From Halobacteriales archaeon YIM A00010 (lineage in GTDB: Archaea > Halobacteriota > Halobacteria > Halobacteriales > Haloarculaceae): DNA of 64,000 nucleotides. Positions 1 to 64,000 of the stretch are shown here, piece by piece; within the stretch, counting starts at the first letter, position 1, and each line of letters starts with the position of its first letter. A model generated the notes under the pieces. The model was given only the letters and a program-made list of their open reading frames with translations, made no database searches and had not been told where the DNA came from. The stretch spans positions 620,001-684,000 of the forward strand of contig JAKCFJ010000004.1 in the NCBI GenBank assembly GCA_025041175.1. Direction: 5' to 3'. The position numbers and the translations under genes are program-made.

Positions 1-2
1 AG

Positions 3-1193
3 GCAGTTCCCGCTCGATATTGGGATGTCGTCCGCGAAGTCCTCGAGCTCGTCTCAGATCGACTCAATTGCACCTTCATCGCAATGTCGGCTACACAGCC
101 CGCACTGTTCGACGACGCAATACCACTCATCGATACTCAAAACGATGATAAAACGAATACCAGCAACCAGAACCGATATTTCGAGCGCCTCGACAGGGTC
201 ACGTTTCAGTTCGATCAGAGCATCAACAATGAACCGTTGAGTCATGCTGCCCTCGCCGACCGCGTAGCAACGTATGCGCGATCGAATCCAGACGAAGACC
301 TCCTCGTCGTGTGTAACACGATCAGATCGGCCACAACTCTCTTCGAGGAGCTAATGGACAGATCTACAACAGGAGATACATCGTTCATATACCTATCGAG
401 TGCCGTCCGACCGAAGGATCGCCAACGCCGGATCCAGCGGCTCCGATCGTCAGACAAAGAGCAGTTCGTCGTCGTCAGTACCCAGGTCGTCGAAGCTGGC
501 GTCGATATCGACATGGATGCTGTCTGGAGGGACTTCGCTCCGTTCGACTCGATCGTCCAGGCTGCCGGCCGGTGTAATCGAGATTGGAACTCTCAAGCGA
601 GAGGGATCGTTACAGTCGTGTCGATCGCCGACGACGGCGATCACCCTGCGCGGGCAATCTACGATGATCCACGGCTACATGCAACACGTCGAATAATCAC
701 AGAAAACGCCGATATCCCGTATGAAACCCCCGAATACGAGGTAACCAGCGATCTTGTCGATCGATACTTCGACATCGTTGAAGAGGTGAAACAGACGAAT
801 GACTCGCTCACAGAGCTTCGTTCGTGGCAATTTGAGGACGCCGAAATCTCTCTCATCGAAAACACGCTCTCAGCCGAAGTCTTCGTAATGACCGGACAGA
901 AGACGAGCACCGGTGAAAGGCCAGCAACGTTTACTGCGATGCAGAAGGCTGTCGAAACGGGTGATCGGGCGGCAATTGCCCGGACCAAACCCGCCTTCTA
1001 CGAAAACGTCGTGACAGTCAATCTCTATTCGGAGACCTCCGACCGAGCAACAGACCTCCGGTCACTCCCCCTTCCCGATACTGATCTCGGCGTGTACTTT
1101 CTCAACGCTGATTCCCGTCGGTACGGGAAGTGGTACGATGAGGATACAGGGTTCTCGATTCCGGACAACACCGTCGATGCGAGGTTGATCTGA
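3..1193 (+). CDS. cas3: Cas3 helicase, C-terminal part (5' end outside window)
   Basis: Open frame entering from the left edge; the first codons in the window lead into FIAMSATQPALF, the SAT motif (III) of a superfamily 2 helicase. Downstream are VVVSTQVVEAGVDIDMD and QAAGRCNR (motif VI with the arginine finger), typical of the Cas3 DExH helicase that unwinds and degrades target DNA recruited by type I Cascade. The HD nuclease domain and motifs I-II lie upstream of the window. The stop is separated by one base from the cas4 start, so the genes are co-transcribed. The last ~150 residues are a variable Cas3 C-terminal domain. The order cas3-cas4-cas1-cas2-array is that of haloarchaeal subtype I-B; the Cascade genes (cas6, cas8b, cas7, cas5) are expected just to the left. 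Confidence 0.93.
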   Translation, partial: AVPARYWDVVREVLELVSDRLNCTFIAMSATQPALFDDAIPLIDTQNDDKTNTSNQNRYFERLDRVTFQFDQSINNEPLSHAALADRVATYARSNPDEDLLVVCNTIRSATTLFEELMDRSTTGDTSFIYLSSAVRPKDRQRRIQRLRSSDKEQFVVVSTQVVEAGVDIDMDAVWRDFAPFDSIVQAAGRCNRDWNSQARGIVTVVSIADDGDHPARAIYDDPRLHATRRIITENADIPYETPEYEVTSDLVDRYFDIVEEVKQTNDSLTELRSWQFEDAEISLIENTLSAEVFVMTGQKTSTGERPATFTAMQKAVETGDRAAIARTKPAFYENVVTVNLYSETSDRATDLRSLPLPDTDLGVYFLNADSRRYGKWYDEDTGFSIPDNTVDARLI

Positions 1194-1194
1194 C

Positions 1195-1680
1195 ATGGAC
1201 GTCACAGGGCTCATGGTAAAGTACTACCACACCTGTCACCGAGAACTGTGGTTCTACGCAAACAATATTGATGTCGACCGAGAGAACGTTGGGATCCGCC
1301 ACGGGTCGGCAGTGGATGACTCTTCGTATGAGGACAAGAAACGCTCGGTGTTCGTCGACGGTCGGATTCAGCTTGACGTACTGGACAATGGGAATATCGT
1401 CGAGGTCAAACGATCGAGCGCGCTCGAAGAGCCGGGTGAAATGCAACTAAAGTTCTACCTCTGGTATCTGAAGACTAAGAAAGACATCGACGTCACCGGG
1501 GAACTAGCGTACCCCACAGAACGCAAACGGGAGTCGATCGAGCTAACACACGAAGACGAACAGGAGATGGAACGGATCGTCGATGCCATTCAGGAGATTA
1601 TCTCCGAACCAACGCCGCCGGAAGCCGAACGAAAGCCGATCTGCGACGCTTGTGCGTACCACGACCTCTGTTGGGTGTAA
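1195..1680 (+). CDS. cas4: Cas4 RecB-like nuclease
   Basis: A 161-residue protein with the Cas4 layout: a first cysteine near the N-terminus (CHRELWFY, about residue 15), a PD-(D/E)XK-type core (GRIQLDVLDNGNIVEVKRSS, about 62-81, with D and EVK as metal and catalytic residues) and a C-terminal cluster CDACAYHDLC that would complete an Fe-S site. Cas4 trims prespacers and selects the PAM side during adaptation with Cas1 and Cas2. The ATG lies one base after the cas3 stop. cas1 starts 7 bases after the cas4 stop, so translation is probably coupled. All expected metal and Fe-S ligands appear to be present. Confidence 0.93.
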   Translation: MDVTGLMVKYYHTCHRELWFYANNIDVDRENVGIRHGSAVDDSSYEDKKRSVFVDGRIQLDVLDNGNIVEVKRSSALEEPGEMQLKFYLWYLKTKKDIDVTGELAYPTERKRESIELTHEDEQEMERIVDAIQEIISEPTPPEAERKPICDACAYHDLCWV

Positions 1681-1687
1681 CTCACGA

Positions 1688-2680
1688 ATGGACGAAAACT
1701 ACCATCTGTTCACAAACGGTCGCCTCAAGCGAGAAAACGATACCCTAGTAGTGCGAACCGAAGACGACGATATCCACCACTTACCCGTAGAAAACGTCCG
1801 TGCCCTGTTCTTCCATGGACAGATAGATTTCAATACGCGAGTACTCGACTTCTTGACACAGAACGAAATCCCCGCGCACGTGTTCAACTGGAATGAATAC
1901 TACGCGGGGACATACGTCCCTCGCCGATCGCTCGTATCGGGAAATTCACTGGTGAAACAGGTCGAACACTACAGCGATCCTACCGATCGCCTCTGGATTG
2001 CAAGAGAGTTTGTCAGAGCTGCAGGGAGCGAAATGCGACGAAATGTGAAATATTACTCGAACAGAGGGTTCGACCTTGAGTGGCTTATTTCAGATCTCAC
2101 CGGCCTCACTGAGGAAGTCGACGGATGTGAGACTGTCGACGATCTTCTCGGTCACGAGGGGACAATCCGAAACAAATACTATCAGTTGTTCGCTACGATT
2201 TTGCCCGATGCCTTTCAGTTTGAACGACGGGAGTACTATCCACCACCGAACGAAGTGAATTCCTTGATCTCCTTCAGCAACAGTCTTCTCTATAGCGCCA
2301 TCCTCACCGAGCTCTACTCAACGCATCTCGATCCAACCGTGAGTTATCTGCATGAACCGAGCGAGCGACGCTACTCCCTGTGTCTCGATTTGAGTGAGGT
2401 GTTCAAGCCGATGTTAGTCGATCGACTCATTTGTCGATTGGTGAATCGGTCACAGATCACTGTTGATGATTTCGAAGAGGACTTAGACGGCTGTCTGCTG
2501 ACAGATCACGGCCGCCGAACAGTTGTGGGAGAATTCGAATCATTGCTCGACGAGACCGTCGAACACCCAACGCTAAGCCGAAAAACATCCTATCAGTACT
2601 TGCTCCGACTGGAGGGGTATAAGCTTCACAAGCACCTGCTTGGTGATCAGGAGTACGATGCATTCCAGAGGTGGTGGTAG
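1688..2680 (+). CDS. cas1: Cas1 integrase
   Basis: A 330-residue subtype I-B Cas1. The ATG at 1688 was chosen because it gives the usual N-terminus (MDENYHLFTNGRLKRENDTL) and follows cas4 by 7 bases; the frame is open further upstream inside cas4. The N-terminal part is the beta-rich domain (VENVRALFFHGQIDFN). The alpha domain carries the catalytic region: NEVNSLISFSNSLLYS (catalytic Glu), SYLHEPSERRYSL (catalytic His) and CLDLSEVFKPMLVDR (acidic residues). It catalyses spacer integration as a Cas1-Cas2 complex. The frame ends exactly one base before the cas2 ATG. No missing catalytic residue is apparent. Confidence 0.95.
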   Translation: MDENYHLFTNGRLKRENDTLVVRTEDDDIHHLPVENVRALFFHGQIDFNTRVLDFLTQNEIPAHVFNWNEYYAGTYVPRRSLVSGNSLVKQVEHYSDPTDRLWIAREFVRAAGSEMRRNVKYYSNRGFDLEWLISDLTGLTEEVDGCETVDDLLGHEGTIRNKYYQLFATILPDAFQFERREYYPPPNEVNSLISFSNSLLYSAILTELYSTHLDPTVSYLHEPSERRYSLCLDLSEVFKPMLVDRLICRLVNRSQITVDDFEEDLDGCLLTDHGRRTVVGEFESLLDETVEHPTLSRKTSYQYLLRLEGYKLHKHLLGDQEYDAFQRWW

Positions 2681-2941
2681 ATGTATATCATTGCTGTGTA
2701 CGATATGGAAGCCCAACGAACACAGAAGATGTTGAAGCTCTTGCGGCAGTACCTTACTCACGTACAGAACTCGGTTTGCGAGGGAGAACTCACGAAGGGC
2801 GAACTCCAAACGCTGAAAGACGAGATTGAGACCGTGGTGAAACCCCATGAATCAGTGATACTCTACGAACTTCGAGACGACAACTGGCTGAATCGGTCGA
2901 TATATGGTGACGATCCAATGGACGACCACCAGTTGATTTGA
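2681..2941 (+). CDS. cas2: Cas2
   Basis: An 86-residue ferredoxin-fold protein of normal Cas2 length. It begins MYIIAVYDMEAQRTQKMLK, with the conserved first-strand Asp (VYDM), continues with a helix and with GELTKGELQTLKDEI, and ends in a short charged tail. It bridges two Cas1 dimers in the spacer acquisition complex. The ATG follows the cas1 stop directly. The CRISPR leader starts right after its stop, which is the standard place for an adaptation module. It is the last gene of the cas operon seen here. Confidence 0.95.
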   Translation: MYIIAVYDMEAQRTQKMLKLLRQYLTHVQNSVCEGELTKGELQTLKDEIETVVKPHESVILYELRDDNWLNRSIYGDDPMDDHQLI

Positions 2942-3045
2942 GAGGGTACCATCGACCCCCTTAATCAAGCCTGCTACTGAGGGTCGATGGCTGCACCGGG
3001 AGCAATCGCAGGGATTTAGTGCCTATAAGCGGTGTTTTCGGGTGG
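2942..3045 (+). promoter_or_regulatory. CRISPR leader
   Basis: A 104-base stretch between cas2 and the first repeat. It contains a perfect 10-bp inverted repeat (CCATCGACCC at 2949-2958 and GGGTCGATGG at 2981-2990), which may terminate the cas transcript or serve the integration machinery. A TATA-like box, CTATAAG, lies around 3023-3029, about 20 bases before the first repeat and suitably placed to start the pre-crRNA. Its role as the leader is inferred from position and from the least degenerate repeats lying at this end. Confidence 0.7.
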
Positions 3046-4194
3046 GTTTCAGAAGTACCAAGCTGGTGTTGAAGCGTTCCAGTTCCTGGAAAGCAGGGTA
3101 AAGCACGCCGAGTTTCAGAAGTACCAAGCTGGTGTTGAAGCGCGGAGAGTATCAGGAGCCCGGCATCTCAATGGAAACCTCGTTTCAGAAGTACCAAGCT
3201 GGTGTTGAAGCGCGTCCGGATCGAGCTCCCCGACGAGGACGAATCGGATAGTTTCAGAAGTACCAAGCTGGTGTTGAAGCTGCGTCTTCGATCTCCGGAT
3301 GGTCGAGCGTGATGCGCGTTTCAGAAGTACCAAGCTGGTGTTGAAGCCCCTTGCCCGCCGGCTTCGTGGGGGCAACGAGCGTGTTTCAGAAGTACCAAGC
3401 TGGTGTTGAAGCGGTGTCGGTGCACACAGTCATCATCGCACCTCCGAGTTTCAGAAGTACCAAGCTGGTGTTGAAGCAAGAACGCCGCCGAGGCGATTGA
3501 TCTGAATCGCTGGTTTCAGAAGTACCAAGCTGGTGTTGAAGCATGGACGATGTGGAGGAGATGGGGTACTACTCGCTGTTTCAGAAGTACCAAGCTGGTG
3601 TTGAAGCATGGACGATGTGGAGGAGATGGGGTACTACTCGCTGTTTCAGAAGTACCAAGCTGGTGTTGAAGCTTCTCGTGATCTCGACCGGCGATGAGTT
3701 CACGACAGTTTCAGAAGTACCAAGCTGGTGTTGAAGCTCCACAGTGTGGGCACGAACTCGTTCACTTCACCCTCGTTTCAGAAGTACCAAGCTGGTGTTG
3801 AAGCGATGTCTGGCATCAAAACACGCCCCCGTCGGACACCCGTTTCAGAAGTACCAAGCTGGTGTTGAAGCCCCCGTCTGGGGCGGCATCGTATTCGACT
3901 AACATCGTTTCAGAAGTACCAAGCTGGTGTTGAAGCGTTGCTTGAATTCCTTGGGGTGGCGATCCGGGTTCAAACGGTTTCAGAAGTACCAAGCTGGTGT
4001 TGAAGCCACGAAGGGCCACTTCCAACGCCGGCGACGGCTTGGTTTCAGAAGTACCAAGCTGGTGTTGAAGCACAATTTGATGTCTCTCCTACTACAATCC
4101 TTAGAGGTTTCAGAAGTACCAAGCTGGTGTTGAAGCCTGCGTACACGGCGGGTGACGTGGTCGAATACGACGACGGTTTCAGAAGTACCAAGCT
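3046..4194 (+). CRISPR. Type I-B CRISPR array, 17 full repeats plus a 19-base truncated one
   Basis: The 30-bp repeat begins GTTTCAGAAGTACC and ends GTTGAAGC, the haloarchaeal I-B type. Full repeats start at 3046, 3112, 3182, 3251, 3318, 3383, 3448, 3513, 3578, 3643, 3708, 3775, 3842, 3907, 3977, 4042 and 4107. An 18th copy (4176-4194) keeps only its first 19 bases. The 17 spacers are 35-40 bp. Spacers 8 (3543-3577) and 9 (3608-3642) are identical. The full repeats look invariant by eye, which suggests a maintained array. The leader-distal end is cut off by a recombinase remnant. Confidence 0.97.
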
Positions 4195-4520
4195 AGATAG
4201 ACAGCGAGATCTCACGCGTCGGCGATGTGTTTCTCCAGGATCAAGCACAATCCCCATGTCGAGAATGTGCAACCCAACCCCATTTTCGTCCGCGATCCGC
4301 TCGACTGTCGCAGAGAAGTCACGCACTGACCGAGAGATCCGAGATGCCTCCGACATGATCACCTGCGAATCTCCCCAGCCTCGAGCGCGGCCATCAACTC
4401 CTAGTAGCCCTCTCGGTCAGTATCGGAGCCGGTCTGCTTGTTGACGAACAGCTCAATCTCCGCAGGCCCCACCCCAAGCCGATTGGTGGCGTACTCGCTG
4501 GTGAGCTGACGCATTCGTGT
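4195..4520 (-). pseudogene. Serine recombinase fragment, N-terminal domain
   Basis: Read on the minus strand this encodes ASRISRSVRDFSATVERI and GVGLHILDMGIVLDP, close to the more complete serine recombinase (resolvase/invertase family) at 16353-17008. Homology runs from the array junction to the equivalent of RQLTSEYATNRLGVGPAEIEL near 4516, but stops and shifts break the frame. The catalytic serine segment and the C-terminal half are missing. It abuts the cut CRISPR repeat on one side and an oppositely oriented recombinase C-terminus on the other, so it is a relic of insertion or rearrangement. Confidence 0.75.
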
Positions 4521-4871
4521 CACTGTCTAATCGAAACGGAGTCGGTCGAAGCCGGTGTTGCGCGCGCACAAGACCAGGGCAAGTGGCTCGGCGCTGTCCC
4601 GGTGGGGTTCGAGCGGGACGATGATGGCTACCTCCAAGTCCTGCTCGATCCCGATCGGGACACTGGGGAGGTCGGCTACCTCGATGTGCGCCGAGCGCTC
4701 GAACGGGACGACGGCGAGGAATCGTACCGAAGTGTGGCCCGAGATGTCCCTAATCTCGCGCGCACAACCCTCATGAGTATCCACAAGAACGACGACCGGC
4801 GACAGTGGTATCTCGACGCCGAGGCTGCCGATGAGCGGGTCGATGCAGCGCTCGATCCCATCGAACGCTGA
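4521..4871 (+). pseudogene. Serine recombinase fragment, C-terminal region
   Basis: The plus-strand frame reads LIETESVEAGVARAQDQGKW then LGAVPVGFERDDDGYLQVL, aligning with the helix E and linker region of the recombinase at 16353-17008 (EAEIKRENVREGIAAAR, QGKWHGRPPFGFDVGSEGYL). A short helix-turn-helix-like tail follows (GEESYRSVARDVPNLARTTL). The catalytic domain is absent. It is in the opposite orientation to the fragment at 4195-4520, so the two are unlikely to be pieces of one simply broken gene. A small independent protein starting at a GTG near 4602 is formally possible but less likely. Confidence 0.6.
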
Positions 4872-4888
4872 GAGGAGAAGTGGAGACA

Positions 4889-5019
4889 GTGCATAGAAAC
4901 AGTAAAAACCGGTAGTCGCGCTCGGTCGAGGTGGTTCGGACCATGAAGTGCTGTTGCTTCTTGAAGCCGTTCTCGATACCCCAACGACGGCGATACCAGC
5001 GGATCAATCGTTCGATCAT
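4889..5019 (-). pseudogene. IS4-type transposase C-terminal fragment
   Basis: Minus-strand translation gives MIERLIRWYRRRWGIENGFK then KQQHFMVRTTSTERDYRFLL. This is the signature around the catalytic Glu (YRRRWGIEN) of haloarchaeal IS4-like transposases, followed by the usual ARTTS-type block. Everything N-terminal is gone: the frame begins exactly where the ~113-bp inverted-repeat element (5020-5132) ends. The C-terminus runs into unrelated sequence. Confidence 0.6.
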
Positions 5020-5132
5020 ATCAGAAGTCGGCTAGGTATATTTGTCATGTATAGCCATTTGCGAAATTCAGACATTCGGTACAGATTTCGAGCCCAACTG
5101 CGCATGAGCAATCCACCTAGCCGACCTCAGAT
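5020..5132. repeat. MITE-like inverted-repeat element, copy 1
   Basis: A 113-bp non-coding block bounded by near-perfect inverted ends: ATCAGAAGTCGGCTAGGT on the left and the reverse complement of ATCTGAGGTCGGCTAGGT on the right. Weaker pairing continues inward. A related block with the same internal string (CACTTGCGAAAT versus CATTTGCGAAAT) lies at 15393-15503. Two divergent copies with inverted ends and no gene suggest a small non-autonomous transposable element. No target duplication is visible. Confidence 0.55.
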
Positions 5133-5238
5133 GTAAGCCTGGTGAACTACCCTACTCTCAACGGAGGCGCAAAGCGCCTTTTGGATAGTGTCGTAGTCCG
5201 GGTGACGCATGGACCACGATGGTCGTCGGGAGAGATGA

Positions 5239-6591
5239 TCACTCGTGTTTCGGTTCACCAGCGTCCTCTGTTTGTGCTCCTTTTTCGTGGATCAGGAGTG
5301 ATGCGATCCGAGCACCCTCAGTGTCAGCGACCGAGAGGACATAGCCATCGACAGTGGTTCGGTCGTCGACATCGGGGGCCCGACCGAGACGATCGAGTAC
5401 GAACCCACCGATGGTGTCGAACTCGTCCGTCCCGAATGTGACATCCAATCGCCTGTTGACGGTAGAGACGGGTACCGAGCCGTCGACAATGTAACCATCG
5501 TCACGCCGGTCGATCGACGGCTCGTCGGCATCGAACTCGTCACGGATATCCCCGACGACCTGTTCGACGATATCTTCAACAGTCACGAGTCCTTCGAAAA
5601 CGCCCCACTCGTCGATCACTGCAGCCATCTGGCCGCGATCGCGCTGAAACTGTGCTAAGAGATCGGCAATGGGTGTCGTCTCGGGTACGACCTGGATCTC
5701 GCGGACGATATCGCCAGCTATCATGGGCTCGGGGCCGTTATTGTCTTCATGGGATTCGGCCGCCCGTACTACGTCCTTGACGTCAACGAAGCCGACTACC
5801 TGATCGGGCTCGTCGGCGTCAAGAACGGGATACCGAGTGTGATCGGCATCGACGATCAGCGAACGAAGTTCCGCAAGAGGGAGATCGTCGGTGATAGTGA
5901 CGACATCTGGCCGAGGGACCATCACTTCCCGGGCAATCGTGTCGTCGAGTGTGAAGACTTGCTCGATCATCTCCACCTCTGTCGTGTCGACGTGTCCTTC
6001 ACGGCCAGCTCGGGTTAGCACGGTCCGGATCTCCTCCTCGGTGAGTGTTTCATCGGTTTCTGAGGCGGGTGGAATCCCGATCAGCCGCGTAAAGCGGTTT
6101 GCCGCCCCATTGAAGACGACGATCCCCGGAACGAAAAGGTAGTAAAAGAGTTTCATTGGTGGCGAGACCAGCAAGGCGATCCGCTCAGGCTGAGCGATAG
6201 AAATCGTCTTCGGTGCGAGTTCACCGAAGACGACGTGGAGAAACGTGATGACGCTGAATCCGATAGCGAACGCGACAAAATGAAGCGTACCCTCGGGAAG
6301 AACCGGCGCAAGCACGGGGTCGAGTAACGCTGCGATAGCCGGCTCTCCGAGCCAGCCCAACCCGAGCGAGGCAATAGTGATCCCGAGTTGCGTGACTGCA
6401 AGGTAGTCATCGAGATTATCGACGGCCTCTTGGAGAATTGATGATCCGGTCCGGCCTTCTTCGACGAGTTGCTCGACGGCTGACGAGCGCACCCGCACAT
6501 AGGCGAATTCCGCGGCAACAAAGAAGCCGTTCAAGAAGACCAGTACGAACGCACCGGCAAGCTGGGCCAGAGAAATCGCGAGATTTACCAT
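5239..6591 (-). CDS. CNNM/CorC-type membrane protein (DUF21-CBS-CorC domains)
   Basis: A 450-residue protein. The start at 6591 gives MVNLAISLAQLAGAFVLVFL and is preceded by a strong ribosome-binding site (GGAGG, 5 bases before the ATG); longer in-frame starts add only a low-quality extension. The N-terminal ~180 residues are the DUF21 membrane domain (NGFFVAAEFAYVRVR, helices at FVAFAIGFSVITFLHVVFGE and LFYYLFVPGIVVF). A CBS pair (EVMVPRPDVVTITDD; DRGQMAAVIDEWGVFEGLVT) and a CorC_HlyC domain (RRDDGYIVDGSVPVSTVN) follow. The family exports Mg2+ or other divalent cations, or is implicated in salt stress. No partner gene is adjacent, but a truncated paralogue lies upstream at 7171-7326. Confidence 0.92.
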   Translation of the reverse strand: MVNLAISLAQLAGAFVLVFLNGFFVAAEFAYVRVRSSAVEQLVEEGRTGSSILQEAVDNLDDYLAVTQLGITIASLGLGWLGEPAIAALLDPVLAPVLPEGTLHFVAFAIGFSVITFLHVVFGELAPKTISIAQPERIALLVSPPMKLFYYLFVPGIVVFNGAANRFTRLIGIPPASETDETLTEEEIRTVLTRAGREGHVDTTEVEMIEQVFTLDDTIAREVMVPRPDVVTITDDLPLAELRSLIVDADHTRYPVLDADEPDQVVGFVDVKDVVRAAESHEDNNGPEPMIAGDIVREIQVVPETTPIADLLAQFQRDRGQMAAVIDEWGVFEGLVTVEDIVEQVVGDIRDEFDADEPSIDRRDDGYIVDGSVPVSTVNRRLDVTFGTDEFDTIGGFVLDRLGRAPDVDDRTTVDGYVLSVADTEGARIASLLIHEKGAQTEDAGEPKHE

Positions 6592-7170
6592 CGATTCCTC
6601 CGCTCTGCCCGTGTAGCTGCGAATTCTGGCCGCGTAAGCTCTCTCTCGACGGCAGCTATTGAGTCGGGGATATTCATGGTTGGAGTAGATACCGGATGGT
6701 AAATAGTCCATGGAAATACGACAGGAGTACTCGCTGACGCTGATACTGCTCGAGTTATTATTGAGGAGGGGCTTTCCGATAGATGTGAACACATCGTAGG
6801 GACCGTATAGCCCGTACCTATTGCTCTAGGGATGTTCCAATAGCTGTGACAGTGCTGATTGACATCCTCGCCAGATTCGGTTTTGGAAACTGAATATCTA
6901 GGTACTAGCAGCCATCGACGAACTCGTCTCAGAAGCTAAAACCCATTGAATCACAGATATCGTACGGCACCTTGAACGCGGGAGCCGCTTGAGGAGTTCC
7001 TTGATCGTATTAATTCGAACGATATCAACGTCGTCAGGATGAAGATGATGAGGTAACACGACATCAACCGTATCTTTCTGAGTAACATCACTGAAACGAC
7101 TGTCTGGGCTGCCCCCAATCCCTATCACCATGGTTAATGAGTCAGTCTAGCACTTCTGCTGTCCTCGTGG
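6592..7170. other. Intergenic stretch, no supported gene
   Basis: About 580 bases between two CNNM-type genes. A 77-codon minus-strand frame (6898-7131) contains DTVDVVLPHHLHPDDVDIV, which looks protein-like. It may be a decayed C-terminal piece of the truncated CNNM paralogue upstream or of another regulator, but I recognise no family and do not call it a gene. Confidence 0.3.
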
Positions 7171-7326
7171 CTATCGGGCATCCCGTGCGTATGTATTACC
7201 CACGAACTCCTCCTCGCTGAACTGTCGGGCCCATGTGAGCGCGAACTCGATCGCGACGAAGAATCCGTTCGCCAAGATAAGAAACACCCCCGCACCGAGA
7301 CGGAGCCCAAGCTCTATCGAGTTCAT
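7171..7326 (-). pseudogene. Truncated CNNM/DUF21 paralogue, N-terminal 51 residues
   Basis: The ATG at 7326 starts MNSIELGLRLGAGVFLILAN followed by GFFVAIEFALTWARQFSEEE, the first membrane helix and the NGFFVA-EFA motif of the DUF21 family, as in the intact gene at 5239-6591 (NGFFVAAEFAYVR). The frame ends at a TAG after 51 residues and nothing recognisable follows. It is a relic of a second, adjacent CNNM gene; tandem pairs of such genes are common in haloarchaea (from memory). Confidence 0.7.
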
Positions 7327-7396
7327 CAGCTGTATGTACTGACACAACGGCTAAATAAGTACAGGAACTCGCTAACCCTTTCAGAAGACCTCGGCG

Positions 7397-8266
7397 CTAC
7401 TCTGGCTCTGCGAGGGTAATGACCGGGACCGGTGCAGAGCGGACCGTTTTTTCAGCAACGCTTCCCAGCAGTATGCGATCGGTCCCGCGCCTTCCTGTTG
7501 TGCCCATCACGACAGCGTGGATGTCGTTCGATTCGATATAGTCAAGAATCACCTCAACAGGCGACCCACGTTCGATATGGCGAACGGTATTCGTACCCTC
7601 GTCTCCCTCTGCCTTCGAGATGATGTCCTCAACAGCGTCAATCGCGACTTGTTTACTTTCCTGTTCAGAAATGGCTGACCGAACATCCAACCCGAGTGCG
7701 GTATCGTCTACGACGGACAGAACATGGACGGTGGCACCGAGGGACGCCGCGAGTAGGAGACCATGAGTGGTAGCGTGGGTCGCTGCAGTACTTCCGTCCG
7801 TTGGAAGGAGGATATTCTTGTAGGGGAACTCCAACTGCTCGTCGGGTTGCATCCGTACAGTGAGGACGGGGACGGAAGAGAGTCGGACGACCTTCTCAGA
7901 AACACTCCCAATGAGGTACCGTGAGAGCCCCTCACGGGCGTGCGTCGACATCACGATCAGGTCGCACCCGTAGTCCTCAGCATACTCGATGATCGTCGGG
8001 GCCGGATTGCCCTGTACGACATCGGTATCGTGCGCGACTCCAAGTGTGTCCAATGTTTTCGCTGCCTCGTCAACGATCTCCTCACCCTGTTGAACGAGTC
8101 CGTCGACCATCTGGCCTTCAACGATGGTGACACTGTCGCGAGTCGTATCAGCAACATAGAGGACATGAATGGTGGCATTAGTCCAGTGTGCGATTTCGCT
8201 GGCATGATGGAGCACCGCCGCTGCTCCGTCACTACCGTCGAATGGGAGAAGGAGGTTCTCGTACAT
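7397..8266 (-). CDS. Tandem universal stress protein (UspA family)
   Basis: A 289-residue protein of two fused Usp domains. Domain 1 (about 1-140) starts MYENLLLPFDGSDGAAAVLH and ends with the nucleotide-binding signature MSTHAREGLSRYLIGSVSEK. Domain 2 (about 148-289) starts NILLPTDGSTAATHA and ends with MGTTGRRGTDRILLGSVAEK. Both keep the G-2X-G-9X-G(S/T) pattern of ATP-binding Usp proteins. The role is probably stress or energy-state adaptation in the cytoplasm; no partner can be inferred. It is separated by about 100 bases from the next minus-strand gene and likely has its own promoter. Confidence 0.93.
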   Translation of the reverse strand: MYENLLLPFDGSDGAAAVLHHASEIAHWTNATIHVLYVADTTRDSVTIVEGQMVDGLVQQGEEIVDEAAKTLDTLGVAHDTDVVQGNPAPTIIEYAEDYGCDLIVMSTHAREGLSRYLIGSVSEKVVRLSSVPVLTVRMQPDEQLEFPYKNILLPTDGSTAATHATTHGLLLAASLGATVHVLSVVDDTALGLDVRSAISEQESKQVAIDAVEDIISKAEGDEGTNTVRHIERGSPVEVILDYIESNDIHAVVMGTTGRRGTDRILLGSVAEKTVRSAPVPVITLAEPE

Positions 8267-8373
8267 TGTTCAGTGCGAAATACTACGATGGCCAATCCCT
8301 AATGGTTTTCACCCACTTCTTGAAGTGATAGTCTCTGACCGCGAAATAGCTAGGTAGTAGTTCATAGCCATAG

Positions 8374-8613
8374 TCACCTCTCTCCACCCAATTCTGTGAG
8401 TGTAAGGAGAAGCCCCGGAACAATCAGCAAGATGAGGCCGCCACCGATCAGGACAAGCGGTAGCACGAGGAGTCCCATGTCCGTCAGCAACCAGAGCCCG
8501 AGACCACCAAGGAGAGCGAGCAGGCCGATGAGACGGAGGAGCCAAACGAGAGCGCCTTCGAGTTCCGAATCTGCGACTACGTCAGCGAGTTCGAGGATGT
8601 CGTCCATTGACAT
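8374..8613 (-). CDS. Small two-helix membrane protein
   Basis: A 79-residue protein starting MSMDDILELADVVADSELEG, followed by two hydrophobic helices (LLRLIGLLALLGGLGLWLL, about 25-43; MGLLVLPLVLIGGGLILLI, about 46-64) and a short polar tail. An alternative ATG two codons later is equally possible. Short haloarchaeal membrane proteins of this type are widespread and uncharacterised. Nothing in the neighbourhood assigns a role. Confidence 0.6.
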   Translation of the reverse strand: MSMDDILELADVVADSELEGALVWLLRLIGLLALLGGLGLWLLTDMGLLVLPLVLIGGGLILLIVPGLLLTLTELGGER

Positions 8614-8905
8614 GCAGTCATCATAGCTGTAGCATCATATATTCCGGTGCCTCCGCTGTAGCCACAACCGTACCTGTGATCTTGGCGTCAGGTGGCTCAA
8701 CGGAAGCGTTCACCGGCGTGGCCCGTTTTGTCAGTAACTTGTTGTCGGGACGACAAACGGTGATAGGTGTAGGGTTTCTCTTCGTCTCAAACCATGATCG
8801 TTGAAGAGAGACCTGCAAGTGACGGGACAGCAATTTTTCCTCTCCTGAGCGTCAATTCGAGTAGTGTATGTACGATACGATAGGTCAGGGATATATAGAT
8901 TCTCG

Positions 8906-9957
8906 ATGAGTTCTATGGATCCTTTTCAGTGGCTGCTTGATGATGTCCGCGGCCGGCTCGAAACAGCCCCAACGCTTGTCGATCTCGTTCGACACGTGAA
9001 TGTGAACCTCGTTCTCCGAACCACGGATTACGAACGGTTCGAAGCACGCGAGTATGACGCTGTCCCAATGGTTCGCGCGCTGTTTTGCCGCGAATTCGCT
9101 GGGCTGTCGTGGAACGGTCTCTACGAGTACCTCTCGACGGAGCATCGAGCGGTTCGGCTCGGATTCGATTCGGAGAACTTCGGCCCCTACAACACCTCCA
9201 ACGCGCCAAACGCTCATGACTGCGTGGGATGTACACCTCTCAGACGAGACCAAGCGTGCTATTCTTTCGGTGAGCGAGCGCCTCGTCGCTACTGCCTATC
9301 AGAATGCGGTGGCCCTTGATCTCCGTCCACCACGGCACGTCGACGAGTCCGAGTCTGATCTCCGTGACCGTCACGTCGGCGAGTTCTCCGATACGCAGAT
9401 TCGGAGACACGTCCGGCACGCGCGGGAGACGGTCTTCGGCGCGTTCGACACTGGCTGTGCAGCGAATACAACATATCCGGATAGCCGGTTCAACGAACTC
9501 CAGGCACTGATGGCGCTCTGTCGCTGTGGCACGCCACAGGGCCAATCACGAATGGAGAATTTCTTCGGCGACGGCTACACACCGCATGGCGATACCCACC
9601 TTCGAACGGTCAAGAACTATTCACAGGCACAGATTCAAGCGGGCTTCGAGCAGTCGATCGAGAATCTTCTTGACGCGGTGAATCACCTCCAGATCCTCCA
9701 ACCACCGGTTACCGTTGCCATTGATATCACGACCTGGCCCTACCATGCCGAGGATGAGCTACCCAGTGAGGTCAGCGGGACTGACGAATCGGGGGAGAGG
9801 GCCTATAAATTCGCCACGCTCTCGCTGGTCGGCAAGAGTATGCCCATCGTCCTCGCCGTCAAATCGGTGATCGAGAGCTCGGCGTGGGACGAGAATGTCC
9901 CGCATCAGGTCCATCGCATGGTTCGACGGCTCGTACGACGAGCCCAGGAATTCGTCG
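8906..9957 (+). pseudogene. Haloarchaeal DDE transposase, frameshifted and truncated
   Basis: Starts MSSMDPFQWLLDDVRGRLET in frame 2. At about 9195 the reading moves to frame 3: NFGPYNT is followed, one base out, by PTRQTLMTAWDVHLSD. The second part contains VTVAIDITTWPYHAEDELPS (first catalytic Asp), YKFATLSLVGKSMPIVLAVK and VHRMVRRLVRRAQEF, typical of a large haloarchaeal ISH transposase that I remember but cannot name with certainty. The remaining catalytic half (second Asp, Glu) is replaced by unrelated sequence from about 9958. It is an inactive relic. Confidence 0.75.
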
Positions 9958-10529
9958 CGGTTGTTGGCAAACCCCGCACCTTCGAGACCGATACAGGGGC
10001 GGTCAATGTCTCAATCCAGCCGGAGTGGGTCCCGGTCGTCGACGAGCCAACCCGGAACCAGTGGGTGGTCGAAACCGCCGAACGCACGATTGAGCAGATC
10101 GAACGGTTCGACGATCCCGAGAACGAGTACGCGCGCATGGCGCGTGAGCAATACGATGTGTCGATCGAAACGTTCCGCCAGGACGCCATCGAGGCACTGG
10201 TACACCTCAAGGAACCGGGCGAGGCCGGAGCTGATGAGGAGGCGTCGGTGCCGGAGCCGTCCGAGACTGAGCGAACGGCGGCAGATGCTGCATTGATGGC
10301 CAATGAGCGCGACGGGCGACGAGGGCGAGCCAGACGCCGTGGATGACGACGTGATCGTCACTTATCTGCAGGAGATCGGGGATGGGGAGCAGTCGATCAG
10401 GAGACACTGATTCAGACTGTGCGTGAGGACTACGACATAAGTGCTGACGCGGTAGCGGTTGCCATCGAGGAGGCGCTCGGAAGCGGCCGGTGCTTCCGCT
10501 CCGGCGAGGACGAACTTACGCCGATCTAG
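9958..10529 (+). pseudogene. Unrecognised gene fragment fused in frame behind the transposase relic
   Basis: The transposase frame runs on without a stop into an acidic, unrelated sequence: GAVNVSIQPEWVPVVDEPTR, NQWVVETAERTIEQIERFDD, ending at 10346. After a shift, a further piece reads DVIVTYLQEIGDGEQ and ETLIQTVREDYDISADAVAV to a TAG at 10527-10529, which has the look of a C-terminal winged helix. It resembles the tail of a replication or plasmid protein, but I do not recognise the family. The in-frame fusion to a transposase is most simply a deletion junction. Confidence 0.45.
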
Positions 10530-10633
10530 GAGATGGTTCTCGCTTCTTGTTCATCCATTCGGAACTTTCAGAACAATCTTAGTGGGAGGTTGGCACTTGC
10601 CAGCGCCATCCCACTGCAGTCTTCCAGATTAAT

Positions 10634-10749
10634 TGGCAATTACCAACCCGGCACTGACCTCGCCGAGGACACTTACTGCGCTCCGAGAGAGCACGTTTGC
10701 CCTCGTCAAGCGTGCGGTGGCGTAGGCCACGATCCTTGGCAATTGCCAA
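10634..10749. promoter_or_regulatory. Pair of TTGGCAATTGCCAA-type palindromes
   Basis: A perfect 14-bp palindrome, TTGGCAATTGCCAA, lies at 10736-10749 and a one-mismatch copy, TTGGCAATTACCAA, at 10634-10647, with centres 102 bp apart. Both lie in the ~310-base gap upstream of the class V aminotransferase at 10843. Paired palindromes of this size suggest binding sites for a dimeric regulator. No regulator gene is adjacent, so the controlled gene and factor are inferred. Confidence 0.4.
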
Positions 10750-10842
10750 ACCTCCTAGTGAATTCTGAGATGAGAGCCACCGCTAGTGGTGGGCCTGTAA
10801 TAGAACACTCATCTTTACGCTGCCGTGGACGAACGAACGCAC

Positions 10843-11934
10843 ATGGACGACCGAAACACCCTGCTCATGACACCCGGGCCGACTGAGCTCCCGGATAGCG
10901 TGAGAGATGCGATGAGCCGACCTATCCAGAACCCCGATATGGAACCGGAGTTCGCCGACTATTACCGCTCGCTGCTCGAGAAGCTGGCCGATGTCTATCA
11001 GACAGACGACGATGTGCTGATTCTCGGCGGCGAGGGAATCCTCGGGCTCGAGGCCAGCATTGCCTCGTTGATCGAATCCGGTGGGGAAGTGCTCTGCCTC
11101 GCGAATGGTCTCTACGGGGAAGGATTCGTCGATTTCGTTGAGGTGCACGGTGGCAACCCCACGACCCACAGTATCCCGTTCAACGAAGGATTCGATGTCG
11201 AGCCGATCAAGGATCTCGTCGAGACGACCGACTTCGCCGCAGCGACGATAGTGCATTGTGAAACCCCGACTGGGCTGCTGAACGATCTCGACGCCGTACT
11301 TAGCGTGCTGAACGACGCGGGTATCCTGACCATCGTCGACGCCGTGTCTTCGCTCGGTGGGACACCTGTCCCAGTCGACGCCATCGATGTGTGTCTCGGC
11401 GCGTCCCAGAAGTGTTTCAGCTCGCCCCCCGGCCTCACAACGATCTCCATAAGTGACGACGCGTGGGCGAAAATCGAATCCACACCCCAGAATACGTTCT
11501 ATACCAGCTTGGCGCCGTGGCATGATATCGAGCCGATTGAGGAGGATCCCACCGCGCTTCCGTACACCCATCTGATCTCGAATCTCTATGCTCTCGAGGC
11601 GTCGCTGGACCGGTTGCTCGAAGCGGGCTTGGACGCGGTCTACGAACGTCACGTCGAAGCGGCCAAGTATTGTCGGGAACGCGGTCGCAAACTCGAACTC
11701 GACCCGTATCCTGCATCTTCAGCCTTGAGCTCGCCGACCGTTACGGCGTTCCAGGTCGATGGAAACGCAGAAGCGATCCAGCAAGAGATGAATGAGGAAC
11801 ACGATGTCGTCGTCGCAACGAGCCTAGGCGACTTCGCGGATGACCTCATTCGGATCGGTCACATGGGATATAACGCGGATATCGAGCGTGTCAAGCAGAC
11901 GATGAGTGCGTTGGAAGCTGTTCTGACAGCCTAG
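10843..11934 (+). CDS. Class V aminotransferase (serine/alanine-glyoxylate type)
   Basis: A 363-residue PLP enzyme from the ATG at 10843; an in-frame GTG 18 bases upstream is also possible. It begins MDDRNTLLMTPGPTELPDSV, the TPGPTxLP motif of alanine-glyoxylate and serine-pyruvate aminotransferases. It carries ILGGEGILGLEAS (cofactor phosphate region), IVDAVSSLGGTPVPVDAIDV (PLP-ring Asp) and CLGASQKCFSSPPGL with the Schiff-base Lys. It would interconvert glyoxylate or pyruvate with an amino acid in the cytoplasm. It stands alone, with palindromes upstream. A link to the catabolic cluster at 18-30 kb is possible but not shown. Confidence 0.85.
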   Translation: MDDRNTLLMTPGPTELPDSVRDAMSRPIQNPDMEPEFADYYRSLLEKLADVYQTDDDVLILGGEGILGLEASIASLIESGGEVLCLANGLYGEGFVDFVEVHGGNPTTHSIPFNEGFDVEPIKDLVETTDFAAATIVHCETPTGLLNDLDAVLSVLNDAGILTIVDAVSSLGGTPVPVDAIDVCLGASQKCFSSPPGLTTISISDDAWAKIESTPQNTFYTSLAPWHDIEPIEEDPTALPYTHLISNLYALEASLDRLLEAGLDAVYERHVEAAKYCRERGRKLELDPYPASSALSSPTVTAFQVDGNAEAIQQEMNEEHDVVVATSLGDFADDLIRIGHMGYNADIERVKQTMSALEAVLTA

Positions 11935-11952
11935 TCATCCAGTACGTTTGTT

Positions 11953-12150
11953 ATGGATATGATAAGCGAAATACGCGTCGGCGGTTACACCGCCTATGGA
12001 GCAACCCGAACCCGCCGACCGTGGCCCACGACACCGTTCGAGGCCATCAGACCGATGGTGTCACGGGCGTGTCCGATTAATCCACGGGAAGCCCCGGGCG
12101 TGGTGGCCCGTGGCGGTTCACGATACACACAACTATTCTTGCAATTCTCA
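11953..12150 (+). mobile_element. Possible IS200/IS605-type right-end remnant
   Basis: A 70-codon open frame of poor quality covers a GC-rich segment containing CCACGGGAAGCCCCGGGC and a matching downstream CCCGTGG, giving a 7-bp inverted repeat (CCACGGG/CCCGTGG). The GGGAAGCCCC followed by a hairpin resembles the right end of haloarchaeal TnpB-type elements. No TnpB domain can be read, so this is at most an end remnant. Confidence 0.25.
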
Positions 12151-12242
12151 ATAGGATATAGTATTACGATATAGTGATAGGTAATATACTGGTACAGTCG
12201 AATCCTACGACGTACCTGTGTCGCTCTCGATCACAGGTCCAT

Positions 12243-12250
12243 ACTTTTAC
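12243..12250 (+). promoter_or_regulatory. TATA-like box for the wHTH gene
   Basis: The string TACTTTTA is centred about 28 bases upstream of the ATG at 12275, the spacing of an archaeal TATA box driving a leaderless transcript. It supports the internal ATG over the upstream in-frame starts. Confidence 0.45.
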
Positions 12251-12274
12251 GGCAGGCGTGTGTGGTCTCGACTG

Positions 12275-12559
12275 ATGGATGATCCGTCGCCAGAGCAGCT
12301 GGTTGACCTACCTCCGAGTGCGAAACTCGTGTTTAAGACCCTCGAATACGCCGCCACCCCCCTCACGCAACAGCAACTTGTCACCCACTCGCGGCTCATA
12401 CCGCGAACCACCCGATACGCGCTTACCCGGCTGAAATCGGTCGGGCTCGTCGAGGAAGAGATTAACTTCGCTGATGCCCGTCAGAGCATCTATCACCTGT
12501 CACCCGCTGACGGGGAGACACCAGAAAAGCCCCTGCCACCGGCTGAACACGACGGATGA
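12275..12559 (+). CDS. Small winged helix-turn-helix regulator (MarR-like)
   Basis: A 94-residue protein. MDDPSPEQLVDLPPSAKLVF leads into a wHTH: KTLEYAATPLTQQQLVTHSR, then LIPRTTRYALTRLKSVGLVE as the recognition helix, then a wing (FADARQSIYHL) and a proline-rich tail. This layout is common among haloarchaeal one-domain MarR-like regulators. The ATG at 12275 is preferred because a TATA-like box precedes it at leaderless spacing; upstream in-frame starts would put that box inside the gene. The target is unknown. Confidence 0.75.
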   Translation: MDDPSPEQLVDLPPSAKLVFKTLEYAATPLTQQQLVTHSRLIPRTTRYALTRLKSVGLVEEEINFADARQSIYHLSPADGETPEKPLPPAEHDG

Positions 12560-12837
12560 ACCATCTCAAAAGCAATCGTACAGTACAGCCATTCCGTGAA
12601 CGTCTTGTCTGGCGCTCAGTCTTCGACCCGAGAGGAGAGAAAAATTTTTCCTGGGGGCTGTTCCTGCCGGCGTGCTCTCGATGATCGGTCTCCGTGCTGT
12701 GTGGTCGTGCGCTCCGCTCCGACGTACCCTGTCTCTCTCTGCTCTTCCTCACCGACCGCTTCCTGTCGCATTGGGGGAGTCGTGAGAGAATTGAATACGT
12801 GTTTTTTGATAGGTGGGAGAACGGCTGCTCTGCCTGT

Positions 12838-13188
12838 TTACTCTTTCTTCTCCTCGAGTACTGTCACCGTGCGGACGGTGAGCGAGATGTCCGTGAGCCG
12901 CTGGCCGATCTCTGTGAGGGCAATCCGCTCAGCGTGCGTTTCGTCGGTGACAGTAAACACGTCCAGTTCGAGGTCCAGCGCGACGAGCCCTTCGTCCGCG
13001 GCGATGAATGCAGCGTCGATTGGCTCGCCGCACGCCGGGCACGACTGTTCTCCGCTGGTGATCTCGACATAGCTGAGATCAGGGTTGAGCATGTCACCCG
13101 TCTTCGCGATAGCGATGCGCACGGCTTCGTCCGCCGTCTCGACACTATAAACGGGCACAGCGGCTTCCACGATCACCCGGCAGTCCAT
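12838..13188 (-). CDS. DUF555 family protein
   Basis: A 116-residue protein beginning MDCRVIVEAAVPVYSVETAD, with MLNPDLSYVEI and a Cys pair CPACGEPIDAAFIAADEGLV, then LDVFTVTDETHAERIALTEI and GQRLTDISLTVRTV. This matches DUF555, a small archaeal family (haloarchaea and methanogens) of unknown function. The CPAC segment suggests it could bind metal, a feature not present in every member as I remember them. It is monocistronic, with an unremarkable upstream region. Confidence 0.85.
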   Translation of the reverse strand: MDCRVIVEAAVPVYSVETADEAVRIAIAKTGDMLNPDLSYVEITSGEQSCPACGEPIDAAFIAADEGLVALDLELDVFTVTDETHAERIALTEIGQRLTDISLTVRTVTVLEEKKE

Positions 13189-13409
13189 AGACGAGACTAT
13201 TACACCGAGAGCGGCAAGTACCTTCGCGTCGCTTGAGCAGTCTCGGTGATGTGTTCGCTTCTGTTATCCGCCATGTCGTCCGCCTGGCGATGGTCACCAC
13301 GGAGCGGTGCTGAGCCAGGGTGCGACAGATACCACGCAGGGGGCGTGAGTCGACAGCCCCACGCTCTGGGTAGGTGTGCGGCCCACCTGCTCAAAAGTAG
13401 GGGCCGTGG

Positions 13410-13583
13410 TTAGTTCAGCAGTAGGGTGCGTGGTGGCTCTTGGGAAAGGGAGAGCTGCACGCTGTCGATATCATGGCCGGTTGCGACCGCGTGCTCAATC
13501 ACCGCTGCAGTCCGGTCGGCGACTCGGTCATCCCTGGCCGCCCACTCGCACTCCAGACAATAGTTTTTCGGAACACGATCCAT
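13410..13583 (-). CDS. Small cysteine-pair protein (zinc-finger-like)
   Basis: A 57-residue protein from the ATG at 13583: MDRVPKNYCLECEWAARDDR, VADRTAAVIEHAVATGHDID, then a short tail. It has one CxxC pair and His residues in the order C-C-H-H (YCLEC...EHAVATGH), which could form a C2H2-type zinc site. Many haloarchaeal genomes carry such micro-proteins. An 11-codon longer start exists (13616) but would add residues not typical of the family. Confidence 0.6.
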   Translation of the reverse strand: MDRVPKNYCLECEWAARDDRVADRTAAVIEHAVATGHDIDSVQLSLSQEPPRTLLLN

Positions 13584-13616
13584 GCTCCACGCCCTGATTA
13601 GAACACCAAACATCAT

Positions 13617-14404
13617 TATAGTTTCTTAATAACATATGAAGTGGACCGATCGCCGATCATAGTCTCATGCCCGTTTCTGAGACACGATCGGCCCGCTACC
13701 GTTGAGTATTCCCCGCAGCCGCTCTCGAATTTTATACTATCTATCGTGATATATTAATATTTTTATAATGTAGATATACTGTTAAAAGAGTGCGAATTGC
13801 AGGAATGCGACCGGTCGAATGGCCCAGTAGCCGATGAAGACAACACCAAGGATAAGTTCTTCTCTCGCTGCTGGGTCGTACTCATACGCGTTTAGAATCA
13901 CCATCTGACGGCGCTTGTGGGCTTCGAGGGGTTCTGTTTGTGTTCGAAGCAGCCGACATCGACCGCGACCGGGACCGTCGCCCGACGGCGATTACAGTGG
14001 GAAGACCAGCATATTCGCACTTGGCAGAGGCCGTGTCAAAAGCGGTTACGGTGTCACCGATAAATCAATCCAATTCATTGCCCATAATATTGAGGTGTAC
14101 TACCGCACCATGGCACGGCAGCACATCACTGCCTCTTTTCCTATCGGTGCCAGGAGCAGCGACCGCCGACCACACCCCGTGTTCCGAATGAATCAGCACC
14201 AGCGGGCAAGGGGGAGACAGGCGGTCAGCCCGGCAAGCACCAGCAATGAGCAGTGTTCTGCACACCTACCTCAACAATAGGGAATGAACGGTGCCACCTC
14301 GAGGTGGAACTGAGGCAGCATGACGGACACTGGTAATGGCCTCCGGGAGGCTGGAAAACGAGTACCAGCGAGCTCCGTATGACCTGTTCTATGTCCTTCC
14401 CCTC
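13617..14404. other. Gene-poor stretch with a possible 40-codon remnant
   Basis: Mostly AT-rich at 13617-13790. A minus-strand frame 13782-13904 reads MVILNAYEYDPAAREELILG then VVFIGYWAIRPVAFLQFALF, with hydrophobic character. Its frame continues upstream without a start, so it may be the tail of a lost membrane protein. A perfect 14-bp palindrome CCACCTCGAGGTGG lies at 14294-14307. Nothing else is supported. Confidence 0.3.
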
Positions 14405-14566
14405 TCACACGCCGGTATGGACATCCGTACTCTCACACGCTGGGCATCGGGTGAGCCCGCCGAACAGGGGGTCATCGACTGTCGCCCAGTCGTCGCTCTC
14501 GGCTGGGGCTTCGAAGCCACAGTTCAGACACCTGGCTGCGGGGAGCTGTGAAGACGCACTCGTCAT
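14405..14566 (-). CDS. CPxCG-type zinc-ribbon micro-protein
   Basis: A 53-residue protein from the ATG at 14566: MTSASSQLPAARCLNCGFEA, a spacer of about 25 residues, then GLTRCPACESTDVHTGV. The two knuckles CLNC and CPAC define a four-cysteine zinc ribbon. It belongs to the group of very small haloarchaeal zinc-finger proteins, some of which affect biofilm or swarming in Haloferax (from memory). No operon partner is present. An alternative start 9 codons upstream exists. Confidence 0.7.
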   Translation of the reverse strand: MTSASSQLPAARCLNCGFEAPAESDDWATVDDPLFGGLTRCPACESTDVHTGV

Positions 14567-14775
14567 GCGTGGGCCTTCTCTATCGAGACGCATATTCGTT
14601 CCCCTGGCCGCACTCGGGGGAGAGGAACAGTTATGCAGGCACTGCTAGGTTGAGGCTGAACTGAACGGAGTAAGCTCGTGGCAGCGACCGAACCGACCGC
14701 CGCGGCAGGTCTTGTCCACGACTACACGTTCGTCCGCACCCCCACGTTTATTTTCGTTCCGCGTGAGCATCACCC

Positions 14776-15180
14776 ATGCAGGACATCTTCGCTGCCCGAG
14801 TCATGTCGACCGACCTCCGGACCGTCTCTCCGGACACCCTCGTCGAGGAGGCGGCCGGGGAGATGCTCGCCAACGAGATCGGCTCGCTAGTGGTGGTCGA
14901 CGACGAGGAGCACCTGGAGGGGATCCTCACGACCACGGACTTCGTCCGCATCGTCGCGGAGCGCCACCCCAAGGCGGAGACACCCGTCTCGGCGTACATG
15001 AGCACCGATGTCACCACGGCCAGCGCCCAGGAGCCGATCCAGGCGGTGGCCGACGCGATGCTCGATGGGGGATTCCACCACGTGCCGGTCGTTGACGACA
15101 CGGAACGCCTCATCGGGATGGTCACTACGACGGACCTCGCTGCGTACCTTTCGCACGTCCAGAAACGCAAGGTGGTGTAG
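14776..15180 (+). CDS. Two-CBS-domain protein
   Basis: A 134-residue protein that is almost entirely a CBS pair: MQDIFAARVMSTDLRTVSPD, IGSLVVVDDEEHLEGILTTT DFV (CBS1), then VSAYMSTDVTTASAQEPIQA and HHVPVVDDTERLIGMVTTTD (CBS2). Stand-alone CBS pairs bind adenine nucleotides and act as energy sensors for partner proteins. No partner gene is adjacent. The N-terminus MQDIFAARVMS is normal for haloarchaeal members and supports the ATG at 14776. Confidence 0.9.
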   Translation: MQDIFAARVMSTDLRTVSPDTLVEEAAGEMLANEIGSLVVVDDEEHLEGILTTTDFVRIVAERHPKAETPVSAYMSTDVTTASAQEPIQAVADAMLDGGFHHVPVVDDTERLIGMVTTTDLAAYLSHVQKRKVV

Positions 15181-15392
15181 CCAGACCGGCGCGGTGGGCT
15201 AGAATCGTTCCCGGCGACTGCCCGGTCGCGGCACCACTCGGGTTTCCTCGCAGATGGAGGCGGCATCGCACTATCACGTGTTGGGCAAGATATTGCTTAG
15301 AGCCGGGCATACACACGTCAGTACTAGTCAACTCTAGGAGGGGTCGCACAGAGGACTTCCTCCCCGAATTACGTCTCTGCACTCCCAATGAC

Positions 15393-15503
15393 TGATGATG
15401 GGCAGCTACATTCCTAATGCACAGCCACTTGCGAAATGTGGACTGACGAGCTAGCTTTCGAGCTAGACCGTGCATGAGGAATCTTACCTAGCTGACTTCA
15501 GAT
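15393..15503. repeat. MITE-like inverted-repeat element, copy 2
   Basis: About 111 bp resembling 5020-5132: the same internal CAGCCACTTGCGAAAT-like string, and right end TTACCTAGCTGACTTCAGAT versus CCACCTAGCCGACCTCAGAT. Its left end (TGATGATGGGCAGCTACATT) pairs imperfectly with the right end read in reverse. It is more degenerate than copy 1 and has no coding capacity. Confidence 0.5.
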
Positions 15504-15850
15504 TGTCCACCGATTGTTGACTAAGGCCGAAGCCCCTGCTTTCCCCGTCGACGGCGCTGAACATCTCACCCAGCAGATCGGTCTGCAGAAGCTGAGACTA
15601 GTACTCTCAATGCATAGGCTGTCCGTCCCAATCCACCGACACGGCCAGTCCGGCCAGCAAGAGTGCGCGATGGTGTAGGGATGCTACCAGACCTTGCTGA
15701 CGATCCGACGGCTGCCGCGATGATGAACACGGGCAGCTCCTTGAGCAACAACATCTCGACTCCTACAGCCATATCCGAAACGTCGGGCGGGAGCTAGCTA
15801 AGAGTGGACAGTGAGACGACGGCCAGTAGTGGATATCGGGAGTACAGGGT
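15504..15850. other. Intergenic stretch, no supported gene
   Basis: A minus-strand frame (15566-15772) contains MAVGVEMLLLKELPVFIIAA, resembling a membrane helix, then becomes compositionally poor. It may be a remnant of a membrane protein. No start, ribosome-binding site or family match supports a gene. Confidence 0.3.
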
Positions 15851-16183
15851 TTAGCGATGTATCAATCCCAGTAGCCGTCTTCGAACGTCATCGGCGGAGT
15901 CGTACGTCTGGTTATCGGTTGCGGCAAGTACTTCATCGAGGGTTTCCGTCCCGCCCTGCGTTTCGATCTCATAGTCGCCATAGGCCTCGACCAATTCATC
16001 CGTTGTCGTCGGATAGTCGTGGGTTTCGAGTGCTTCATCAAGGTCACCAAGCCGCTCACCAGGGTCGCCGCCCATCGGCTCTTCTTCATCGGCGCGGGTA
16101 CGTGCCTCCTCTTGCATCCGCTCTCGCTGGCGACGTTTTTCGTTATCCGCTTGCTCGTCTCGACCCTGTTTGTCATCTGCCAT
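15851..16183 (-). CDS. DUF5789-like haloarchaeal protein
   Basis: A 110-residue protein from the ATG at 16183. A highly charged N-terminal half (MADDKQGRDEQADNEKRRQR) is likely coiled. It is followed by LGDLDEALETHDYPTTTDEL, VEAYGDYEIETQGGTETLDE and DSADDVRRRLLGLIHR. The DYPTTTDELVxAYGD block recalls DUF5789, which resembles DUF2795-type small folds; the function is unknown. Upstream in-frame starts exist to 16270, but the ATG at 16183 gives the typical N-terminus. No co-transcribed partner is evident. Confidence 0.7.
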   Translation of the reverse strand: MADDKQGRDEQADNEKRRQRERMQEEARTRADEEEPMGGDPGERLGDLDEALETHDYPTTTDELVEAYGDYEIETQGGTETLDEVLAATDNQTYDSADDVRRRLLGLIHR

Positions 16184-16352
16184 TCTTGGTTTTTGGCTCT
16201 CTAGTCGGATAGTCCTGTGGTCGGTGACGGGTGCTCCCTCACTCGGTGAACACGCTCCCCAGTCGAACATTCAGTGAGTGACGAGCAACGGACCCACGAG
16301 TGGCCACGGTCTCGACCGCCTCTCCGACCGTGCAAAAGCCTCGAAGAACGAT

Positions 16353-17008
16353 CTACTGGGTTGTGTATCGCTGGCGGTTCTCCGCGATCGTCCGCACCGT
16401 CGAGCGCGAGACGCCGAGCGACCGAGCGAGTTGTCGCTTGCTCGCCCCGTTATCGAGTTCATCGAGCACCACGACCGCTTTCTCGTAGTCGTCGTTCGGT
16501 GTGAGATACCCTTCGGACCCAACATCGAAGCCGAACGGTGGCCGACCGTGCCATTTGCCCTGCACTCGCGCTGCAGCGATTCCTTCACGCACGTTCTCCC
16601 GTTTGATCTCCGCTTCCAGTTCGGCAAACGTCGCAGCCACAGTCAAGAACGCGCGCGTGTAGGGGTCGGAGTCGTTGGGATCGAGCGCAATACCCATGTC
16701 GAGGATGTGCAGCCCGACGCCGTGCTTGTCAACGATGCGCTCGACTGTCGCGGAGAAATCCCGTACCGATCGGGAGATGCGTGACACCTCCGAGGCGACC
16801 ACCTGTGAGATCTCCCCGGCCTCGATCGCGGCCATGAGATCGCGGTATCCATCCCGGTCGGTGTTCGTCCCGCTCTGTGTATCGACGAACATCTCGATCT
16901 CGGCTGGCTCCACACCGAGGCGGTCGGTGGCGTACTCGCTGGTGATCTGACGCTGGCGAGAGAAATCCTGATCGGCTGTCGAAACCCGACAATAGAGTGC
17001 AGTTGTTT
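16353..17008 (-). pseudogene. Serine recombinase, intact domains but no visible start codon
   Basis: The frame encodes YCRVSTADQDFSRQRQ (catalytic Ser in RVST), EVSRISRSVRDFSATVERI, GVGLHILDMGIALDPND, EAEIKRENVREGIAAAR and a C-terminal HTH (ASKRQLARSLGVSRSTVRTI), a near-complete small resolvase/invertase. Upstream of the catalytic Ser the frame goes straight to a TAA with no ATG, GTG or TTG. The first possible start is the GTG at 16913, which would drop the catalytic serine. I therefore call it a gene that lost its start, or one with a sequencing error there. The fragment at 4195-4520 is a relative. Confidence 0.7.
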
Positions 17009-17069
17009 CTTCGTCTTACTTTGTACTACCCCCGCAATTGTCTTAAAACCACCCCCCTTCTCGCTGGTG

Positions 17070-17758
17070 GTGTTCAGATAAGGATGAAATGTGAGGCGGT
17101 TCGTTTTCTGAGTGATCTATGCCCGAAAACGACCGCCTCAACGGTTGTTTGAGAGAGATCGAGTGAGGTTTTGTGGAGCGAGAAGCAACACCTCAGCAGT
17201 TTATGGAGCCCGGTATTCAACTCTATCTTGCTGGATTATCTCTGTCAAATACAGTTATTATTCTTGAAATATTTGGTGTTGAACGGGCGCGTTCGACCGT
17301 TCACAACTGGGTTCACAAGGCCGATCTACAGCCCGAGGATGGCCGAAGCCCGGATCACGTTGCGGTTGACGAGACCGTGATCCGACTCAACGACGAGCAG
17401 TAGTGGCTGTATGCTGCGGTCGATCCTGACACGAACGAATTACTCTATACAACGCTCGAGCCAACCACAACCAAGGTCCTTGCTCATTCGTTTCTCACTG
17501 AACTTGCCGAGAAACATGATGTTGATGATGCTGTGTTTCTCATTGATGGCTCACACTCATTACAAGACGCGTGTCATCGACATGGCTTCGATTTCAGATA
17601 CGAACGTCATGGAAATCGGAACAGCGTCGAACGTATCTTTTATGAGATAAAACGACGTACTTCTTCGTTCTCAAACTGTTTCAGTAATGCCCACGCAGAA
17701 ACTGCTGACGAGTGGCTCAGAGCGTTCGCCTTCGCATGGAATCAGCTAATCTGAACAC
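17070..17758 (+). mobile_element. Decayed IS6-family insertion sequence (ISH14/ISH15-type)
   Basis: Bounded by inverted ends GTGTTCAGAT (17070) and ATCTGAACAC (to 17758). The transposase frame from the ATG at 17119 matches the intact copy at 63174-63809 in one frame throughout but carries in-frame stops, a TGA near 17164 and a TAG at 17401-17403. Catalytic residues are still readable (VAVDETVIRL, VFLIDGSHSL, GNRNSVERIF). It is inactive. No flanking target duplication is evident. Confidence 0.85.
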
Positions 17759-18285
17759 TACCGTGTATGCAGAATAAACGGCTAGACAATGTGTTGCTAG
17801 TAGGAGTTAGTAATAGATACTGCCCTCACTTGGTATACGTAGCTAGGTATGTTATGACATTGAAACAATACTCAAAATATTATTGTATATAGAATATACT
17901 ACTGATTATTCCAATACATAGCACAGTAGCTACTATTCATACTTCGTCGACCGTCATTGCCGTATAGTCCGCCATGATAGCGTAGTCCCAGCTACTCACG
18001 ATAGCGGAAACGGCTGACTGACAGGAGTGAGAAGAGGATATTTACCATACACGTTTGTCAAGAGAGGCACAGAGGAGCGTTGCGCACCGACGCTGCGAAC
18101 GATCGCCCGGCTCGGTCGACGCCCGCCACCACCCTCGTGACAGCACCCGAACGCTGCCTGGACGGACCGCTCAACGAGTCCGTTCCCACAGTCGGGTCGT
18201 CCCGAGCCGCACCGCCGTCCCCGGGATCGAAGCAACATTGGACGCTATATGAAGCCTAAAGAATCCAGCCCGAAGACTGCGCCCC
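17759..18285. other. Intergenic region, AT-rich then GC-rich, no gene
   Basis: 17780-17940 is AT-rich without an open frame of note. 18050-18240 is GC-rich, but its frames have no recognisable protein character. It presumably holds the promoter of the aldehyde dehydrogenase at 18286, perhaps the GCTATATGAAGCC stretch near 18242. Confidence 0.4.
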
Positions 18286-19647
18286 ATGGAAGCGACTAAC
18301 CCAGCGACGAATGAGCGGATAGATACGTACGAGGAGGATACCGCTGGCGATGTTGAGACCGCTATCTCGCGGGCCACCGCCGCATTCGAGGAGTGGCGAG
18401 AGACTCCATTGCGCGAACGACAGGAACTCCTCGCCAACGCGGGCGACGTGCTTCGGGACCGAAAGCGCGAACTGGGGGAACTGATGACGAGAGAGATGGG
18501 CAAACCGATCGCGCAGGCGGTCGGAGAGATCGACAAATGCGCCTGGGTTTGTGACCACTACGCTGAGTTCTCGAGCGTATACCTCTCCGAGGACAGTCAC
18601 CCGAGTCCGCCCGGGACGACGGTGAAGACCCGATACGATCCGCTCGGGCCTGTCCTGGCGGTTATGCCGTGGAACTACCCCTTCTGGCAAGTGTTCCGGT
18701 TCGCTGCGCCGAGCCTCACTGCTGGCAACGTGGGGTTGCTCAAACATGCCTCGAACGTCCCGGGGTGCGCGCTGGCGATCGAGGACGTCTTTCGCGAGGC
18801 AGGCTATCCAGCGGACGTCTTCCAATCCCTCCTCATCTCGTCGGACCTCGTGGACGACGTACTGGAGGACAGTCGCGTCCGGGCCGCGACGCTCACCGGC
18901 AGCGGTCCAGCGGGCCGAGCGGTCGCGTCCACCGCCGGAGAGAACCTCAAGAAAACAGTACTGGAGCTTGGCGGAAGCGACCCCTTCATCGTCCTTGACG
19001 ACGCCGATCTCGACGCCGCAGCCGAAACCGGCACCTGGGCTCGAAACATGAACGGCGGCCAGTCCTGTATCGCGGCGAAGCGATTCATCGTCCACGACGC
19101 GGTCTACGAGGAGTACCTCGACAAGCTCATTTCCAAGGTAGAGTCGCTCACGGTTGGTGACCCGATGGACGAGGACACCGACGTGGGACCACAGGCCCGC
19201 CAGAGCCTGATGGAAGAGCTCCACGAGCAGGTTGAGGTGAGTGTCGACGCGGGCGCGACTGTACTCACGGGCGGCACACCGCTGGATCGCGATGGTGCGT
19301 TCTATCCGCCGACGGTCCTGACCGACGTTCCCGCCGGGTGCCCGGCCGACAACGAAGAGCTGTTCGGACCCGTTGCGTCGGTGTTCAGGGTCGAAAGCGA
19401 GCGAGCTGCCATCGAGAAAGCCAACGAGAGTCGGTTCGGCCTCGGGGCCTCGATCTGGACCGAAGACCGGGACCGCGGCGAGCGAGTCGCCGCGAGCGTT
19501 GCCGCCGGTTGTACGTACATTAACCAGCTTACAAAATCCGACCCACGCGTTCCCTTCGGCGGTGTGAAGGACTCCGGCTACGGGCGCGAACTCTCGGAGG
19601 CTGGCATCAAGGAGTTCGTCAACCGCAAGACCGTCTGGGTAGAATAA
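18286..19647 (+). CDS. NAD(P)-dependent aldehyde dehydrogenase, succinate-semialdehyde type
   Basis: A 453-residue ALDH-superfamily enzyme starting directly with MEATNPATNERIDTYEEDTA, the short N-terminus usual for GabD/Sad-like succinate-semialdehyde dehydrogenases. Features in order: VLAVMPWNYPFWQVFRFAAP (cofactor-binding Asn region), TGSGPAGRAV, LELGGSDPFIVLDDADLD (general-base Glu), NGGQSCIAAKRFI (catalytic Cys) and PFGGVKDSGYGRELSEAGIK. It would oxidise a short semialdehyde to the acid. It opens the catabolic cluster but stands alone on the plus strand, followed by two convergent minus-strand genes. The exact substrate is inferred. Confidence 0.88.
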   Translation: MEATNPATNERIDTYEEDTAGDVETAISRATAAFEEWRETPLRERQELLANAGDVLRDRKRELGELMTREMGKPIAQAVGEIDKCAWVCDHYAEFSSVYLSEDSHPSPPGTTVKTRYDPLGPVLAVMPWNYPFWQVFRFAAPSLTAGNVGLLKHASNVPGCALAIEDVFREAGYPADVFQSLLISSDLVDDVLEDSRVRAATLTGSGPAGRAVASTAGENLKKTVLELGGSDPFIVLDDADLDAAAETGTWARNMNGGQSCIAAKRFIVHDAVYEEYLDKLISKVESLTVGDPMDEDTDVGPQARQSLMEELHEQVEVSVDAGATVLTGGTPLDRDGAFYPPTVLTDVPAGCPADNEELFGPVASVFRVESERAAIEKANESRFGLGASIWTEDRDRGERVAASVAAGCTYINQLTKSDPRVPFGGVKDSGYGRELSEAGIKEFVNRKTVWVE

Positions 19648-19838
19648 GCATCGACCCGCCCACGGGAGTCCCCGGCCAGACCGGACGAATCGTTCATATT
19701 ATATCCCCGATAGCTCTGATTGGATTGACGGACCACTCACGCTACCGCGTGTAGTTTCGGAGCGTTCGATCGCCTGGGATGTCGGAGCGACCGGAACCAT
19801 CGCTGCGACCGAGATTCCGACTGCGCTCTCATCGCTTA

Positions 19839-20975
19839 TCAGGACTCCGGCTCTGCGAAGGTCAGCATCCGCTTGGGGTTCTCGATCAGTATCTGTTCGA
19901 CCTCGGCCTCTGTGATTCCAAATTCGCGACCGGGTTCGTCGATCAGTAGCAGCGGAATCACGTCGTTGAGAACGTGAAAATACCCCCTTCCTCCGTACTT
20001 GGCCAACTGGGTTTTTCGATGTCTGTCGTGGGAAAAGAGGAGGTTGGACGCGTATCCGTCGTTCACGAGCTCCGTGATCCACTCGGCCCGGTGGAGGTTC
20101 GACGGGCGCGCATAATCCCGGTCGATCCAGTCAACGGTAAAGTGCTCTTCCATGCCCCATTCGTCGTACTCGATGAACGCGCCACGCTCGGCGAGTTCCT
20201 TCTGGTACTCCAGTCCGGTCCCCTCGAAGAAAGCCCGATCCATGTGATCGATCACGACGCGTTCGGCCGGCAGCCCCTCGTCTTCGAGGATGTCCAGAAT
20301 CTCTAGCCCCCACCTCGACGAAGGGTACGTCCCGTCGCGTCGGTGGCTCTTCCCGTTTGGGTGCACGGTGACCGATGCGCCCGTATCGAGTGCGGCTCTC
20401 GCGCCAGCCCGCAACACCTTCTCCTCGTCCTCGTGGATCTCTCCCGACACGCCGAGTTCGCCGATGATCCCCGCTCTGACGTCGGACGAACCGATTCCAT
20501 TTCGAATATCGTCGACGAATTCTGCCCGCACCTCGTCGACGCTCTTCTCAGTCATATCCGGCGGATGGCTGGCCTCCGTGTAGTACGCGGTACCATGGAC
20601 GACGTTCACGCCGGTCTCACGCATGACGGCCCGTACTGCGTCCGGATCCCGTCCGAAATGCTTCGGCGTGACGTCGACGATAGCGTCACCGCCACGTCGA
20701 TAGTACTTGGATACCTCTTCAACGGCGTCATCCAGCGAATCGAGGAACAGTCGATCGGGGGCCATGTGGAATCCCCCGCCTTGTTGGGCGAACCATCGGT
20801 TCTCGAGTGAAAGCGGTTCTTTCGACCGTTTTCTGTCAACTGGAGATTCGAAACTGATCTTGCCCGACGTGACCGAGAGGTCGGAGAACAGGTGTTCGTG
20901 CGTCATTGTCACTCCGAGCGCGTCAGGGGCGGTTCGACCGTCTACAGTAACGATGCTGCCAGCATCTGAGTCCAT
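19839..20975 (-). CDS. Phosphotriesterase-family amidohydrolase/lactonase
   Basis: A 378-residue TIM-barrel metal hydrolase of the phosphotriesterase family. VTMTHEHLFSDLSV holds the HxH metal ligands. IIGELGVSGEIHEDEEKVLR puts Glu where phosphotriesterase has the carbamylated Lys, as in the E. coli homology protein. VTVHPNGKSHRR and VVIDHMDRAFF carry the two later His, and LLFSHDRHRK the last Asp. Members hydrolyse lactones, amides or esters; true phosphotriesterase activity is rare. In this cluster a ring-opening or deacylating step is a reasonable inference. It is transcribed against the ALDH and toward its 3' end. Confidence 0.88.
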   Translation of the reverse strand: MDSDAGSIVTVDGRTAPDALGVTMTHEHLFSDLSVTSGKISFESPVDRKRSKEPLSLENRWFAQQGGGFHMAPDRLFLDSLDDAVEEVSKYYRRGGDAIVDVTPKHFGRDPDAVRAVMRETGVNVVHGTAYYTEASHPPDMTEKSVDEVRAEFVDDIRNGIGSSDVRAGIIGELGVSGEIHEDEEKVLRAGARAALDTGASVTVHPNGKSHRRDGTYPSSRWGLEILDILEDEGLPAERVVIDHMDRAFFEGTGLEYQKELAERGAFIEYDEWGMEEHFTVDWIDRDYARPSNLHRAEWITELVNDGYASNLLFSHDRHRKTQLAKYGGRGYFHVLNDVIPLLLIDEPGREFGITEAEVEQILIENPKRMLTFAEPES

Positions 20976-21241
20976 AGCTGATCAATATTCCACGGCATAC
21001 ATTAATCTACTGGCACTATCGGGTGCGATACGTGCAAAGCTCCGGTTCTCTCGGGGATGATGCGTTCACCCACGGGAGTCTGCTGGGGGGTAACCGTGCG
21101 AGGCGCTGAGATGACGCGCTGGCATGGGGATGTTCCAGACGCCACCGAGGTCAAGCCTCCCATTGCTGCGAACGCGACTGGAGGAGTGTCCGCTCGGGGA
21201 GGGCTGTCGCAGGAGCGATGTCCCGCCGGCCGGAGACATCT

Positions 21242-22126
21242 CTACTCCAGCGATGGGATGTCCTCTCGGGCGAGCCACTGCTGTATTGCCATCTGTCCCT
21301 CCTCTGAGACTGGTCGGTAGGGTGGCCGAGGCGGTCCGAGCGGAACACTAGAGAGGTTCGCAGCGGCCTTGACTGCGGGCATCAAGCCGGTGTTCACCTC
21401 GGCTGGCGGGAAGTCGACGAACGCGCGCTGGGCCTCCACAGCAGCCTCCCTGTCCCCGTTCCGGAACGCCTTGTAGACTTGCATCGCTGGCGCACTCGCG
21501 GGTGCCGGAATGACCGCACCGTGACCGCCTGCTTCCATCACGGGCAGGAGAACATCCATCGTGCCGAACACCGACGCCAGTCCGGCATCGTCGACGTGTT
21601 CGATGAGCCACGCGAGTTTCTTCCAGTTTCGAGACGTTTCTTTCACGTACGCCACGTTCTCGAGGCGCGCGATGCGCCGGATCGTTTCGGGAGAGAGGTC
21701 CACTGTCACCGTCGGGTTGTTGTAGAGCAAGACTGGGAGGTCCGTCGACTCGACGATGGACTCGTAGTACGACACCACGGCGTCATCGCCTGGAGCGAGT
21801 CCCCACGGGGGCATCGCGAGGACGCCGTCCGCGTCGGCGGTCTCCGCATGCACTGCGAGCTCGGTGGCGACGTGCCGGGACGGATGGGAGATACCGGCTA
21901 GGACGGGCCGGTCGTCGGCCGCTTCGATCGTTGCCGAGACGAGTTCCTTCCGCTCGTCGACCGTTAGCGATACCGTCTCCTGGACACCGGTCCCCGCGGC
22001 GATGAGCCCGTGACAACCACACGCTTGTGCAAATTCGACTGAGTCAGAGACCAGCTCAGTCGCCACAGAACTGTCTTCGATCGGCGTTAACACTGGCGAG
22101 AGAATACCGCTGAGTTCTTGGTCCAT
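21242..22126 (-). CDS. DapA/NanA-family aldolase-lyase
   Basis: A 294-residue member of the dihydrodipicolinate synthase / N-acetylneuraminate lyase superfamily. It starts MDQELSGILSPVLTPIEDSS and carries GLIAAGTGVQETVSLTVDER (normally GTTGE), LPVLLYNNPTVTVDLSPETI (Tyr) and NVAYVKETSRNWKKL with the Schiff-base Lys. Such enzymes cleave or form 2-oxo-acid aldols via pyruvate. Next to a hydrolase and two aldehyde dehydrogenases, a catabolic retro-aldol giving pyruvate and an aldehyde is more likely than lysine synthesis. It is separated from the phosphotriesterase-family gene by ~270 bases, same strand. Confidence 0.85.
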   Translation of the reverse strand: MDQELSGILSPVLTPIEDSSVATELVSDSVEFAQACGCHGLIAAGTGVQETVSLTVDERKELVSATIEAADDRPVLAGISHPSRHVATELAVHAETADADGVLAMPPWGLAPGDDAVVSYYESIVESTDLPVLLYNNPTVTVDLSPETIRRIARLENVAYVKETSRNWKKLAWLIEHVDDAGLASVFGTMDVLLPVMEAGGHGAVIPAPASAPAMQVYKAFRNGDREAAVEAQRAFVDFPPAEVNTGLMPAVKAAANLSSVPLGPPRPPYRPVSEEGQMAIQQWLAREDIPSLE

Positions 22127-22384
22127 TCCAGTTCGGAGTCATGAACGGATCAACAAAATACTATCGGCTGAGCGCGTGCCTGTCGGAACACATGGCGGCG
22201 CGAACGCGATTCGCTCGCGACGGTGTCACTCTGGGGAGTCGAGAACCGCTGGGGGTTCGTACGCGAGTCAAATCGGTCGTATGACTCCGGAAACCCTCGG
22301 AGCGAGGGGATTTGTCGAGGTGGCGATCGCGCTGGAACGAGTTTCACCGGTATTATTAAAAGTATAGAGTAGAGAATCAACCAC

Positions 22385-23893
22385 ATGGTCGGAGAGCAAG
22401 CAGTGCTGGATAGCGAAACGCACTACGATATGATCATCGATGGCGACTACCGAGAACCTGCCACCGACGATCGGATCGCGATAACCTTCCCGTACACCGG
22501 CGAACAGTGGGCTACCGTTCCCCGGACCGGAGAAGAGGACGTGGACGATGCCGTCAGGGCGGCGCGCCGAGCGTATGAGAATGGATGGAAGGACACCCTC
22601 CCAAGCAAGCGGCGGGAGATCCTCTACCAGATAGCTGATGTCCTCGACGAACACTACGAGGAGTTGGGGCGACTGGAGACTCTCCAGAACGGGAAGCTTA
22701 TCCGCGAGATGGAGGGGCAGATCGAGAGCCTGAGCGAGTGGTACCGGTACTACGGAAGCCTCTGTGACACGCTTGAGGGGAAGGTGATCCCGGTCGAGAA
22801 CAAGGATGGAGAGATGTTCAACTACACCCGGAAGGAACCCTACGGTGTCGTAGGGGCGATCACACCCTGGAACTCACCTCTATTGCTACTGACGCTGAAG
22901 CTCGCGCCGGCACTCGCTGCAGGGAACACGTTCGTTCACAAACCTAGCGAGCACACGCCCGTCAGTGCCCTCCGGTTCGCCGAACTCATCTATGACGAGA
23001 CGGATCTTCCCGAGGGCGCGTACAACGTCGTACCGGGCGCCGAGGGCGCGGGACGGGCGTTGACCAATCACGAGGTCGTCGACAAACTCTCCTTCACGGG
23101 GAGCACGGCAGTCGGCCGACAGATTGGAAAGGCCGCCGGAGAGAAGCTCATTCCCGTCTCACTCGAACTCGGGGGGAAGAGCCCGAACGTTGTCTTCCCG
23201 GACGCCAATCTGGACAACGCCGTCAATGGCGTCATTAAGGGAATTTTCGCCGCAACCGGGCAGACGTGCGTGGCGGGATCGCGTATCCTGGTGGCCGAGG
23301 AGATCTACGACGAATTCATCGATCGGTTCGTCGCCCGCGCAAACGACATCGAACTCGGCGATCCGCTCGACCGTGAAACTGAGATGGGGCCGGTCGCGTT
23401 CCCGGAGCAGTGGGACAAGGTCAGGAAGTACATCGACATCGGGACTTCGGAGGGGGCCGAGATCGCGTTCGGCGGTGAACAGCCGGACGACCTCTCCGGT
23501 GACCTCTTCATTCAGCCGACGATCCTTACGGAGGTCGATAGCGGGATGCAGGTCGCCCAGGAGGAGATCTTCGGGCCCGTCGCGTCTGTCATCGAGTTCT
23601 CCGACGAGGAGGAGGCCATCCAACTGGCGAACGACACTGACTACGGGCTCGCCGCTGGCGTCTGGACGGAGGACATGCGCCGTGCACACAAGTTGGCCAA
23701 TGGGATCGAAGCCGGCACGGTCTGTATAAACGAATATCGCGTGATGTCGTATCGCGCTCCACTCGGCGGGTACAAGGCCAGCGGTCTGGGTAGAGAACAG
23801 GGGAAGGAGGGCTTGGACGAGTACCTCCAGACGAAGAGCGTCTGGATGGATCTCGACGGAGAGGTGTCTGACCCCTTCAACATGGACACGTAG
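22385..23893 (+). CDS. Aldehyde dehydrogenase, betaine-aldehyde/general type
   Basis: A 502-residue ALDH of full length: AITPWNSPLLLLTLKLAPAL (cofactor Asn), FTGSTAVGRQIGKAAG, LELGGKSPNVVFPDANLD (Glu), AATGQTCVAGSRILV (catalytic Cys) and APLGGYKASGLGREQGKEGL. It is clearly distinct from the shorter ALDH at 18286. It is divergent from the DapA-family gene, with about 260 bases between them. TATTAAAAGTATA at about 22352-22364 is the probable TATA region for a leaderless transcript starting at the ATG at 22385. It probably oxidises the aldehyde released by the lyase. The substrate is not determinable from sequence. Confidence 0.88.
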   Translation: MVGEQAVLDSETHYDMIIDGDYREPATDDRIAITFPYTGEQWATVPRTGEEDVDDAVRAARRAYENGWKDTLPSKRREILYQIADVLDEHYEELGRLETLQNGKLIREMEGQIESLSEWYRYYGSLCDTLEGKVIPVENKDGEMFNYTRKEPYGVVGAITPWNSPLLLLTLKLAPALAAGNTFVHKPSEHTPVSALRFAELIYDETDLPEGAYNVVPGAEGAGRALTNHEVVDKLSFTGSTAVGRQIGKAAGEKLIPVSLELGGKSPNVVFPDANLDNAVNGVIKGIFAATGQTCVAGSRILVAEEIYDEFIDRFVARANDIELGDPLDRETEMGPVAFPEQWDKVRKYIDIGTSEGAEIAFGGEQPDDLSGDLFIQPTILTEVDSGMQVAQEEIFGPVASVIEFSDEEEAIQLANDTDYGLAAGVWTEDMRRAHKLANGIEAGTVCINEYRVMSYRAPLGGYKASGLGREQGKEGLDEYLQTKSVWMDLDGEVSDPFNMDT

Positions 23894-24236
23894 GTCGGCT
23901 AGACCAGTTCGAAGCGAGCCCTCAGACTGGTCGAACGGGGTACTACGCTCGAGGCGCTTCTCAGCACAGAGATTGTTCAAATGAGTAGTTTCTCGATAGA
24001 CGTTTCGAGGGCGCTGGTGCGGAGCGAGTCGCTTGTGGCGCTCAAGACAGCCTTTTCGGTCAGTTCCTGGTACTGCCGGCGCGTGTGTGCTCTAGCGACT
24101 TCGTGACCGGGATTCGACGTACTCGCGGGAGTCATCCCATCTACGCGGCGATTCCGCTAAACGGGATTTCGATCGAATAATAATTCTCGTTCGAAGCATT
24201 TATATATCTGCAATTACGTCTTCGGAGTGGCGTTAG
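23894..24236 (+). promoter_or_regulatory. Intergenic region with TATA box for the BCCT operon
   Basis: About 340 bases without a gene. A clear TATA-like box, ATTTATATATC, lies at about 24198-24208, 30 bases upstream of the ATG at 24237. This puts the transcription start right at that small open frame rather than at the transporter gene. Confidence 0.5.
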
Positions 24237-24338
24237 ATGACCTATAACATGGATCCAGAGACGAGAGATGATCGAATGGGCCGCCGTCCGGCAAGCATCG
24301 TTCTCGACGTTGGTAAACGGGCAGGAGGAGTACGATGA
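24237..24338 (+). CDS. 33-residue small ORF translationally coupled to BCCT gene
   Basis: The ATG at 24237 gives 33 residues (MTYNMDPETRDDRMGRRPAS, then IVLDVGKRAGGVR) and ends in a TGA that overlaps the transporter ATG (ATGA at 24335-24338). It lies about 30 bases after a TATA box, so it would be the first frame on a leaderless mRNA, and GCAGGAGGAG just before the overlap can act as a ribosome-binding site for the transporter. It may be a coupling or regulatory leader peptide. No homologue is known to me, so its reality rests on layout. Confidence 0.45.
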   Translation: MTYNMDPETRDDRMGRRPASIVLDVGKRAGGVR

Positions 24339-26146
24339 GTAATTCCGCCGAAAGCGGACCGACCGACGAGCGGTCGGAATCGCTTCGCGAGGAACTGTTC
24401 CACGCCGACACCGAATGCGAACCAGGGGATCGGAATCTCGAACTCCTCGACGGGCATCTGAACATTCACTCGGTGGTGTTCCCGGTTTCGGTCACTATCA
24501 TCATCCTGTTCGTCGGGGCGACGCTTTCGTTCCAATCGATCGCCGGACTGATCGGATTGAGAAATTCCGAGGGAGAACTGATGACCGCCCTCGAGGCGTT
24601 TAGCGCGCTCCAGTCCTTCGGGACAAACGAGTTCTACTGGCTGCTTATCCTGAGCGCGAACATCGCCATCATCAGCGTCGTGTACTTCGCGCTCAGCAAG
24701 TACGGGAACATACGGATCGGCGGTCCGAACGCCGAGAAAGAGTTCAGCGACTTCGAGTGGATAGCGATGCTCTTCAGCGCGGGGATGGGTATCGGCCTCA
24801 TAGTCTTCAGCGTTTCCGAACCGATGTACCACCTCCAGACAGTTCCGCCGTTCTTCGACGGTGGCGAGGCCGGGACACCGGCAGCAGGCAAGGCCGCGTT
24901 GGTGCAGACCTTCTACCACTGGGGACTCCATCCTTGGGGGATCTACGCCCTCGTCGGGCTCGGATTGGCCTTCTTCTCGTACAACCTGGGACTGCCACTC
25001 ACGTTCCGCTCGATCTTCTGGCCGGTTCTCGGCGAGCGAATCTACAGCTGGCCGGGCGACCTAATCGACGTGCTGTCGGTGTTCGCCACGCTGTTCGGTC
25101 TAGCGACGTCACTCGGCCTCGGGGTCCAGCAGGCTAACACCGGGATTGCGCTCGTCGCACAGCGGCTCTTCGGCGTCGTGATCCCACAGGGGGCCTGGGT
25201 CCAGGTTGCCCTGATTGTCGGCATTACTCTCGTCGCGACGGGGTCGGTCGTTGCAGGACTCGAAAAGGGCGTCAAGCGCCTGAGTACGATCAACGCGTGG
25301 CTGATGGTCCTCATGCTTGGGTTCCTGCTGCTCGTGGGCCCGACGGTGTACCTGCTCGGCACCTTCACTACAGTCTTCGGCATGTACGTCAGTTCGCTGG
25401 TGGAACTCAGCTTCTTCACCGGCACACTCGGTGGAGAGAGCGGGTTTCAGTGGCTCGGGGACTGGACGTTCTTCTACTGGGCGTGGTGGATCGCGTGGTC
25501 GCCGTTCGTGGGCATGTTCATTGCGCGCATCTCGAAGGGGAGGACCATCCGCCAGTTCGTCGCCGGCGTGCTGATCATCCCGACGCTCTTCGGGGGGTTC
25601 TGGATGTCGACGCTCGGCGGATCGGCACTGTTCGCCCAGTTCAACGGTGCCGGGATCCTCAGCGTGCTCAACGAACAGGGGCAGACGGCTGTAATCTACG
25701 CGATGCTCTCGCAGTATCCGTTCGATCTCCTAACATCGATCATGGCGACGATACTGGTGATAAGTATCTTCATCACCTCCTCCGACTCGGGGTCGCTCGT
25801 TGTCGATCACCTCTCCTCGGGCGGCGTACATGAGGTTCCGACAGCCCAGAGGGTGTTTTGGGCACTCTCCGAGGGCGCAGTCGCGGCGGTGCTCCTGATC
25901 GGAGGCGGTCTGACGGCTCTTCAGGCGGCGTCGATCGCGACGGGCGTCCCCTTCGCAGTGGTACTCCTGATGATGTGCTACGCGATCTATCGTGGACTCC
26001 GTCACGAGTACGCGATCCTGCAGTCCGACGAATTCGCGAAACGAACGGAGGATACGACGGGCGAGAAAGCGGTCCAGGTGTCGTCCTCTGACGACGCCCT
26101 CATCGACGACATCAGACAGGACGAGTCATCCGTGAGCGACGACTGA
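24335..26146 (+). CDS. BCCT-family transporter
   Basis: A 603-residue secondary transporter of the betaine/carnitine/choline family with about 12 helices. After a ~45-residue acidic cytoplasmic N-terminus come SVVFPVSVTIIILFVGATLS (TM1), FSAGMGIGLIVFSVSEPMYH (the GMGIG motif, here with Ile-Gly-Leu) and the family hallmark FFYWAWWIAWSPFVGMFIAR, followed by ISKGRTIRQF. Trp-rich TM8 residues form the box for trimethylammonium-type substrates. It would import a zwitterionic or quaternary compound with Na+ or H+. It sits between two ALDH/hydrolase genes and an IclR regulator, which points to a nutrient rather than only an osmolyte. Confidence 0.92.
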   Translation: MSNSAESGPTDERSESLREELFHADTECEPGDRNLELLDGHLNIHSVVFPVSVTIIILFVGATLSFQSIAGLIGLRNSEGELMTALEAFSALQSFGTNEFYWLLILSANIAIISVVYFALSKYGNIRIGGPNAEKEFSDFEWIAMLFSAGMGIGLIVFSVSEPMYHLQTVPPFFDGGEAGTPAAGKAALVQTFYHWGLHPWGIYALVGLGLAFFSYNLGLPLTFRSIFWPVLGERIYSWPGDLIDVLSVFATLFGLATSLGLGVQQANTGIALVAQRLFGVVIPQGAWVQVALIVGITLVATGSVVAGLEKGVKRLSTINAWLMVLMLGFLLLVGPTVYLLGTFTTVFGMYVSSLVELSFFTGTLGGESGFQWLGDWTFFYWAWWIAWSPFVGMFIARISKGRTIRQFVAGVLIIPTLFGGFWMSTLGGSALFAQFNGAGILSVLNEQGQTAVIYAMLSQYPFDLLTSIMATILVISIFITSSDSGSLVVDHLSSGGVHEVPTAQRVFWALSEGAVAAVLLIGGGLTALQAASIATGVPFAVVLLMMCYAIYRGLRHEYAILQSDEFAKRTEDTTGEKAVQVSSSDDALIDDIRQDESSVSDD

Positions 26147-26184
26147 AGGCCTAACCGTTCGACGTTTTCGGGACGAATCGGGCG

Positions 26185-26949
26185 TCAGTACGCGAGGCTG
26201 AGTCCGATGTCGTCCGCCGCCGCCCGCAATCGATCGACGAGCTCGTCTTCACATCGCTCTTTGCTCACTCGGTAGGCCGGTCCCGCCACCGAGAGTGCGC
26301 CCTTCACCGTGTCCCGCGAGATGAGGGGAACCGCGACTGCGTGATTTTCTCGCAGGTCTTCGCCGAGGTTCAGCGCGTACCCGTTCTCGCGAATCCGCTC
26401 GAGTTCTTCGTTCAATCGTTCTCGATCGGTGATTGTCTGGTCGGTCTTCGCCGGCAGGCCGTGGTGATCGACGATGTCGTCCACCTCATCGTCCGGCAGA
26501 TGCGCGAGTATCACCTTTCCCCCCGAGTTAGCATGCATGTGCGTCCACGATCCGATGAGGGAGTTGACGTTCATCTCAGCGTCGGGTCCGCGCCCTTCGA
26601 GGTACATCAATCGACCATCCTCATGAGTCATCAGCCACGTCGATTCGCCCGTCTCCGCCGCGATCTCGTCGAGTACTGGCCAGGCCGCGGAATACACGTC
26701 GCGCTTTGCTCGCGTGTACTGGCCGTATCGGAAGAACTCGAGGCCGAGATGGTACTCGCCGTCCAGCTTCACGATGAACCCATGGGACTGCATCGTCGCC
26801 AGGTGGCTGTGGACCGAACTCTTCGCCATATTCACCCTGTCGGCCAGTTCGGTGACGCCGATCCCATCTGCTTTCTTTATCGCTTCGGTTATGGCGAACA
26901 GGCTTTCATCCGATTCAACCGTCCGCCTGTTCCTCGAATTCGATCCCAT
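26185..26949 (-). CDS. IclR-family transcriptional regulator
   Basis: A 254-residue protein with the IclR layout: an N-terminal wHTH (SLFAITEAIKKADGIGVTEL, ADRVNMAKSSVHSHLATMQS, HGFIVKLDGEYHLGLEFF), then an effector-binding domain (AAETGESTWLMTHEDGRLMY, HANSGGKVILAHLPDDEVDD, LNLGEDLRENHAVAVPLISR, GALSVAGPAYRV). It is convergent with the transporter and is the natural local regulator of the 18-30 kb catabolic genes. Haloarchaeal IclR proteins often control sugar-acid or amino-acid catabolism. The effector is unknown. Confidence 0.92.
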   Translation of the reverse strand: MGSNSRNRRTVESDESLFAITEAIKKADGIGVTELADRVNMAKSSVHSHLATMQSHGFIVKLDGEYHLGLEFFRYGQYTRAKRDVYSAAWPVLDEIAAETGESTWLMTHEDGRLMYLEGRGPDAEMNVNSLIGSWTHMHANSGGKVILAHLPDDEVDDIVDHHGLPAKTDQTITDRERLNEELERIRENGYALNLGEDLRENHAVAVPLISRDTVKGALSVAGPAYRVSKERCEDELVDRLRAAADDIGLSLAY

Positions 26950-27554
26950 GCGAGTCTAGACGCCAGTTTGGAGCATTAAACATTGTGATACCGTCAGTCG
27001 GTAGTTCGGTACTTTTCGCTCGCGGTGCGGTTCCGAATCAACGAGCAACGTGTGATAATTTTGTTCCAACAGGACGGAGGCGGAATGATTTCTAAATTCG
27101 GTGAGAACGAACGTCGAATCGTATCGAGCTAGAATTACAGTAGTACGTGTGTAATGCCCGTCATTCAAAAGGACGTCATGGTGATTCTGGATATAATCTT
27201 GTACAATTAATGCCAACGGGGCAAAGATAGTTCGGTGGCAACGAACGCGATGAATCTTACAGACGTACGGTTGTAACATATCGGTGGGAGGCTGCACGTG
27301 ACCATCCGTTCCGGTCTAGACCAGAGTCTGGTGCCCCCCAGAGACGGTGAATGTGTTCGGTATCAACGAATATACCGGACAAAAATGAGTGGCCACGCAA
27401 GGTCACAGGGTGGAGGTTCGGCTTCCGCCCCAGCCACTTAGATGTGCATCGCCGGGTTCGACGCTCCGACCGTTAGTGGTGCGCGGTTGACGGCTGACCA
27501 GTCGGGTTACCTTAGGCAAAAGCTATTAGGCACCCGATAGCATACTTGCTTTCG
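26950..27554. other. Long intergenic region with a stable hairpin candidate
   Basis: No gene found in 605 bases. A 10-bp palindrome GGTCTAGACC lies near 27314-27323. A strong stem-loop lies at 27408-27430 (GGGTGGAGG / CTTCCGCCC around a 5-base loop TTCGG) inside a 6-bp outer stem (AGTGGC at 27388-27393, GCCACT at 27433-27438). The CTATTAGGC stretch near 27526 is the likely TATA region for the gene at 27555. Confidence 0.4.
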
Positions 27555-29261
27555 ATGGTTCAAGACGAACAATCGTACCTGATGGACTCGTTGCGGGATC
27601 CATCGAATCTGATGCAGCCCGAACGGCTGGGCGCTCTCCAACAAACGCCCTTGAGTTTTACGCGTATTCTGACGAGACGGATGGTAGACGAACAGTGGAA
27701 GATCGACCTCCGTGAGATATCCCTAGACGAGGAAGGCAACGGGAGGGCCCGATACAGCATCACAACACCATCTCACGAATTTTCATTCCCGATCTTCTCC
27801 CAGAAAATAAGCGAAGAGGAAAAGACGGATCGGATCACTGCAGACACCTGGGACATGTGGGGGTTTCTCTGTGAAGGGGACCCCGATCGAGAGTTCGTCG
27901 ACTGGCAGTTCGAGGAGCTGCCGAGCGTGCGGAAGGGGCGCGCTACCCCCGAGGACGTGCTGATCTGGACGCGGGGAAATCGTAGCTCTCGGTTCTTCGA
28001 TCACATCGTCGAATCGTTAGTGGAGGGCCGCCAACCCGATGTCGACTTCCTAGCGAAGGGCGGGTACCTGATCCGGTCCTCCGGTTACTACGGGAACGGA
28101 CTGAACGGCACGAAGGTGTTCGAGGCCCTGGGGCAGGACTATCCGCTCAACGAGCCGTATCTGGCGCAGATGCTTGCCGCCTACATGTGGCGCATTTTCG
28201 GGTACGATTTAGCAGACGCTATAGCGAAGGAGCGCGACGACGACGCAGCCACACTGGATTACAGCGTTCGGAAGTACCTCGGAACGGGGAACTCGTCAGG
28301 GATGGGCATCGCGCTCTTCGCGGTGAACCACCCCAAGTTGATTCATACGTGGCTCCGCACTAGAGAGGTCGCCGTCGCGCGGGTCAAGACGGTCAAACCA
28401 ACGAACGACGACGTCCGGCAACTGACCGATATCCTGCGCAAAGCGGAAGTGTGGTTCTCGGAGGACGAGAGCGACTCCAAGGAGTTCTTTCTCTCGAAGT
28501 CCCGAATTGCCGATGGCCTGAACAGTATCAGAAAGAGCGTGGAGCGGTCGAACGAAATCTCCACGTGGGAGGACGTCTCCAGTTGGACCGAGGATAACTT
28601 CGAGCCGGAGATCCAAGAAATCCTATACTCCCTGCTGATGGACACCCATCCGAACGTGTACGAGGGGTTGGAGTCCGCTCTCATTACCTCGGAGAAGAGC
28701 GACGTCCAGCCTGGGATGACCGTCTCACGCTTGCGATCGATCATCTGCTCGGACTACCAGTGGGCGCTCGACATCGACATGTCCGAGCCGGGAGCGAGCG
28801 AGAACTTCTGGTATCGGTCCGTCAACGGTGAGGAGCCGCGGTTGGGAAAGAAGGGCGAGAGCGACGCCGAAGAGTACGCTCTGCCCGTCGACATCGCATT
28901 CCAGGTGCAGCGGCTCGAAAACGAGCTTCGGTCGTTCGCCGGGGCAGACACGGTCGCCGATGTATTGTTCGAACACCCCGAGTATCGATACCTCGTCGAA
29001 CGAATTCAGTCCGTGCACGGACTCCCGTACGCGGAGATTCGAGGAAATCTTTTGGACGCTGATTTCATCCCTCTCCACCTGGTCGCGCTGGTCAAGTCGT
29101 TCTGGGGGATCCAGAAGACTCACCCGGCGAACAAGGGGTGGGTGAAAGGAACCTTCTTCCAGGGTGCACCGTTGCCCGAGGACATTCGACACGGAGAGGG
29201 TTCGTACTGGCTGTATCCGCCGAGGCCGAAACAGGCGAGGAAATCGGAGGTGAAGCAATGA
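27555..29261 (+). CDS. 568-residue protein of unknown function
   Basis: The ATG at 27555 follows a TATA-like CTATTAGG by ~28 bases, fitting a leaderless start; a TTG 9 bases earlier is less likely. The protein has no signal peptide or membrane helix. Recognisable strings are DVDFLAKGGYLIRSSGYYGN, GLNGTKVFEA, YLGTGNSSGMGIALFAVNHP and ADFIPLHLVALVKSFWGIQK. From memory it resembles an uncharacterised family in alphaproteobacterial catabolic operons, often beside a DUF3726-type gene. Conserved Gly-rich and aromatic patches suggest an enzyme. The stop overlaps the next ATG (ATGA), so the two products likely work together. Function not assigned. Confidence 0.75.
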   Translation: MVQDEQSYLMDSLRDPSNLMQPERLGALQQTPLSFTRILTRRMVDEQWKIDLREISLDEEGNGRARYSITTPSHEFSFPIFSQKISEEEKTDRITADTWDMWGFLCEGDPDREFVDWQFEELPSVRKGRATPEDVLIWTRGNRSSRFFDHIVESLVEGRQPDVDFLAKGGYLIRSSGYYGNGLNGTKVFEALGQDYPLNEPYLAQMLAAYMWRIFGYDLADAIAKERDDDAATLDYSVRKYLGTGNSSGMGIALFAVNHPKLIHTWLRTREVAVARVKTVKPTNDDVRQLTDILRKAEVWFSEDESDSKEFFLSKSRIADGLNSIRKSVERSNEISTWEDVSSWTEDNFEPEIQEILYSLLMDTHPNVYEGLESALITSEKSDVQPGMTVSRLRSIICSDYQWALDIDMSEPGASENFWYRSVNGEEPRLGKKGESDAEEYALPVDIAFQVQRLENELRSFAGADTVADVLFEHPEYRYLVERIQSVHGLPYAEIRGNLLDADFIPLHLVALVKSFWGIQKTHPANKGWVKGTFFQGAPLPEDIRHGEGSYWLYPPRPKQARKSEVKQ

Positions 29262-30211
29262 AGTTGAGTTCCCGTGAGGTGTTCCAGTTGGCGGATCGAT
29301 GCCTCGCGTCCGTGGGACTATCAAGGGGCGCTTCGAAGGCGAATGCCAAATCCATCTGGTGGACGGAGGTGTACAGGGAACGCGGTCTCACCACGCTCCA
29401 CAGGATTGTCAAGGAGTCTCCGACACTGGATCCGGCGACATTGTTCCTCGAAGACCAAACGTCGGTCTTCTCGATCGTCGACAGCGGCGATCAGCCGAGT
29501 ATCGTGTCGAGCACGGCGGCGCTGGACTTCAGCTGTTCGCAGGCGAAGCAAGAGGGGATCGGTATCACATACTCATCTATACCGGTGTCCGACAGTAGCT
29601 TCCCGACGATTGGTCACACGGCATACAACGCGGCGAACCGAGGGATGGTGTCCGTCGTCCTGACCGAGTATCCCGACGGGTCGGGATGTTTCATCGGGGT
29701 ACCCAGTCGACCACATCCGATCGTCGCGGAGACGAAACTGGAAGGGCCGTCACTGAGCTATACGAAACTTCTGAGCGTCATCGATAGCGGGCTGTATCGG
29801 CAGCGACACAGCCCGCTGGTGCAGGCCTTCTTCGATCCAGGCGAGGGCAGCAGTCGATCCGCTACGGACGCGGCCACGCTGGAGCAACTGCTGGATGGCG
29901 CGACAGAACCGAACCCGGCGGGTGTCGACAGCAACGAACGCGGGTTCTTCACGATCTGCGTCGACCCGAATCATCCCCGGAACTCGGCAGATATCCGACG
30001 GGTCGCAGACCAGTTCGTAGACGAACAAGCAGATGCACTCACGACCGTGCATTGCCCGTCGGAGATACGCAAGAGGGGACGAGCGTTAATCGAAGAGGGC
30101 GTCGACGTTGAGGAACGAGTCTGGGAGGTGCTGTTCGAGTGTAGCAACGGCATTTTCTCGCCGGACTCAGTGGGTTCCGAGACGGGAGCGGGGCCCAGTC
30201 TAGAGCGATAG
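29258..30211 (+). CDS. Ldh2/DUF3726-like protein, partner of the 568-residue protein
   Basis: A 317-residue protein starting MKLSSREVFQLADRCLASVG at the ATGA overlap. The frame is open further upstream within the previous gene, but the overlap start is the natural one. Its pattern follows the malate/L-sulfolactate dehydrogenase (Ldh2) superfamily: N-terminal helices (GASKANAKSIWWTEVYRERG), a central AxxxGIGITYSSIPVSDSSF and HTAYNAANRGMVSVVLTEYP, a C-terminal GFFTICVDPNHPRNSADIRR, and RKRGRALIEEGVDVEERVWE. The usual substrate His region is weak, so catalysis is uncertain. It may be a DUF3726-type non-dehydrogenase relative. Assignment is by pattern memory only. Confidence 0.6.
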   Translation: MKLSSREVFQLADRCLASVGLSRGASKANAKSIWWTEVYRERGLTTLHRIVKESPTLDPATLFLEDQTSVFSIVDSGDQPSIVSSTAALDFSCSQAKQEGIGITYSSIPVSDSSFPTIGHTAYNAANRGMVSVVLTEYPDGSGCFIGVPSRPHPIVAETKLEGPSLSYTKLLSVIDSGLYRQRHSPLVQAFFDPGEGSSRSATDAATLEQLLDGATEPNPAGVDSNERGFFTICVDPNHPRNSADIRRVADQFVDEQADALTTVHCPSEIRKRGRALIEEGVDVEERVWEVLFECSNGIFSPDSVGSETGAGPSLER

Positions 30212-30299
30212 GAATCGACCATGGTTCCGATTCGAAGATCGGTGGAACTCATTCCGGCGGATGCACTCCGTCTCATCCGATTGCACCGACGAGGACCGT

Positions 30300-30526
30300 G
30301 AGGCGGCGGGCGCGAACTGTTCGGCTCGAAACCGACGCGGCGGACGGCGCCATTGCGTCGTCGACTCAGTCTGCGCGAGGCTGTGATCGATCGGACACTC
30401 ACCCAACTCCATGAGGCAGGCGAGTTGGCGATCGCTATGGTGGAGCTAAATTGTTCGCTGGATGTGACATACGTCTATTGTAGCGATTACACTCACTCCT
30501 TTAAATCTATCGAGAAAGACGTGTGA
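30300..30526 (+). pseudogene. C-terminal fragment of an unknown protein
   Basis: A frame with no good start reads GRELFGSKPTRRTAPLRRRL, SLREAVIDRTLTQLHEAGEL, AIAMVELNCSLDVTYVYCSD and ends at a TGA (30524-30526). The sequence has real protein character, with an amphipathic helix and a beta-rich end, and is bounded upstream by a stop. It is probably the tail of a regulator or plasmid gene truncated by rearrangement near the IS elements. I do not recognise the family. Confidence 0.3.
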
Positions 30527-30640
30527 ATACACGCAGACACCGCCAATGTCACCCGTAACATAGTCAACCACTCCAGCAATAACCTGACTGACGTGTCTAT
30601 TGAGGTAGGAATCTCCCGCACACGGGGCGAAACAAGAATA

Positions 30641-31214
30641 GTGTTCAGATACGCTGATTCCATGCGAAGGCTAATGATTGCAGCCACTCATTTGCAGTTT
30701 CTGCGGAGGCATTGCTGAAATAGTTTGAGAACGAAGAAGTGAATCATTTTATCTCTCGAAAGACACGTTTGACGCTATTCCGATTTTCGTGGCGTTCATA
30801 GCGGAAATCGAGGCCATGCCGATTACAAGCGTTTGTCAGTGGTGTCGTTCCATCAATGAGAAATACGGTGTTCACAAGACGCGCGCGTCTTGTGAGTCCA
30901 CGAAAACTGCATGCAGTTCTCGGGCCGTCGTCAACGTCGTGTTTCTCGCGACGTTCCACGAAGAATGTATGAGCGATCACGTTTATTTCCGTCGGCTCAA
31001 GCGTTGTGTGGAGTAATTCGTTTGTTTCGAGATCGACTGCAGCGTACAGCCAATACTGTTCATCGTTGGGTCGGATCACGGTTTCGTCAACGCAACGTGA
31101 TCCGGGCTTCGGCCATCTTCGGGCTGTAGATCAGCCTTGTGAACCCAGTTGTGAACAGTAGAACGCGCCCGTTCAACACCGAATACCTCAAGAACAGAAA
31201 CAGTATTCGAAATC
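30641..31214 (-). mobile_element. Truncated IS6-family element
   Basis: The left inverted end GTGTTCAGAT is at 30641-30650. The minus strand encodes pieces of the same transposase as at 63174: NDEQYWLYAAVDLETNELLH, VFLIDGTTPLTNACNRHGLD and RNSVKRVFREIK, with a disrupted stretch between the first two. The N-terminal part is in a different frame (VLNGRVLLFTTGFTR), and the element stops abruptly at the end of the next IS (31215). It is an inactive relic, partly deleted. Confidence 0.8.
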
Positions 31215-31961
31215 GGCACTGTCTAGATGAGTGAGTTTGAGAAGTGAGCAGGTCGTTAAGTTTCTTGTCCAAAGATGCTTGCAGACCTGCTCAATGAAAG
31301 CTATGACGTGGATTTAGAAGAGTCTTGGGAGAATGAGCGGACGGCGAACGCCCTAACGGGCGTTCGCCGTCCGCCTTCATCTGCCCGGCTGTTCACTGAG
31401 AGAGACAACAACAATTCTCTCTGAATTAGGCGTTGAACGCTCTCACGGTGCGGTCTGGAACTGGGTGCATCGGCTCGCTGACAGCGGACGCGATCCGCCG
31501 TCGGCGAAGCCGACAAGGGTCGCTGTTGACGAGACTGCTGTCAAGATTAACGGCGAATGGTCTTGGGTATACGCTGCAATAGACATAGAAACAAAGCTGA
31601 TCCTTGATGTCGCGTTGTTTGGTCACCATGGCACCGATCCGGCGGCTGCATTTCTGCACCAACTCCGGCAGAAGTACGATCTCTCAGACACAGTCTTTCT
31701 TGTCGATCAATTCGGCTATCGGACTGCCCTCTCTCGATTAGGGCTGAGCGGTCAGGTCGATTATACTGAGCGAAACCTGGTCGAAAAATGGTTTCACACC
31801 CTCAAAATGCGACTCGACCGCTTCCATACGTCCTGGGTGGGCAGTCAGGCAAGCGTCCGTGAGTGGCTTGAACAGTTTGTACAATACTACAACCGCCAGC
31901 GACCCCATCAAGCTCTCGATGGAAACACACCGATCGAAGCGGTGCTAAACTAGACAGTGCC
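31215..31961 (+). mobile_element. IS6-family element (ISH15-like), 747 bp, transposase frameshifted
   Basis: Perfect 12-bp inverted ends GGCACTGTCTAG (31215-31226) and CTAGACAGTGCC (31950-31961). The transposase starts at the ATG at 31274 (MLADLLNESYDVDLEESWEN). It changes frame within a perfect 16-bp inverted repeat around 31337-31373 and continues as AFAVRLHLPGCSLRETTTIL to its stop at 31953. DDE residues are present: VAVDETAVKI, VFLVDQFGYR, YTERNLVEKWFHTLKMR. Apart from the one shift the frame is sound, so decay is recent. Confidence 0.88.
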
Positions 31962-32060
31962 GACCAGCAAATCTGGTATGAAATCTGGGGGGATTGGGCA
32001 CCTTGATCCAGCAGTGTTCTTGACACAGGTTTGTGTAATTGGGCACTTTGATCGGACGGA

Positions 32061-32399
32061 ATGATTGATCATCCTCTTGAATCGATCCCACAGATCGGTC
32101 CGGTCACAGCCGATAAACTCAAAAAGGAAGGATATCACACTCTCCAAAAGATTGCTGTTGCACCCCCCGATGAAATTGCTACAATCACTGACACCTCAGA
32201 ACGTGTGGCTGAAACTATGATTGCAGTGGCGCGAGCGAAACTAGGGATTGTTTATTTTTCCGGACATGCCCACTTCACAGATGATGAACAGCCCGCCTAT
32301 ACGGGTGCGATCGTCATCATGCCAAATGGTTGGGTTTATCTCTCTGACCAAGGTCAGTACGTCCCCCGGACACAAATTAAAGAAATCACCAACGAGTGA
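32061..32399 (+). CDS. Helix-hairpin-helix protein with unknown C-terminal domain
   Basis: A 112-residue protein. Residues 8-60 form a double HhH unit (IPQIGPVTADKLKKEGYHTL, QKIAVAPPDEIATITDTSER, VAETMIAVARAKLG) like the N-terminal DNA-binding domain of archaeal RadA. The rest (IVYFSGHAHFTDDEQPAYTG, AIVIMPNGWVYLSDQGQYVP, RTQIKEI) is a beta-rich segment I do not recognise. It probably binds DNA without ATPase activity. It lies just outside the IS6 nest and could be a passenger of a plasmid or virus. Confidence 0.65.
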   Translation: MIDHPLESIPQIGPVTADKLKKEGYHTLQKIAVAPPDEIATITDTSERVAETMIAVARAKLGIVYFSGHAHFTDDEQPAYTGAIVIMPNGWVYLSDQGQYVPRTQIKEITNE

Positions 32400-33269
32400 C
32401 GGCTGAGGGGCAGAAATCTATCCGCTCTACCGGACGGCGGGGTAGCGGATCGACGTGCCGCAGCTGCAGGCGGCGTGGCCGCCGGATTTGATGGATCGTT
32501 CGCGGACTTTCATGCGATTGCGCTTGCTGTAATCGTGAGTAGGTATCAAAGTGTAACATCCAACAAGTATGGTCAGCAGAGGAGGGGAATCGGAGTCGGA
32601 CGCGGAGTTGCATTGCTCGACAGCAGATCCTCTCCGCTGTAAACGATGAGAGTTCCTATTTGAGCCTGAAAACCGGGGACCCCAAACCGGATTTGAACCA
32701 GTGTGATATCCGATCCGAACCTACTGGATGGTCAGTCGTTCGATCCGTCGGCTTGCCGGGATTCGTCCCGCGCAGACATTATCCACATGCATCGGTTAGG
32801 TGAACAGGATAACTACCCCGACAGTAACAACACTGGGGGAAAGTATGTCAACGTACACCACAACGTGTTCGAAATCAAAAAGCACGCCGCGTTGTCGCTT
32901 TCGGGCATCCCAACGCAGTACGCTCGCTTTGTCAACAACTGGTGTGCGGAGAAGGAGGGCGCTGTCGATGGTGAGAAAGGCGCTGATTTGCGTGTACAGA
33001 AGATAAGTACGGTGTCCAGGCCGTCAAACAGGGGCGACAACGGCTACAGCAGCTCTCGACGCAGCTCTCGCTCAGCAATGGCAAGCCATCGATCTCGAAG
33101 TGGACGTCGCCTACACAGCAACAGACGACGGAAAAGAATTAGGACACCCCACGATGAATACTATTAATGAATTATCAACGGAATCCGAACCGTATCGCTC
33201 AGGTCAGGACGCACGTCAGGGGACTCGCCATACCAACACTACAGACGGGAGCCACGGAGGTGATCTAAG
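32400..33269 (+). pseudogene. Decayed region with remnant of a beta-helix-like protein
   Basis: The frame at 32703-33000 reads MHRLGEQDNYPDSNNTGGKY then VNVHHNVFEIKKHAALSLSG and TQYARFVNNWCAEKEGA, recalling rungs of a right-handed parallel beta-helix (pectate-lyase-like). It then loses frame; a later frame reads DLEVDVAYTATDDGKELGHP. Neither piece has a full domain. Between 32400 and 32700 only a short minus-strand cysteine-containing frame is visible (HAACSCGTSIRYP). No intact gene is supported. Confidence 0.3.
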
Positions 33270-34193
33270 ATGCACAGGTCACGCTGGTGGTCGGTGGTGG
33301 TCGTGTTCCTTCTGCTGGGGAGTTTCGGATCGACCTTCGTCCTGACAGACGTGGCAGCCACTCCACAGACAACACAGTCGGATGATTGGGGCACCAATGC
33401 GCTCGTGATCAAATATGTGGGCGAATCGGCATCAGATCCATTCTCATATACCGTGGATTTCACTGGGAAAGTCCACATGATAGATAATGAATACGAGGAT
33501 AGTGTCTACAAAAACTATAGTGCGATGGGCGAGGTGTCATCATCCGATCGGACGGATACTATCCGCTACAGCGGCGACATTAAGCGAATCGTGGGGAATG
33601 TTGGAGAGGCTCCCGTCCGGTTCTATGTTAATGGAAAAGAGATTGATGTGGGTGATTATACTGATGATAGTGAGCTAATGACACAAACCACGTCGACACC
33701 CACCGCAGGGCCATCGAACCACACGCTCGTGATCCAACCCAAGGGGGACAAGCAGGGCGGGTATAACGCAGCGTTTTCGAGCGAGCCGACGCTCAAACAG
33801 ACCGAGGAATCTGATTCGAGAACAGGCACCACTGTGAATGGAAATGTCGGTGGACTTCCGTGGAAAAACAGCACGGACAAGAAGGATGTGATTCAGTTCC
33901 GTGGGCAAGTACTGGATTTCGAAACGTCGGGCAATATCACAGTCAAGCTCAACGGAAAACGTGTTGATCCCGCGTCGTTGAATCAAACCCCACAACCGAC
34001 AACGTCACCATCATCACAGGGAGCGCCACCCTCATCCCCAACACCCCCGACTGAGACATCCACTTCAACCATACAGTCCTCACAAGGGTCAGCCACAGAC
34101 TCTGGTGGTTTTCCCCTCACTGAAGTGTTGGCCGGAGTGGTGGCTGGTGTGGTCGTCGTCGTGATCGGTGGGTTCGTCCTCCAGAAGAGGTAG
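33270..34193 (+). CDS. Secreted or surface-anchored protein with duplicated domain
   Basis: A 307-residue protein. A signal peptide (MHRSRWWSVVVVFLLLGSFG) is followed by two homologous beta-rich units: ALVIKYVGESASDPFSYTVD ... VNGKEIDVGDY and TLVIQPKGDKQGGYNAAFSS ... KLNGKRVDPASL. Then comes a Ser/Thr/Pro/Gln stalk (about 235-280, likely glycosylated) and a C-terminal membrane helix (EVLAGVVAGVVVVVIGGFVL) ending QKR. Topology: outside-facing, C-terminally anchored. It is close to an RHH regulator and a Tat lipoprotein, perhaps a cell-surface module. No family name recognised. Confidence 0.75.
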   Translation: MHRSRWWSVVVVFLLLGSFGSTFVLTDVAATPQTTQSDDWGTNALVIKYVGESASDPFSYTVDFTGKVHMIDNEYEDSVYKNYSAMGEVSSSDRTDTIRYSGDIKRIVGNVGEAPVRFYVNGKEIDVGDYTDDSELMTQTTSTPTAGPSNHTLVIQPKGDKQGGYNAAFSSEPTLKQTEESDSRTGTTVNGNVGGLPWKNSTDKKDVIQFRGQVLDFETSGNITVKLNGKRVDPASLNQTPQPTTSPSSQGAPPSSPTPPTETSTSTIQSSQGSATDSGGFPLTEVLAGVVAGVVVVVIGGFVLQKR

Positions 34194-34196
34194 TGG

Positions 34197-34397
34197 TTAC
34201 TCTTCCCCTTTCTCCTCGCATACGGTTTTTTGATGCATTTCGTGACGAGGTATAAGCTGATTATCTAGATATGATTGTGCTAGGTGCTGAAATATAGCGG
34301 ATTTTGTATTAAAACAGTTTAGCTCTTCTTCAAGCTGGTTCATCGCGTCTGTTGGGATGCGAATCGTGATCCGAGTGTCCTCGTCGTCCGTCATCAT
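34197..34397 (-). CDS. Ribbon-helix-helix (CopG-like) DNA-binding protein
   Basis: A 66-residue protein. TRITIRIPTDAMNQLEEELN is the beta strand plus first helix of an RHH fold, and NTKSAIFQHLAQSYLDNQLI the second helix, followed by a charged tail. The Met at 34394 could also serve as start. It is convergent with the surface protein (stops 3 bases apart) and divergent from the lipoprotein gene, so it may regulate either. A toxin partner is not present next to it. Confidence 0.7.
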   Translation of the reverse strand: MMTDDEDTRITIRIPTDAMNQLEEELNCFNTKSAIFQHLAQSYLDNQLIPRHEMHQKTVCEEKGEE

Positions 34398-34571
34398 CTG
34401 TTACCATCCAACAAGGCATGCTTGTGGTCAATAGGGCCTATTAACAGGTATATTTTGTTTACATTCCCTCGTGCTAAGCACTTCCGGGACGGGACAGCAG
34501 GCCGATTCCACGATCACAGGAGATATGGTTGGTCACTGTTGCAGGACGAAAAGTACAATAGGATTTGATCG

Positions 34572-34580
34572 AATAAATAG
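34572..34580 (+). promoter_or_regulatory. TATA-like box for the lipoprotein gene
   Basis: CGAATAAATAG lies just 10-20 bases before the ATG at 34589. That is a little close for a strict leaderless start, so an upstream box (AAAAGTACAATAGG) near 34550 is the alternative. It indicates that the lipoprotein has its own promoter. Confidence 0.3.
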
Positions 34581-34588
34581 ATGTTCGT

Positions 34589-35761
34589 ATGTCGCCCATC
34601 AACCGACGAACCTTCCTTGCAACCACGATGGTTGCTGGCTCCGCTGCCCTTGCGGGTTGTGGTGGGAAGAGTTCCTCAAAAAAGTGGAACGCGAAACTGA
34701 ATGGACCAGATACTGTCGCTTATGACTCCGATTTTTCACTTTCGGTCATCATCAAAAATACCGGTGGCTCAGAAAGTGACGTTCGCGCAACGCTCACATC
34801 GCAGAAGGATCGCCTCGACCTCAACAAAGAGATCTCGGTGACAGTCCCATCCGGTGACTCGAAGAAGATCACCACCGACCCGATCACGCCCTCCACAGTC
34901 GGTGAGTATCCCTTCGTGTTGCGCAAGAAAACCGAGGACACGGTAGACGCAGAGTCGGAGGGGGACCAGCAACTCGCCTCCACGACAGTGACCGTCGAAC
35001 CGAAAGATGTCTCACCGAAAACCAGCGTCAAACTCAACGACGACCTGCTTGTGACGGTCGAAGATATTACCGTCGCAAAGAGTGTGTTCACTAGCAATGG
35101 GGGAGACACTCCCACAGGGGTCTTTGAGGCACCAACGGGGAAAATTTTCGCCGTATATGATCTCACGGTCGAAAACGTTGGCAGCCAATGGACGCCATGG
35201 GGTCCAGCCTTCGTTTCTGTGTACGATGGCAAACTGTACGACGATAATGTTCCAACGCTGTCTGGACATGGTGAAGAACTGAACACGAAACGTGATATCC
35301 CGGCTGCGGAGTCGGTGTCCGGGTATCTATTCGCGCAATTGCCCACCGAATCAGCGAACGATGACATACCACTCCTGGCACAGGCAGGAAACGAGAGTGC
35401 AGCCCCCGAGTACCGATGGCCGTTCGGGGACACGCCACGGAAATTCCCGGAATTCGAACTCAAGAATGTGAATGCTCCCCAAGAAGTTCAGGATAAGCAA
35501 CCCTACGAAATTGAGCTCACAGTCGCCAACACGGGTGATGGAGCGGGGACGGTGAAAGCGATCCTTCAGTACACGAAGGGATTGAACTGGGAGAACCTCT
35601 CGTCCGCATCGCCTAGCCCCGTAATCACGGGCGAACTTCCAGCCGGAGAGGAAAAGACGTTCTCCGTCACGAATACGACCTCCTCAGGCATCGTCAGGGA
35701 TAAGGAATACACGTATCGCGCGACGCCGTTCGAGACCACGTGGACAACCTCGGTCTCCTAG
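34589..35761 (+). CDS. Tat-exported lipoprotein with CARDB-like domains
   Basis: A 390-residue protein. The N-terminus MSPINRRTFLATTMVAGSAA has the twin-arginine motif (NRRTFL), and LAGC is the lipobox, giving a Tat lipoprotein typical of haloarchaea. Mature domains: an Ig-like/CARDB domain (VAYDSDFSLSVIIKNTGGSE), a DUF4352-like middle domain (GKIFAVYDLTVENVGSQWTP) and a second CARDB-like domain (QPYEIELTVANTGDGAGTVK). No enzymatic motif is present. It is likely a cell-surface adhesion or scaffold protein, and the nearby surface protein at 33270 may be a partner. Confidence 0.8.
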   Translation: MSPINRRTFLATTMVAGSAALAGCGGKSSSKKWNAKLNGPDTVAYDSDFSLSVIIKNTGGSESDVRATLTSQKDRLDLNKEISVTVPSGDSKKITTDPITPSTVGEYPFVLRKKTEDTVDAESEGDQQLASTTVTVEPKDVSPKTSVKLNDDLLVTVEDITVAKSVFTSNGGDTPTGVFEAPTGKIFAVYDLTVENVGSQWTPWGPAFVSVYDGKLYDDNVPTLSGHGEELNTKRDIPAAESVSGYLFAQLPTESANDDIPLLAQAGNESAAPEYRWPFGDTPRKFPEFELKNVNAPQEVQDKQPYEIELTVANTGDGAGTVKAILQYTKGLNWENLSSASPSPVITGELPAGEEKTFSVTNTTSSGIVRDKEYTYRATPFETTWTTSVS

Positions 35762-36077
35762 TTTGATCCTCGGTGCGATCACTCCAGAGTGTTCGAATCC
35801 GTGTAAGATATCGCTGACTTAGGCGCTAGCGGACTCTTCTGACGTAGAGCGAAATTCCTGAATATGGTCGTAGTAGTAGGCGAGCGCCCTCCGATGACGT
35901 TAGCCTCTTCACTCGAAAGGGCGGTGTGGGCTGTTATCCACCCCTGTCTCTTTCGCTTGTTTGACGGCCCGTTTCATTGAGGATGGGGACGTGGCATCCT
36001 CACCGCCATCGCGAACAATCACTCCAGGATCCGGCCACGGATCGATTCCTGTTCACTTGGGGGAAAGAGAATGATAT
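35762..36077. other. Intergenic stretch, no supported gene
   Basis: A minus-strand frame reads GIDPWPDPGVIVRDGGEDAT then SPSSMKRAVKQAKETGVDNS and ends at about 35917, without a start. It may be the tail of a lost gene. Otherwise nothing is seen. Confidence 0.3.
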
Positions 36078-36422
36078 TCACTCAGATTTTCCGAGCGCGA
36101 GTCGTACCAGCTCGTCTCGGATGATCTCCCGGATGCGCGCTTCTTGCTCCTCCGTGAACGTGTCGCTCTCGCTCGTAAGCCCCAGCGCCTCGGGATCGAG
36201 GCGTTCCTGAACGGTATCGATCTCCTTGTCGATCGCGTCTGGGTGACACCCCGTGAGGACGACAACCCCAACGATGCGATCGTGGTGAATCGCCCCTCGA
36301 AGACGGCTACCGAGTGGATCGCCCGTCGAGGCTCTTGGTCGGAAAAGACCGTCGCTGCGGACAATCCCGAGTATCCGGCTGATGCGCCAGTCATCGTGGT
36401 GGTGTTCGCCGACGCACTGCAA
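36078..36422 (-). CDS. Uncertain small protein with acidic helical C-terminus
   Basis: The minus-strand frame ends ...AIDKEIDTVQERLDPEALGL, TSESDTFTEEQEARIREIIR, DELVRLALGKSE, a composition and helix pattern typical of short haloarchaeal proteins. The upstream two thirds overlap the plus-strand frame at 36240-36539 and have poor character, so a real gene would probably span only about 36078-36250, without an obvious start codon. At most one of the two overlapping frames is likely genuine over the shared part. Confidence 0.35.
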   Translation of the reverse strand: MQCVGEHHHDDWRISRILGIVRSDGLFRPRASTGDPLGSRLRGAIHHDRIVGVVVLTGCHPDAIDKEIDTVQERLDPEALGLTSESDTFTEEQEARIREIIRDELVRLALGKSE

Positions 36423-36539
36423 GCGGCCTTCCCCGACTGGGCGAGCGGTATAGCCCCTGTGGATACGCCCGTATCTGCAAAGCGCGTCGTGGAAACAGGA
36501 AGCCCCACCCTCAAGCGCGAGCCGTCAGGCGAGCGGTAG
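36240..36539 (+). CDS. Hypothetical haloarchaeal domain joined to a TnpB-like tail
   Basis: From a GTG at 36240: DAIVVNRPSKTATEWIARRG, SWSEKTVAADNPEYPADAPV, IVVVFADALQAAFPDW. This resembles an uncharacterised haloarchaeal family (TVAxDNPxYPADAPVVVV). The C-terminus then becomes VSAKRVVETGSPTLKREPSG ER, which is the usual end of haloarchaeal IS200/IS605 TnpB proteins, with the GGAAGCCCC right-end region underlying it. It is therefore probably a hybrid made when a TnpB-type element right end landed in the gene. The frame is open upstream to 36144. Confidence 0.4.
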   Translation, partial: WVTPREDDNPNDAIVVNRPSKTATEWIARRGSWSEKTVAADNPEYPADAPVIVVVFADALQAAFPDWASGIAPVDTPVSAKRVVETGSPTLKREPSGER

Positions 36540-36595
36540 GGCCGGGTAGATCACTTTTAAGGACACTTGCAACGTTCGAGAACTCAATTCAACGG

Positions 36596-36778
36596 ATGTC
36601 CCGGATATCAACGGGGGAGGTGCCGCTGAATCCGGCTGTATTTCTTCTTCACTTGAGTCACGAGATTGTCCGCTCGATTTTCGTCATACTGGTCGTGATC
36701 TTTCTGTTCCGTATGGGGGCCGGTTTCGGACATATTGTCTTACTACCTTCTATTCTCTATGAACCCATAACATATTAA
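36596..36778 (+). CDS. Possible 60-residue membrane micro-protein
   Basis: MSRISTGEVPLNPAVFLLHL then SHEIVRSIFVILVVIFLFRM, with one clear hydrophobic segment. It lies in an AT-rich gap between the hybrid gene and the S9 peptidase. No homologue or ribosome-binding site is recognised, so it may be chance. Confidence 0.2.
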   Translation: MSRISTGEVPLNPAVFLLHLSHEIVRSIFVILVVIFLFRMGAGFGHIVLLPSILYEPITY

Positions 36779-36859
36779 AAATTTATCCACTGTGTTATAA
36801 TGTGGATTACAATCTATACGACACTCATATTTGAAATCGTATATGTTTGGTTTATACCT

Positions 36860-38629
36860 TCATCTCGAAAGGCGGCAGTTGAGGAAGTCGATGATAGCCC
36901 GCCACCACTGAACCTGCACCTCGCGGGATTTCGGGGTATGGCCGACACCCGACAGCTCGATATATTCGTATTCGTCGCCGTCGGTCCATCCGTTGCCCTG
37001 GAGTGCTTGTTCGAAGATGCGCGGCTGGTCGGCCCATCCGTCATCCGCCCCGTGAATCATGAGTAGCGGTGATCCAACAGTATCGCCCACATACGTCATC
37101 GGACTCAACTCCTGGTATGCTTGAGCATTGTCCTCGGGATCACCAAGCTGGCGGCGGAGGTTGCCAACTGGCTTCGCAGTGAGGAGATCGACACAGCCTG
37201 TATCTGCCACAAACGCGTCCCAGACCTCTGGATACTGGACAGCCTGCATGTACACGTTGTAGCCACCGTGGGAGTGTCCATATGCCGCCACTCGATTCGT
37301 ATCAATTCCATCCTGGTGGACGAGCCAGCGCCCAGCAGCCGCGAACACTGCATGTTCGTCGTGGCTCCAGCCATCGGCGGGACAATCAGCAAGCAAGACC
37401 GCATAGCCGAGGTAGGCAAGCAGTTGTACATGGGGGCGAAACCGATGAGACCACCGACTCTTCTGCCCGTGAAAGATGACGATCGCGGGCGTTGCTTCGG
37501 TACCCGTCCCAGGTGGCCGGTAGAGTCGTCCGCTAGCGGTCTTCCCATCAGGGAGATCGTACTGTATCTCAGTTGGTTCCACAAACGTCTCTGGACCGAT
37601 GGCACGGTCCTCGTATTCAGCGCCGAACAGGACCGTCGTCGCACCAGTCGCCACATCGTGATGGAGGACTTCATACGGGCGGGCTTCCGTATACCGCTGG
37701 ACGACAAACCCGGTGTTACCGACAACAGCTTCTGAACCGGTACATTGGTGAAACATCCCCTCGCAGGGGACGGCTGTTGCATTGCCCTCGAGGTCGTACA
37801 CTTCGGTGGTTGAACGGGGCGGAGCGCCTGCGAGAATTCGGTCGCCACTGGAGAGGAACGCGACGGCTCCGACATCGGCGATCCATTCGACCGTCTCCTC
37901 GCGCCGATCGTAGATCCCGCATGTCCGGCCGTCTCTCCAGTGGCCATCGTCACGTTGGAGAAGCAAGTGCTCGCTATCGGGATGCCATTGCACCGGCGTG
38001 AGACGTCGACCATGATCAGGGATATCCACCCATGTCGGGTCGCTCCCATCTGCACGTGCGATATACGTAGTCAGACCACTCTCATAGGTAGTTGTATCAG
38101 AGTTGTCGGTTTTAGGCGGGAGGGACGTGTAGGCAACCCACTCCCCGTCCGGACTCACAGCACACGTTGCTGGGATCTGCAAACGGAGGCCTGGAAATCG
38201 ATCGAACTCCCCCGATTCGTTCGTGGCCGGATCTCGCCAACAGAGCGTGTCGTCTCCCACGCGATAGTAGATGGTACCCGTCTCGGGGTTGACGGCCCAG
38301 ACACGTATGGAGCCGTCAACAGTACACAATCGCTTCCGTGGACCATCGAGCGGCGATCGGTAGATGTCCGTGACTCCGTCGCGGTCGACCTGATAGAGCA
38401 CGGCGTCGCTATCAGCAGTCCAGCAATACGTTGCGTCTTCCGGATGAAGCGGAAGGTCTCCGTCCGTTAATTGGCGTCGCTCACCGCTTGCCACATGGAT
38501 CGCATGCAGTTCGAAGCGCCCCGTCGTATTCCAGTTGCAAACGACCCACTCTCCATTCGGGGAGGCCTTCGGACAGAACGCCTTCGGAATCGAGAAGAAG
38601 GCGTCGATAGAATCATCGAGAGCACTCAT
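36860..38629 (-). CDS. S9 prolyl-oligopeptidase-family serine peptidase
   Basis: A 589-residue cytoplasmic protein from the ATG at 38629 (MSALDDSIDAFFSIPKAF). The N-terminal ~330 residues are a beta-propeller with repeated WTADSDAVLYQVDRDG-like blades. The C-terminal alpha/beta hydrolase domain carries VAAYGHSHGGYNVYMQAV (nucleophile Ser in GHSHGG), MIHGADDGWADQPRIF (Asp) and LSGVGHTPKSREVQ (His). S9 enzymes cleave small peptides, and one branch is the lasso-peptide isopeptidases. It starts 16 bases after the stop of the Cys-less AsnB-like gene on the same strand, so the two form an operon. No signal peptide is seen. Confidence 0.9.
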   Translation of the reverse strand: MSALDDSIDAFFSIPKAFCPKASPNGEWVVCNWNTTGRFELHAIHVASGERRQLTDGDLPLHPEDATYCWTADSDAVLYQVDRDGVTDIYRSPLDGPRKRLCTVDGSIRVWAVNPETGTIYYRVGDDTLCWRDPATNESGEFDRFPGLRLQIPATCAVSPDGEWVAYTSLPPKTDNSDTTTYESGLTTYIARADGSDPTWVDIPDHGRRLTPVQWHPDSEHLLLQRDDGHWRDGRTCGIYDRREETVEWIADVGAVAFLSSGDRILAGAPPRSTTEVYDLEGNATAVPCEGMFHQCTGSEAVVGNTGFVVQRYTEARPYEVLHHDVATGATTVLFGAEYEDRAIGPETFVEPTEIQYDLPDGKTASGRLYRPPGTGTEATPAIVIFHGQKSRWSHRFRPHVQLLAYLGYAVLLADCPADGWSHDEHAVFAAAGRWLVHQDGIDTNRVAAYGHSHGGYNVYMQAVQYPEVWDAFVADTGCVDLLTAKPVGNLRRQLGDPEDNAQAYQELSPMTYVGDTVGSPLLMIHGADDGWADQPRIFEQALQGNGWTDGDEYEYIELSGVGHTPKSREVQVQWWRAIIDFLNCRLSR

Positions 38630-38645
38630 CGCTTGGGATGCATGA

Positions 38646-40448
38646 TTACGTGCCAGTGGCATGGGTGTTCTGTTCTCCGTGGTGGTCGAGCCAACGCTCG
38701 ACAGTCAGCAGCTTCCACAGATGGATCGGCTTGATCCCGTCTCGACCCGAAGTGCTCAGGTAGTTCGTTATCTCTGGCCGCACCATATCCGCGTCGACAA
38801 CGCCCAGTCGACTGGTACGAAGAGGATTCAGGCTGCTTGCTATCGATTTCCGGCCGTAATTATCAAGGCCTTGTTCTAAAAACGGATCGAATGACATCCC
38901 TACCTCGAACTCTTCGATTTCGGCCGGTAAGAGCCCAGCAACGGCATCGAGAAACAGCCCCTTGATTCGGCCCCCGGATCGAAGACTGCCGGGTGGCATC
39001 TTCAGCACTTCGTGGTGCAGCCGTTCATCCATCAACGGGAATCGGAGATCGACCCCGTGCTTTCGGGCGGCGTGACGCGCCTGAAATCGCATGAGATTCT
39101 TCGACCGTTTCAAGAGAAATCGAAGCATCAACCGTTGTTCCAGCGGCTTCACATTCATTGCGACATCCGAGCTCGGTGGATCGCACTGCACCCATGCTGG
39201 GTCATGGCTAGCGGTCAGTTTCGAGGTAACACTGGCAACAACTGGCAGCACGGACGAGAGGAGATTCGCAACCGTCGCTCCATCATCGTGATACGATCGG
39301 GTCACAAGCCGGCGGAGCTGGCCGTTCCGTAACAGATCGTGATAGTAGAATCCCGTGCCATCGAAGCAGTTACCACCAAACCCATCGAGAAGGATTGAAC
39401 CGCTGTCAGCAGCCTGCTGGTAGAGCTGGATCTGCATCGATAAATATGGGTCCAAGAGTGGAAGGCCGAACGAATATGCGTCGAGACAGCTGTCGTACTC
39501 AAAGTCGTACTCGTCGATATTGATTCGGTGAGATTCGAATGGGAAGGTGTTAGCCATGCGTTCGATATTCTCCATTTCCGTTGCGATGCGCTCACTCTCG
39601 ACCCCCTTCTCTGAGACGTGCGAATACATCCTGGGAGCGACATCACAGTCAGTAACCAGCAGCGCAGCGATCGTATTCGAATCCCGCCCACCACTTAACG
39701 CCACAGCAGGCTGACCCTCTCCCGGTGTACGCGCATAGGCTGCCTTGCGAAGCGTTTCTCGGAACGTATCAGGGCGGGGGCGTGTATAGTCGGAGTGGGA
39801 CGTGAACACATGATACCTGTGCTCTTGTACGACCTCGCCGTTGTAGCGGAGGACCGATCCGCGATCGAGCGTATCGATCTCCTCGAAAAACGAATAGCCC
39901 TCGTACTTGCTGTTCTGCGATAGGTACCCGGCGATAGCTGCTGTATCTAGCGTCGTGGCGACCGTTTCGAGTATCGCGTCCGGGGAGGAGGCCACGAGGA
40001 GCCGATCGTTCGAGTGGTAATAGAATATATGACGCAGCCCGATGGTATCACGGCCACACACCAGCTCGCCCGTGCGTTTCTGATAGACAAGAGCAAAAAA
40101 CGGCCCGATGATGTCCTGAAACGCTCGTTCGTGACGGGACTGAAAGAGCGTCTTGAATATCTCGGCGTCGGCCGAATCGGGTTCTATACGGCTGAATTGT
40201 CGTGCGAGAGCAGACCGATTGTCGATACGACCGTCGAATGCAACAATATAGTCGCCGTCGTCTAGGGGTTGCGGACAGACAGTATCCTCCGATTCCGGGT
40301 GGAACTGCTGGTATCCAACAGCGATAGTCCGATCTACGATGCTGTCTTTGCCGTCAGGCCCTCGATCGTCTAACACCGAGAAGCATGTTTCGAATTCATC
40401 GATAGTAACACCATCCCCGTTGTGGAGTGCGAATATCATACTATACAT
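38646..40448 (-). CDS. Asparagine-synthetase-like ATP-dependent amide ligase lacking the N-terminal Cys
   Basis: A 600-residue protein. An ATG at 40448 (MYSMIFALHNGDG) follows a TTATATG box by ~25 bases; the ATG at 40439 is an alternative. The N-terminal class-II glutaminase fold is present (RGPDGKDSIVDRTIAVGYQQ) but no Cys follows the initiator Met, so ammonia is not made from glutamine. The synthetase domain has the PPi loop AVALSGGRDSNTIAALL and a C-terminal KGLFLDAVAGLLP region. Cys-less AsnB relatives include lasso-peptide cyclases and beta-lactam synthetase. It is the first gene of an operon with the S9 peptidase. Real asparagine synthesis using free ammonia is the plain alternative. 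Confidence 0.85.
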   Translation of the reverse strand: MYSMIFALHNGDGVTIDEFETCFSVLDDRGPDGKDSIVDRTIAVGYQQFHPESEDTVCPQPLDDGDYIVAFDGRIDNRSALARQFSRIEPDSADAEIFKTLFQSRHERAFQDIIGPFFALVYQKRTGELVCGRDTIGLRHIFYYHSNDRLLVASSPDAILETVATTLDTAAIAGYLSQNSKYEGYSFFEEIDTLDRGSVLRYNGEVVQEHRYHVFTSHSDYTRPRPDTFRETLRKAAYARTPGEGQPAVALSGGRDSNTIAALLVTDCDVAPRMYSHVSEKGVESERIATEMENIERMANTFPFESHRINIDEYDFEYDSCLDAYSFGLPLLDPYLSMQIQLYQQAADSGSILLDGFGGNCFDGTGFYYHDLLRNGQLRRLVTRSYHDDGATVANLLSSVLPVVASVTSKLTASHDPAWVQCDPPSSDVAMNVKPLEQRLMLRFLLKRSKNLMRFQARHAARKHGVDLRFPLMDERLHHEVLKMPPGSLRSGGRIKGLFLDAVAGLLPAEIEEFEVGMSFDPFLEQGLDNYGRKSIASSLNPLRTSRLGVVDADMVRPEITNYLSTSGRDGIKPIHLWKLLTVERWLDHHGEQNTHATGT

Positions 40449-40604
40449 ATTGTTGAAAACACATATAACAACTACGTCGTCTTTACCGGTAACGGCGACA
40501 TTCTTGGAGGTGTGAGATACAGACAGTGTCGAATACGGCCGATCTAAGCGTTCGATCCTGCTTGAATCCCGGACCAATGCCGGAGATGCCGGTCAAGCAC
40601 GACA

Positions 40605-40724
40605 TCAGAATACTACTGGCTTGCTGCTGAGATGAACACCATCGGCTCCATGACCACCGTCGCGTTGTGACTCACAAATGTTCCCCGACATGAACAATCT
40701 CATCTTTATAGTCCATTGATCCAT
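40605..40724 (-). CDS. 39-residue ORF upstream of the AsnB-like gene (speculative peptide)
   Basis: The ATG at 40724 gives MDQWTIKMRLFMSGNICESQ then RDGGHGADGVHLSSKPVVF, ending 157 bases before the AsnB-like start on the same strand. If it were a lasso-type precursor, Gly14 would be core position 1 and an Asp would fall at core position 9, an allowed ring size. However, the usual Thr two residues before the core is a Met, and no leader motif is seen. It is recorded because of position only. Confidence 0.2.
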   Translation of the reverse strand: MDQWTIKMRLFMSGNICESQRDGGHGADGVHLSSKPVVF

Positions 40725-40857
40725 AGAAAGTGCATGTTCGTGCCAACAGCCACCGACCCCCCCTCTCACGTCGATATCGGACGACCAGCGCACCGCACTC
40801 CGACGCTATTTCGGCAGTTGTGTCGAACATGAGCGATTTGAATTTGATGACCCTCTC

Positions 40858-41412
40858 ATGTTCGCTCTCGTTCTCTCCGGCGACAAACCGGCTGCGACGA
40901 TGCAGCCATCGCGCGAGGAATTTCCAGACCATCCGTGGACACCTCAGACTGGGCTCAAAGAACTGTGTGCCCAGCTCAATGTGGTCACTCATCATCGCCG
41001 CGAACTGGGCTGGTGGTTCGTCGCGCCAGTTGAGGGCCGACTTGATCTGCTTCCCTCAAGCAACCGTACCAAACGATCGCCGGCATGGATGCGACGACTT
41101 GGCGTCGTCCTGGGCTACCCCCCCGACGCGATCGAGACGTTTCTCGAGGCGCGCGGGCAGTGGACTGATCCACACGAACGTGTTGCAGCGGGGGAGTTCA
41201 CCCCCGAAGAAATGGCCGATGCAGGCTTTGTCGTCTATCGCCACGATGATTCGCTCGAAGGATACGAGTGGGCCGTTCGAACCGGCCGCCGCGTTCGTTC
41301 GCGACTCGAAGACCTTGCCGGCGAATGGGGGGTGTCTGAACTCAATGAGTTTGTCGCTGGACGGCGGGAATATCTGCGTGAGGAGGCCATCCCTGAAAAA
41401 GCGACCCAGTAG
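40858..41412 (+). CDS. Haloarchaeal hypothetical protein, possibly N-terminally broken
   Basis: A 184-residue protein: MFALVLSGDKPAATMQPSRE, CAQLNVVTHHRRELGWWFVA, PAWMRRLGVVLGYPPDAIET, EFTPEEMADAGFVVYRHDDS, GRRVRSRLEDLAGEWGVSEL. I remember similar haloarchaeal proteins but no function. The frame continues upstream with good character (SDDQRTALRRYFGSCVEHER) but has no start, while a neighbouring frame starts MFVPTATDPPSHVDI near 40734. This suggests a one-base shift near the true N-terminus. No catalytic motif is recognisable. Confidence 0.6.
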   Translation: MFALVLSGDKPAATMQPSREEFPDHPWTPQTGLKELCAQLNVVTHHRRELGWWFVAPVEGRLDLLPSSNRTKRSPAWMRRLGVVLGYPPDAIETFLEARGQWTDPHERVAAGEFTPEEMADAGFVVYRHDDSLEGYEWAVRTGRRVRSRLEDLAGEWGVSELNEFVAGRREYLREEAIPEKATQ

Positions 41413-41644
41413 GCCTACTGAAGGAACATTTCACAACCCTTGTATTTCGTATTACCGTTCCATCCTGGATCAACTTCATTCACTTTGCCACAATTTGTGC
41501 ATTTGACTTTTTCTTTGGCCACGAACATAATACATTACTCACCAACTATAAATTTTCACCACAGAAAGTGATGAAAGTGTATTTGAATCCCAGAGGACAC
41601 ACCCCGTTATCGATCTGTAAAATCAACTGACGGCGAAGAGACCA

Positions 41645-41944
41645 CTACACTTGCGCTGGATGTGTTTCGTCCCGATCGACGTACTGCGCTTCCCACTCGG
41701 TGCGGGCGTCGATCTCGCGCTGGCCACGCCGCGTGAGCGCGTAGTAGTTCGTCCGCCGGTCCTGTGTGCCCTTCTCGACCAGTCCTTTCTCGACCAGCGT
41801 GTCGAGGTTCGGGTACAGCCGTCCGTGGTGAACCTCTTTCTCGTAGTAGTCTTCGAGTTCGTCTTTGATCGCCAGCCCGTGTGGTTCGTCACTGCCCGCG
41901 ATCACATACAACAGATCGCGCTGAAAACCAGTCAAATCGTGCAT
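41645..41944 (-). CDS. PadR-family transcriptional regulator
   Basis: A 99-residue one-domain PadR/wHTH protein from the ATG at 41944: MHDLTGFQRDLLYVIAGSDE, PHGLAIKDELEDYYEKEVHH, GRLYPNLDTLVEKGLVEKGT, QDRRTNYYALTRRGQREIDA. This is the classic haloarchaeal PadR pattern. A TATA-like AAATATCTTA lies ~27 bases upstream, indicating a leaderless start and excluding the longer frame. It probably autoregulates or controls a nearby membrane gene; the target is unknown. Confidence 0.9.
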   Translation of the reverse strand: MHDLTGFQRDLLYVIAGSDEPHGLAIKDELEDYYEKEVHHGRLYPNLDTLVEKGLVEKGTQDRRTNYYALTRRGQREIDARTEWEAQYVDRDETHPAQV

Positions 41945-41995
41945 TTCTCTCTGAGAGTAAGATATTTCGTTGCATATCCCTTGTGGATCGGGCAA

Positions 41996-42401
41996 TCGAT
42001 ACAGAAACAGTCAACTGACCGACTGCTATCGTCGAGGATATCGCTCGGTTGTGTGAGAGACCAATACTGACCAGCGAGCGAGTGGTCGGATCACCGTGGA
42101 ACGCCGAATCACCTAGATTTCGCTCTCATAGCATCCATTTCTTTGACGTCTATCTTCCCTCGGGAGAAAAGAATCGCTTCAGAAGCGAATATGAGCCTCT
42201 CAGAGGAAGCCTGATGAAACACCGCAAAACAACCGTTTCTGGCTGTTTATCACTACCCGATTTCGGTACTTCACTCGCCACCGAACCCCGAGCGCGCGCT
42301 GCGATGTGTAGTGGCCGTGTGCTGTCCGTGCTGAGAGAGGGGGACATTTCCTCACTCTCCTCACCCATTCATTACCATCGGGAACGAATAGTAATCAAGA
42401 G
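41996..42401. other. Intergenic region, no supported gene
   Basis: About 400 bases. The frames in it (for example 42049-42405 plus, 42150-42368 minus) lack protein character. The sequence just before 42402 (GGGAACGAATAGTAATCAAG) may contain the promoter of the small membrane gene. Confidence 0.35.
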
Positions 42402-42650
42402 ATGAATAAACAGGATCATATCATCAACGGTGTCCTGGTCGGCATCGGCGTTGGGAGTATCCTCTCGCCAACATGGGATACGTGGATGATCCACTCGATC
42501 GTCGCGGTCACCGTCCCCGTCACGTTGGGCGTGCTTGTTTCCGATGTCGCCAGCGATTTCGGACGACATCGCAACACGCTACACAACGGCGTTCTTCTCG
42601 GGAGCTTCGTCGTGTTCCCGTTCGTCTTCGGTATCCTCCAATACGTCTGA
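42402..42650 (+). CDS. Small YdjM-like membrane protein
   Basis: An 82-residue protein: MNKQDHIINGVLVGIGVGSI, IHSIVAVTVPVTLGVLVSDV, SDFGRHRNTLHNGVLLGSFV, VFPFVFGILQYV. It has three hydrophobic segments with a conserved His-rich loop (GRHRNTLHN), recalling the membrane-bound metal-dependent hydrolase (YdjM) family, shortened. It lies directly before a PH-domain gene on the same strand, about 110 bases apart. Confidence 0.65.
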   Translation: MNKQDHIINGVLVGIGVGSILSPTWDTWMIHSIVAVTVPVTLGVLVSDVASDFGRHRNTLHNGVLLGSFVVFPFVFGILQYV

Positions 42651-42758
42651 ATCGGCGTGGGGACCCATTTCATTCTCGACCGCTCCGGAGCAAAACGCGG
42701 GATTGCCTTCTTCTCCCCATTCAAAACGGGCGAAGGAAACCGTCCCATCGGCGCAGAG

Positions 42759-43250
42759 ATGGCAGAACTGGCTCACACGCACGTTGCATCGACCGGGGAG
42801 GTCCCATTACTCGATGACGAAACCATGTTGGAACAGAGACACCCAAGCTGGCTCAACTGGGAGGAAACGATCGTCCCCACCGTCTGCTTCGGCGGACTCG
42901 GGCTGCTCGGCATGATTGGTGGCGCAACCGTACTGGGGGGTCTCTTCGTTGTCGTGGCCGGCGGAATGGGTGGGACCGTCGTGCTCGCCCGGCGACGGAG
43001 CTACTACGTCGTCACTACCGAACGCGTCTATATCAAGGACGGCGTGTTCCGACGATCGACTCGCGAAACCCGCATTGCCGACATTCACAGCCTCACGACG
43101 GATGCATCGTTCTTCGAACGCCTGGTCGGCCAAGGAACGGTGCACATCGACAGTACCGGCTTTTCTGGGCTGATCGCGGTGACTGGAATCTCCAATCACA
43201 AGCAGTTTGCCAATACGATCCGCCAACAGCAACAAGCGACCTCTGAGTGA
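42759..43250 (+). CDS. Bacterial-type PH domain (YdbT/bPH2) membrane protein
   Basis: A 163-residue protein from the ATG at 42759 (MAELAHTHVASTGEVPLLDD). A membrane hairpin of two helices (FGGLGLLGMIGGATVLGGLF; VVVAGGMGGTVVLARR) is followed by the bPH2 domain: YYVVTTERVYIKDGVFRRST, RETRIADIHSLTTDASFFER, GTVHIDSTGF. The start was chosen because this N-terminus begins the acidic leader usual for the family; the frame is open to 42657. Function unknown, possibly membrane or envelope maintenance. The C-terminus is Gln-rich. Confidence 0.82.
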   Translation: MAELAHTHVASTGEVPLLDDETMLEQRHPSWLNWEETIVPTVCFGGLGLLGMIGGATVLGGLFVVVAGGMGGTVVLARRRSYYVVTTERVYIKDGVFRRSTRETRIADIHSLTTDASFFERLVGQGTVHIDSTGFSGLIAVTGISNHKQFANTIRQQQQATSE

Positions 43251-43451
43251 CGATCTCCCAAACCCCCAGAAACCGCTAATTCCGATCTCACAGAGGGGCA
43301 CCATTTTCCACCATCCAACCACCCATTCATTATCATCGATCAACGTCTCGCGTGCGCTACAGCATCTACTATAGAGAACGCTATAGCCCCTGTGTGACAT
43401 GCTCTTGGACGCTCTCGTTCAGCAATTCGAGGTTCGTTGGCTCGGCCACTC

Positions 43452-43928
43452 TCAGTAGGATTTGCTCGTCACAAGCGTTCCGGAGCCATCTTCGACGGTC
43501 ACCGTATCGCCCCCGTTATTCCAAATTGGCTGACTCGACCCCCAGTAGAGGTCGCTTGCTGAATCCGAGCCGCTCCCAGTGTGGAGTGTGAGTTCATTGC
43601 CCGGTTCAAGCATGACTCCATCTGGGACGGTGTATGTCGTCCCTGCACCATTGGCGACCATCCAGCCGCCCAGATCGAGGGGCTGTTCACCTATATTTTC
43701 GAAGGTAACGTACTCGTCGACGCGGTCGTCCCACTCTGCGTGAGGAACGTTATCGCGCGCGTCACGGAACAGGAGGGTCCCATCGTCGAATTCGAGCCAC
43801 ATTCGTGTGAGGCCACGGACGCAAGCGGAATAAGCAATGTTCCTCGAGTCGAATCGTATCGGTGCGACACGACGAGCCGGAAGGCGGGGTGCAGAAGTGT
43901 TCACAAGGAATGAACCGAGCGTGTACAC
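43452..43928 (-). CDS. Lamin-tail-domain protein, probably truncated
   Basis: The C-terminal ~100 residues form a lamin-tail domain: DEYVTFENIGEQPLDLGGWM, VANGAGTTYTVPDGVMLEPG, NELTLHTGSGSDSASDLYWG, IWNNGGDTVTVEDGSG. Haloarchaea use LTDs as extracellular modules attached to nucleases or hydrolases. The part before it (MWLEFDDGTLLFRDARDNVP) has no signal peptide or enzyme motif, and the frame's own start is unconvincing, so this is likely the surviving end of a larger secreted protein. Confidence 0.6.
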   Translation of the reverse strand: MYTLGSFLVNTSAPRLPARRVAPIRFDSRNIAYSACVRGLTRMWLEFDDGTLLFRDARDNVPHAEWDDRVDEYVTFENIGEQPLDLGGWMVANGAGTTYTVPDGVMLEPGNELTLHTGSGSDSASDLYWGSSQPIWNNGGDTVTVEDGSGTLVTSKSY

Positions 43929-44240
43929 CTTCTCTCAGCCACTAAAACATTGAATAGCAATAGATATAGCTTATTATTTAATTCATTCATAGGATTGAGA
44001 TACAGTTGAGCACACACACCTGATTCCGAGTTAGTCGGGTGATGAAGAGACAGAAGATAACCTAAGGCGCAACCGCTAACTCGGAATCAGGTGTGTTGCT
44101 TCTAGAGTCTAGGAACTAGAGAGATAGAGAAACAACGGGATAAGAGATGTCTGTAGAAAGACAGATTAAAACATCAACAGAAATGGGTGTAGTTTATTAT
44201 CCGAATTATCTATCGGATCTAACTCGGAATCGGGTGTGTA

Positions 44241-44848
44241 TCCCTGACCAGATAGCTGTATTGAATCACTAGACGCCAGTGTAGTGGGTTGATACATCAA
44301 ATATATCAAAGAGTGGGAAGAGAGAATGGTGAAGTGGATGAACGTAGTCTTCCGCTTCACCGAACCGGGAATACCGGAAAATCATCCTACCGTGTTTCGT
44401 CTCCGCTATCAAACGGTTTGTGATCTAGTGGGATCCTACAGCGATTCAACTGAAATCACAGGGTGTGGAAACCTCTTCTGCAACGAGTGCAGGTCGGCCG
44501 ACTGTTGTCTGATGGACCGGCAAGGAGGGAGTGAAGCACCCGTCTTTCCCACGTAAGCCCCACACATCCGAGAAACCTCCCCGGGCGATGGGCTTCAGAC
44601 GGGTCCGTGTGAGGAAATTCCCTCGGCGGTACGCGCCCATTGGCGCGTTACCGTCCCTCGTCGGACAGCGGTGGAATATCGGTGACGACAGCATGCATGG
44701 GGATGCGAGCAGATCCGCTCCGACGAGGTTTTAGTCGCTGGACCAGACAGGGCACAAGCTCCGCCCTCACAGAGGAAGGTCACGGGCAATCTCCAGAGTA
44801 CGGCGGGGTAGTTGACTAACAATCTATTCCATTGCAATCCCTTGATTA
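44241..44848. other. Spacer inside the origin with an IS605-type end-like segment
   Basis: A plus frame at 44326-44556 contains ITGCGNLFCNECRSADCCLM but has no recognisable fold. From about 44740, CACAAGCTCCGCCCTC ... GGCGGGGTAGTTGAC resembles the GC-hairpin right end of haloarchaeal IS200/IS605 elements, with about 30 extra bases in its loop. It may be an old insertion between the iterons. Confidence 0.3.
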
Positions 44849-45076
44849 CTAACTCGGAATCAGGTGTGTGTCTCAGCCGATGATGGAAGTTTCTGGTTAG
44901 GCCTTCTTCCCATCAAAATCTACCGAGATAGAATATTACCATGTGTGGGAGGTACACACCCACTAACTCGGAATCAGGTGTGTGTCTCAGCCGATGATGG
45001 AAGTTTCTGGTTGGGTCTTCTCCCCGTCAGAATCTACCGAGATAGAATATTACCATGTGTGGGAGGTACACACCTA
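44849..45076 (+). repeat. 114-bp tandem direct repeat carrying the iterons
   Basis: Units 44849-44962 and 44963-45076 are nearly identical (iteron, GTCTCAGCCGATGATGGAAG, then TACCGAGATAGAATATTACC, then GGGAGGTACACACC). They differ at only a few positions. Each unit carries one forward iteron and a short inverted match (GGTGTGT/ACACACC). Confidence 0.85.
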
Positions 45077-45194
45077 CTAACTCGGGATCAGGAGAGTATT
45101 GACCAGATTTAGAGTTACGTACGAAATCTCTGTACTCCAGGATTTTGGCGATTCTGGGGGATATCTAACTCGGGATCTAGTGACAACACTTTTT

Positions 45195-46466
45195 ATGAAG
45201 GCAGGTAATACGCGTGATATGCAGGAGAGTGGCGAAACGTCGACGGGCACCGGTGACGAACTCTTCCAGGCTGTCGACGAGAGTGGTGATCACACTATCT
45301 TCGCTAACCGAGAGCTACTCAACATCGACCACGTTCCAGACGAAACCCGAATCGTTGGTCGTGACGAACACATCAGGGATCTCGCTAACGAAGTGGGTCC
45401 TGCTGTAACAGGGGGCCCCCCGAACTCAGTGATTCTCTATGGCAAGACTGGATCCGGGAAATCACTCGTCGCGAACCACGTCATGGACCGGGCCCAGAAG
45501 GAAGCCCAGCGACGAGACACTCACTTGGCCACGGTGACTGTCGATTGCGCACAGGCGAAGGGGGAAGCTGATACCATCCAGTCGATTGCAGACGGGATCA
45601 ACCCACCCGAATCCGGCGTCAAGGTCCCAACCCGAGGAATATCGACAAACGAGTACTACAACCGGCTCTGGGAGATTCTCGACCGAGAATACGACGCCGC
45701 GCTTATTACGCTCGATGAGGTCGATCGACTGGATGATGATAACATACTCATGCTTCTTTCGCGTGCCCGGGAGGCCGAGAAGGTAGATGTACCGATTGGG
45801 ATCATCTCCATCTCAAACAAGGTTAACTTCCGCGATCAGATGACCGAACGGGTCAAAAGCAGCCTCGGGCACAACGAGTTCATTTTCGATCCGTATGATG
45901 GAGAGCAGCTACGACGGATTCTCAACAACCGGAAGGATGCCTTCAAGGAGGAGGTCCTGCATTCAGGCGTGATTCCCAAGACAGCGGCGCTGGCCGCCCA
46001 ACGTCACGGTGACGCCCGGAAGGCGATTCGTCTGTTGCGCCACGCAGGTGACTACGCCAAGAACAATGATCTCGACGAGGTAACGGAAGTCCATCTCGAT
46101 CTTGCCCAGGAACAGGCCGAAGGCGAACGGTTGAAAGAACTCATTGCCGGCCTTCCACCCCATAGCAAGTATCTCCTCTATGCATTGGCCAACCTCACCG
46201 CGAAAACCGCTGATGAGAGAGACTGGTTTCGAACGACTGTTATCTATGACGTGTACACGAAGGTCTGTGAGGCTGAGGGGACTGATGATCTGACAACGGA
46301 TACGATCCGGAGTCTGCTCAGCGAGCTTGCCTTTCTCGAAGTCACAGAGTCGAATCAGGAATACGGAGGCATGGGGAAGGGAACCTACAAGGAACACCGT
46401 CTTCTTTGGGAACCGAGCGTCGTCTTCAAAATGGATCCGGATCCCGCCCAGGTCGATGTGGACTAG
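45195..46466 (+). CDS. Orc1/Cdc6 replication initiator
   Basis: A 423-residue AAA+ ATPase plus wHTH. The ATG at 45195 was chosen; the frame runs upstream to a TTG at 45099, but that part overlaps the iterons. Walker A GKTGSGKSLVANHVM, Walker B ALITLDEVDRLDDDNILMLL, sensor 1 IGIISISNKVNF, sensor 2 region HGDARKAIRLLRHAG and a C-terminal winged helix (DDLTTDTIRSLLSELAFLEV) are all present. It binds origin boxes and loads MCM. Its own upstream iterons make it the likely cognate initiator of this replicon. Confidence 0.93.
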   Translation: MKAGNTRDMQESGETSTGTGDELFQAVDESGDHTIFANRELLNIDHVPDETRIVGRDEHIRDLANEVGPAVTGGPPNSVILYGKTGSGKSLVANHVMDRAQKEAQRRDTHLATVTVDCAQAKGEADTIQSIADGINPPESGVKVPTRGISTNEYYNRLWEILDREYDAALITLDEVDRLDDDNILMLLSRAREAEKVDVPIGIISISNKVNFRDQMTERVKSSLGHNEFIFDPYDGEQLRRILNNRKDAFKEEVLHSGVIPKTAALAAQRHGDARKAIRLLRHAGDYAKNNDLDEVTEVHLDLAQEQAEGERLKELIAGLPPHSKYLLYALANLTAKTADERDWFRTTVIYDVYTKVCEAEGTDDLTTDTIRSLLSELAFLEVTESNQEYGGMGKGTYKEHRLLWEPSVVFKMDPDPAQVDVD

Positions 46467-47004
46467 GGAAACGTCCAGTGAGTTCGTACTCGATCACCTC
46501 ACGATCTCGAACAGCTATCTTCCATGCCTGTTGCACGTTCAAAATTAGCTCGCCGGACGGGACGGGCGGGTCTGAAACTGACCACCTATCGACGGTGCTG
46601 ACCCAATGATGGTGCGTTTCTTGATAGAAGTGCCTGTATCAGCCGGACTGTTCGATACTTCGGAACTGATTTCGAAGCCGTGCAACGGGCTATTGAAGGT
46701 TGAAGATACTAGTAGCCAAAATTTGGTAGAACATATACTTCCGGATCTACTTCGCCAAGCATCGCTTGATCTGAGCCGACCCAAGACCGGCTAATCCATC
46801 GAATCTCCGATGATGACTATTGAAGAAATCATGTCAGAGAGTATATAGTCTGCGGGCCACCAGATTCGCTGCCTCTGTGTGAGGTACTCGATGATGTATC
46901 CGCGGCTGGCGTCCACGTGATCGGCGCGTTGCTCAGGGTGCTTGTTGATTTTCCGAAAAATTGGTCCATCGGTCTTTATTCTCTGTGCGGAGCTTCCACC
47001 GAGT
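46467..47004. other. Intergenic region, no supported gene
   Basis: About 540 bases. A plus frame at 46606-46794 (MMVRFLIEVPVSAGLFDTSE) is the best coding candidate but lacks any family match. GTCTTTATTC near 46972-46981 is a plausible TATA region for the amidase at 47005. Confidence 0.35.
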
Positions 47005-48447
47005 ATGAGCAAGAATCGTCTCATCGGACAGTCAGCACACGAGCTTGCATCAGCAGTTCGTAACGGCGATCGGTCGTCTCAGGAACTCGTTGAGGTGGCG
47101 CTGGACCGTATCGCGATGTTTGACGAATTGAACGCCTTCGTCACAGTCATCGACCAGTCAGCGCGTTCACGCGCTCGCGAGGCGGACGAGGCAGCCGCAC
47201 GCGATGAGAATCTCGGCCCACTCCACGGTGTTCCGGTCGCCATCAAGGACCTCCGCAGTCGAAAGGCCGGAGTTCGGCACACGATGGGTCTCGCTCCGCT
47301 CGCCGAGAACGTCGCTGAAACGGATTCGATTTCGGTCGAACGGCTGGAAGCAGCGGGTGCCGTTATCGTTGGTACGACGAACACGCCCGCACTCGGGCAT
47401 ACAATCAAAACGGACAACCGTCTCGTCGGAGCGACACCGACGCCGTTCGACCACGAGCGGTCTGCCGGCGGCTCCTCGGGTGGGTCGGCAGTGGCGCTAG
47501 CGACTGGTGCGGTGAGACTCGCGACCGGTTCGGATATCGGCGGTTCGCTCCGTGTGCCGGCCTCATGCTGTAACGTGATCGGATTGAAACCGACCTTCGG
47601 ACTTGTTCCCGAGCGCATCCCAACCGATGGATTCAGCACCCATACCCCGTTTTTCGTCGGCGGACCGATGGCCCGGACTGCCGAGGACACTGCACTCATG
47701 CTCAATGTCCTTGCAGGCCAAGATGAGCGCGATCCGTTCAGCGTGCCCAGTCACGATGTCGATTACGTCGATGCGACTGAGCGACCAACTGACGATATAT
47801 CGGTAGCGTACAGCTCAAATCTGGGTCTGCAACCGGTTGCGCCAGCAGTACGTGAGACGGTTGCTACTGCTGTCGACGATCTGGCGGCTGCTGGCGCAAC
47901 AGTTGACACCGTGGAGGTGTCTCTGCCGTCATACGAGAAACTGTCGCTAGCGTACGTCGAACAGGTGGGAGTGTTCTTCAGCACGTTTGGTCAAGAGCTC
48001 GCAGAGCGATACAATGTTGATTTCGAGGCGGAGGACATCGAGGAGACGGTGCGTTCGACGATTGCACTCGGAGCTGAGGTGGAGGCAACCGACGAACGGC
48101 TCCAGAATGTATCTCGTACCGCTGCATACGATGGCATTCAGGACGCACTGAGAGGCCATGACGTCCTCGTGACGCCGACGCTGACGGTCCCATCCTATAG
48201 CAAACATCTCAGCGAGGGCTACCCGAGCGAGATCGATGGTGAATCGGTGATTGGCGTGCCAACTGATATGATGTTGACGTGGCTGTTCAATCTGACCGGT
48301 CACCCTGCGGCGTCGGTTCCTGCGGGCTTTACTAACGATGGGATGCCGGTCGGATTACAGATCATTGGACGACGGTTCGGGGAAAGTGACATACTGAGTG
48401 CGACCGCAGCGCTCGAACGAGTACGACCCTGGTCTGATCCGTATTAG
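47005..48447 (+). CDS. Amidase signature family enzyme
   Basis: A 480-residue amidase from the ATG at 47005 (MSKNRLIGQSAHELASAVRN); a TATA-like sequence lies ~28 bases upstream. The catalytic triad motifs are complete: GPLHGVPVAIKDLR (Lys), RSAGGSSGGSAVALATG (cis-Ser) and ATGSDIGGSLRVPAS (nucleophile Ser). The C-terminal block NLTGHPAASVPAGFTNDGMP is typical. Family members hydrolyse amides or act in Glu-tRNA amidotransferase; without gatB or gatC nearby this is a catabolic or general amidase. No operon partner. Confidence 0.9.
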   Translation: MSKNRLIGQSAHELASAVRNGDRSSQELVEVALDRIAMFDELNAFVTVIDQSARSRAREADEAAARDENLGPLHGVPVAIKDLRSRKAGVRHTMGLAPLAENVAETDSISVERLEAAGAVIVGTTNTPALGHTIKTDNRLVGATPTPFDHERSAGGSSGGSAVALATGAVRLATGSDIGGSLRVPASCCNVIGLKPTFGLVPERIPTDGFSTHTPFFVGGPMARTAEDTALMLNVLAGQDERDPFSVPSHDVDYVDATERPTDDISVAYSSNLGLQPVAPAVRETVATAVDDLAAAGATVDTVEVSLPSYEKLSLAYVEQVGVFFSTFGQELAERYNVDFEAEDIEETVRSTIALGAEVEATDERLQNVSRTAAYDGIQDALRGHDVLVTPTLTVPSYSKHLSEGYPSEIDGESVIGVPTDMMLTWLFNLTGHPAASVPAGFTNDGMPVGLQIIGRRFGESDILSATAALERVRPWSDPY

Positions 48448-48606
48448 ACTATCTATACTATCAGTTTATCCAGTTGTATGTTCAATATTAGGGGTCTTCA
48501 GTATCCATTTCTGCACTCTAATGGCAGTTTTGCTTAATAGTATAAACAAAATTGGGTGGGTTTGCACTATATTTTGAACACGTACAATAGACTATTCTAG
48601 GAGTGT

Positions 48607-49558
48607 TCATTCGACGGTATCGAGGATGTCCGATACGCGTTCGGCGCGTTCCTCGGCCTCGATATGAGAGTAGGCATCCTTGGTGGTTTGGAGCGAGTGA
48701 TGGCGTAACAGATCTTGGGCCTCACTGCGATCGACGCGAAACACCGCATCACCCAGCCCGCGTCGTGCCCCATGCAGTTTCAGGTAGTCCTCCTCGATGT
48801 CGATCTCGGCCTCCTCACAGAGGGTTTGCATATGGCTGCGCATTCCGTTGACAGTCACAGCGGGCGGCGTGATTTCATACTCCTAAAGCACACTGTCGAT
48901 CGCTGTCTCGTCGAGCAGCGTCTCGATAGCATCGCCGGAGAGATCATGGGTTGTGGCAAGCTTGTCTTGTGCCACACGGTGTTTCGAGGGGGCGTGCTCG
49001 GTTGGGAACACGCGCCACTGGCCAGGGGGTTCGTCAAGCAGGCTGTAGTACTGCCGGACTGCGAACACAGCTTGGCGGGGCAGCGGCGTGGTCTCCCACT
49101 CCTGGGCCTTCCCGAACACACGCAGGGTGCCACTCTCTGCGTCAGCGTCAGGCTCGGGGAGCGTGACATTCTGCCAGCGTAGTCCTTGGCGGCCTTCGCG
49201 CTCGTCAGCACTCGTCCGGAGGATCTTTGCTCCCCGTACACCGGAATAAGCAAGCAGATAGACGGACGCCCGATCACGGGCTTCAAGGCGGACATCGGAC
49301 CCATCTGTCTCGATCGCCTCGTAGGCCCGATCGTCGATCCATCGGAGGTATCGGTCACGGGTCTCAGGATCCCAGAACTGTTGGCGGCCATCGCTATCAT
49401 CAGTTGGCAATTCTTCCCGCGCGCGATCACGCAGGGCTGGATTCGATGGAAGCACCCCATCGCGTACGCAATACAAGCAAACCCCGGAGATGATGTTATA
49501 GTAGGTCTGGGCACTTGAAGCGGCTAATTCGCTGTCACCAACCCGCTCGGTCGAATGT
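48607..49558 (-). pseudogene. Tyrosine recombinase (XerC/D-like integrase), nonsense-mutated and N-truncated
   Basis: The minus frame encodes SSAQTYYNIISGVCLYCVRD (end of SAM-like domain), YLLAYSGVRGAKILRTSADE (catalytic Arg) and GLRWQNVTLPEPDADAESGT, then, after an in-frame TAG (about 48883), MRSHMQTLCEEAEIDIEEDY, KLHGARRGLGDAVF (HxxR region) and LLRHHSLQTTKDAYSHIEAE (His and catalytic Tyr). Only the TAG interrupts the catalytic domain. The N-terminal core-binding domain is missing beyond 49558. It is a relic of an integrative element or a plasmid dimer-resolution enzyme. Confidence 0.85.
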
Positions 49559-50589
49559 CAATTAACTTGATAGATCTGCTGATGAATCCAGTGGGAGCGA
49601 GGCTGTATAAATCCGGTCCCATCAGCGCGGAAGGTCGCCGGCCGAGTCGCCATCCCTGCTCGTCTCGCGGGCTCGTAGCGGTCACCGGAGCCCAGGTCTC
49701 TCCCCTCTCGTGGGGACGCCGTGTCCGTCACCGCGGCTGGCATCGTGCCCACCAGTCCGTGGGGGGACACATTGTTGGTCCGGTGCCGGAACGGCTGTCC
49801 TGTAGAGTGGCGGGATTCTGGCGACAGTCTAGACCAGGTTAACTCACGCGATGCTCGGCTCGGGATGACGTGACCCAGCCGACACCAGCTGCTCTACGAC
49901 ACGTTATACGTTAGAAATATATACCCGTTCAGAAGCTCCGAGCGGGAGTAGCGAGCGCACTCTGCCTAACTGAGTGCTCCTCATCCCGTAGACACTGTGG
50001 ACGAGTTGAACGGAGACGATCAGAGCGCAGTCGTCTCGTAGCCGATGCCAGCTACAAGCCCTCACCCAGGACCGTGGAGCGCTCTCGGTGGCGTGGTGCT
50101 CGCGTGCGTAGGCTTTGGGTGAGCGCGAGGTCGGCCAGCGTAGAGCGGGTACGGGCGCCGTCGGGAGAACGGTGGCGCAGTTCCTCCGCCAGCGCAGTGA
50201 TGGCGCTTAGCTGCGGCCCACTCTGCGTCAGTTCCGATAGAAAGAGACAGAGCAGGTGCTCGTCCCCCGACCTTGTCCCGCAGGTGGCTGCTCGGCAGGC
50301 GGCCAGCAGCGGCACAGCTATGCGTCGAAGTGACGACCTCCATGGTGGTGGCTCGCAAGACTGTGGTCCAATCAGCTCTGGTTTCTGGAAAGAGGTGTCG
50401 TGGTCGGCGTCGTGAGATGTTCACAGCGCTGACCGGCACGTTCATCGGTCCCTCGCCATTCCCTAGTGAGTAGATACTTCTCCCTGATAGATCCTGGTCA
50501 TTTATTCCGTTTGGCTGCTCTGACGGCCGACACTGTCGAACGGGAACTGGTATATCGGGTCCACGGGTACGAGTCATCCAGGGGATAGC
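49559..50589. other. One-kilobase stretch without a recognisable gene
   Basis: GC-rich; open frames on both strands overlap each other (for example 50052-50315 and 50062-50577 minus, 50074-50415 plus). The minus frame at 50052-50315 contains GDEHLLCLFLSELTQSGPQL, with modest protein character, but no start or family. It is probably decayed plasmid sequence, and may contain the attachment site of the broken integrase. Confidence 0.3.
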
Positions 50590-50835
50590 ATGGGCGATCG
50601 ACCGCTTGAGTGGGTGGCGGCAGCCGATAGGGCGACTCTGATGATAGTTCGTGTCGAGCTAGTGCAGTATTCGACGTTGATCGCCAGTCGGAGCGGCCTA
50701 TGCATCCCGTCTGCTGAGCGGCGCTGTCGGCGGATCACTGACTATGGCCTCCTCGAATAGGGTAGGGAAGAGCTCGCCTACCGGATGACTACTACCAGAC
50801 GTGACTACCTCAACACGCAACCTGACGACGACTGA
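50590..50835 (+). pseudogene. PhiH1-repressor-like winged helix protein with in-frame stop
   Basis: The ATG at 50590 reads MGDRPLEWVAAADRATLMIV ... RCRRITDYGLLE, then a TAG at about 50758, and the same frame continues GREELAYRMTTTRRDYLNTQ PDDD to a TGA at 50833-50835. The RRCRxLxDYGLLE block followed by a short wing and tail is typical of small haloarchaeal viral or plasmid wHTH repressors. The region before it is degenerate. It is an inactive relic next to the second orc. Confidence 0.5.
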
Positions 50836-51528
50836 GGGAATCGATCTCGATCGGGGAGTGGCTGGGAGTTCCTACTGTCGGAGCGCTCGTTCTCGCGGCC
50901 GGTCAGTGATGGCTATATTTGGGGGTATACACACGCACTATTGTAATGGAAACGCGATTTGTTCAGATGTATCACGGCTATACATGATGTTTGTGATACG
51001 CAAATCAGATTTTACCGTTAGACGATGACAGTGATCACCTCGAAGCCATCTGAATCACGGTTCCAGGCATCCTCGCCGTTACAAACGTAGTATTGTAATG
51101 GGGTGTTATCCATCTACTTATTGTCCGGTCGATACCGACGCCCGCACTCATGTCCCTCTTTATTATCGGAACTACACAGCCAAATTGGACAGCAGGATGA
51201 TCGAGGGTGTGCTCGCCGATGAGATATTGAATCGTGAACCGGACCTCTGTGATCTCCGGATCACCAGTAGCCGAAACACGATAGAACCCTCCACACTGCA
51301 GCTTTCGAAACCTGTTTCCGACGAATCTGAGCGTCGGAGCGATGTGGACACCGGCGATCTGAAATCGCTCCCGTTCGATTCTGAGAGTGACATTGACTCC
51401 GAACTGTAACCCCGAAATGATGACTTCAAGCCGAACCAGGTCCTGTAGTCGCATCTCATCTCCAACGGCCAATCCCAGTCGCTATTCAGTTGTAAAGTAT
51501 ATCCACCTCCAGCGCAAACGGAGTGACA
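50836..51528. other. Intergenic region upstream of the second orc
   Basis: About 690 bases. Overlapping frames on both strands (51098-51409 plus; 51035-51472 and 51172-51465 minus) lack recognisable domains. The string TATTGTAATGG occurs twice (near 50939 and 51091). The 22-bp iterons of the first orc are not present here. AAAGTATATCC at about 51494-51504 may be the TATA box of the gene at 51529. Confidence 0.35.
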
Positions 51529-52701
51529 ATGAAACCCGGGACGATCGGCGTCGGAGATATGGAAGCCGTTTTCGAGAACGTGTCGCTATTGAGTACCGAA
51601 TTTATCCCCTCAACGGAGCGCATCGTCGGACAGGAAAATCAACTCGCCCTCCTCGACTATGCAATCAGCCCCCTGCTCTTCGACCAACCGTCAGACAATA
51701 TCCTCCTACGCGGTCCGCCTGGAACCGGAAAGTCGCTTTGTGCCTCGTATATCGCTCAGCGTGAGGTCGGTAGCTTGTTGGATAAAGGGATGTCAGCGAT
51801 CTGGGTTGACATCGACTGTCGACGGACGAGGACCGAGTCGCATTTGCTGCGTGTCATCGGACACAGCGTCCGCCAGCCAGAGAACGATCTATCGATTCCC
51901 GAACGGGGACTGAGCAAAGACGAGTACCGCGCCCGTCTTCGAGAGTATCTGAGCGACAACTTTGATGTGATCATTGTGATACTCAACGATGTCCACGTGC
52001 CACGGGACGAGGAACTCTCTGGCCTGCTGCGGACGCTGCGCGGCGTGGATGAATGTCTGGTCGGTCTTCTCGGCATCGCTAGGGATGTCCGCAACGGTGC
52101 GCCGACGATCGATACCGATCAGTGGGACCGGAAGTTCACGTACGACCCGTACAGTTGTGACATACTCCACGAGATACTCCGAGCACGTCTCGATGCATTC
52201 ACTCCCGGCGTCGTGGGAGATGATGTGCTTGATGAGGTCGTCGACCGCGCATCCGCGGATCGACCGAACGCGCGGCGGGGGATCGATCTCCTCCGCGTCA
52301 CTGGTATGGTAGTCGCTGCCGATGGCGCTGAACGGGCCGAACCATCCCACGTCGAACACGCGACGCTCCATGTCGATGGTGCACAGACCAGCGATTATCT
52401 GCGTGGACTCTCACTTCACTCGATTCTCCTTTTGTCGAGTCTCGCGACGGTGACGGGATTGAACGATTCCAACCCTCGGACATCCGAAATCTATTGCCAG
52501 TACGAAGTCGTCTGCGAGCGGCGCGGTGTCGATTCGCTTTCGAAGCGCCGCGTGCGGGACCTACTCCGGGAACACGAGTATCTCGGCCTCACGGACCGAT
52601 CCACGGTCAAGGGAGGAAGGGGGGAAGGAAACTACGGCGTCCACGAACTCCGACTAGATCCTGATCAGATAATCGACATCGTTGAGCATCGTCTCGACTA
52701 A
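51529..52701 (+). CDS. Divergent Orc1/Cdc6-family protein
   Basis: A 390-residue protein from the ATG at 51529; a GTG two codons earlier is possible. AAA+ core: Walker A RGPPGTGKSLCASYIA. The Walker B strand reads FDVIIVILNDVHVPRDEELS, with Asn-Asp where Asp-Glu is usual. Sensor 1 region VGLLGIARDVRNG; sensor 2 region RPNARRGIDLLRVTG. A C-terminal winged helix follows (VDSLSKRRVRDLLREHEYLG). Haloarchaea carry many such divergent Orc paralogues, often on plasmids. The altered Walker B suggests reduced ATP hydrolysis. Its stop overlaps the next small frame (TAATG). Confidence 0.88.
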   Translation: MKPGTIGVGDMEAVFENVSLLSTEFIPSTERIVGQENQLALLDYAISPLLFDQPSDNILLRGPPGTGKSLCASYIAQREVGSLLDKGMSAIWVDIDCRRTRTESHLLRVIGHSVRQPENDLSIPERGLSKDEYRARLREYLSDNFDVIIVILNDVHVPRDEELSGLLRTLRGVDECLVGLLGIARDVRNGAPTIDTDQWDRKFTYDPYSCDILHEILRARLDAFTPGVVGDDVLDEVVDRASADRPNARRGIDLLRVTGMVVAADGAERAEPSHVEHATLHVDGAQTSDYLRGLSLHSILLLSSLATVTGLNDSNPRTSEIYCQYEVVCERRGVDSLSKRRVRDLLREHEYLGLTDRSTVKGGRGEGNYGVHELRLDPDQIIDIVEHRLD

Positions 52702-52904
52702 TGGCCGCCGACCGATCGTTAACGTCTCGCAGAACTGGCGTCACCGAAGCTGATGGTGATCATCCACGAATCGAACCCGAAGCCCTAGTCGAGATCCGTT
52801 CTAATACACGCAAAGACACTACGTTACGCGATTTTGATCGGAAACGTACTGTCAACGGTGGTCGAGAGCGACTGGATACGTGTGGAGACGAGATCCCGGA
52901 GTAG
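52701..52904 (+). CDS. 67-residue acidic protein coupled to the second orc
   Basis: The ATG at 52701 shares one base with the orc stop (TAATG), the arrangement for re-initiation coupling. The product (MAADRSLTSRRTGVTEADGD ... RKDTTLRDFDRKRTVNGGRE) is charged, with no membrane helix, Cys motif or known fold. Its position suggests an accessory to initiation or copy control. It could also be the end of a decayed longer gene. Confidence 0.4.
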   Translation: MAADRSLTSRRTGVTEADGDHPRIEPEALVEIRSNTRKDTTLRDFDRKRTVNGGRERLDTCGDEIPE

Positions 52905-53193
52905 AAAGCGTATCTACAACCATCTCTATCTATAGCGAAAAATAATTATGTATATAATCGTATAGGAACGTAGTAAGCGGGTCCCTGAGAGCTTGTCAGT
53001 GTGGTCCCGTTACCCTCGAGCTATCATTCGAATAATCGATTCCCCATCTCGAGCGTTTGCACGGAAACTTGGTTAGGTGCGGTAGGTAGCTGGTTCGTTC
53101 CCGGTCGCCGACCTATCACGACAGATTGCACCCATCCGGCTGCTTCCTGGAATTTCCGGCGCAAGACATACGAATACCAGCAATTATTTATCG

Positions 53194-54216
53194 ATGGTAA
53201 TCCACTCTCGATGTGTCTGCATAAAACGTTTTGTCAATGATCCAGCAGCCGTAGTCGATGAGATGCTCAATGGATTCGTAGCTGCACACGACGGCCGTGT
53301 ACGTCGCCCGGACGACACCGACCTCGTCGTTCGCTCCGACGCTCCCGTCGAAGGGAAGGTAAGTGTTGTGACAGGTGGGGGCAGCGGCCATGAGCCGATG
53401 CACGCCGGGTACGTGGGTTCGGGAATGCTTGACGGCGCCGCCGCGGGCGCGATCTTCACGTCACCACCAGCGACGGAGTTCGCCGATCTCATCGATGAAG
53501 TCGACAATGGCAGCGGCGTCCTCGCTGTCATCAAGAACTACGAGGGCGACATCATGAACTTCGAGACAGCGATCGACCTGGTTGGGGACGCCGACGTGGA
53601 GACGGTCATTGTCGACGACGACGTCGCCGTTTCGGAGGAGACGGACAAGACTGGGCGCCGCGGTGTCGCCGGAACGATCCTCGTCCACAAGATCGCGGGT
53701 GCGAAGGCAGCCCAAGGTGCATCGCTCTCGGAGGTTCGGAAGGTCGCAGAGAGAGTGATCGAGAACGTGGCGTCGATGGGCGTCGCTCTGACCTCGTGTA
53801 CGCCTCCCGAGAAGGGAAGTTCCACGTTCCAACTGGGTGACGAAGAGATCGAGCTCGGTATCGGTATTCACGGCGAGCCCGGAATCGAGCGTACCCAACT
53901 CGATAGCGCAGACGAGGTGACGGAGCAGCTGGCGGCACCCGTCGTGGAGGATCTCGAGCTGAGCGCCGGCGACGAGGTCGCCGTCATCGTCAACGGTCTC
54001 GGTAACACGCCGCTCGGCGAACTTTACGTCGTCAACCGAAAGCTCGACGACATACTCTCGGACGCCGACGTCGATGTCTATCGCTCTCTTGTCGGCGAGT
54101 ACTGCACCTCGTTGGACATGAGTGGTTGCTCGATCACGCTGCTCGAACTGGACGAGGAACTGAAGGAACTGCTCGATTACCCCGCAGCCACTCCCACGCT
54201 CACTATTCGAGAATGA
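53194..54216 (+). CDS. dhaK: Dihydroxyacetone kinase subunit DhaK
   Basis: A 340-residue PTS-dependent type DhaK: KRFVNDPAAVVDEMLNGFVA, VVTGGGSGHEPMHAGYVGSG (substrate cradle), MDGxPT region replaced by SPPATEF, and GIGIHGEPGIER with the His that binds dihydroxyacetone as a hemiaminal. The family's natural start would be at KRFVNDP, but that position has ATA-AAA. The only in-frame start before it is the ATG at 53194, just after a TATA-like TTATTTAT, so the true 5' end is uncertain. Phosphorylated DhaL would serve as the phosphate donor. It overlaps dhaL by 4 bases. Confidence 0.92.
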   Translation: MVIHSRCVCIKRFVNDPAAVVDEMLNGFVAAHDGRVRRPDDTDLVVRSDAPVEGKVSVVTGGGSGHEPMHAGYVGSGMLDGAAAGAIFTSPPATEFADLIDEVDNGSGVLAVIKNYEGDIMNFETAIDLVGDADVETVIVDDDVAVSEETDKTGRRGVAGTILVHKIAGAKAAQGASLSEVRKVAERVIENVASMGVALTSCTPPEKGSSTFQLGDEEIELGIGIHGEPGIERTQLDSADEVTEQLAAPVVEDLELSAGDEVAVIVNGLGNTPLGELYVVNRKLDDILSDADVDVYRSLVGEYCTSLDMSGCSITLLELDEELKELLDYPAATPTLTIRE

Positions 54217-54920
54217 CCGGCTCTGATACGTCTGTACAGCAGGATCTTTCGTCCGAAGCGCTGATCGTCAAACTCGTCGAGCGAATCGCCCGCCGGGTCG
54301 ACGACGAGAAGGAATATCTGACCGAACTGGACTCGAAGATCGGTGACGCCGACTTCGGTGTGAACCTGGATCGCGGACTGACCGCTGTTCTGGAGGAACT
54401 CGACGGGATGGATGTCGAGAGCACGTTCGCGGCGGAAATCGTCGAGACGGTGGGGAGAGTGTTGATGTCCGAGATGGCTGGCTCGTCTGGAATCCTCTTC
54501 GGCGGCGGCCTGATGACTGCGAGCGCCGAGATCAAAGGCGGTACGGACGCCGAGTCGTTCGTCGCGTTCGCGTGGGCGTATGTGGATCACGTTGAGGAGA
54601 AAGGCGACGTTTCTATCGGCGCAAAGACGATGTTCGATGCGATCGTGCCCGCTGTCAACCTCCTGTCGAAGTCCGTCGAACACGACGAGCGATCTCCGGC
54701 CGAGACGACCGGCGCTGCGCTCGCGGCGGCCCGGCGCGGTGCGAAGTTCACAAGTACGCTTGAGGCAAAGAAGGGCCGCGCGTCGTATGTTGAGTCGCGT
54801 TCCATCGGTCATCCTGACCCTGGGGCAGTCTTCACCGCAATCGTATTCGAGGAAATCCACTCACTCGTTCAGGAAGCTACCGACCAAGACATCGCCGCGG
54901 ACGTCGACGACCCACTGTGA
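54213..54920 (+). CDS. dhaL: Dihydroxyacetone kinase subunit DhaL
   Basis: A 235-residue DhaL from the ATG at 54213, overlapping the dhaK stop (ATGA). The ADP-Mg binding Asp cluster is present in LTELDSKIGDADFGVNLDRG. GRVLMSEMAGSSGILFGGGL and IGAKTMFDAIVPAVNLL are typical. DhaL carries an ADP that is re-phosphorylated by DhaM, and passes phosphate to dihydroxyacetone on DhaK. No dhaM is in this window; HPr and a IIA are encoded downstream, so the phosphate donor is an open point. Confidence 0.93.
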   Translation: MTGSDTSVQQDLSSEALIVKLVERIARRVDDEKEYLTELDSKIGDADFGVNLDRGLTAVLEELDGMDVESTFAAEIVETVGRVLMSEMAGSSGILFGGGLMTASAEIKGGTDAESFVAFAWAYVDHVEEKGDVSIGAKTMFDAIVPAVNLLSKSVEHDERSPAETTGAALAAARRGAKFTSTLEAKKGRASYVESRSIGHPDPGAVFTAIVFEEIHSLVQEATDQDIAADVDDPL

Positions 54921-55048
54921 GCCAGTCGGTCGCTCCGGACTGATACTAATGTTTCGAACGGGTTCCTGTTGACGCCGCCCTCCCCGCCTCGTGCTTCGAT
55001 CCGTACGAGCCCGTGGATTATTAGTCATAGCAGTTCGTCTGCCGACGT

Positions 55049-55837
55049 ATGGCGACCCGAGAAGCTACTGTCGCAGACCTCGCCCGCGAGGGCGCTGAGT
55101 ATGCATTCGACCGGTTCAGAACGGACTTCGGCGTCGAAGAGAAGTCAGGTAAGACCGATTTGGTCACCGACGTCGATCTGGCGACCCAACAGCGGATCGT
55201 CTCGGCGATTGAGGACAGGTTCTCCGACGATGAGATCGTCGGAGAGGAAGAAGATGAGCGGAAGACGATTCCCGAGAACGGGTGCGCCTGGGTCATCGAC
55301 CCGATCGACGGCACCCATAACTACGCCCACGGGATGAACGAGTGGACGACGAGCGTCGCCTTTGTGGAGGACGGGGAGACGGTCACAACTGCCAACGTCG
55401 CTCCGGCACTCGGGGAGGAGTACGCGTCGACGGCGGACGAACTGACGCATAATGGACAGACGGTATCGGTCAGTGACAAGCGAGACACCGAGACGTTTCG
55501 CGTCGCATCGACGCTCCGGGAGAAGACCGAGGACCGCCGCGCCGAGCGGGCAACGACCAGTGAGATCATCAAGCGGTTCGGCGAACTCAGAGTGTTGGGC
55601 ACGGCACAGTTGACGCTCTCGGCCGTCGCAAGCGGTGCGCTCGACGCTGCCGTCGGTCTCGATCCTGCTCCGAACGACTGGGACACCATCGCGGGCGTCC
55701 ATCAGGTGCGCAGCGCGGGCGGGACGGTCACCGACGTGCAGGGGGACGAGTGGACGCCGGGTAGCCCCGGTCTCGTCGCGTCCAACGGCTGGGCTCACGA
55801 CGAGTTGGTCGCGGTCGCCCAAGCGCACTTCGAGTAG
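55049..55837 (+). CDS. Inositol-monophosphatase-family phosphatase
   Basis: A 262-residue member with all metal-site motifs: IVGEEEDERKTI (Glu pair), CAWVIDPIDGTHNYAHGMNE (DPIDGT) and LDPAPNDWDTIAGVHQVRSA (WD motif). Family activities include inositol phosphatase, fructose-1,6-bisphosphatase and 3',5'-nucleotidase; the DAAVGLDPAPNDWD region does not distinguish them. It lies between dhaL and the PTS IIC gene, so dephosphorylation of a sugar or polyol phosphate from that pathway (for example to free dihydroxyacetone or a ketose) is plausible. About 130 bases separate it from dhaL. Confidence 0.88.
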   Translation: MATREATVADLAREGAEYAFDRFRTDFGVEEKSGKTDLVTDVDLATQQRIVSAIEDRFSDDEIVGEEEDERKTIPENGCAWVIDPIDGTHNYAHGMNEWTTSVAFVEDGETVTTANVAPALGEEYASTADELTHNGQTVSVSDKRDTETFRVASTLREKTEDRRAERATTSEIIKRFGELRVLGTAQLTLSAVASGALDAAVGLDPAPNDWDTIAGVHQVRSAGGTVTDVQGDEWTPGSPGLVASNGWAHDELVAVAQAHFE

Positions 55838-56034
55838 CGACGCGGCGCCGGCGGACCGCGATAGCGACGCTGTACGCGCACCACTCTCCGTTCTCCAGAC
55901 ATCACCGCCGGTGTGACCCCTGCGATGTCGCATTCTCCTTTCGTATCGTTAGACGAACGTGTCCGACAGTACAAAATCAAAATTGGTGGGGAATATTTAA
56001 GTACCGGCGTACAGATTTCAAGATTGGAAGCTTC

Positions 56035-57507
56035 ATGATAGACCAGCCCATACCACTGCAGACAGACGGTTTAGTAGAGGCTGCGCAGTTGCTGCAAGAA
56101 GCGATCTCGGCGATGGGGCCGACGCTGTTAATGCCGGTGATCATCTTCGCGTTCGGGATCATCTTCGGACTGCAAGCCCGCAAGTCCTTCCGACTCGCGC
56201 TACTGGTCGGCGTCGGGTTCGTCGGAATCTTCGCCGTGCTCGGGTACACGCTGGGTCCGATCGGCGATACGGTCACGGCGCTCTCCGAGACGTACGGCCT
56301 GAATCTCGAAGGCGTCGACATCGGTTGGGCTCCGGTCGCCGGATTCTCGTGGGCACTCGGTGTGACCGTTCTGATGATCCCGATCGGCTTCGCCGTCAAC
56401 GCAGTAATGCTCTTTACGGGTCTGACGAAGACGTTCGACGCCGACGTCTGGAACTTCTGGCATTGGGCGTTCAACGCCGGCATCGTCTATGTTATCACCG
56501 GTAGCTGGCCACTCGCGCTGGCGGCCGGCGTCGTCGCTGAGGTGATCACGCTCCTACTCGCGGACTGGACGGCCGAACTCGGCCAGGAGTACTTCGGCGT
56601 CCCTGGGACTAGCCTCCCGCACACTGAGAGCGTCGCCCAGGCGCCGTTCGCGTTCGCCATCGACAAGGTGCTGCGTCAGACTCCCGTCATCGGCACGGCC
56701 GACGTCAGCCCCGAGTCGCTGGAAGAGCGGTTCGGTGTCTTCGGCGAACCGATCGTAATCGGCTTCATGGTCGGCCTGTTCATCGGCGTCATCTCGATGG
56801 AGCCGCCGATGGTCATCTTGCGAACCGCGTTCCTAGTCTCCGCGCTCTTGACGCTGCTGCCGCGGATGGTTGGGCTCCTCATCGAAGGGCTCCAGCCCAT
56901 TGCCGACCAAGCCTCCGACTACTTCGAGAACAGCGAGTGGTTCAACGCTGACGAGATCTACATCGGTATCGACGCAGGCCCGATCGGGCTCTCTGACACG
57001 CCCGCGGTCGTGTCCGGTCTCATCCTCGCCCCGTACGCCGTGATGCTCGCGTTCTTCCCGGGGGTCAACGTCATGCCGCTCGCCGATCTCACCACGATTG
57101 CGATCTTCACGTGTATGTGGGCCGCTGCGATCAGCAACGGTAACATCGTTAGGACGGTCATCAACGGCGCCATCATACTGACGATTATCACGTACGTCGC
57201 CTCGTTCCTCGCGCCCTACATCACCAAGATGGGCGAGATCAGCGGCAGCCTCGCGGATGTGGAAGCCAGCGCCGAACTCGTCACCGCGATCTCAAGGGGC
57301 GGACAGTGGTGGATTATGGGCGCCACCTCGCCGCTCGCGCTGCCCGGTAGTGTTGGCGTTGAGGTAGTCGCCGTCGGCGTCGGCACGGCCGTTGCGGCGG
57401 CCCTCTGTTACCTCTGGACGCGAGACATGCCCGAGGATGTCCTTGACCAACAGGTCTCCGATACCGTCGAGACACCAGACACCGGCGCGACACCGACCGA
57501 TGACTGA
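56035..57507 (+). CDS. PTS galactitol-type EIIC permease
   Basis: A 490-residue polytopic protein of the galactitol-type EIIC family (GatC). Helices include GPTLLMPVIIFAFGIIFGLQ, FVGIFAVLGYTLGPIGDTVT and LMIPIGFAVNAVMLFTGLTK, followed by TFDADVWNFWHWAF, the family hallmark. The C-terminal half has WIMGATSPLALPGSVGVEVV and a short soluble tail. It would transport and phosphorylate a polyol or sugar acid with IIA (60288) and IIB (61134). The family is rare in archaea and characteristic of haloarchaeal PTS loci. It starts a run toward EI. Confidence 0.9.
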   Translation: MIDQPIPLQTDGLVEAAQLLQEAISAMGPTLLMPVIIFAFGIIFGLQARKSFRLALLVGVGFVGIFAVLGYTLGPIGDTVTALSETYGLNLEGVDIGWAPVAGFSWALGVTVLMIPIGFAVNAVMLFTGLTKTFDADVWNFWHWAFNAGIVYVITGSWPLALAAGVVAEVITLLLADWTAELGQEYFGVPGTSLPHTESVAQAPFAFAIDKVLRQTPVIGTADVSPESLEERFGVFGEPIVIGFMVGLFIGVISMEPPMVILRTAFLVSALLTLLPRMVGLLIEGLQPIADQASDYFENSEWFNADEIYIGIDAGPIGLSDTPAVVSGLILAPYAVMLAFFPGVNVMPLADLTTIAIFTCMWAAAISNGNIVRTVINGAIILTIITYVASFLAPYITKMGEISGSLADVEASAELVTAISRGGQWWIMGATSPLALPGSVGVEVVAVGVGTAVAAALCYLWTRDMPEDVLDQQVSDTVETPDTGATPTDD

Positions 57508-57651
57508 GCGATCGATTCCCCCGTTGGGGCCGGCGTTCGTGGCGAATCTGCCCATTTATTATCAACGATTACGAGAGCTTCGCCTGCAGATGACTAGACT
57601 CATCTCTAACCAGAAATCGACGACTGACTGCTACGTCTCCGGAGACGAACC

Positions 57652-59202
57652 ATGACCACGGCGGATTCCGGGCAGCGTCTCGCTGGCACCGGCGTGACGC
57701 CGCTGAAGGGCGTTGGAATGGCGTGGCGCTACGATGACGGTGTCAAACTCCCGGATAGAGCCGATCCGGACGATGTCTCCCCCGCGGCGGAGATCGAGCG
57801 GTTCCAGTCGGCGCGTACGAACGTTCGCGAGGACCTTGACGCCGAGCGAGAGCGCTCCCGCGAACGAGTCGGCGAGTCGGAGGCCGACATCTTCCGGGCG
57901 CACAAGCAGTTTCTTGATGACCCGACCATCTCTGAGGCGGCGCACAAGGCCATCGAGTCCGAGATGCTCGCCGAACACGCCGTCGTGTCCGCGTTTGAGG
58001 AGTCGATCGAACAGCTAGCGGCCGCGGGCGGCCGTATGGCCGAACGAACCGACGACCTGCGGGACGTCAGGGATCGGCTCTTACGCGAGCTGGTCGGCGC
58101 CGAGGGGAACGGCCTCAACGATGTCCCGACAGGGGCTGTCGTCGTTGCTGACCGTCTCACGCCCAGTGAGACCGTCGCGCTCGATCCCGACGACGTCGCG
58201 GGCTTCGTCACCGCCGAGGGTGGGCGGACGTCGCACGCCGCGATCGTCGCACGGTCGCTCGGGATCCCGGCGGTCGTCGGCGTTGGCGACGCCGTCGACG
58301 AAATCGAGGATGGCAAACGGCTCCTGGTCGACGGTAATGACGGCGAAGTCGTTCGATCACCCGACGACGACGTAGAGGCCGCGTGCACGAACGATCTCGC
58401 GGACGTCCGCCACGAATCGGTGTCGACCACCGCCGGTCGAGGCATCGAGGTCGCAGCGAACGTCGGCTCGACGCAGGCTATTGAGAGCGCGGCCGACCGG
58501 GGCGCCGACGGTGTCGGGCTGTTCCGCACCGAGTTTTTCTTCCTCGAACGTGACTCGCCCCCGAGCGAAGCCGAGCAGTTCGAAGCGTTCGAACGGGCAC
58601 TCTTGGCGTTCGAAGGCAGACGAGTCGTCGTCAGGACGCTTGACGTTGGCGGCGACAAGTCTATCCCCTATCTCGACGTCGAGGCGGGGAGCAACCCGTT
58701 CCTCGGTCTCCGTGGCATCCGCTTAGCGCCCGGGGAGCGGCCGGAACTGTTCAAGCCGCAGGTTCGGGCTCTACTTCGAGCCGCCGCGACGGAGCACGGC
58801 GATGCGCTCTCAGTGATGTTCCCTCTGATCGCTAGCGTGAACGAACTAGACGAAGTGCTCTCGACCGTTGAGGCCGTGGCGGACAACCTCAAGGACGAGC
58901 GCGTCGAGTCGCTCCATAATCCCCTCTCCCCCGCCGTCTTGCGCGCGATCTCGCGGGCCGTCGATGCCGCTCACGAGGCCGACTGCTGGGTCGGGATGTG
59001 TGGCGAGATGGCCGGCGATCCCGACTTGACGCCGCTGCTGGTCGGCCTCGGCCTCGACGAACTCAGCATGAGCGCCGTCACGGTGCCGGAAGTGAAGTCC
59101 GTCGTCGACGGGCTCCACGAGGATGCCGTCCGGGCGCTCGCGATGGACGCGCTCGCGGCGTCGACGCCCGAGGAGGTCGCGGCGCTGCTCGACGAGTGGT
59201 GA
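57652..59202 (+). CDS. ptsI: PTS enzyme I (PEP-protein phosphotransferase), lacking the PEP-binding signature segment
   Basis: A 516-residue EI. The phospho-His domain is intact (AEGGRTSHAAIVARSLGIPA, His about residue 193), and the start of the PEP barrel is normal (GADGVGLFRTEFFFLERDSP; GGDKSIPYLDVEAGSNPFLG LR; LSVMFPLIASVNELDEVL). Around residue 410 the sequence jumps from VEAVADNLKDE to RVESLHNPLSPAVLRAISRA. The segment that normally holds the EVP Glu and the IGTNDLTQY Asn/Asp is missing, about 50 residues, in frame. The catalytic Cys loop GMCGEMAGDP follows. Usual length is ~560-570. It may be inactive or divergent. Confidence 0.9.
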   Translation: MTTADSGQRLAGTGVTPLKGVGMAWRYDDGVKLPDRADPDDVSPAAEIERFQSARTNVREDLDAERERSRERVGESEADIFRAHKQFLDDPTISEAAHKAIESEMLAEHAVVSAFEESIEQLAAAGGRMAERTDDLRDVRDRLLRELVGAEGNGLNDVPTGAVVVADRLTPSETVALDPDDVAGFVTAEGGRTSHAAIVARSLGIPAVVGVGDAVDEIEDGKRLLVDGNDGEVVRSPDDDVEAACTNDLADVRHESVSTTAGRGIEVAANVGSTQAIESAADRGADGVGLFRTEFFFLERDSPPSEAEQFEAFERALLAFEGRRVVVRTLDVGGDKSIPYLDVEAGSNPFLGLRGIRLAPGERPELFKPQVRALLRAAATEHGDALSVMFPLIASVNELDEVLSTVEAVADNLKDERVESLHNPLSPAVLRAISRAVDAAHEADCWVGMCGEMAGDPDLTPLLVGLGLDELSMSAVTVPEVKSVVDGLHEDAVRALAMDALAASTPEEVAALLDEW

Positions 59203-59240
59203 CCGTCGCAAAAATGACGCTCTAGGAACTTACCGAACAC

Positions 59241-59897
59241 TCACTTCAGACTGCGGTACTCCTCGAGGCCGTCGAGGAGCGCTTCGATTTTCTCGTCCTC
59301 GAGGATGATTGGCTCGCCGATATTGGACGCCTGGTAGTGGATCCTCGCGGTGAACTCGATCATCTGGGCCGTCTCGACCGCTCGTGAGACGGTGTCGCCG
59401 ACGGCGATCACGCCGTGGTTCTGCAGGAGGCAGCCGTTGTAGTCGTCGCCGAGGGCGTCGACTGCGTGCTGTCCGAGTTCCTCGGACCCAGGCAGGTCGA
59501 AGTCCGCGACCGGAATTTCCGTGCCGCCCGCGAACTCGACGAGGTAATGCGACGCCGGGATTTCCTGGCCCAGCGAGGCGAACGTCGTGGCGTATGGCGA
59601 GTGAGTGTGAACGACGGCGCCGACGTCCGGCCGCTTGCGGTAGATCATCGTGTGCATCGGCGTCTCGCTGGAAGGTCTGAGATCGCCTTCCACGTGCTCA
59701 CCGTCGACCGTGACGACAGGGACGTCTTCTGCGTCGATACGATCGTAAGGAATCCCGGACGGGCTGATCGCGACCCGCTCGTCGTCCCGTTGACTGAGGT
59801 TCCCTCCGACGCCGCTCGTCAGATCCTTCTCTACCAGTTCTCTCCCGAACTTTGCAACTGCAGTACGCTCTTCACCGAGTGCTAACTGTTCCGCCAT
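59241..59897 (-). CDS. Class II aldolase/adducin family protein (fuculose-phosphate aldolase-like)
   Basis: A 218-residue protein from the ATG at 59897 (MAEQLALGEERTAVAKFGRE), which follows a TATATAG-type box by ~30 bases; longer starts overlap the divergent promoter. Zn ligands are in VGAVVHTHSPYATTFASLGQ (HTH) and CLLQNHGVIAVGDTVSRAVE (His). Phosphate-binding SGVGGNLSQR and ISPSGIPYDRI fit fuculose-1-phosphate aldolase-type enzymes, which release dihydroxyacetone phosphate plus an aldehyde. It is divergent from ptsH and encoded within the PTS locus, so it likely cleaves the sugar phosphate made there. Confidence 0.9.
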   Translation of the reverse strand: MAEQLALGEERTAVAKFGRELVEKDLTSGVGGNLSQRDDERVAISPSGIPYDRIDAEDVPVVTVDGEHVEGDLRPSSETPMHTMIYRKRPDVGAVVHTHSPYATTFASLGQEIPASHYLVEFAGGTEIPVADFDLPGSEELGQHAVDALGDDYNGCLLQNHGVIAVGDTVSRAVETAQMIEFTARIHYQASNIGEPIILEDEKIEALLDGLEEYRSLK

Positions 59898-59922
59898 GCT
59901 ATTTTTCCAGTTCAGTTCCCTA

Positions 59923-59977
59923 CTATATAAGAATTCTTGATCACCGAGATCCCTCGGTGCTGCGGTGCATATATTAT
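59923..59977. promoter_or_regulatory. Divergent promoters with a 7-bp-arm palindrome
   Basis: Between the aldolase and ptsH starts there are two TATA-like boxes: CTATATAAG (minus, about 59923-59932) and CATATATTA (plus, about 59968-59976). Between them is a perfect inverted repeat CACCGAG-ATCC-CTCGGTG at 59942-59959. Its position upstream of both promoters suggests a shared operator for a PTS-locus regulator, which is not in this window. Confidence 0.5.
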
Positions 59978-60012
59978 GGGGGAGACACAACCAACCATTG
60001 CCGCTAATAGCC

Positions 60013-60285
60013 ATGCAAGAGTCTGTCACTTTGTTCCACGAGAAGGGATTGCACGCGCGACCCGCGTCAGTGCTCGTTCAGACCGCGTCGTCCTACGATG
60101 CGTCGATCGAGATTCTGAAGGACGGCAAGAGCGCGAATGCCAAAAGCAGCGTCGCGGTTCTTTCGCTCAACGCCGACAAGGGCGACGAGATCACGATCCG
60201 CGCCGACGGCGACGACGACGAGGCCGCTGTTGACGCGCTCGTCGAACTTGTCCGCACTGACTTCGATCTCGAGACGGAGGCCTGA
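60013..60285 (+). CDS. ptsH: HPr phosphocarrier protein
   Basis: A 90-residue HPr from the ATG at 60013: MQESVTLFHEKGLHARPASV, with the phospho-His in GLHARPAS, then DASIEILKDGKSANAKSSVA VLSLNADKGDEITIRADGDD. The residue at the regulatory Ser position (KSSVAVLSL) is Ser-like, but archaea lack HPr kinase as far as I know. It relays phosphate from EI to IIA. The IIA gene starts 2 bases after its stop. Upstream frame extension to 59965 overlaps the TATA box and is rejected. Confidence 0.94.
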   Translation: MQESVTLFHEKGLHARPASVLVQTASSYDASIEILKDGKSANAKSSVAVLSLNADKGDEITIRADGDDDEAAVDALVELVRTDFDLETEA

Positions 60286-60287
60286 GT

Positions 60288-60731
60288 ATGCAGACGGAAG
60301 TCGTCCACTTCGACGCCGAGTCCTCGACCGACGCGCTCAAGTCGCTAACGTCCGTCGCTGAGTTAAACGACTACGTGACCGACGCCTACGGGGAGGCGCT
60401 CCTCGATCGCGAAAGCAAGTTCCCGACGGGAATTTATATCCCACTACTAGACTACAGCGTCGCGATTCCGCACGCGGACGCAGATCTCGCTACAGAACAA
60501 GCCCTCGTCGTCGGTGTTCCAGAGTCGTCAGTCCCGTTCGACAACATGGAAGCGCCGGAGGAAACCGTTGATGCCGAGCTCGTACTGCTACTCGTCGTCA
60601 CCGATACTGATGGGTACTCGGAGTTTCTCTCGAACCTCGTGCCGCTCTTCCAGGAGAAGTCGTTCTACGAGCACGTTCAGTCCGGAGATGGCGACGCCAT
60701 CGTCGAAAAGATCAGCGACGCCTGCCTCTGA
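60288..60731 (+). CDS. PTS EIIA component (fructose/mannitol/galactitol type)
   Basis: A 147-residue EIIA with the PTS_EIIA_2 pattern: SVAELNDYVTDAYGEALLDR, ESKFPTGIYIPLLDYSVAIP then HADAD, the active-site His following IP. The C-terminal half (VDAELVLLLVVTDTDGYSEF; LSNLVPLFQEKSFYEHVQSG) is normal. It accepts phosphate from HPr and passes it to IIB. It is directly behind ptsH and co-transcribed. The two genes downstream are on the opposite strand, converging on it. Confidence 0.9.
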   Translation: MQTEVVHFDAESSTDALKSLTSVAELNDYVTDAYGEALLDRESKFPTGIYIPLLDYSVAIPHADADLATEQALVVGVPESSVPFDNMEAPEETVDAELVLLLVVTDTDGYSEFLSNLVPLFQEKSFYEHVQSGDGDAIVEKISDACL

Positions 60732-60747
60732 ACCGCCGGGAAGACGT

Positions 60748-61122
60748 TTAGACCACCGACTCGTACTCGTGGTCGATTTCGACATCGGCGCGTCCTATCG
60801 CATCGAGGAACTCTTTGAGTTCCGTGAGGACCTTTCTCTCTGGACGATAGTGGATCGAGAGCCAGGAGACATCGTAGAGGAATTCGACGTTACCTGGGGA
60901 TCCTTCGTCTCTGTCGATCGAGACGATGACTGTCCGGCTCGTCTTTTGCCAACTATGAGTGCCTACAGCGGTCCAGGCAGGGCTGCCGATGGTAAACACC
61001 AGTACTGAATCGCCACTCGCGCGATCAAGGTCGTACCCGTTGTCAGTGAAGTTGCTCTTGACATCGGCCAGGAACGACTCAGCGTCGTCGACAGCAACGT
61101 GACAACGGACTTTGCGTCCCAT
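60748..61122 (-). CDS. Hypothetical 124-residue protein in the PTS locus
   Basis: MGRKVRCHVAVDDAESFLAD, VKSNFTDNGYDLDRASGDSV, LVFTIGSPAWTAVGTHSWQK, TSRTVIVSIDRDEGSPGNVE, then a helix (LTELKEFLDAIGRADVEIDH). It has alternating strands and helices and no membrane segment or Cys motif. It lies 11 bases downstream of the IIB gene on the same strand, so they are probably one transcript. I do not recognise the family. An accessory to the PTS is inferred only from position. Confidence 0.6.
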   Translation of the reverse strand: MGRKVRCHVAVDDAESFLADVKSNFTDNGYDLDRASGDSVLVFTIGSPAWTAVGTHSWQKTSRTVIVSIDRDEGSPGNVEFLYDVSWLSIHYRPERKVLTELKEFLDAIGRADVEIDHEYESVV

Positions 61123-61133
61123 CGTACTTGGGA

Positions 61134-61430
61134 CTACTCTAACTCACTGGCCAGTTCTTCGTAGACTTCCTCCTCGCCGAATCCCGTCATCAGGTTCACA
61201 CCGTCAATGATCGGGACGTCGCTGTCGAGGTTCGGAGCGTTACCCGACATGATGACAACGGCGTCCGTGTTGTCGATCTGGCTTGGAAGCTCGGTGATCC
61301 GAGCGGTCGAGATATTGAGGTCGTGCTTCGTGAACCCGTAGTCGGGCATATTCTCTTCGAGCTTAGTCTTCGCGGTGGAAGACGTTGCCGATGCACTTCC
61401 GCAAGCAGCCAATATCTTGTACGACATCAT
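61134..61430 (-). CDS. PTS galactitol-type EIIB component
   Basis: A 98-residue EIIB: MSYKILAACGSASATSSTAK, with the phospho-Cys in the AACGSASATSS loop, then TKLEENMPDYGFTKHDLNIS, DNTDAVVIMSGNAPNLDSDV, INLMTGFGEEEVYEELASEL-like end. This is the GatB/lactose-cellobiose IIB-like fold expected with a galactitol-type IIC. Two tandem ATGs (61430, 61427) are possible starts. It is unusual in being on the opposite strand from IIC, IIA, HPr and EI, so its expression is controlled separately. Confidence 0.9.
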   Translation of the reverse strand: MMSYKILAACGSASATSSTAKTKLEENMPDYGFTKHDLNISTARITELPSQIDNTDAVVIMSGNAPNLDSDVPIIDGVNLMTGFGEEEVYEELASELE

Positions 61431-61575
61431 CCCTCACATTAGTTCCCGTACTATTATCTTTTGTGGACGATCCGGACGTCTCGCAGGTGCAGTATACTCA
61501 CGTGTCCTCTCGTTCACCGGCAGCAGATGTCGATCACCGACTAACGAGCAATCAGCGATATTAATAAAATAATAT

Positions 61576-63017
61576 TTATATAATGTCAAGTAATTCGCCT
61601 TGATCCGCGAGATGAGTTCGCAACAGGGACGTAGTTCGCGAGTATCGTAGGTTGTTTGCGCAGACGACTGTCGTTCGGGCACCCGCCCGGAAACACGATA
61701 GGGCGATGTTTTCGTTGGGAGCGTGGTTGTTCTCGTCGGCGTTAGCGTACGGGACGACCAGACACGGGATGTCGAGGGTGTCCGCGAAGACGTACGCCGG
61801 CACGGAACCCCCGAGGGAGGGCTTGAGAATGGGGTTTTCGTTCCACCCCTCGCGGACGGCTCGCACCACTGGCTCGACGACGGGGTCGTCCGCCGGCATA
61901 CGCTGGGGGGCCATCGCCGCGCCGCGAGCGAGATCCACTTCGACACCTGCGGGCGCTCGCCCCTCGACGTGACGTGAGAGCAACTCGAAGACCTTGTCGG
62001 GATCCTGATCGGCCACCAGGCGGACGTCGATCTTCGCTTGAGCGCGCGACGGTAACACGGTCTTCATGCCCTCGCCGTCGTAGCCGGCGGTCAGTCCGGC
62101 GACGTTCAGGTTGGGGCGGCAGAGCAACCGTTCGATGTATCCTTCGCCGGGATCCGTAGCGACGCGGAGAGTCCGAGGTCGGCTTTCACCACCTCCTCGT
62201 CCAGCGGGATCGCCTTCAGCACCTCACGGTCGCGATCGGTCAGTGGACGCACGTCGTCGTGAAACCCTCAAGCGCGATTCGTCCGTCCTCGTCCCGGAGC
62301 GACGCGAGCAGTTCGACGATCGCGCTTGCAGGGTTGGGGACCGGTCCGCCGAAGTTCCCCGAGTGGAGGTCGCGATTCGCCCCGGTCGCCTCGATGTCGA
62401 CGTAGAGCAACCCCCGCGAGCCAAGCAGCACGTGCGGTCGGCCCGAGGGGTCGATCGGCCCGTCCGCCACGAACGCGAGGTCCGTGTCGAGTTCCTCGCG
62501 CCGTTCGCGGACGAGCCACTCGAGGTATTCGCTACCGCTCTCCTCCTCGCCCTCGATGAGCAGCGTCACGTCGGTCGGAAGTCCGGTCGTCTCGCGTAGC
62601 GCACGAACTGCACACAGGTGAGCGAACCACTGTCCCTTGTTGTCAACGGCACCGCGCGCGTACAGGCGCGGCTCGCCGCGGGTCCTTCGCGGACGGTCGG
62701 TTCGAACGGCGGCGAACGCCACTCTGCGGCCTTCGCCGGCTGAACGTCGTAGTGACCGTAGAGCAGCACCGTCAGTCCGCCGTCGTCCGCTTCGCCATCG
62801 GAGGTCACGTGGGCGACGACGGCCGGCCGCCCCGGGTCTCGACGATCTCCGCCTCGTCGAACCGGTACTCGAGACACGACCCCCTGACCATCGCCGCGCA
62901 GTCGTCGATCCCCTCCCCGGTCGCGCTGATCGACGGCTGGGCGAGCAACGACCGGAGGTCGTCAAGGAACGGTTCGTCGTAGCGTTCGAGGAACACGTGC
63001 GGCTCCGAGACCGTCAT
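61576..63017 (-). pseudogene. M20-family dipeptidase, several frameshifts
   Basis: Pieces of one M20/M28 peptidase in consecutive frames: [20 protein letters not shown] (start, 63017), [29 protein letters not shown] (first metal His/Asp), [36 protein letters not shown] (Glu pair), LLYVDIEATGANRDLHSGNF, then VDVRLVADQDPDKVF and LGGSVPAYVFADTLDIPCLV. Frame changes occur near 62830, 62690, 62260 and 62160. The order of domains is intact. It is either a young pseudogene or a place with several base-calling errors in GC-rich runs. Confidence 0.85.
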
Positions 63018-63124
63018 CGGTCGGTCACGCTCCGAGGCGATCCGACCACGGAAGTTGTAGTCTGGCCCATGACACAGCGGATACCGCTGTGGGGTACAAA
63101 GTTCTAGTGTCTCACGATCCGGCG

Positions 63125-63813
63125 GTGTTCAGATACGGATGAAGTATGAGGCGGTTCGTTTTCTGAGTGTCATATGCCCGAAAACGCCCGCCTCAATGGA
63201 TGTTTGGACGACATCGACTTGGATTTTATGGAGCGAGAAGCAACACCGCGACTGTTGATGAAGCTCGGTATTCAGCTCCATCTTGCTGGATTATCTCTTT
63301 CAAATACAGTTTCTAGTCTTGAGATATTCGGTGTTGAACGGGCTCGTTCGACCGTTCACAATTGGGTTCACAAGGCCGACCTACAGCCCGAGACTGGACG
63401 AAGCCCGGATCACGTTGCGGTTGACGAGACCGTGATCCGACTGAACGACGAGCAGTATTGGCTGTACGCAGCTGTTGATCCCGAAACAAACGAATTGCTT
63501 CACACAATGCTTGAACCGACGACAAACACGGTTCTCGCTCAATCGTTTCTCACTGCACTCGCCGAGAAGCATGATGTTGCGGAGGCTGTGTTTCTCGTTG
63601 ATGGCTCGCATTCATTACAACACGCGTGTCGTCGACACGGCTTCGATGTCAGATATGAATGCCACGGAAATCGGAACAGCGTCGAACGTATATTTCGTGA
63701 AATAAAACGACGTACCTCTTCGTTCTCAAACTGTTTCAGCAATGCCAAAGCAGAAACTGCAAACGAGTGGCTCAGATCATTCGCCTTTGCATTGAATCAG
63801 CTAATCTGAACAC
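63125..63813 (+). mobile_element. IS6-family insertion sequence (ISH14/ISH15-type), intact
   Basis: Inverted ends GTGTTCAGAT (63125-63134) and ATCTGAACAC (63804-63813) enclose one transposase gene. The same ends bound the decayed copy at 17070-17758 and the truncated copy at 30641. No target duplication is visible in the flanks (CCGGCG versus TACCCT), suggesting later recombination. Confidence 0.9.
63174..63809 (+). CDS. IS6-family transposase
   Basis: A 211-residue complete transposase: MPENARLNGCLDDIDLDFME, FGVERARSTVHNWVHKADLQ (HTH-like), VAVDETVIRLNDEQYWLYAA (first Asp), VFLVDGSHSLQHACRRHGFD (second Asp) and GNRNSVERIFREIKRRTSSF (Glu), the full DDE set. It ends within the right inverted repeat. 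As the only uninterrupted copy in the window, it could still move and could mobilise the relics with matching ends. Confidence 0.92.
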   Translation: MPENARLNGCLDDIDLDFMEREATPRLLMKLGIQLHLAGLSLSNTVSSLEIFGVERARSTVHNWVHKADLQPETGRSPDHVAVDETVIRLNDEQYWLYAAVDPETNELLHTMLEPTTNTVLAQSFLTALAEKHDVAEAVFLVDGSHSLQHACRRHGFDVRYECHGNRNSVERIFREIKRRTSSFSNCFSNAKAETANEWLRSFAFALNQLI

Positions 63814-64000
63814 TACCCTCCTGGTCGTCCCAATGACCATGTATTTGAGTCGATCGACGGCACGTGGAAGAAGGCTACTGTGAGGGAAAACCTACGATCA
63901 GAGGGTTGGGGAGCCGATATTGGCTATCCGGGTATCGTTCTGGATGAAGAGGGCGAAGAAATTGAAGGACATATTTTCATATCCGAGGATCTCCCAAATA
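63814..64000 (+). CDS. 5'-truncated gene running off the right edge
   Basis: Directly after the IS end a frame runs to the window edge without a stop: PGRPNDHVFESIDGTWKKAT, VRENLRSEGWGADIGYPGIV, LDEEGEEIEGHIFISEDLPN. The acidic composition and regular pattern show real coding sequence. The N-terminal part seems to have been removed by the insertion. The family is not recognised from these ~60 residues. Confidence 0.5.

Follow-up and report, generated by a model that had tools for sequence, protein, structure and literature searches.

Does the array of repeated boxes in front of an orc1/cdc6 gene on contig C4 of Halobacteriales archaeon YIM A00010 mark a replication origin, and how does its box relate to the ORBs of other haloarchaea? 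The array was analysed within the window, a stretch of 64,000 nucleotides (C4:620001-684000) of the 5.97-Mb assembly, and was compared with related loci. We consider it highly likely that array and gene together form an origin of the 813-kb secondary replicon C4, fired by the adjacent Orc1/Cdc6; by its sequence it would very probably be a haloarchaeal megaplasmid origin whose boxes end in GTGTGTG and not in the usual G-run.

The array comprises seven CTAACTCGGRATC boxes at 44013-45186, six direct and one inverted, upstream of the orc1/cdc6 gene, and all seven, as reported in a preliminary description of this DNA, are real and exact matches. The exact CTAACTCGGRATC cores are positioned at 44022 (minus strand), 44076, 44219, 44849, 44963, 45077 and 45165. 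The elements of the locus are:

43940..44000, no strand: second AT-rich stretch, outside box 1
44013..44034, minus strand: box 1, the inverted copy (CTAACTCGGAATCAGGTGTGTG), with a matching inverted box in relatives
44076..44097, plus strand: box 2, partner of box 1 in the inverted pair (the two starts 61 bp apart)
44100..44199, no strand: AT-rich DNA to the right of box 2, a candidate for the duplex-unwinding element (putative role)
44102..44119, no strand: CTAG cluster right of box 2, three CTAG in 18 bp with a 7-bp period
44219..44240, plus strand: box 3
44245..44845, no strand: spacer between boxes 3 and 4, about 600 bp
44849..44870, plus strand: box 4, in copy 1 of a 114-bp duplication
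44963..44984, plus strand: box 5, in copy 2 of the 114-bp duplication
45077..45098, plus strand: box 6, GGGATC variant, at -142 from the ATG
45099..45118 (about), minus strand: degenerate inverted box at -120, 6/19 mismatches, found at the same place in most relatives
45165..45186, plus strand: box 7, adjoining the promoter, -54 relative to the ATG
45190..45197, plus strand: TATA-like TTTTTATG, next to the end of box 7 and about 26 bp upstream of the ATG
45219..46466, plus strand: orc1/cdc6 initiator gene, 415 aa, conserved ATG (TIGR02928, 1.8e-128)

Eight exact copies of the 13-mer core are present in the whole assembly (7 contigs), against a chance expectation of about 0.26; seven of the copies make up the array and the eighth is a lone copy on contig C6. 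The first five boxes carry the complete CTAACTCGGAATC[AG]GGTGTG, and boxes 6 and 7 are GGGATC variants with weaker, decayed tails. Boxes 4 and 5 are not independent, since both lie inside the tandem duplication (44848-44961 and 44962-45075, copies 95% identical). The spacer between boxes 3 and 4 is single-copy in the genome, is longer than in most relatives and is probably an insertion; this split, together with the decayed tails of the promoter-proximal boxes, may reflect ageing of the array. The boxes stop, as described before, at the start of the orc1/cdc6 gene: the last one ends 32 bp upstream of ATG 45219. Relatives share this start codon and not that of a longer TTG frame. The encoded protein contains the AAA, Cdc6_lid and Cdc6_C (winged-helix) domains and matches Orc1 structures (2qby_A, 3.4e-51; 2v1u_A, 1.2e-47). 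A T/A-rich element is found in relatives at the position of TTTTTATG, which is likely the orc promoter. The other side of the candidate origin is flanked by a gene for a lamin-tail-domain protein (43452-43928, minus strand).

The boxes had been said to surround AT-rich DNA, which was confirmed in part: 43950-44000 is about 76% AT and 44100-44200 is 60-70% AT, whereas 44450-44800, within the array, is GC-rich. Between boxes 1 and 2 the AT fraction is only 0.49, the AT-rich DNA being located instead to the right of box 2 and to the left of box 1. The cumulative GC skew of the whole 812,767-bp contig had no clear switch at the array and provided no usable signal.

We then compared the locus with those of close relatives (Orc 70-88% identical). 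Similar boxes, in most cases between six and nine of them, were present at 13/13 other intact loci (Halosimplex, four; Halocatena marina, two; Haloarcula amylovorans, Haloarcula sebkhae, Haloarcula marina, HArc-gm2, H-GB1-1, G138 and G154, with unclassified relatives among them), so that the check on the preliminary description, a search for the box beside close orc homologues (at least 70% Orc identity), came out in its favour; H. vallismortis was left out of this comparison, as its contig begins at the orc gene. The geometry is conserved as well. Including the window, a box is found at -139 to -145 (near -142) and another at -51 to -57 (near -54) from the start codon in 14/14 loci, and most relatives keep the degenerate inverted copy at -120. 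The distal inverted pair has a spacing of 60-62 bp in 12 of the 14 loci and of 106-109 bp in the other two, while its distance to the gene ranges from 0.3 to 2.3 kb; the flank to the right of box 2 exceeds the locus mean in AT content in all 14. Three Haloarcula loci of the same clade (L026, L064 and L065) have additional boxes just after the orc gene. In a survey of 391 Halobacteria genomes the box was recovered in 8/9 genomes that have an orc of at least 70% identity (the contig of the ninth starts at the gene) and in 4/382 others (Fisher P 3.5e-13). Boxes in genomes without a close orc are read as remnants: G301 has five clade-A boxes on a 111-kb contig (positions 5148-5636 of L054, which is from C7, and C7:89702-89929) with no intact orc beside them, and the same contig holds a C-terminal orc fragment (86% identical, a 113-aa open frame), so that its boxes could be those of an orphan origin or a remnant; G016 has a pair that resembles the downstream pair of L065, and G041 and G385 have scattered copies.

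In Halosimplex the orc-box unit lies on contigs labelled chromosome (4.8 and 5.2 Mb), and in G154, a genome of genus g3, on a contig of 3.1 Mb; Haloarcula marina and Halocatena marina have it on complete plasmids, of 187 kb and 317 kb respectively. The array can thus not be called replicon-specific, as had been proposed, for the unit occurs elsewhere on chromosome-sized contigs and on plasmids alike. Among plasmid records, Orcs of more than 60% identity were found only in Halocatena marina and Haloarcula marina. A BLASTN search of plasmids with the origin DNA gave no match, as would be the case if conservation is limited to the boxes and their spacing. A viral source for the box was considered and rejected, the exact box being absent from the viral contig collection.

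The Orcs of sister clades are about 50-57% identical and have position-matched boxes, in which the GGTGTGTG tail is identical and in register and the core differs by clade; these boxes are likewise placed before orc, and the 61-bp inverted pair is also found in clade B. The box patterns are:

Clade A (the window box): CTAACTCGGAATCaGGTGTGt
Clade B (plasmids of Haloarcula, among them pNG100 of H. marismortui): CTTACTCaAAAttnGGTGTGTg, also given as CTTACTCMAAAYYNGGTGTG
Clade C (Haloarcula CBA1115 type): GACTCCAAATCtGGTGTGT, also given as GGACTCCAAATCNGGTGTG
Clade D (several families): TTCACCGGAAACncGGTGTGtg, also given as TTCACCGGAAACNNGGTGTGTG

In the Orc tree, A and C form supported clades, as does the core of B. 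In cross-matching, the patterns of A and B are within 3 mismatches, and A boxes never fit the D pattern. Clade-D boxes were found with 28/30 sampled Orcs of the group of about 50% identity; Orcs at E 1e-98 or better occur in 278/391 genomes, the presence of D boxes being known only from the sample. A sister-type origin candidate is predicted in the same cell (L002, C3:597583-598722): its Orc is 50% identical, its boxes (TTCACCGGAAACNNGGTGTG) are exact clade-D boxes, and it has 8 CTAG per 100 bp.

The remark that the box has no G-rich string is true in a narrow sense, its tail GGTGTGTG containing no G-run; the consensus of 95 clade boxes reads GGTGTGT at the position where Wu et al. 2012 demanded the G-string. 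The broader claim, that the box is unlike known ORBs, had to be given up. Besides sharing its tail with the sister clades, the window box aligns with the ORB TAACAGCGGAAACAGTGGGGTGGGGGGGT of Wu et al. 2012 (shuffle p 0.003) and, within its own genome, with the G-tailed box of the orc L005 (p 0.005). It aligns also with the boxes TACACTCGGAACGAGGGGGG of a further, related Orc, L118 (G159:C31:1200-4800), which combine the same ACTCGGAA core with a classical G-string (0/5000 shuffles as good). These alignments place GGTGTGTG where other haloarchaea have the G-string. A reading of the box as a non-ORB iteron was dropped once the sister boxes had been found, and a literature search for the box core string found no occurrence in the papers searched. 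Judged from these comparisons, the box is a new family inside the known Orc/ORB scheme, with GT replacing the G-string; the new initiator-origin pairing that had been suggested is retained as an orc-linked origin candidate with its own box, and falls within the known Orc/ORB pairing. The G-string of H. hispanica oriC1 is essential, the origin being killed when it is mutated, and the AAA+ domain is believed to recognize it; against this background the change to GT is the detail of greatest interest in the box. It is an evenly balanced proposal that a large Orc1/Cdc6 clade reads the GTGTGTG tail and that the core is split into at least four specificities, which would provide natural orthogonal pairs, two of them (C4 and the C3 TTCACCGGAAAC-type) in one cell.

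Besides the skew without a clear switch, the low AT content between boxes 1 and 2 and the signs of ageing, a further result counted against the origin reading: the fixed Orc differences between the box clades were not concentrated in the winged helix, those between A and D being spread evenly (winged helix 19/97, AAA base 44/205). At residues 378-391, probably the wing of the winged helix, the figure is 7/14 (nominal P 0.01), in a stretch that was chosen by eye and is a lead only.

C4 contains 3.4 times fewer CTAG than expected (895 vs 3057). Within 70 bp of the inverted pair, at least two CTAG are found in 12/14 loci, and the genome as a whole has 15 clusters (three CTAG within about 68 bp), six of which are located within 1.5 kb upstream of orc (binomial P 2e-11): C1:2341919, C2:45193, C2:872208, C3:212927, C3:599108 and C4:664102. 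Blow et al. 2016 (PMC4752239) reported such clusters upstream of haloarchaeal orc1/cdc6 and linked them to an orphan methyltransferase, and a PF01555 methyltransferase gene is encoded on C1. The cluster beside the inverted pair gives independent support to the origin call, and the six orc-upstream clusters directly chart the likely origins of four contigs. The clade-D origins, drawn mostly from other families, are mostly without a CTAG cluster; in Haloferax volcanii the CTAG density is raised at one origin only, and a strain without CTAG methylation has no growth defect.

The genome contains about 15 further orc matches, part of them fragments or weak. Three other orc loci are located on C4, at 36853 (truncated), 434607 and 671550, and no ORB-like array was found in those of their flanks that were analysed; the last (window 51523-52701) is 29% identical to the orc of the array and has no ORB-like array upstream. 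That an ORB-like array was found at only one of the four C4 orc loci speaks for an origin at this place. A scan of C4 for clustered 12-mers recovered solely the box array, a CRISPR array and one cluster at C4:588212, the latter consisting of four CTAGCCGACCTC 12-mers within 2 kb (C4:588212-590100) away from orc genes. The CRISPR array (window 3046-4190) contains the 30-bp repeat GTTTCAGAAGTACCAAGCTGGTGTTGAAGC in about 18 copies, separated by spacers of 35-40 bp, two adjacent spacers being identical.

The locus has two features expected of an archaeal Orc1/Cdc6 origin, an adjacent Orc1/Cdc6 with AAA+ and winged-helix domains and repeated ORBs with an inverted pair; its box sequence also tracks the Orc clade, as in a linkage of Orc families with ORB families. 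By its conserved pattern it is an Orc-specific, conserved origin candidate, neither replicon-specific nor alien to known ORBs. The mechanism that we infer from sequence, which extends to origin activity, Orc-box binding, the unwinding site, autorepression and the role of methylation, would run as follows. Each 22-bp box would be an ORB bound by the adjacent Orc, with the core (CTAACTCGGAAT) determining which initiator binds and the GGTGTGTG tail standing in for the haloarchaeal G-string. Boxes 1 and 2, the inverted pair, would be the loading site of the Orc, which would help to open the adjoining AT-rich stretch and recruit MCM, while the direct boxes would raise the local Orc concentration or titrate Orc; a similar modulation of dose has been suggested for the region rich in ORBs at H. 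hispanica oriC2 (PMC3936714). Orc bound to box 7 probably represses its own transcription, since that box abuts the orc promoter at a fixed distance, and the CTAG cluster may contribute a further control through methylation, of the kind suggested for other origins of haloarchaea.

Not every predicted haloarchaeal origin is active: of those predicted in H. hispanica, 2/7 are without ARS activity (PMC3528665). The array could be a true Orc/ORB unit that was acquired with a mobile segment and is a silent, dormant or backup origin while C4 replicates from elsewhere. Dormant orc-adjacent origins are documented in haloarchaea, the orc-box unit is found on chromosomes and plasmids, and C4 encodes other orc genes; yet among the C4 orc genes the one at the array alone has an ORB-like array, and it alone has a CTAG cluster a short way upstream, its Orc is intact and the box geometry is conserved, so that we regard dormancy as rather unlikely. 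The tested origins of H. hispanica depend on the neighbouring cdc6.

Less probable still is that the boxes are mainly an operator or titration array of the Orc (for autoregulation, copy or incompatibility control) and that replication starts elsewhere. The invariant distance of two boxes from the orc promoter would agree with this, as would the boxes downstream of orc in some relatives and the ORB-rich region of H. hispanica oriC2, which is without origin activity and thought to titrate Cdc6E (PMC3936714), but an operator fails to explain a conserved distal inverted pair with an AT-rich flank and a CTAG cluster, up to 2.3 kb from the gene. Finally, the boxes could bind a different protein, a partition or transcription factor, and be located beside orc by accident. 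The ParA gene downstream of orc in Halocatena marina points in that direction; the box core, however, tracks the Orc clade across the class and the boxes align with known ORBs, which makes this explanation very improbable. The preferred reading is that of an active origin fired by its adjacent Orc.

The GT-tailed box class suggests that the published G-string rule is not general, and origin surveys that demand G-runs may therefore miss members. The survey of Wu et al. 2012 (PMC3528665) accepted G-string boxes only and yet lists an origin on pNG100, so that some GT-tailed boxes have probably been counted already. The aligned box-Orc pairs can be used for finding which residues read which bases: as the four core types are aligned and the Orcs are about 50% identical, initiator specificity is directly testable by swaps in laboratory haloarchaea, and a swap of the tail GGTGTGTG to GGGGGGGG on box A would bear on whether GT replaces the G-string.

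Of the known systems, the haloarchaeal origins of Wu et al. 2012 (PMC3528665) and Wu et al. 2013 (PMC3936714) share with the window locus the repeated boxes and inverted pair upstream of orc1/cdc6, an Orc-family-specific box and an occurrence on chromosomes and megaplasmids; the tail is different, the window having GGTGTGTG where the survey (PMC3528665) required a G-string. The sister GT-tailed boxes share tail and placement, but differ at core positions, and their Orcs are only about 50-57% identical. Like H. hispanica oriC2/oriC2D (PMC3936714), the family has multiple ORBs around one cdc6, with downstream boxes in L026, L064 and L065, whereas the window locus is without downstream boxes. With the clusters of Blow et al. 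2016 the locus shares the position of CTAG upstream of orc, a feature that five more orc loci of its own genome also have, and it differs from them in that the window cluster adjoins an inverted ORB pair.

Follow-up and report, generated by a model that had tools for sequence, protein, structure and literature searches.

What becomes of a phosphotransferase system (PTS) whose Enzyme I (EI) lacks the segment that binds phosphoenolpyruvate (PEP)? The question is raised by a ptsI-like gene of Halobacteriales archaeon YIM A00010, found in a window of 64,000 nucleotides (contig JAKCFJ010000004.1, positions 620,001 to 684,000), which encodes a protein of 516 residues and lies among the genes of a PTS cassette. 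The initial annotation of this sequence proposed that the PEP-binding signature had been lost in frame and envisaged that the locus was dead at its first step, that another EI supplied the phosphate, or that the protein had changed its phosphate donor. The explanation regarded here as probable is that a recent in-frame deletion ended PEP-dependent autophosphorylation, and that the cassette is either fed in trans by the EI of a second PTS locus on contig C2 or stands idle.

The nearest EI found is an ortholog of 569 residues (G064:C32), which is 73.6% identical to the 516-residue protein over the sites that align. Ortholog residues 416-466 (51 codons, 153 nt) have no counterpart in the window protein, in which VADNL(KDE) is joined directly to RVESLHNP with the reading frame kept (Table 1); apart from this block, the two differ in length only by a single residue around position 242 and by the last residue. 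The block of 51 amino acids is found in all 39 full-length EIs aligned, and when 58 homologs are aligned with it, the window protein is alone in jumping from VADNLKDE to RVESLHNP. The deletion is rare, occurring in one of about 60 haloarchaeal EIs. None of the 114 EI-like ORFs collected, some of them overlapping, duplicate or of the PEP-synthase type, carries the same deletion. The Pfam PEP-utilizers_C match of the window protein is likewise broken, ending at profile position 168 and restarting at 217 of 293, and the solved bacterial EIs 2hro and 2hwg match it in two pieces with the break at the same place, whereas they align with the G064 ortholog over its full length. The ortholog, the alignment of 39 EIs and the breaks in the Pfam and PDB matches bear out the in-frame loss that had been proposed, including the passage from VADNLKDE straight to RVESLHNPL and the length of about 516 instead of about 565 residues. 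Comparison with other EIs, which the initial annotation had suggested as a check, places the block in every full-length EI and finds it missing in the window protein.

Candidates for further cases were considered and set aside. The EI of Halarchaeum acidiphilum (L081) lacks the signature region, but its frame changes after MFPLVTTVEEV, which likely reflects a frameshift or sequencing error, and in L124 and L149 the frame stops early while the signature is present. No closer strain or plasmid copy that might corroborate the allele was found in PLSDB, in 146 genomes of the family or in 392 genomes of the order.

Table 1. Features of the PTS cassette and of its EI gene in window coordinates; identities refer to the orthologs in G064.
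Feature	Position	Strand	Basis
PTS IIC, galactitol (GAT) family	56035..57507	+	family match; 80% identical
ptsI-like EI of 516 aa; 51 codons of the PEP-binding barrel deleted in frame	57652..59202	+	ORF, Pfam, ortholog and PDB comparison
Thr-Ser-His at residues 193-195, with the N-terminal domain's phosphorylatable His, kept	58228..58236	+	GGRTSHAAI
Deletion junction GAG/CGC, between 58899 and 58900	58897..58902	+	comparison with G064 ortholog
Cys450 (E. coli Cys502 equivalent), kept	58999..59001	+	GMCGEMAG
Class II aldolase, conserved cassette member; best NCBIfam match haloarchaeal ribulose-1-phosphate aldolase (below cut-off)	59241..59897	-	
HPr, GLHARPA site intact	60013..60285	+	family match; 72% identical
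PTS IIA, fructose/mannitol/galactitol class, IPHAD motif	60288..60731	+	family match; 77% identical
124-aa protein without Pfam match, flanked by IIA and IIB in each of the two cassettes	60748..61122	-	72% identical
PTS IIB, galactitol-like, active-site Cys retained (ILAACGS)	61134..61430	-	84% identical

The lost block contains 15 columns that are invariant in the 39 EIs, namely E431, N454, D455, R465 and eleven others (E. coli numbering, with which that of the ortholog is identical in the lost part). In E. coli EI the four named residues make contacts with PEP and Mg. With all four of these contacts in the missing 51 residues, the PEP-binding barrel is incomplete. Signature residues elsewhere in the protein, which had been named as a finding that would overturn the proposed loss, were sought in the alignments and by a residue check, and none was found. 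What is kept agrees with the earlier description of a retained phospho-His domain, start of the PEP barrel and Cys loop: the N-terminal domain (EI-N) matches Pfam PF05524 and PF00391 and has His195 within its GGRTSH motif, and R292, R328 and R354 (equivalents of Arg296, Arg332 and Arg358) are present, as is Cys450. Judging from the residues lost, the protein would no longer be capable of autophosphorylation from PEP. Its TIGR01417 score is nevertheless 406 bits against a cut-off of 341.7, and automatic annotation would still name it PEP--protein phosphotransferase despite the missing PEP site.

AlphaFold models of the 516-residue EI and of the G064 ortholog were built with the same homologs. 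In the ortholog model, the second half of the C-terminal domain mostly has pLDDT values of 90-98, and the domain superimposes on solved EI C-terminal domains with TM scores of 0.94-0.96 and deviations of 1.1-1.3 Å. The corresponding values for the 516-residue EI are 0.71-0.74 and 3.5-4.5 Å, pLDDT falls to 39-67 in the junction region, and ortholog strands 425-430 and 448-452, two of the eight barrel strands, are missing. The N-terminal domain is alike in both models, with a TM score of about 0.8 to 1zym. Any loss of 51 residues would lower the C-domain score, and the models support misfolding of a distorted C-terminal barrel without proving it. E. coli EI dimerises mainly through loops 333-366 and 453-477 (PMC5537066), and the deletion, which reaches residue 466, removes about half of the second loop.

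The genes around the shortened EI retain the features expected of working PTS components, as had been noted for IIC, HPr, IIA and IIB; their family matches and the readable GLHARPA, IPHAD and ILAACGS motifs suggest that these parts are functional. Matches of IIC, IIA and IIB to galactitol-PTS models all lie below the cut-offs. Ribulose-1-phosphate aldolase takes part in a pentose route of haloarchaea whose end products are dihydroxyacetone phosphate and ethylene glycol (PMC9700705), and a pentitol or ketopentose may be guessed as the substrate of the cassette. The order IIC-EI-aldolase-HPr-IIA-unknown-IIB recurs in G064, a genome of the same family and of genus g5, which includes Haloarcula, with arrangement and orientation conserved for all seven genes. 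Since the genes other than EI are 72-84% identical between the two copies, the cassette is real and common to two genera. A Cdc6/Orc1 gene lies near it both here (window 51523-52701) and in G064 (L146 5480-6754), which suggests that secondary replicons carry the cassette along. The flank beyond IIB contains a peptidase M20 family gene on the minus strand that is split over several frames and appears to be a pseudogene (window 61576-62965); a stretch within its 3' part (61665-62000) shares 89.6% identity with a Halomarina plasmid. An IS240-type (DDE) transposase (63174-63809) also lies downstream of the cassette.

A search of the rest of the genome for a second full-length ptsI, as had been advised, found one at G000:C2:52987-54657, with the E, N, D, R and C residues all present and about 50% identity to the 516-residue EI over the whole length. 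It lies in an operon with genes for a DeoR regulator, a PfkB kinase, IIC, IIA and HPr that resembles the haloarchaeal fructose PTS. EI genes occur in this genome only on C2 and C4, and each EI locus has one HPr gene, making two in the genome. The single DhaM is encoded on C1 beside DhaK at a locus with no EI of its own; if the DhaM system works, an EI must therefore already act across loci. A dhaK-dhaL pair without dhaM adjoins the PTS cassette (window 53194-54920), the sole DhaM being that on C1 by the second dhaK. A precedent for two PTS enzyme II complexes together with DhaKLM in one haloarchaeon is provided by Haloferax volcanii (PMC2841640). An excess of IIA over EI genes, which would be a sign of EI sharing, was seen in none of 109 related genomes, so that an EI normally comes with each PTS locus and supply in trans is not the visible habit of the family. 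In one genome, two partial EI copies (G078:C2:3418-3693 and 214945-215787) lie near two identical-scoring IIA genes and possibly represent a duplicated, broken fructose-PTS operon. The proposal that another EI supplies the phosphate is thus possible, with an intact candidate on C2 in its favour and the gene counts of related genomes against it; the C2 EI is the likely source.

The ends of the missing block offer a clue to its origin. In the G064 ortholog the triplet GAG stands in register at both ends of the 153 nt, and the window reads GAG/CGC at 58899/58900. The deletion could plausibly have arisen by slippage or end-joining between short direct repeats that include GAG, but three identical nucleotides, read from the ortholog, are by themselves weak evidence. 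The deletion is probably recent, because the shortened protein shows no relaxed selection, either by relative rate or by departures at conserved sites. Counts made with outgroups gave 32 window-specific and 52 ortholog-specific changes in EI, compared with 37 (window) and 36 (ortholog) in those of the other cassette proteins that had outgroups. At near-invariant haloarchaeal EI columns the 516-residue EI is off consensus at 5 of the 139 still present, while intact EIs depart at no more than 7, bar one outlier of 20. The dN/dS ratio against the ortholog is about 0.13, with dS near saturation, and mostly reflects the time before the deletion. The features of a pseudogene, namely relaxed constraint and frameshifts or stops after the lesion, are missing: the frame is open and substitutions are not in excess. 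This absence of long decay is compatible with a very recent loss; the normal level of substitution could equally mean selection on the shortened protein, and the rate and constraint data fit a recent loss, an artefact and continued selection on the remainder alike.

Deletion of the block would thus have taken two strands and four catalytic, Mg- and PEP-binding residues from the C-terminal barrel, probably abolishing PEP-dependent autophosphorylation while leaving the phospho-His and HPr-binding parts of the N-terminal domain. The galactitol-type cassette would then either receive phosphate in trans from the fructose-PTS EI of C2 via HPr, or be inactive and starting to decay. Death at the first step, as originally suggested, accordingly describes what has probably befallen the protein's own PEP reaction and not necessarily the cassette. 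Should the cassette still work, the organism would offer a naturally occurring case in which to ask whether a single archaeal EI is able to supply several PTSs.

An ordinary, recent loss of function, with no new kind of enzyme involved, is the best reading of this allele. Its main rival is an artefact of assembly, consensus or culture: the organism may still possess the 153 nt, or the short form may be a minority allele or one acquired in the laboratory. Against an artefact stand the gap of exactly 51 codons with a clean join at a shared GAG, the assembly of the genome in 7 contigs at 99.7% completeness, and the fact that assemblies do not usually collapse at repeats only a few nucleotides long; an artefact is considered unlikely on these grounds, even though it would suit both the uniqueness of the deletion among the EIs examined and the healthy appearance of the rest of the protein. 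In E. coli DhaM, the EI-like domain is proposed to be phosphorylated by HPr~P; in the same way, the N-terminal domain of the 516-residue EI could receive phosphate from the HPr~P of the other system and pass it to the local HPr, coupling both PTSs. This domain and its His195 are intact in sequence and model, it is matched by the DhaM model (NF008478), relaxed selection is absent, and EI-N is the established HPr-binding, phosphorylatable part of EI (PMC8295985; PMC5537066). However, a long-selected relay would be expected to shed the more than 200 residues of non-functional C-terminal domain that remain, the form is seen in no other genome, and HPr could be shared directly with no relay between. 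Such a relay is rather improbable, and improbable to a further degree is the maintenance by selection of a PEP-dead EI as a relay or regulator coupling the galactitol-type PTS to the fructose PTS.

Cooperation between the two EIs of the genome would be another way to preserve function, the truncated subunit being active only when paired in a mixed dimer with the C2 EI, which is intact and about 50% identical to it over the whole length. Intragenic complementation between E. coli EI mutants in vitro offers a parallel (Brokx et al., 2000, as cited in PMC5537066), but the deletion up to residue 466 takes part of the 453-477 interface loop, and a mixed dimer is very unlikely. Least credible is the idea that the protein now draws on a phosphate donor other than PEP. 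Loss of the PEP site with retention of the phospho-His would fit such a change, yet nothing took the place of the lost block: no domain has been inserted or substituted, the protein has gained no element for binding a nucleotide or a substrate, and the residual ORF is that of a typical EI with no sign of adaptation to a new task.

Among known systems, the 516-residue protein shares with PTS Enzyme I (PtsI; TIGR01417; PEP-utilisers_N, PEP-utilizers, PEP-utilizers_C) its domain order, phospho-His, R292/R328/R354 and Cys450, as well as an operon context with HPr, IIA, IIB and IIC; it differs in lacking E431, N454, D455, R465 and two barrel strands, which would make the defining PEP reaction, as it is known, impossible. 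The fructose-PTS EI of C2 belongs to the same family but is intact, and the EI of the G064 cassette, 74% identical, is full-length with all catalytic residues. In DhaM (E. coli type, NF008478), the EI-like domain resembles the window protein as an EI-N module that has no functional PEP site. DhaM, however, is a fusion with EIIA-man and HPr that has no barrel remnant, whereas the window protein contains EI domains only, the EIIA-man of this genome (DhaM) being encoded on C1, and derives from a full EI by deletion.
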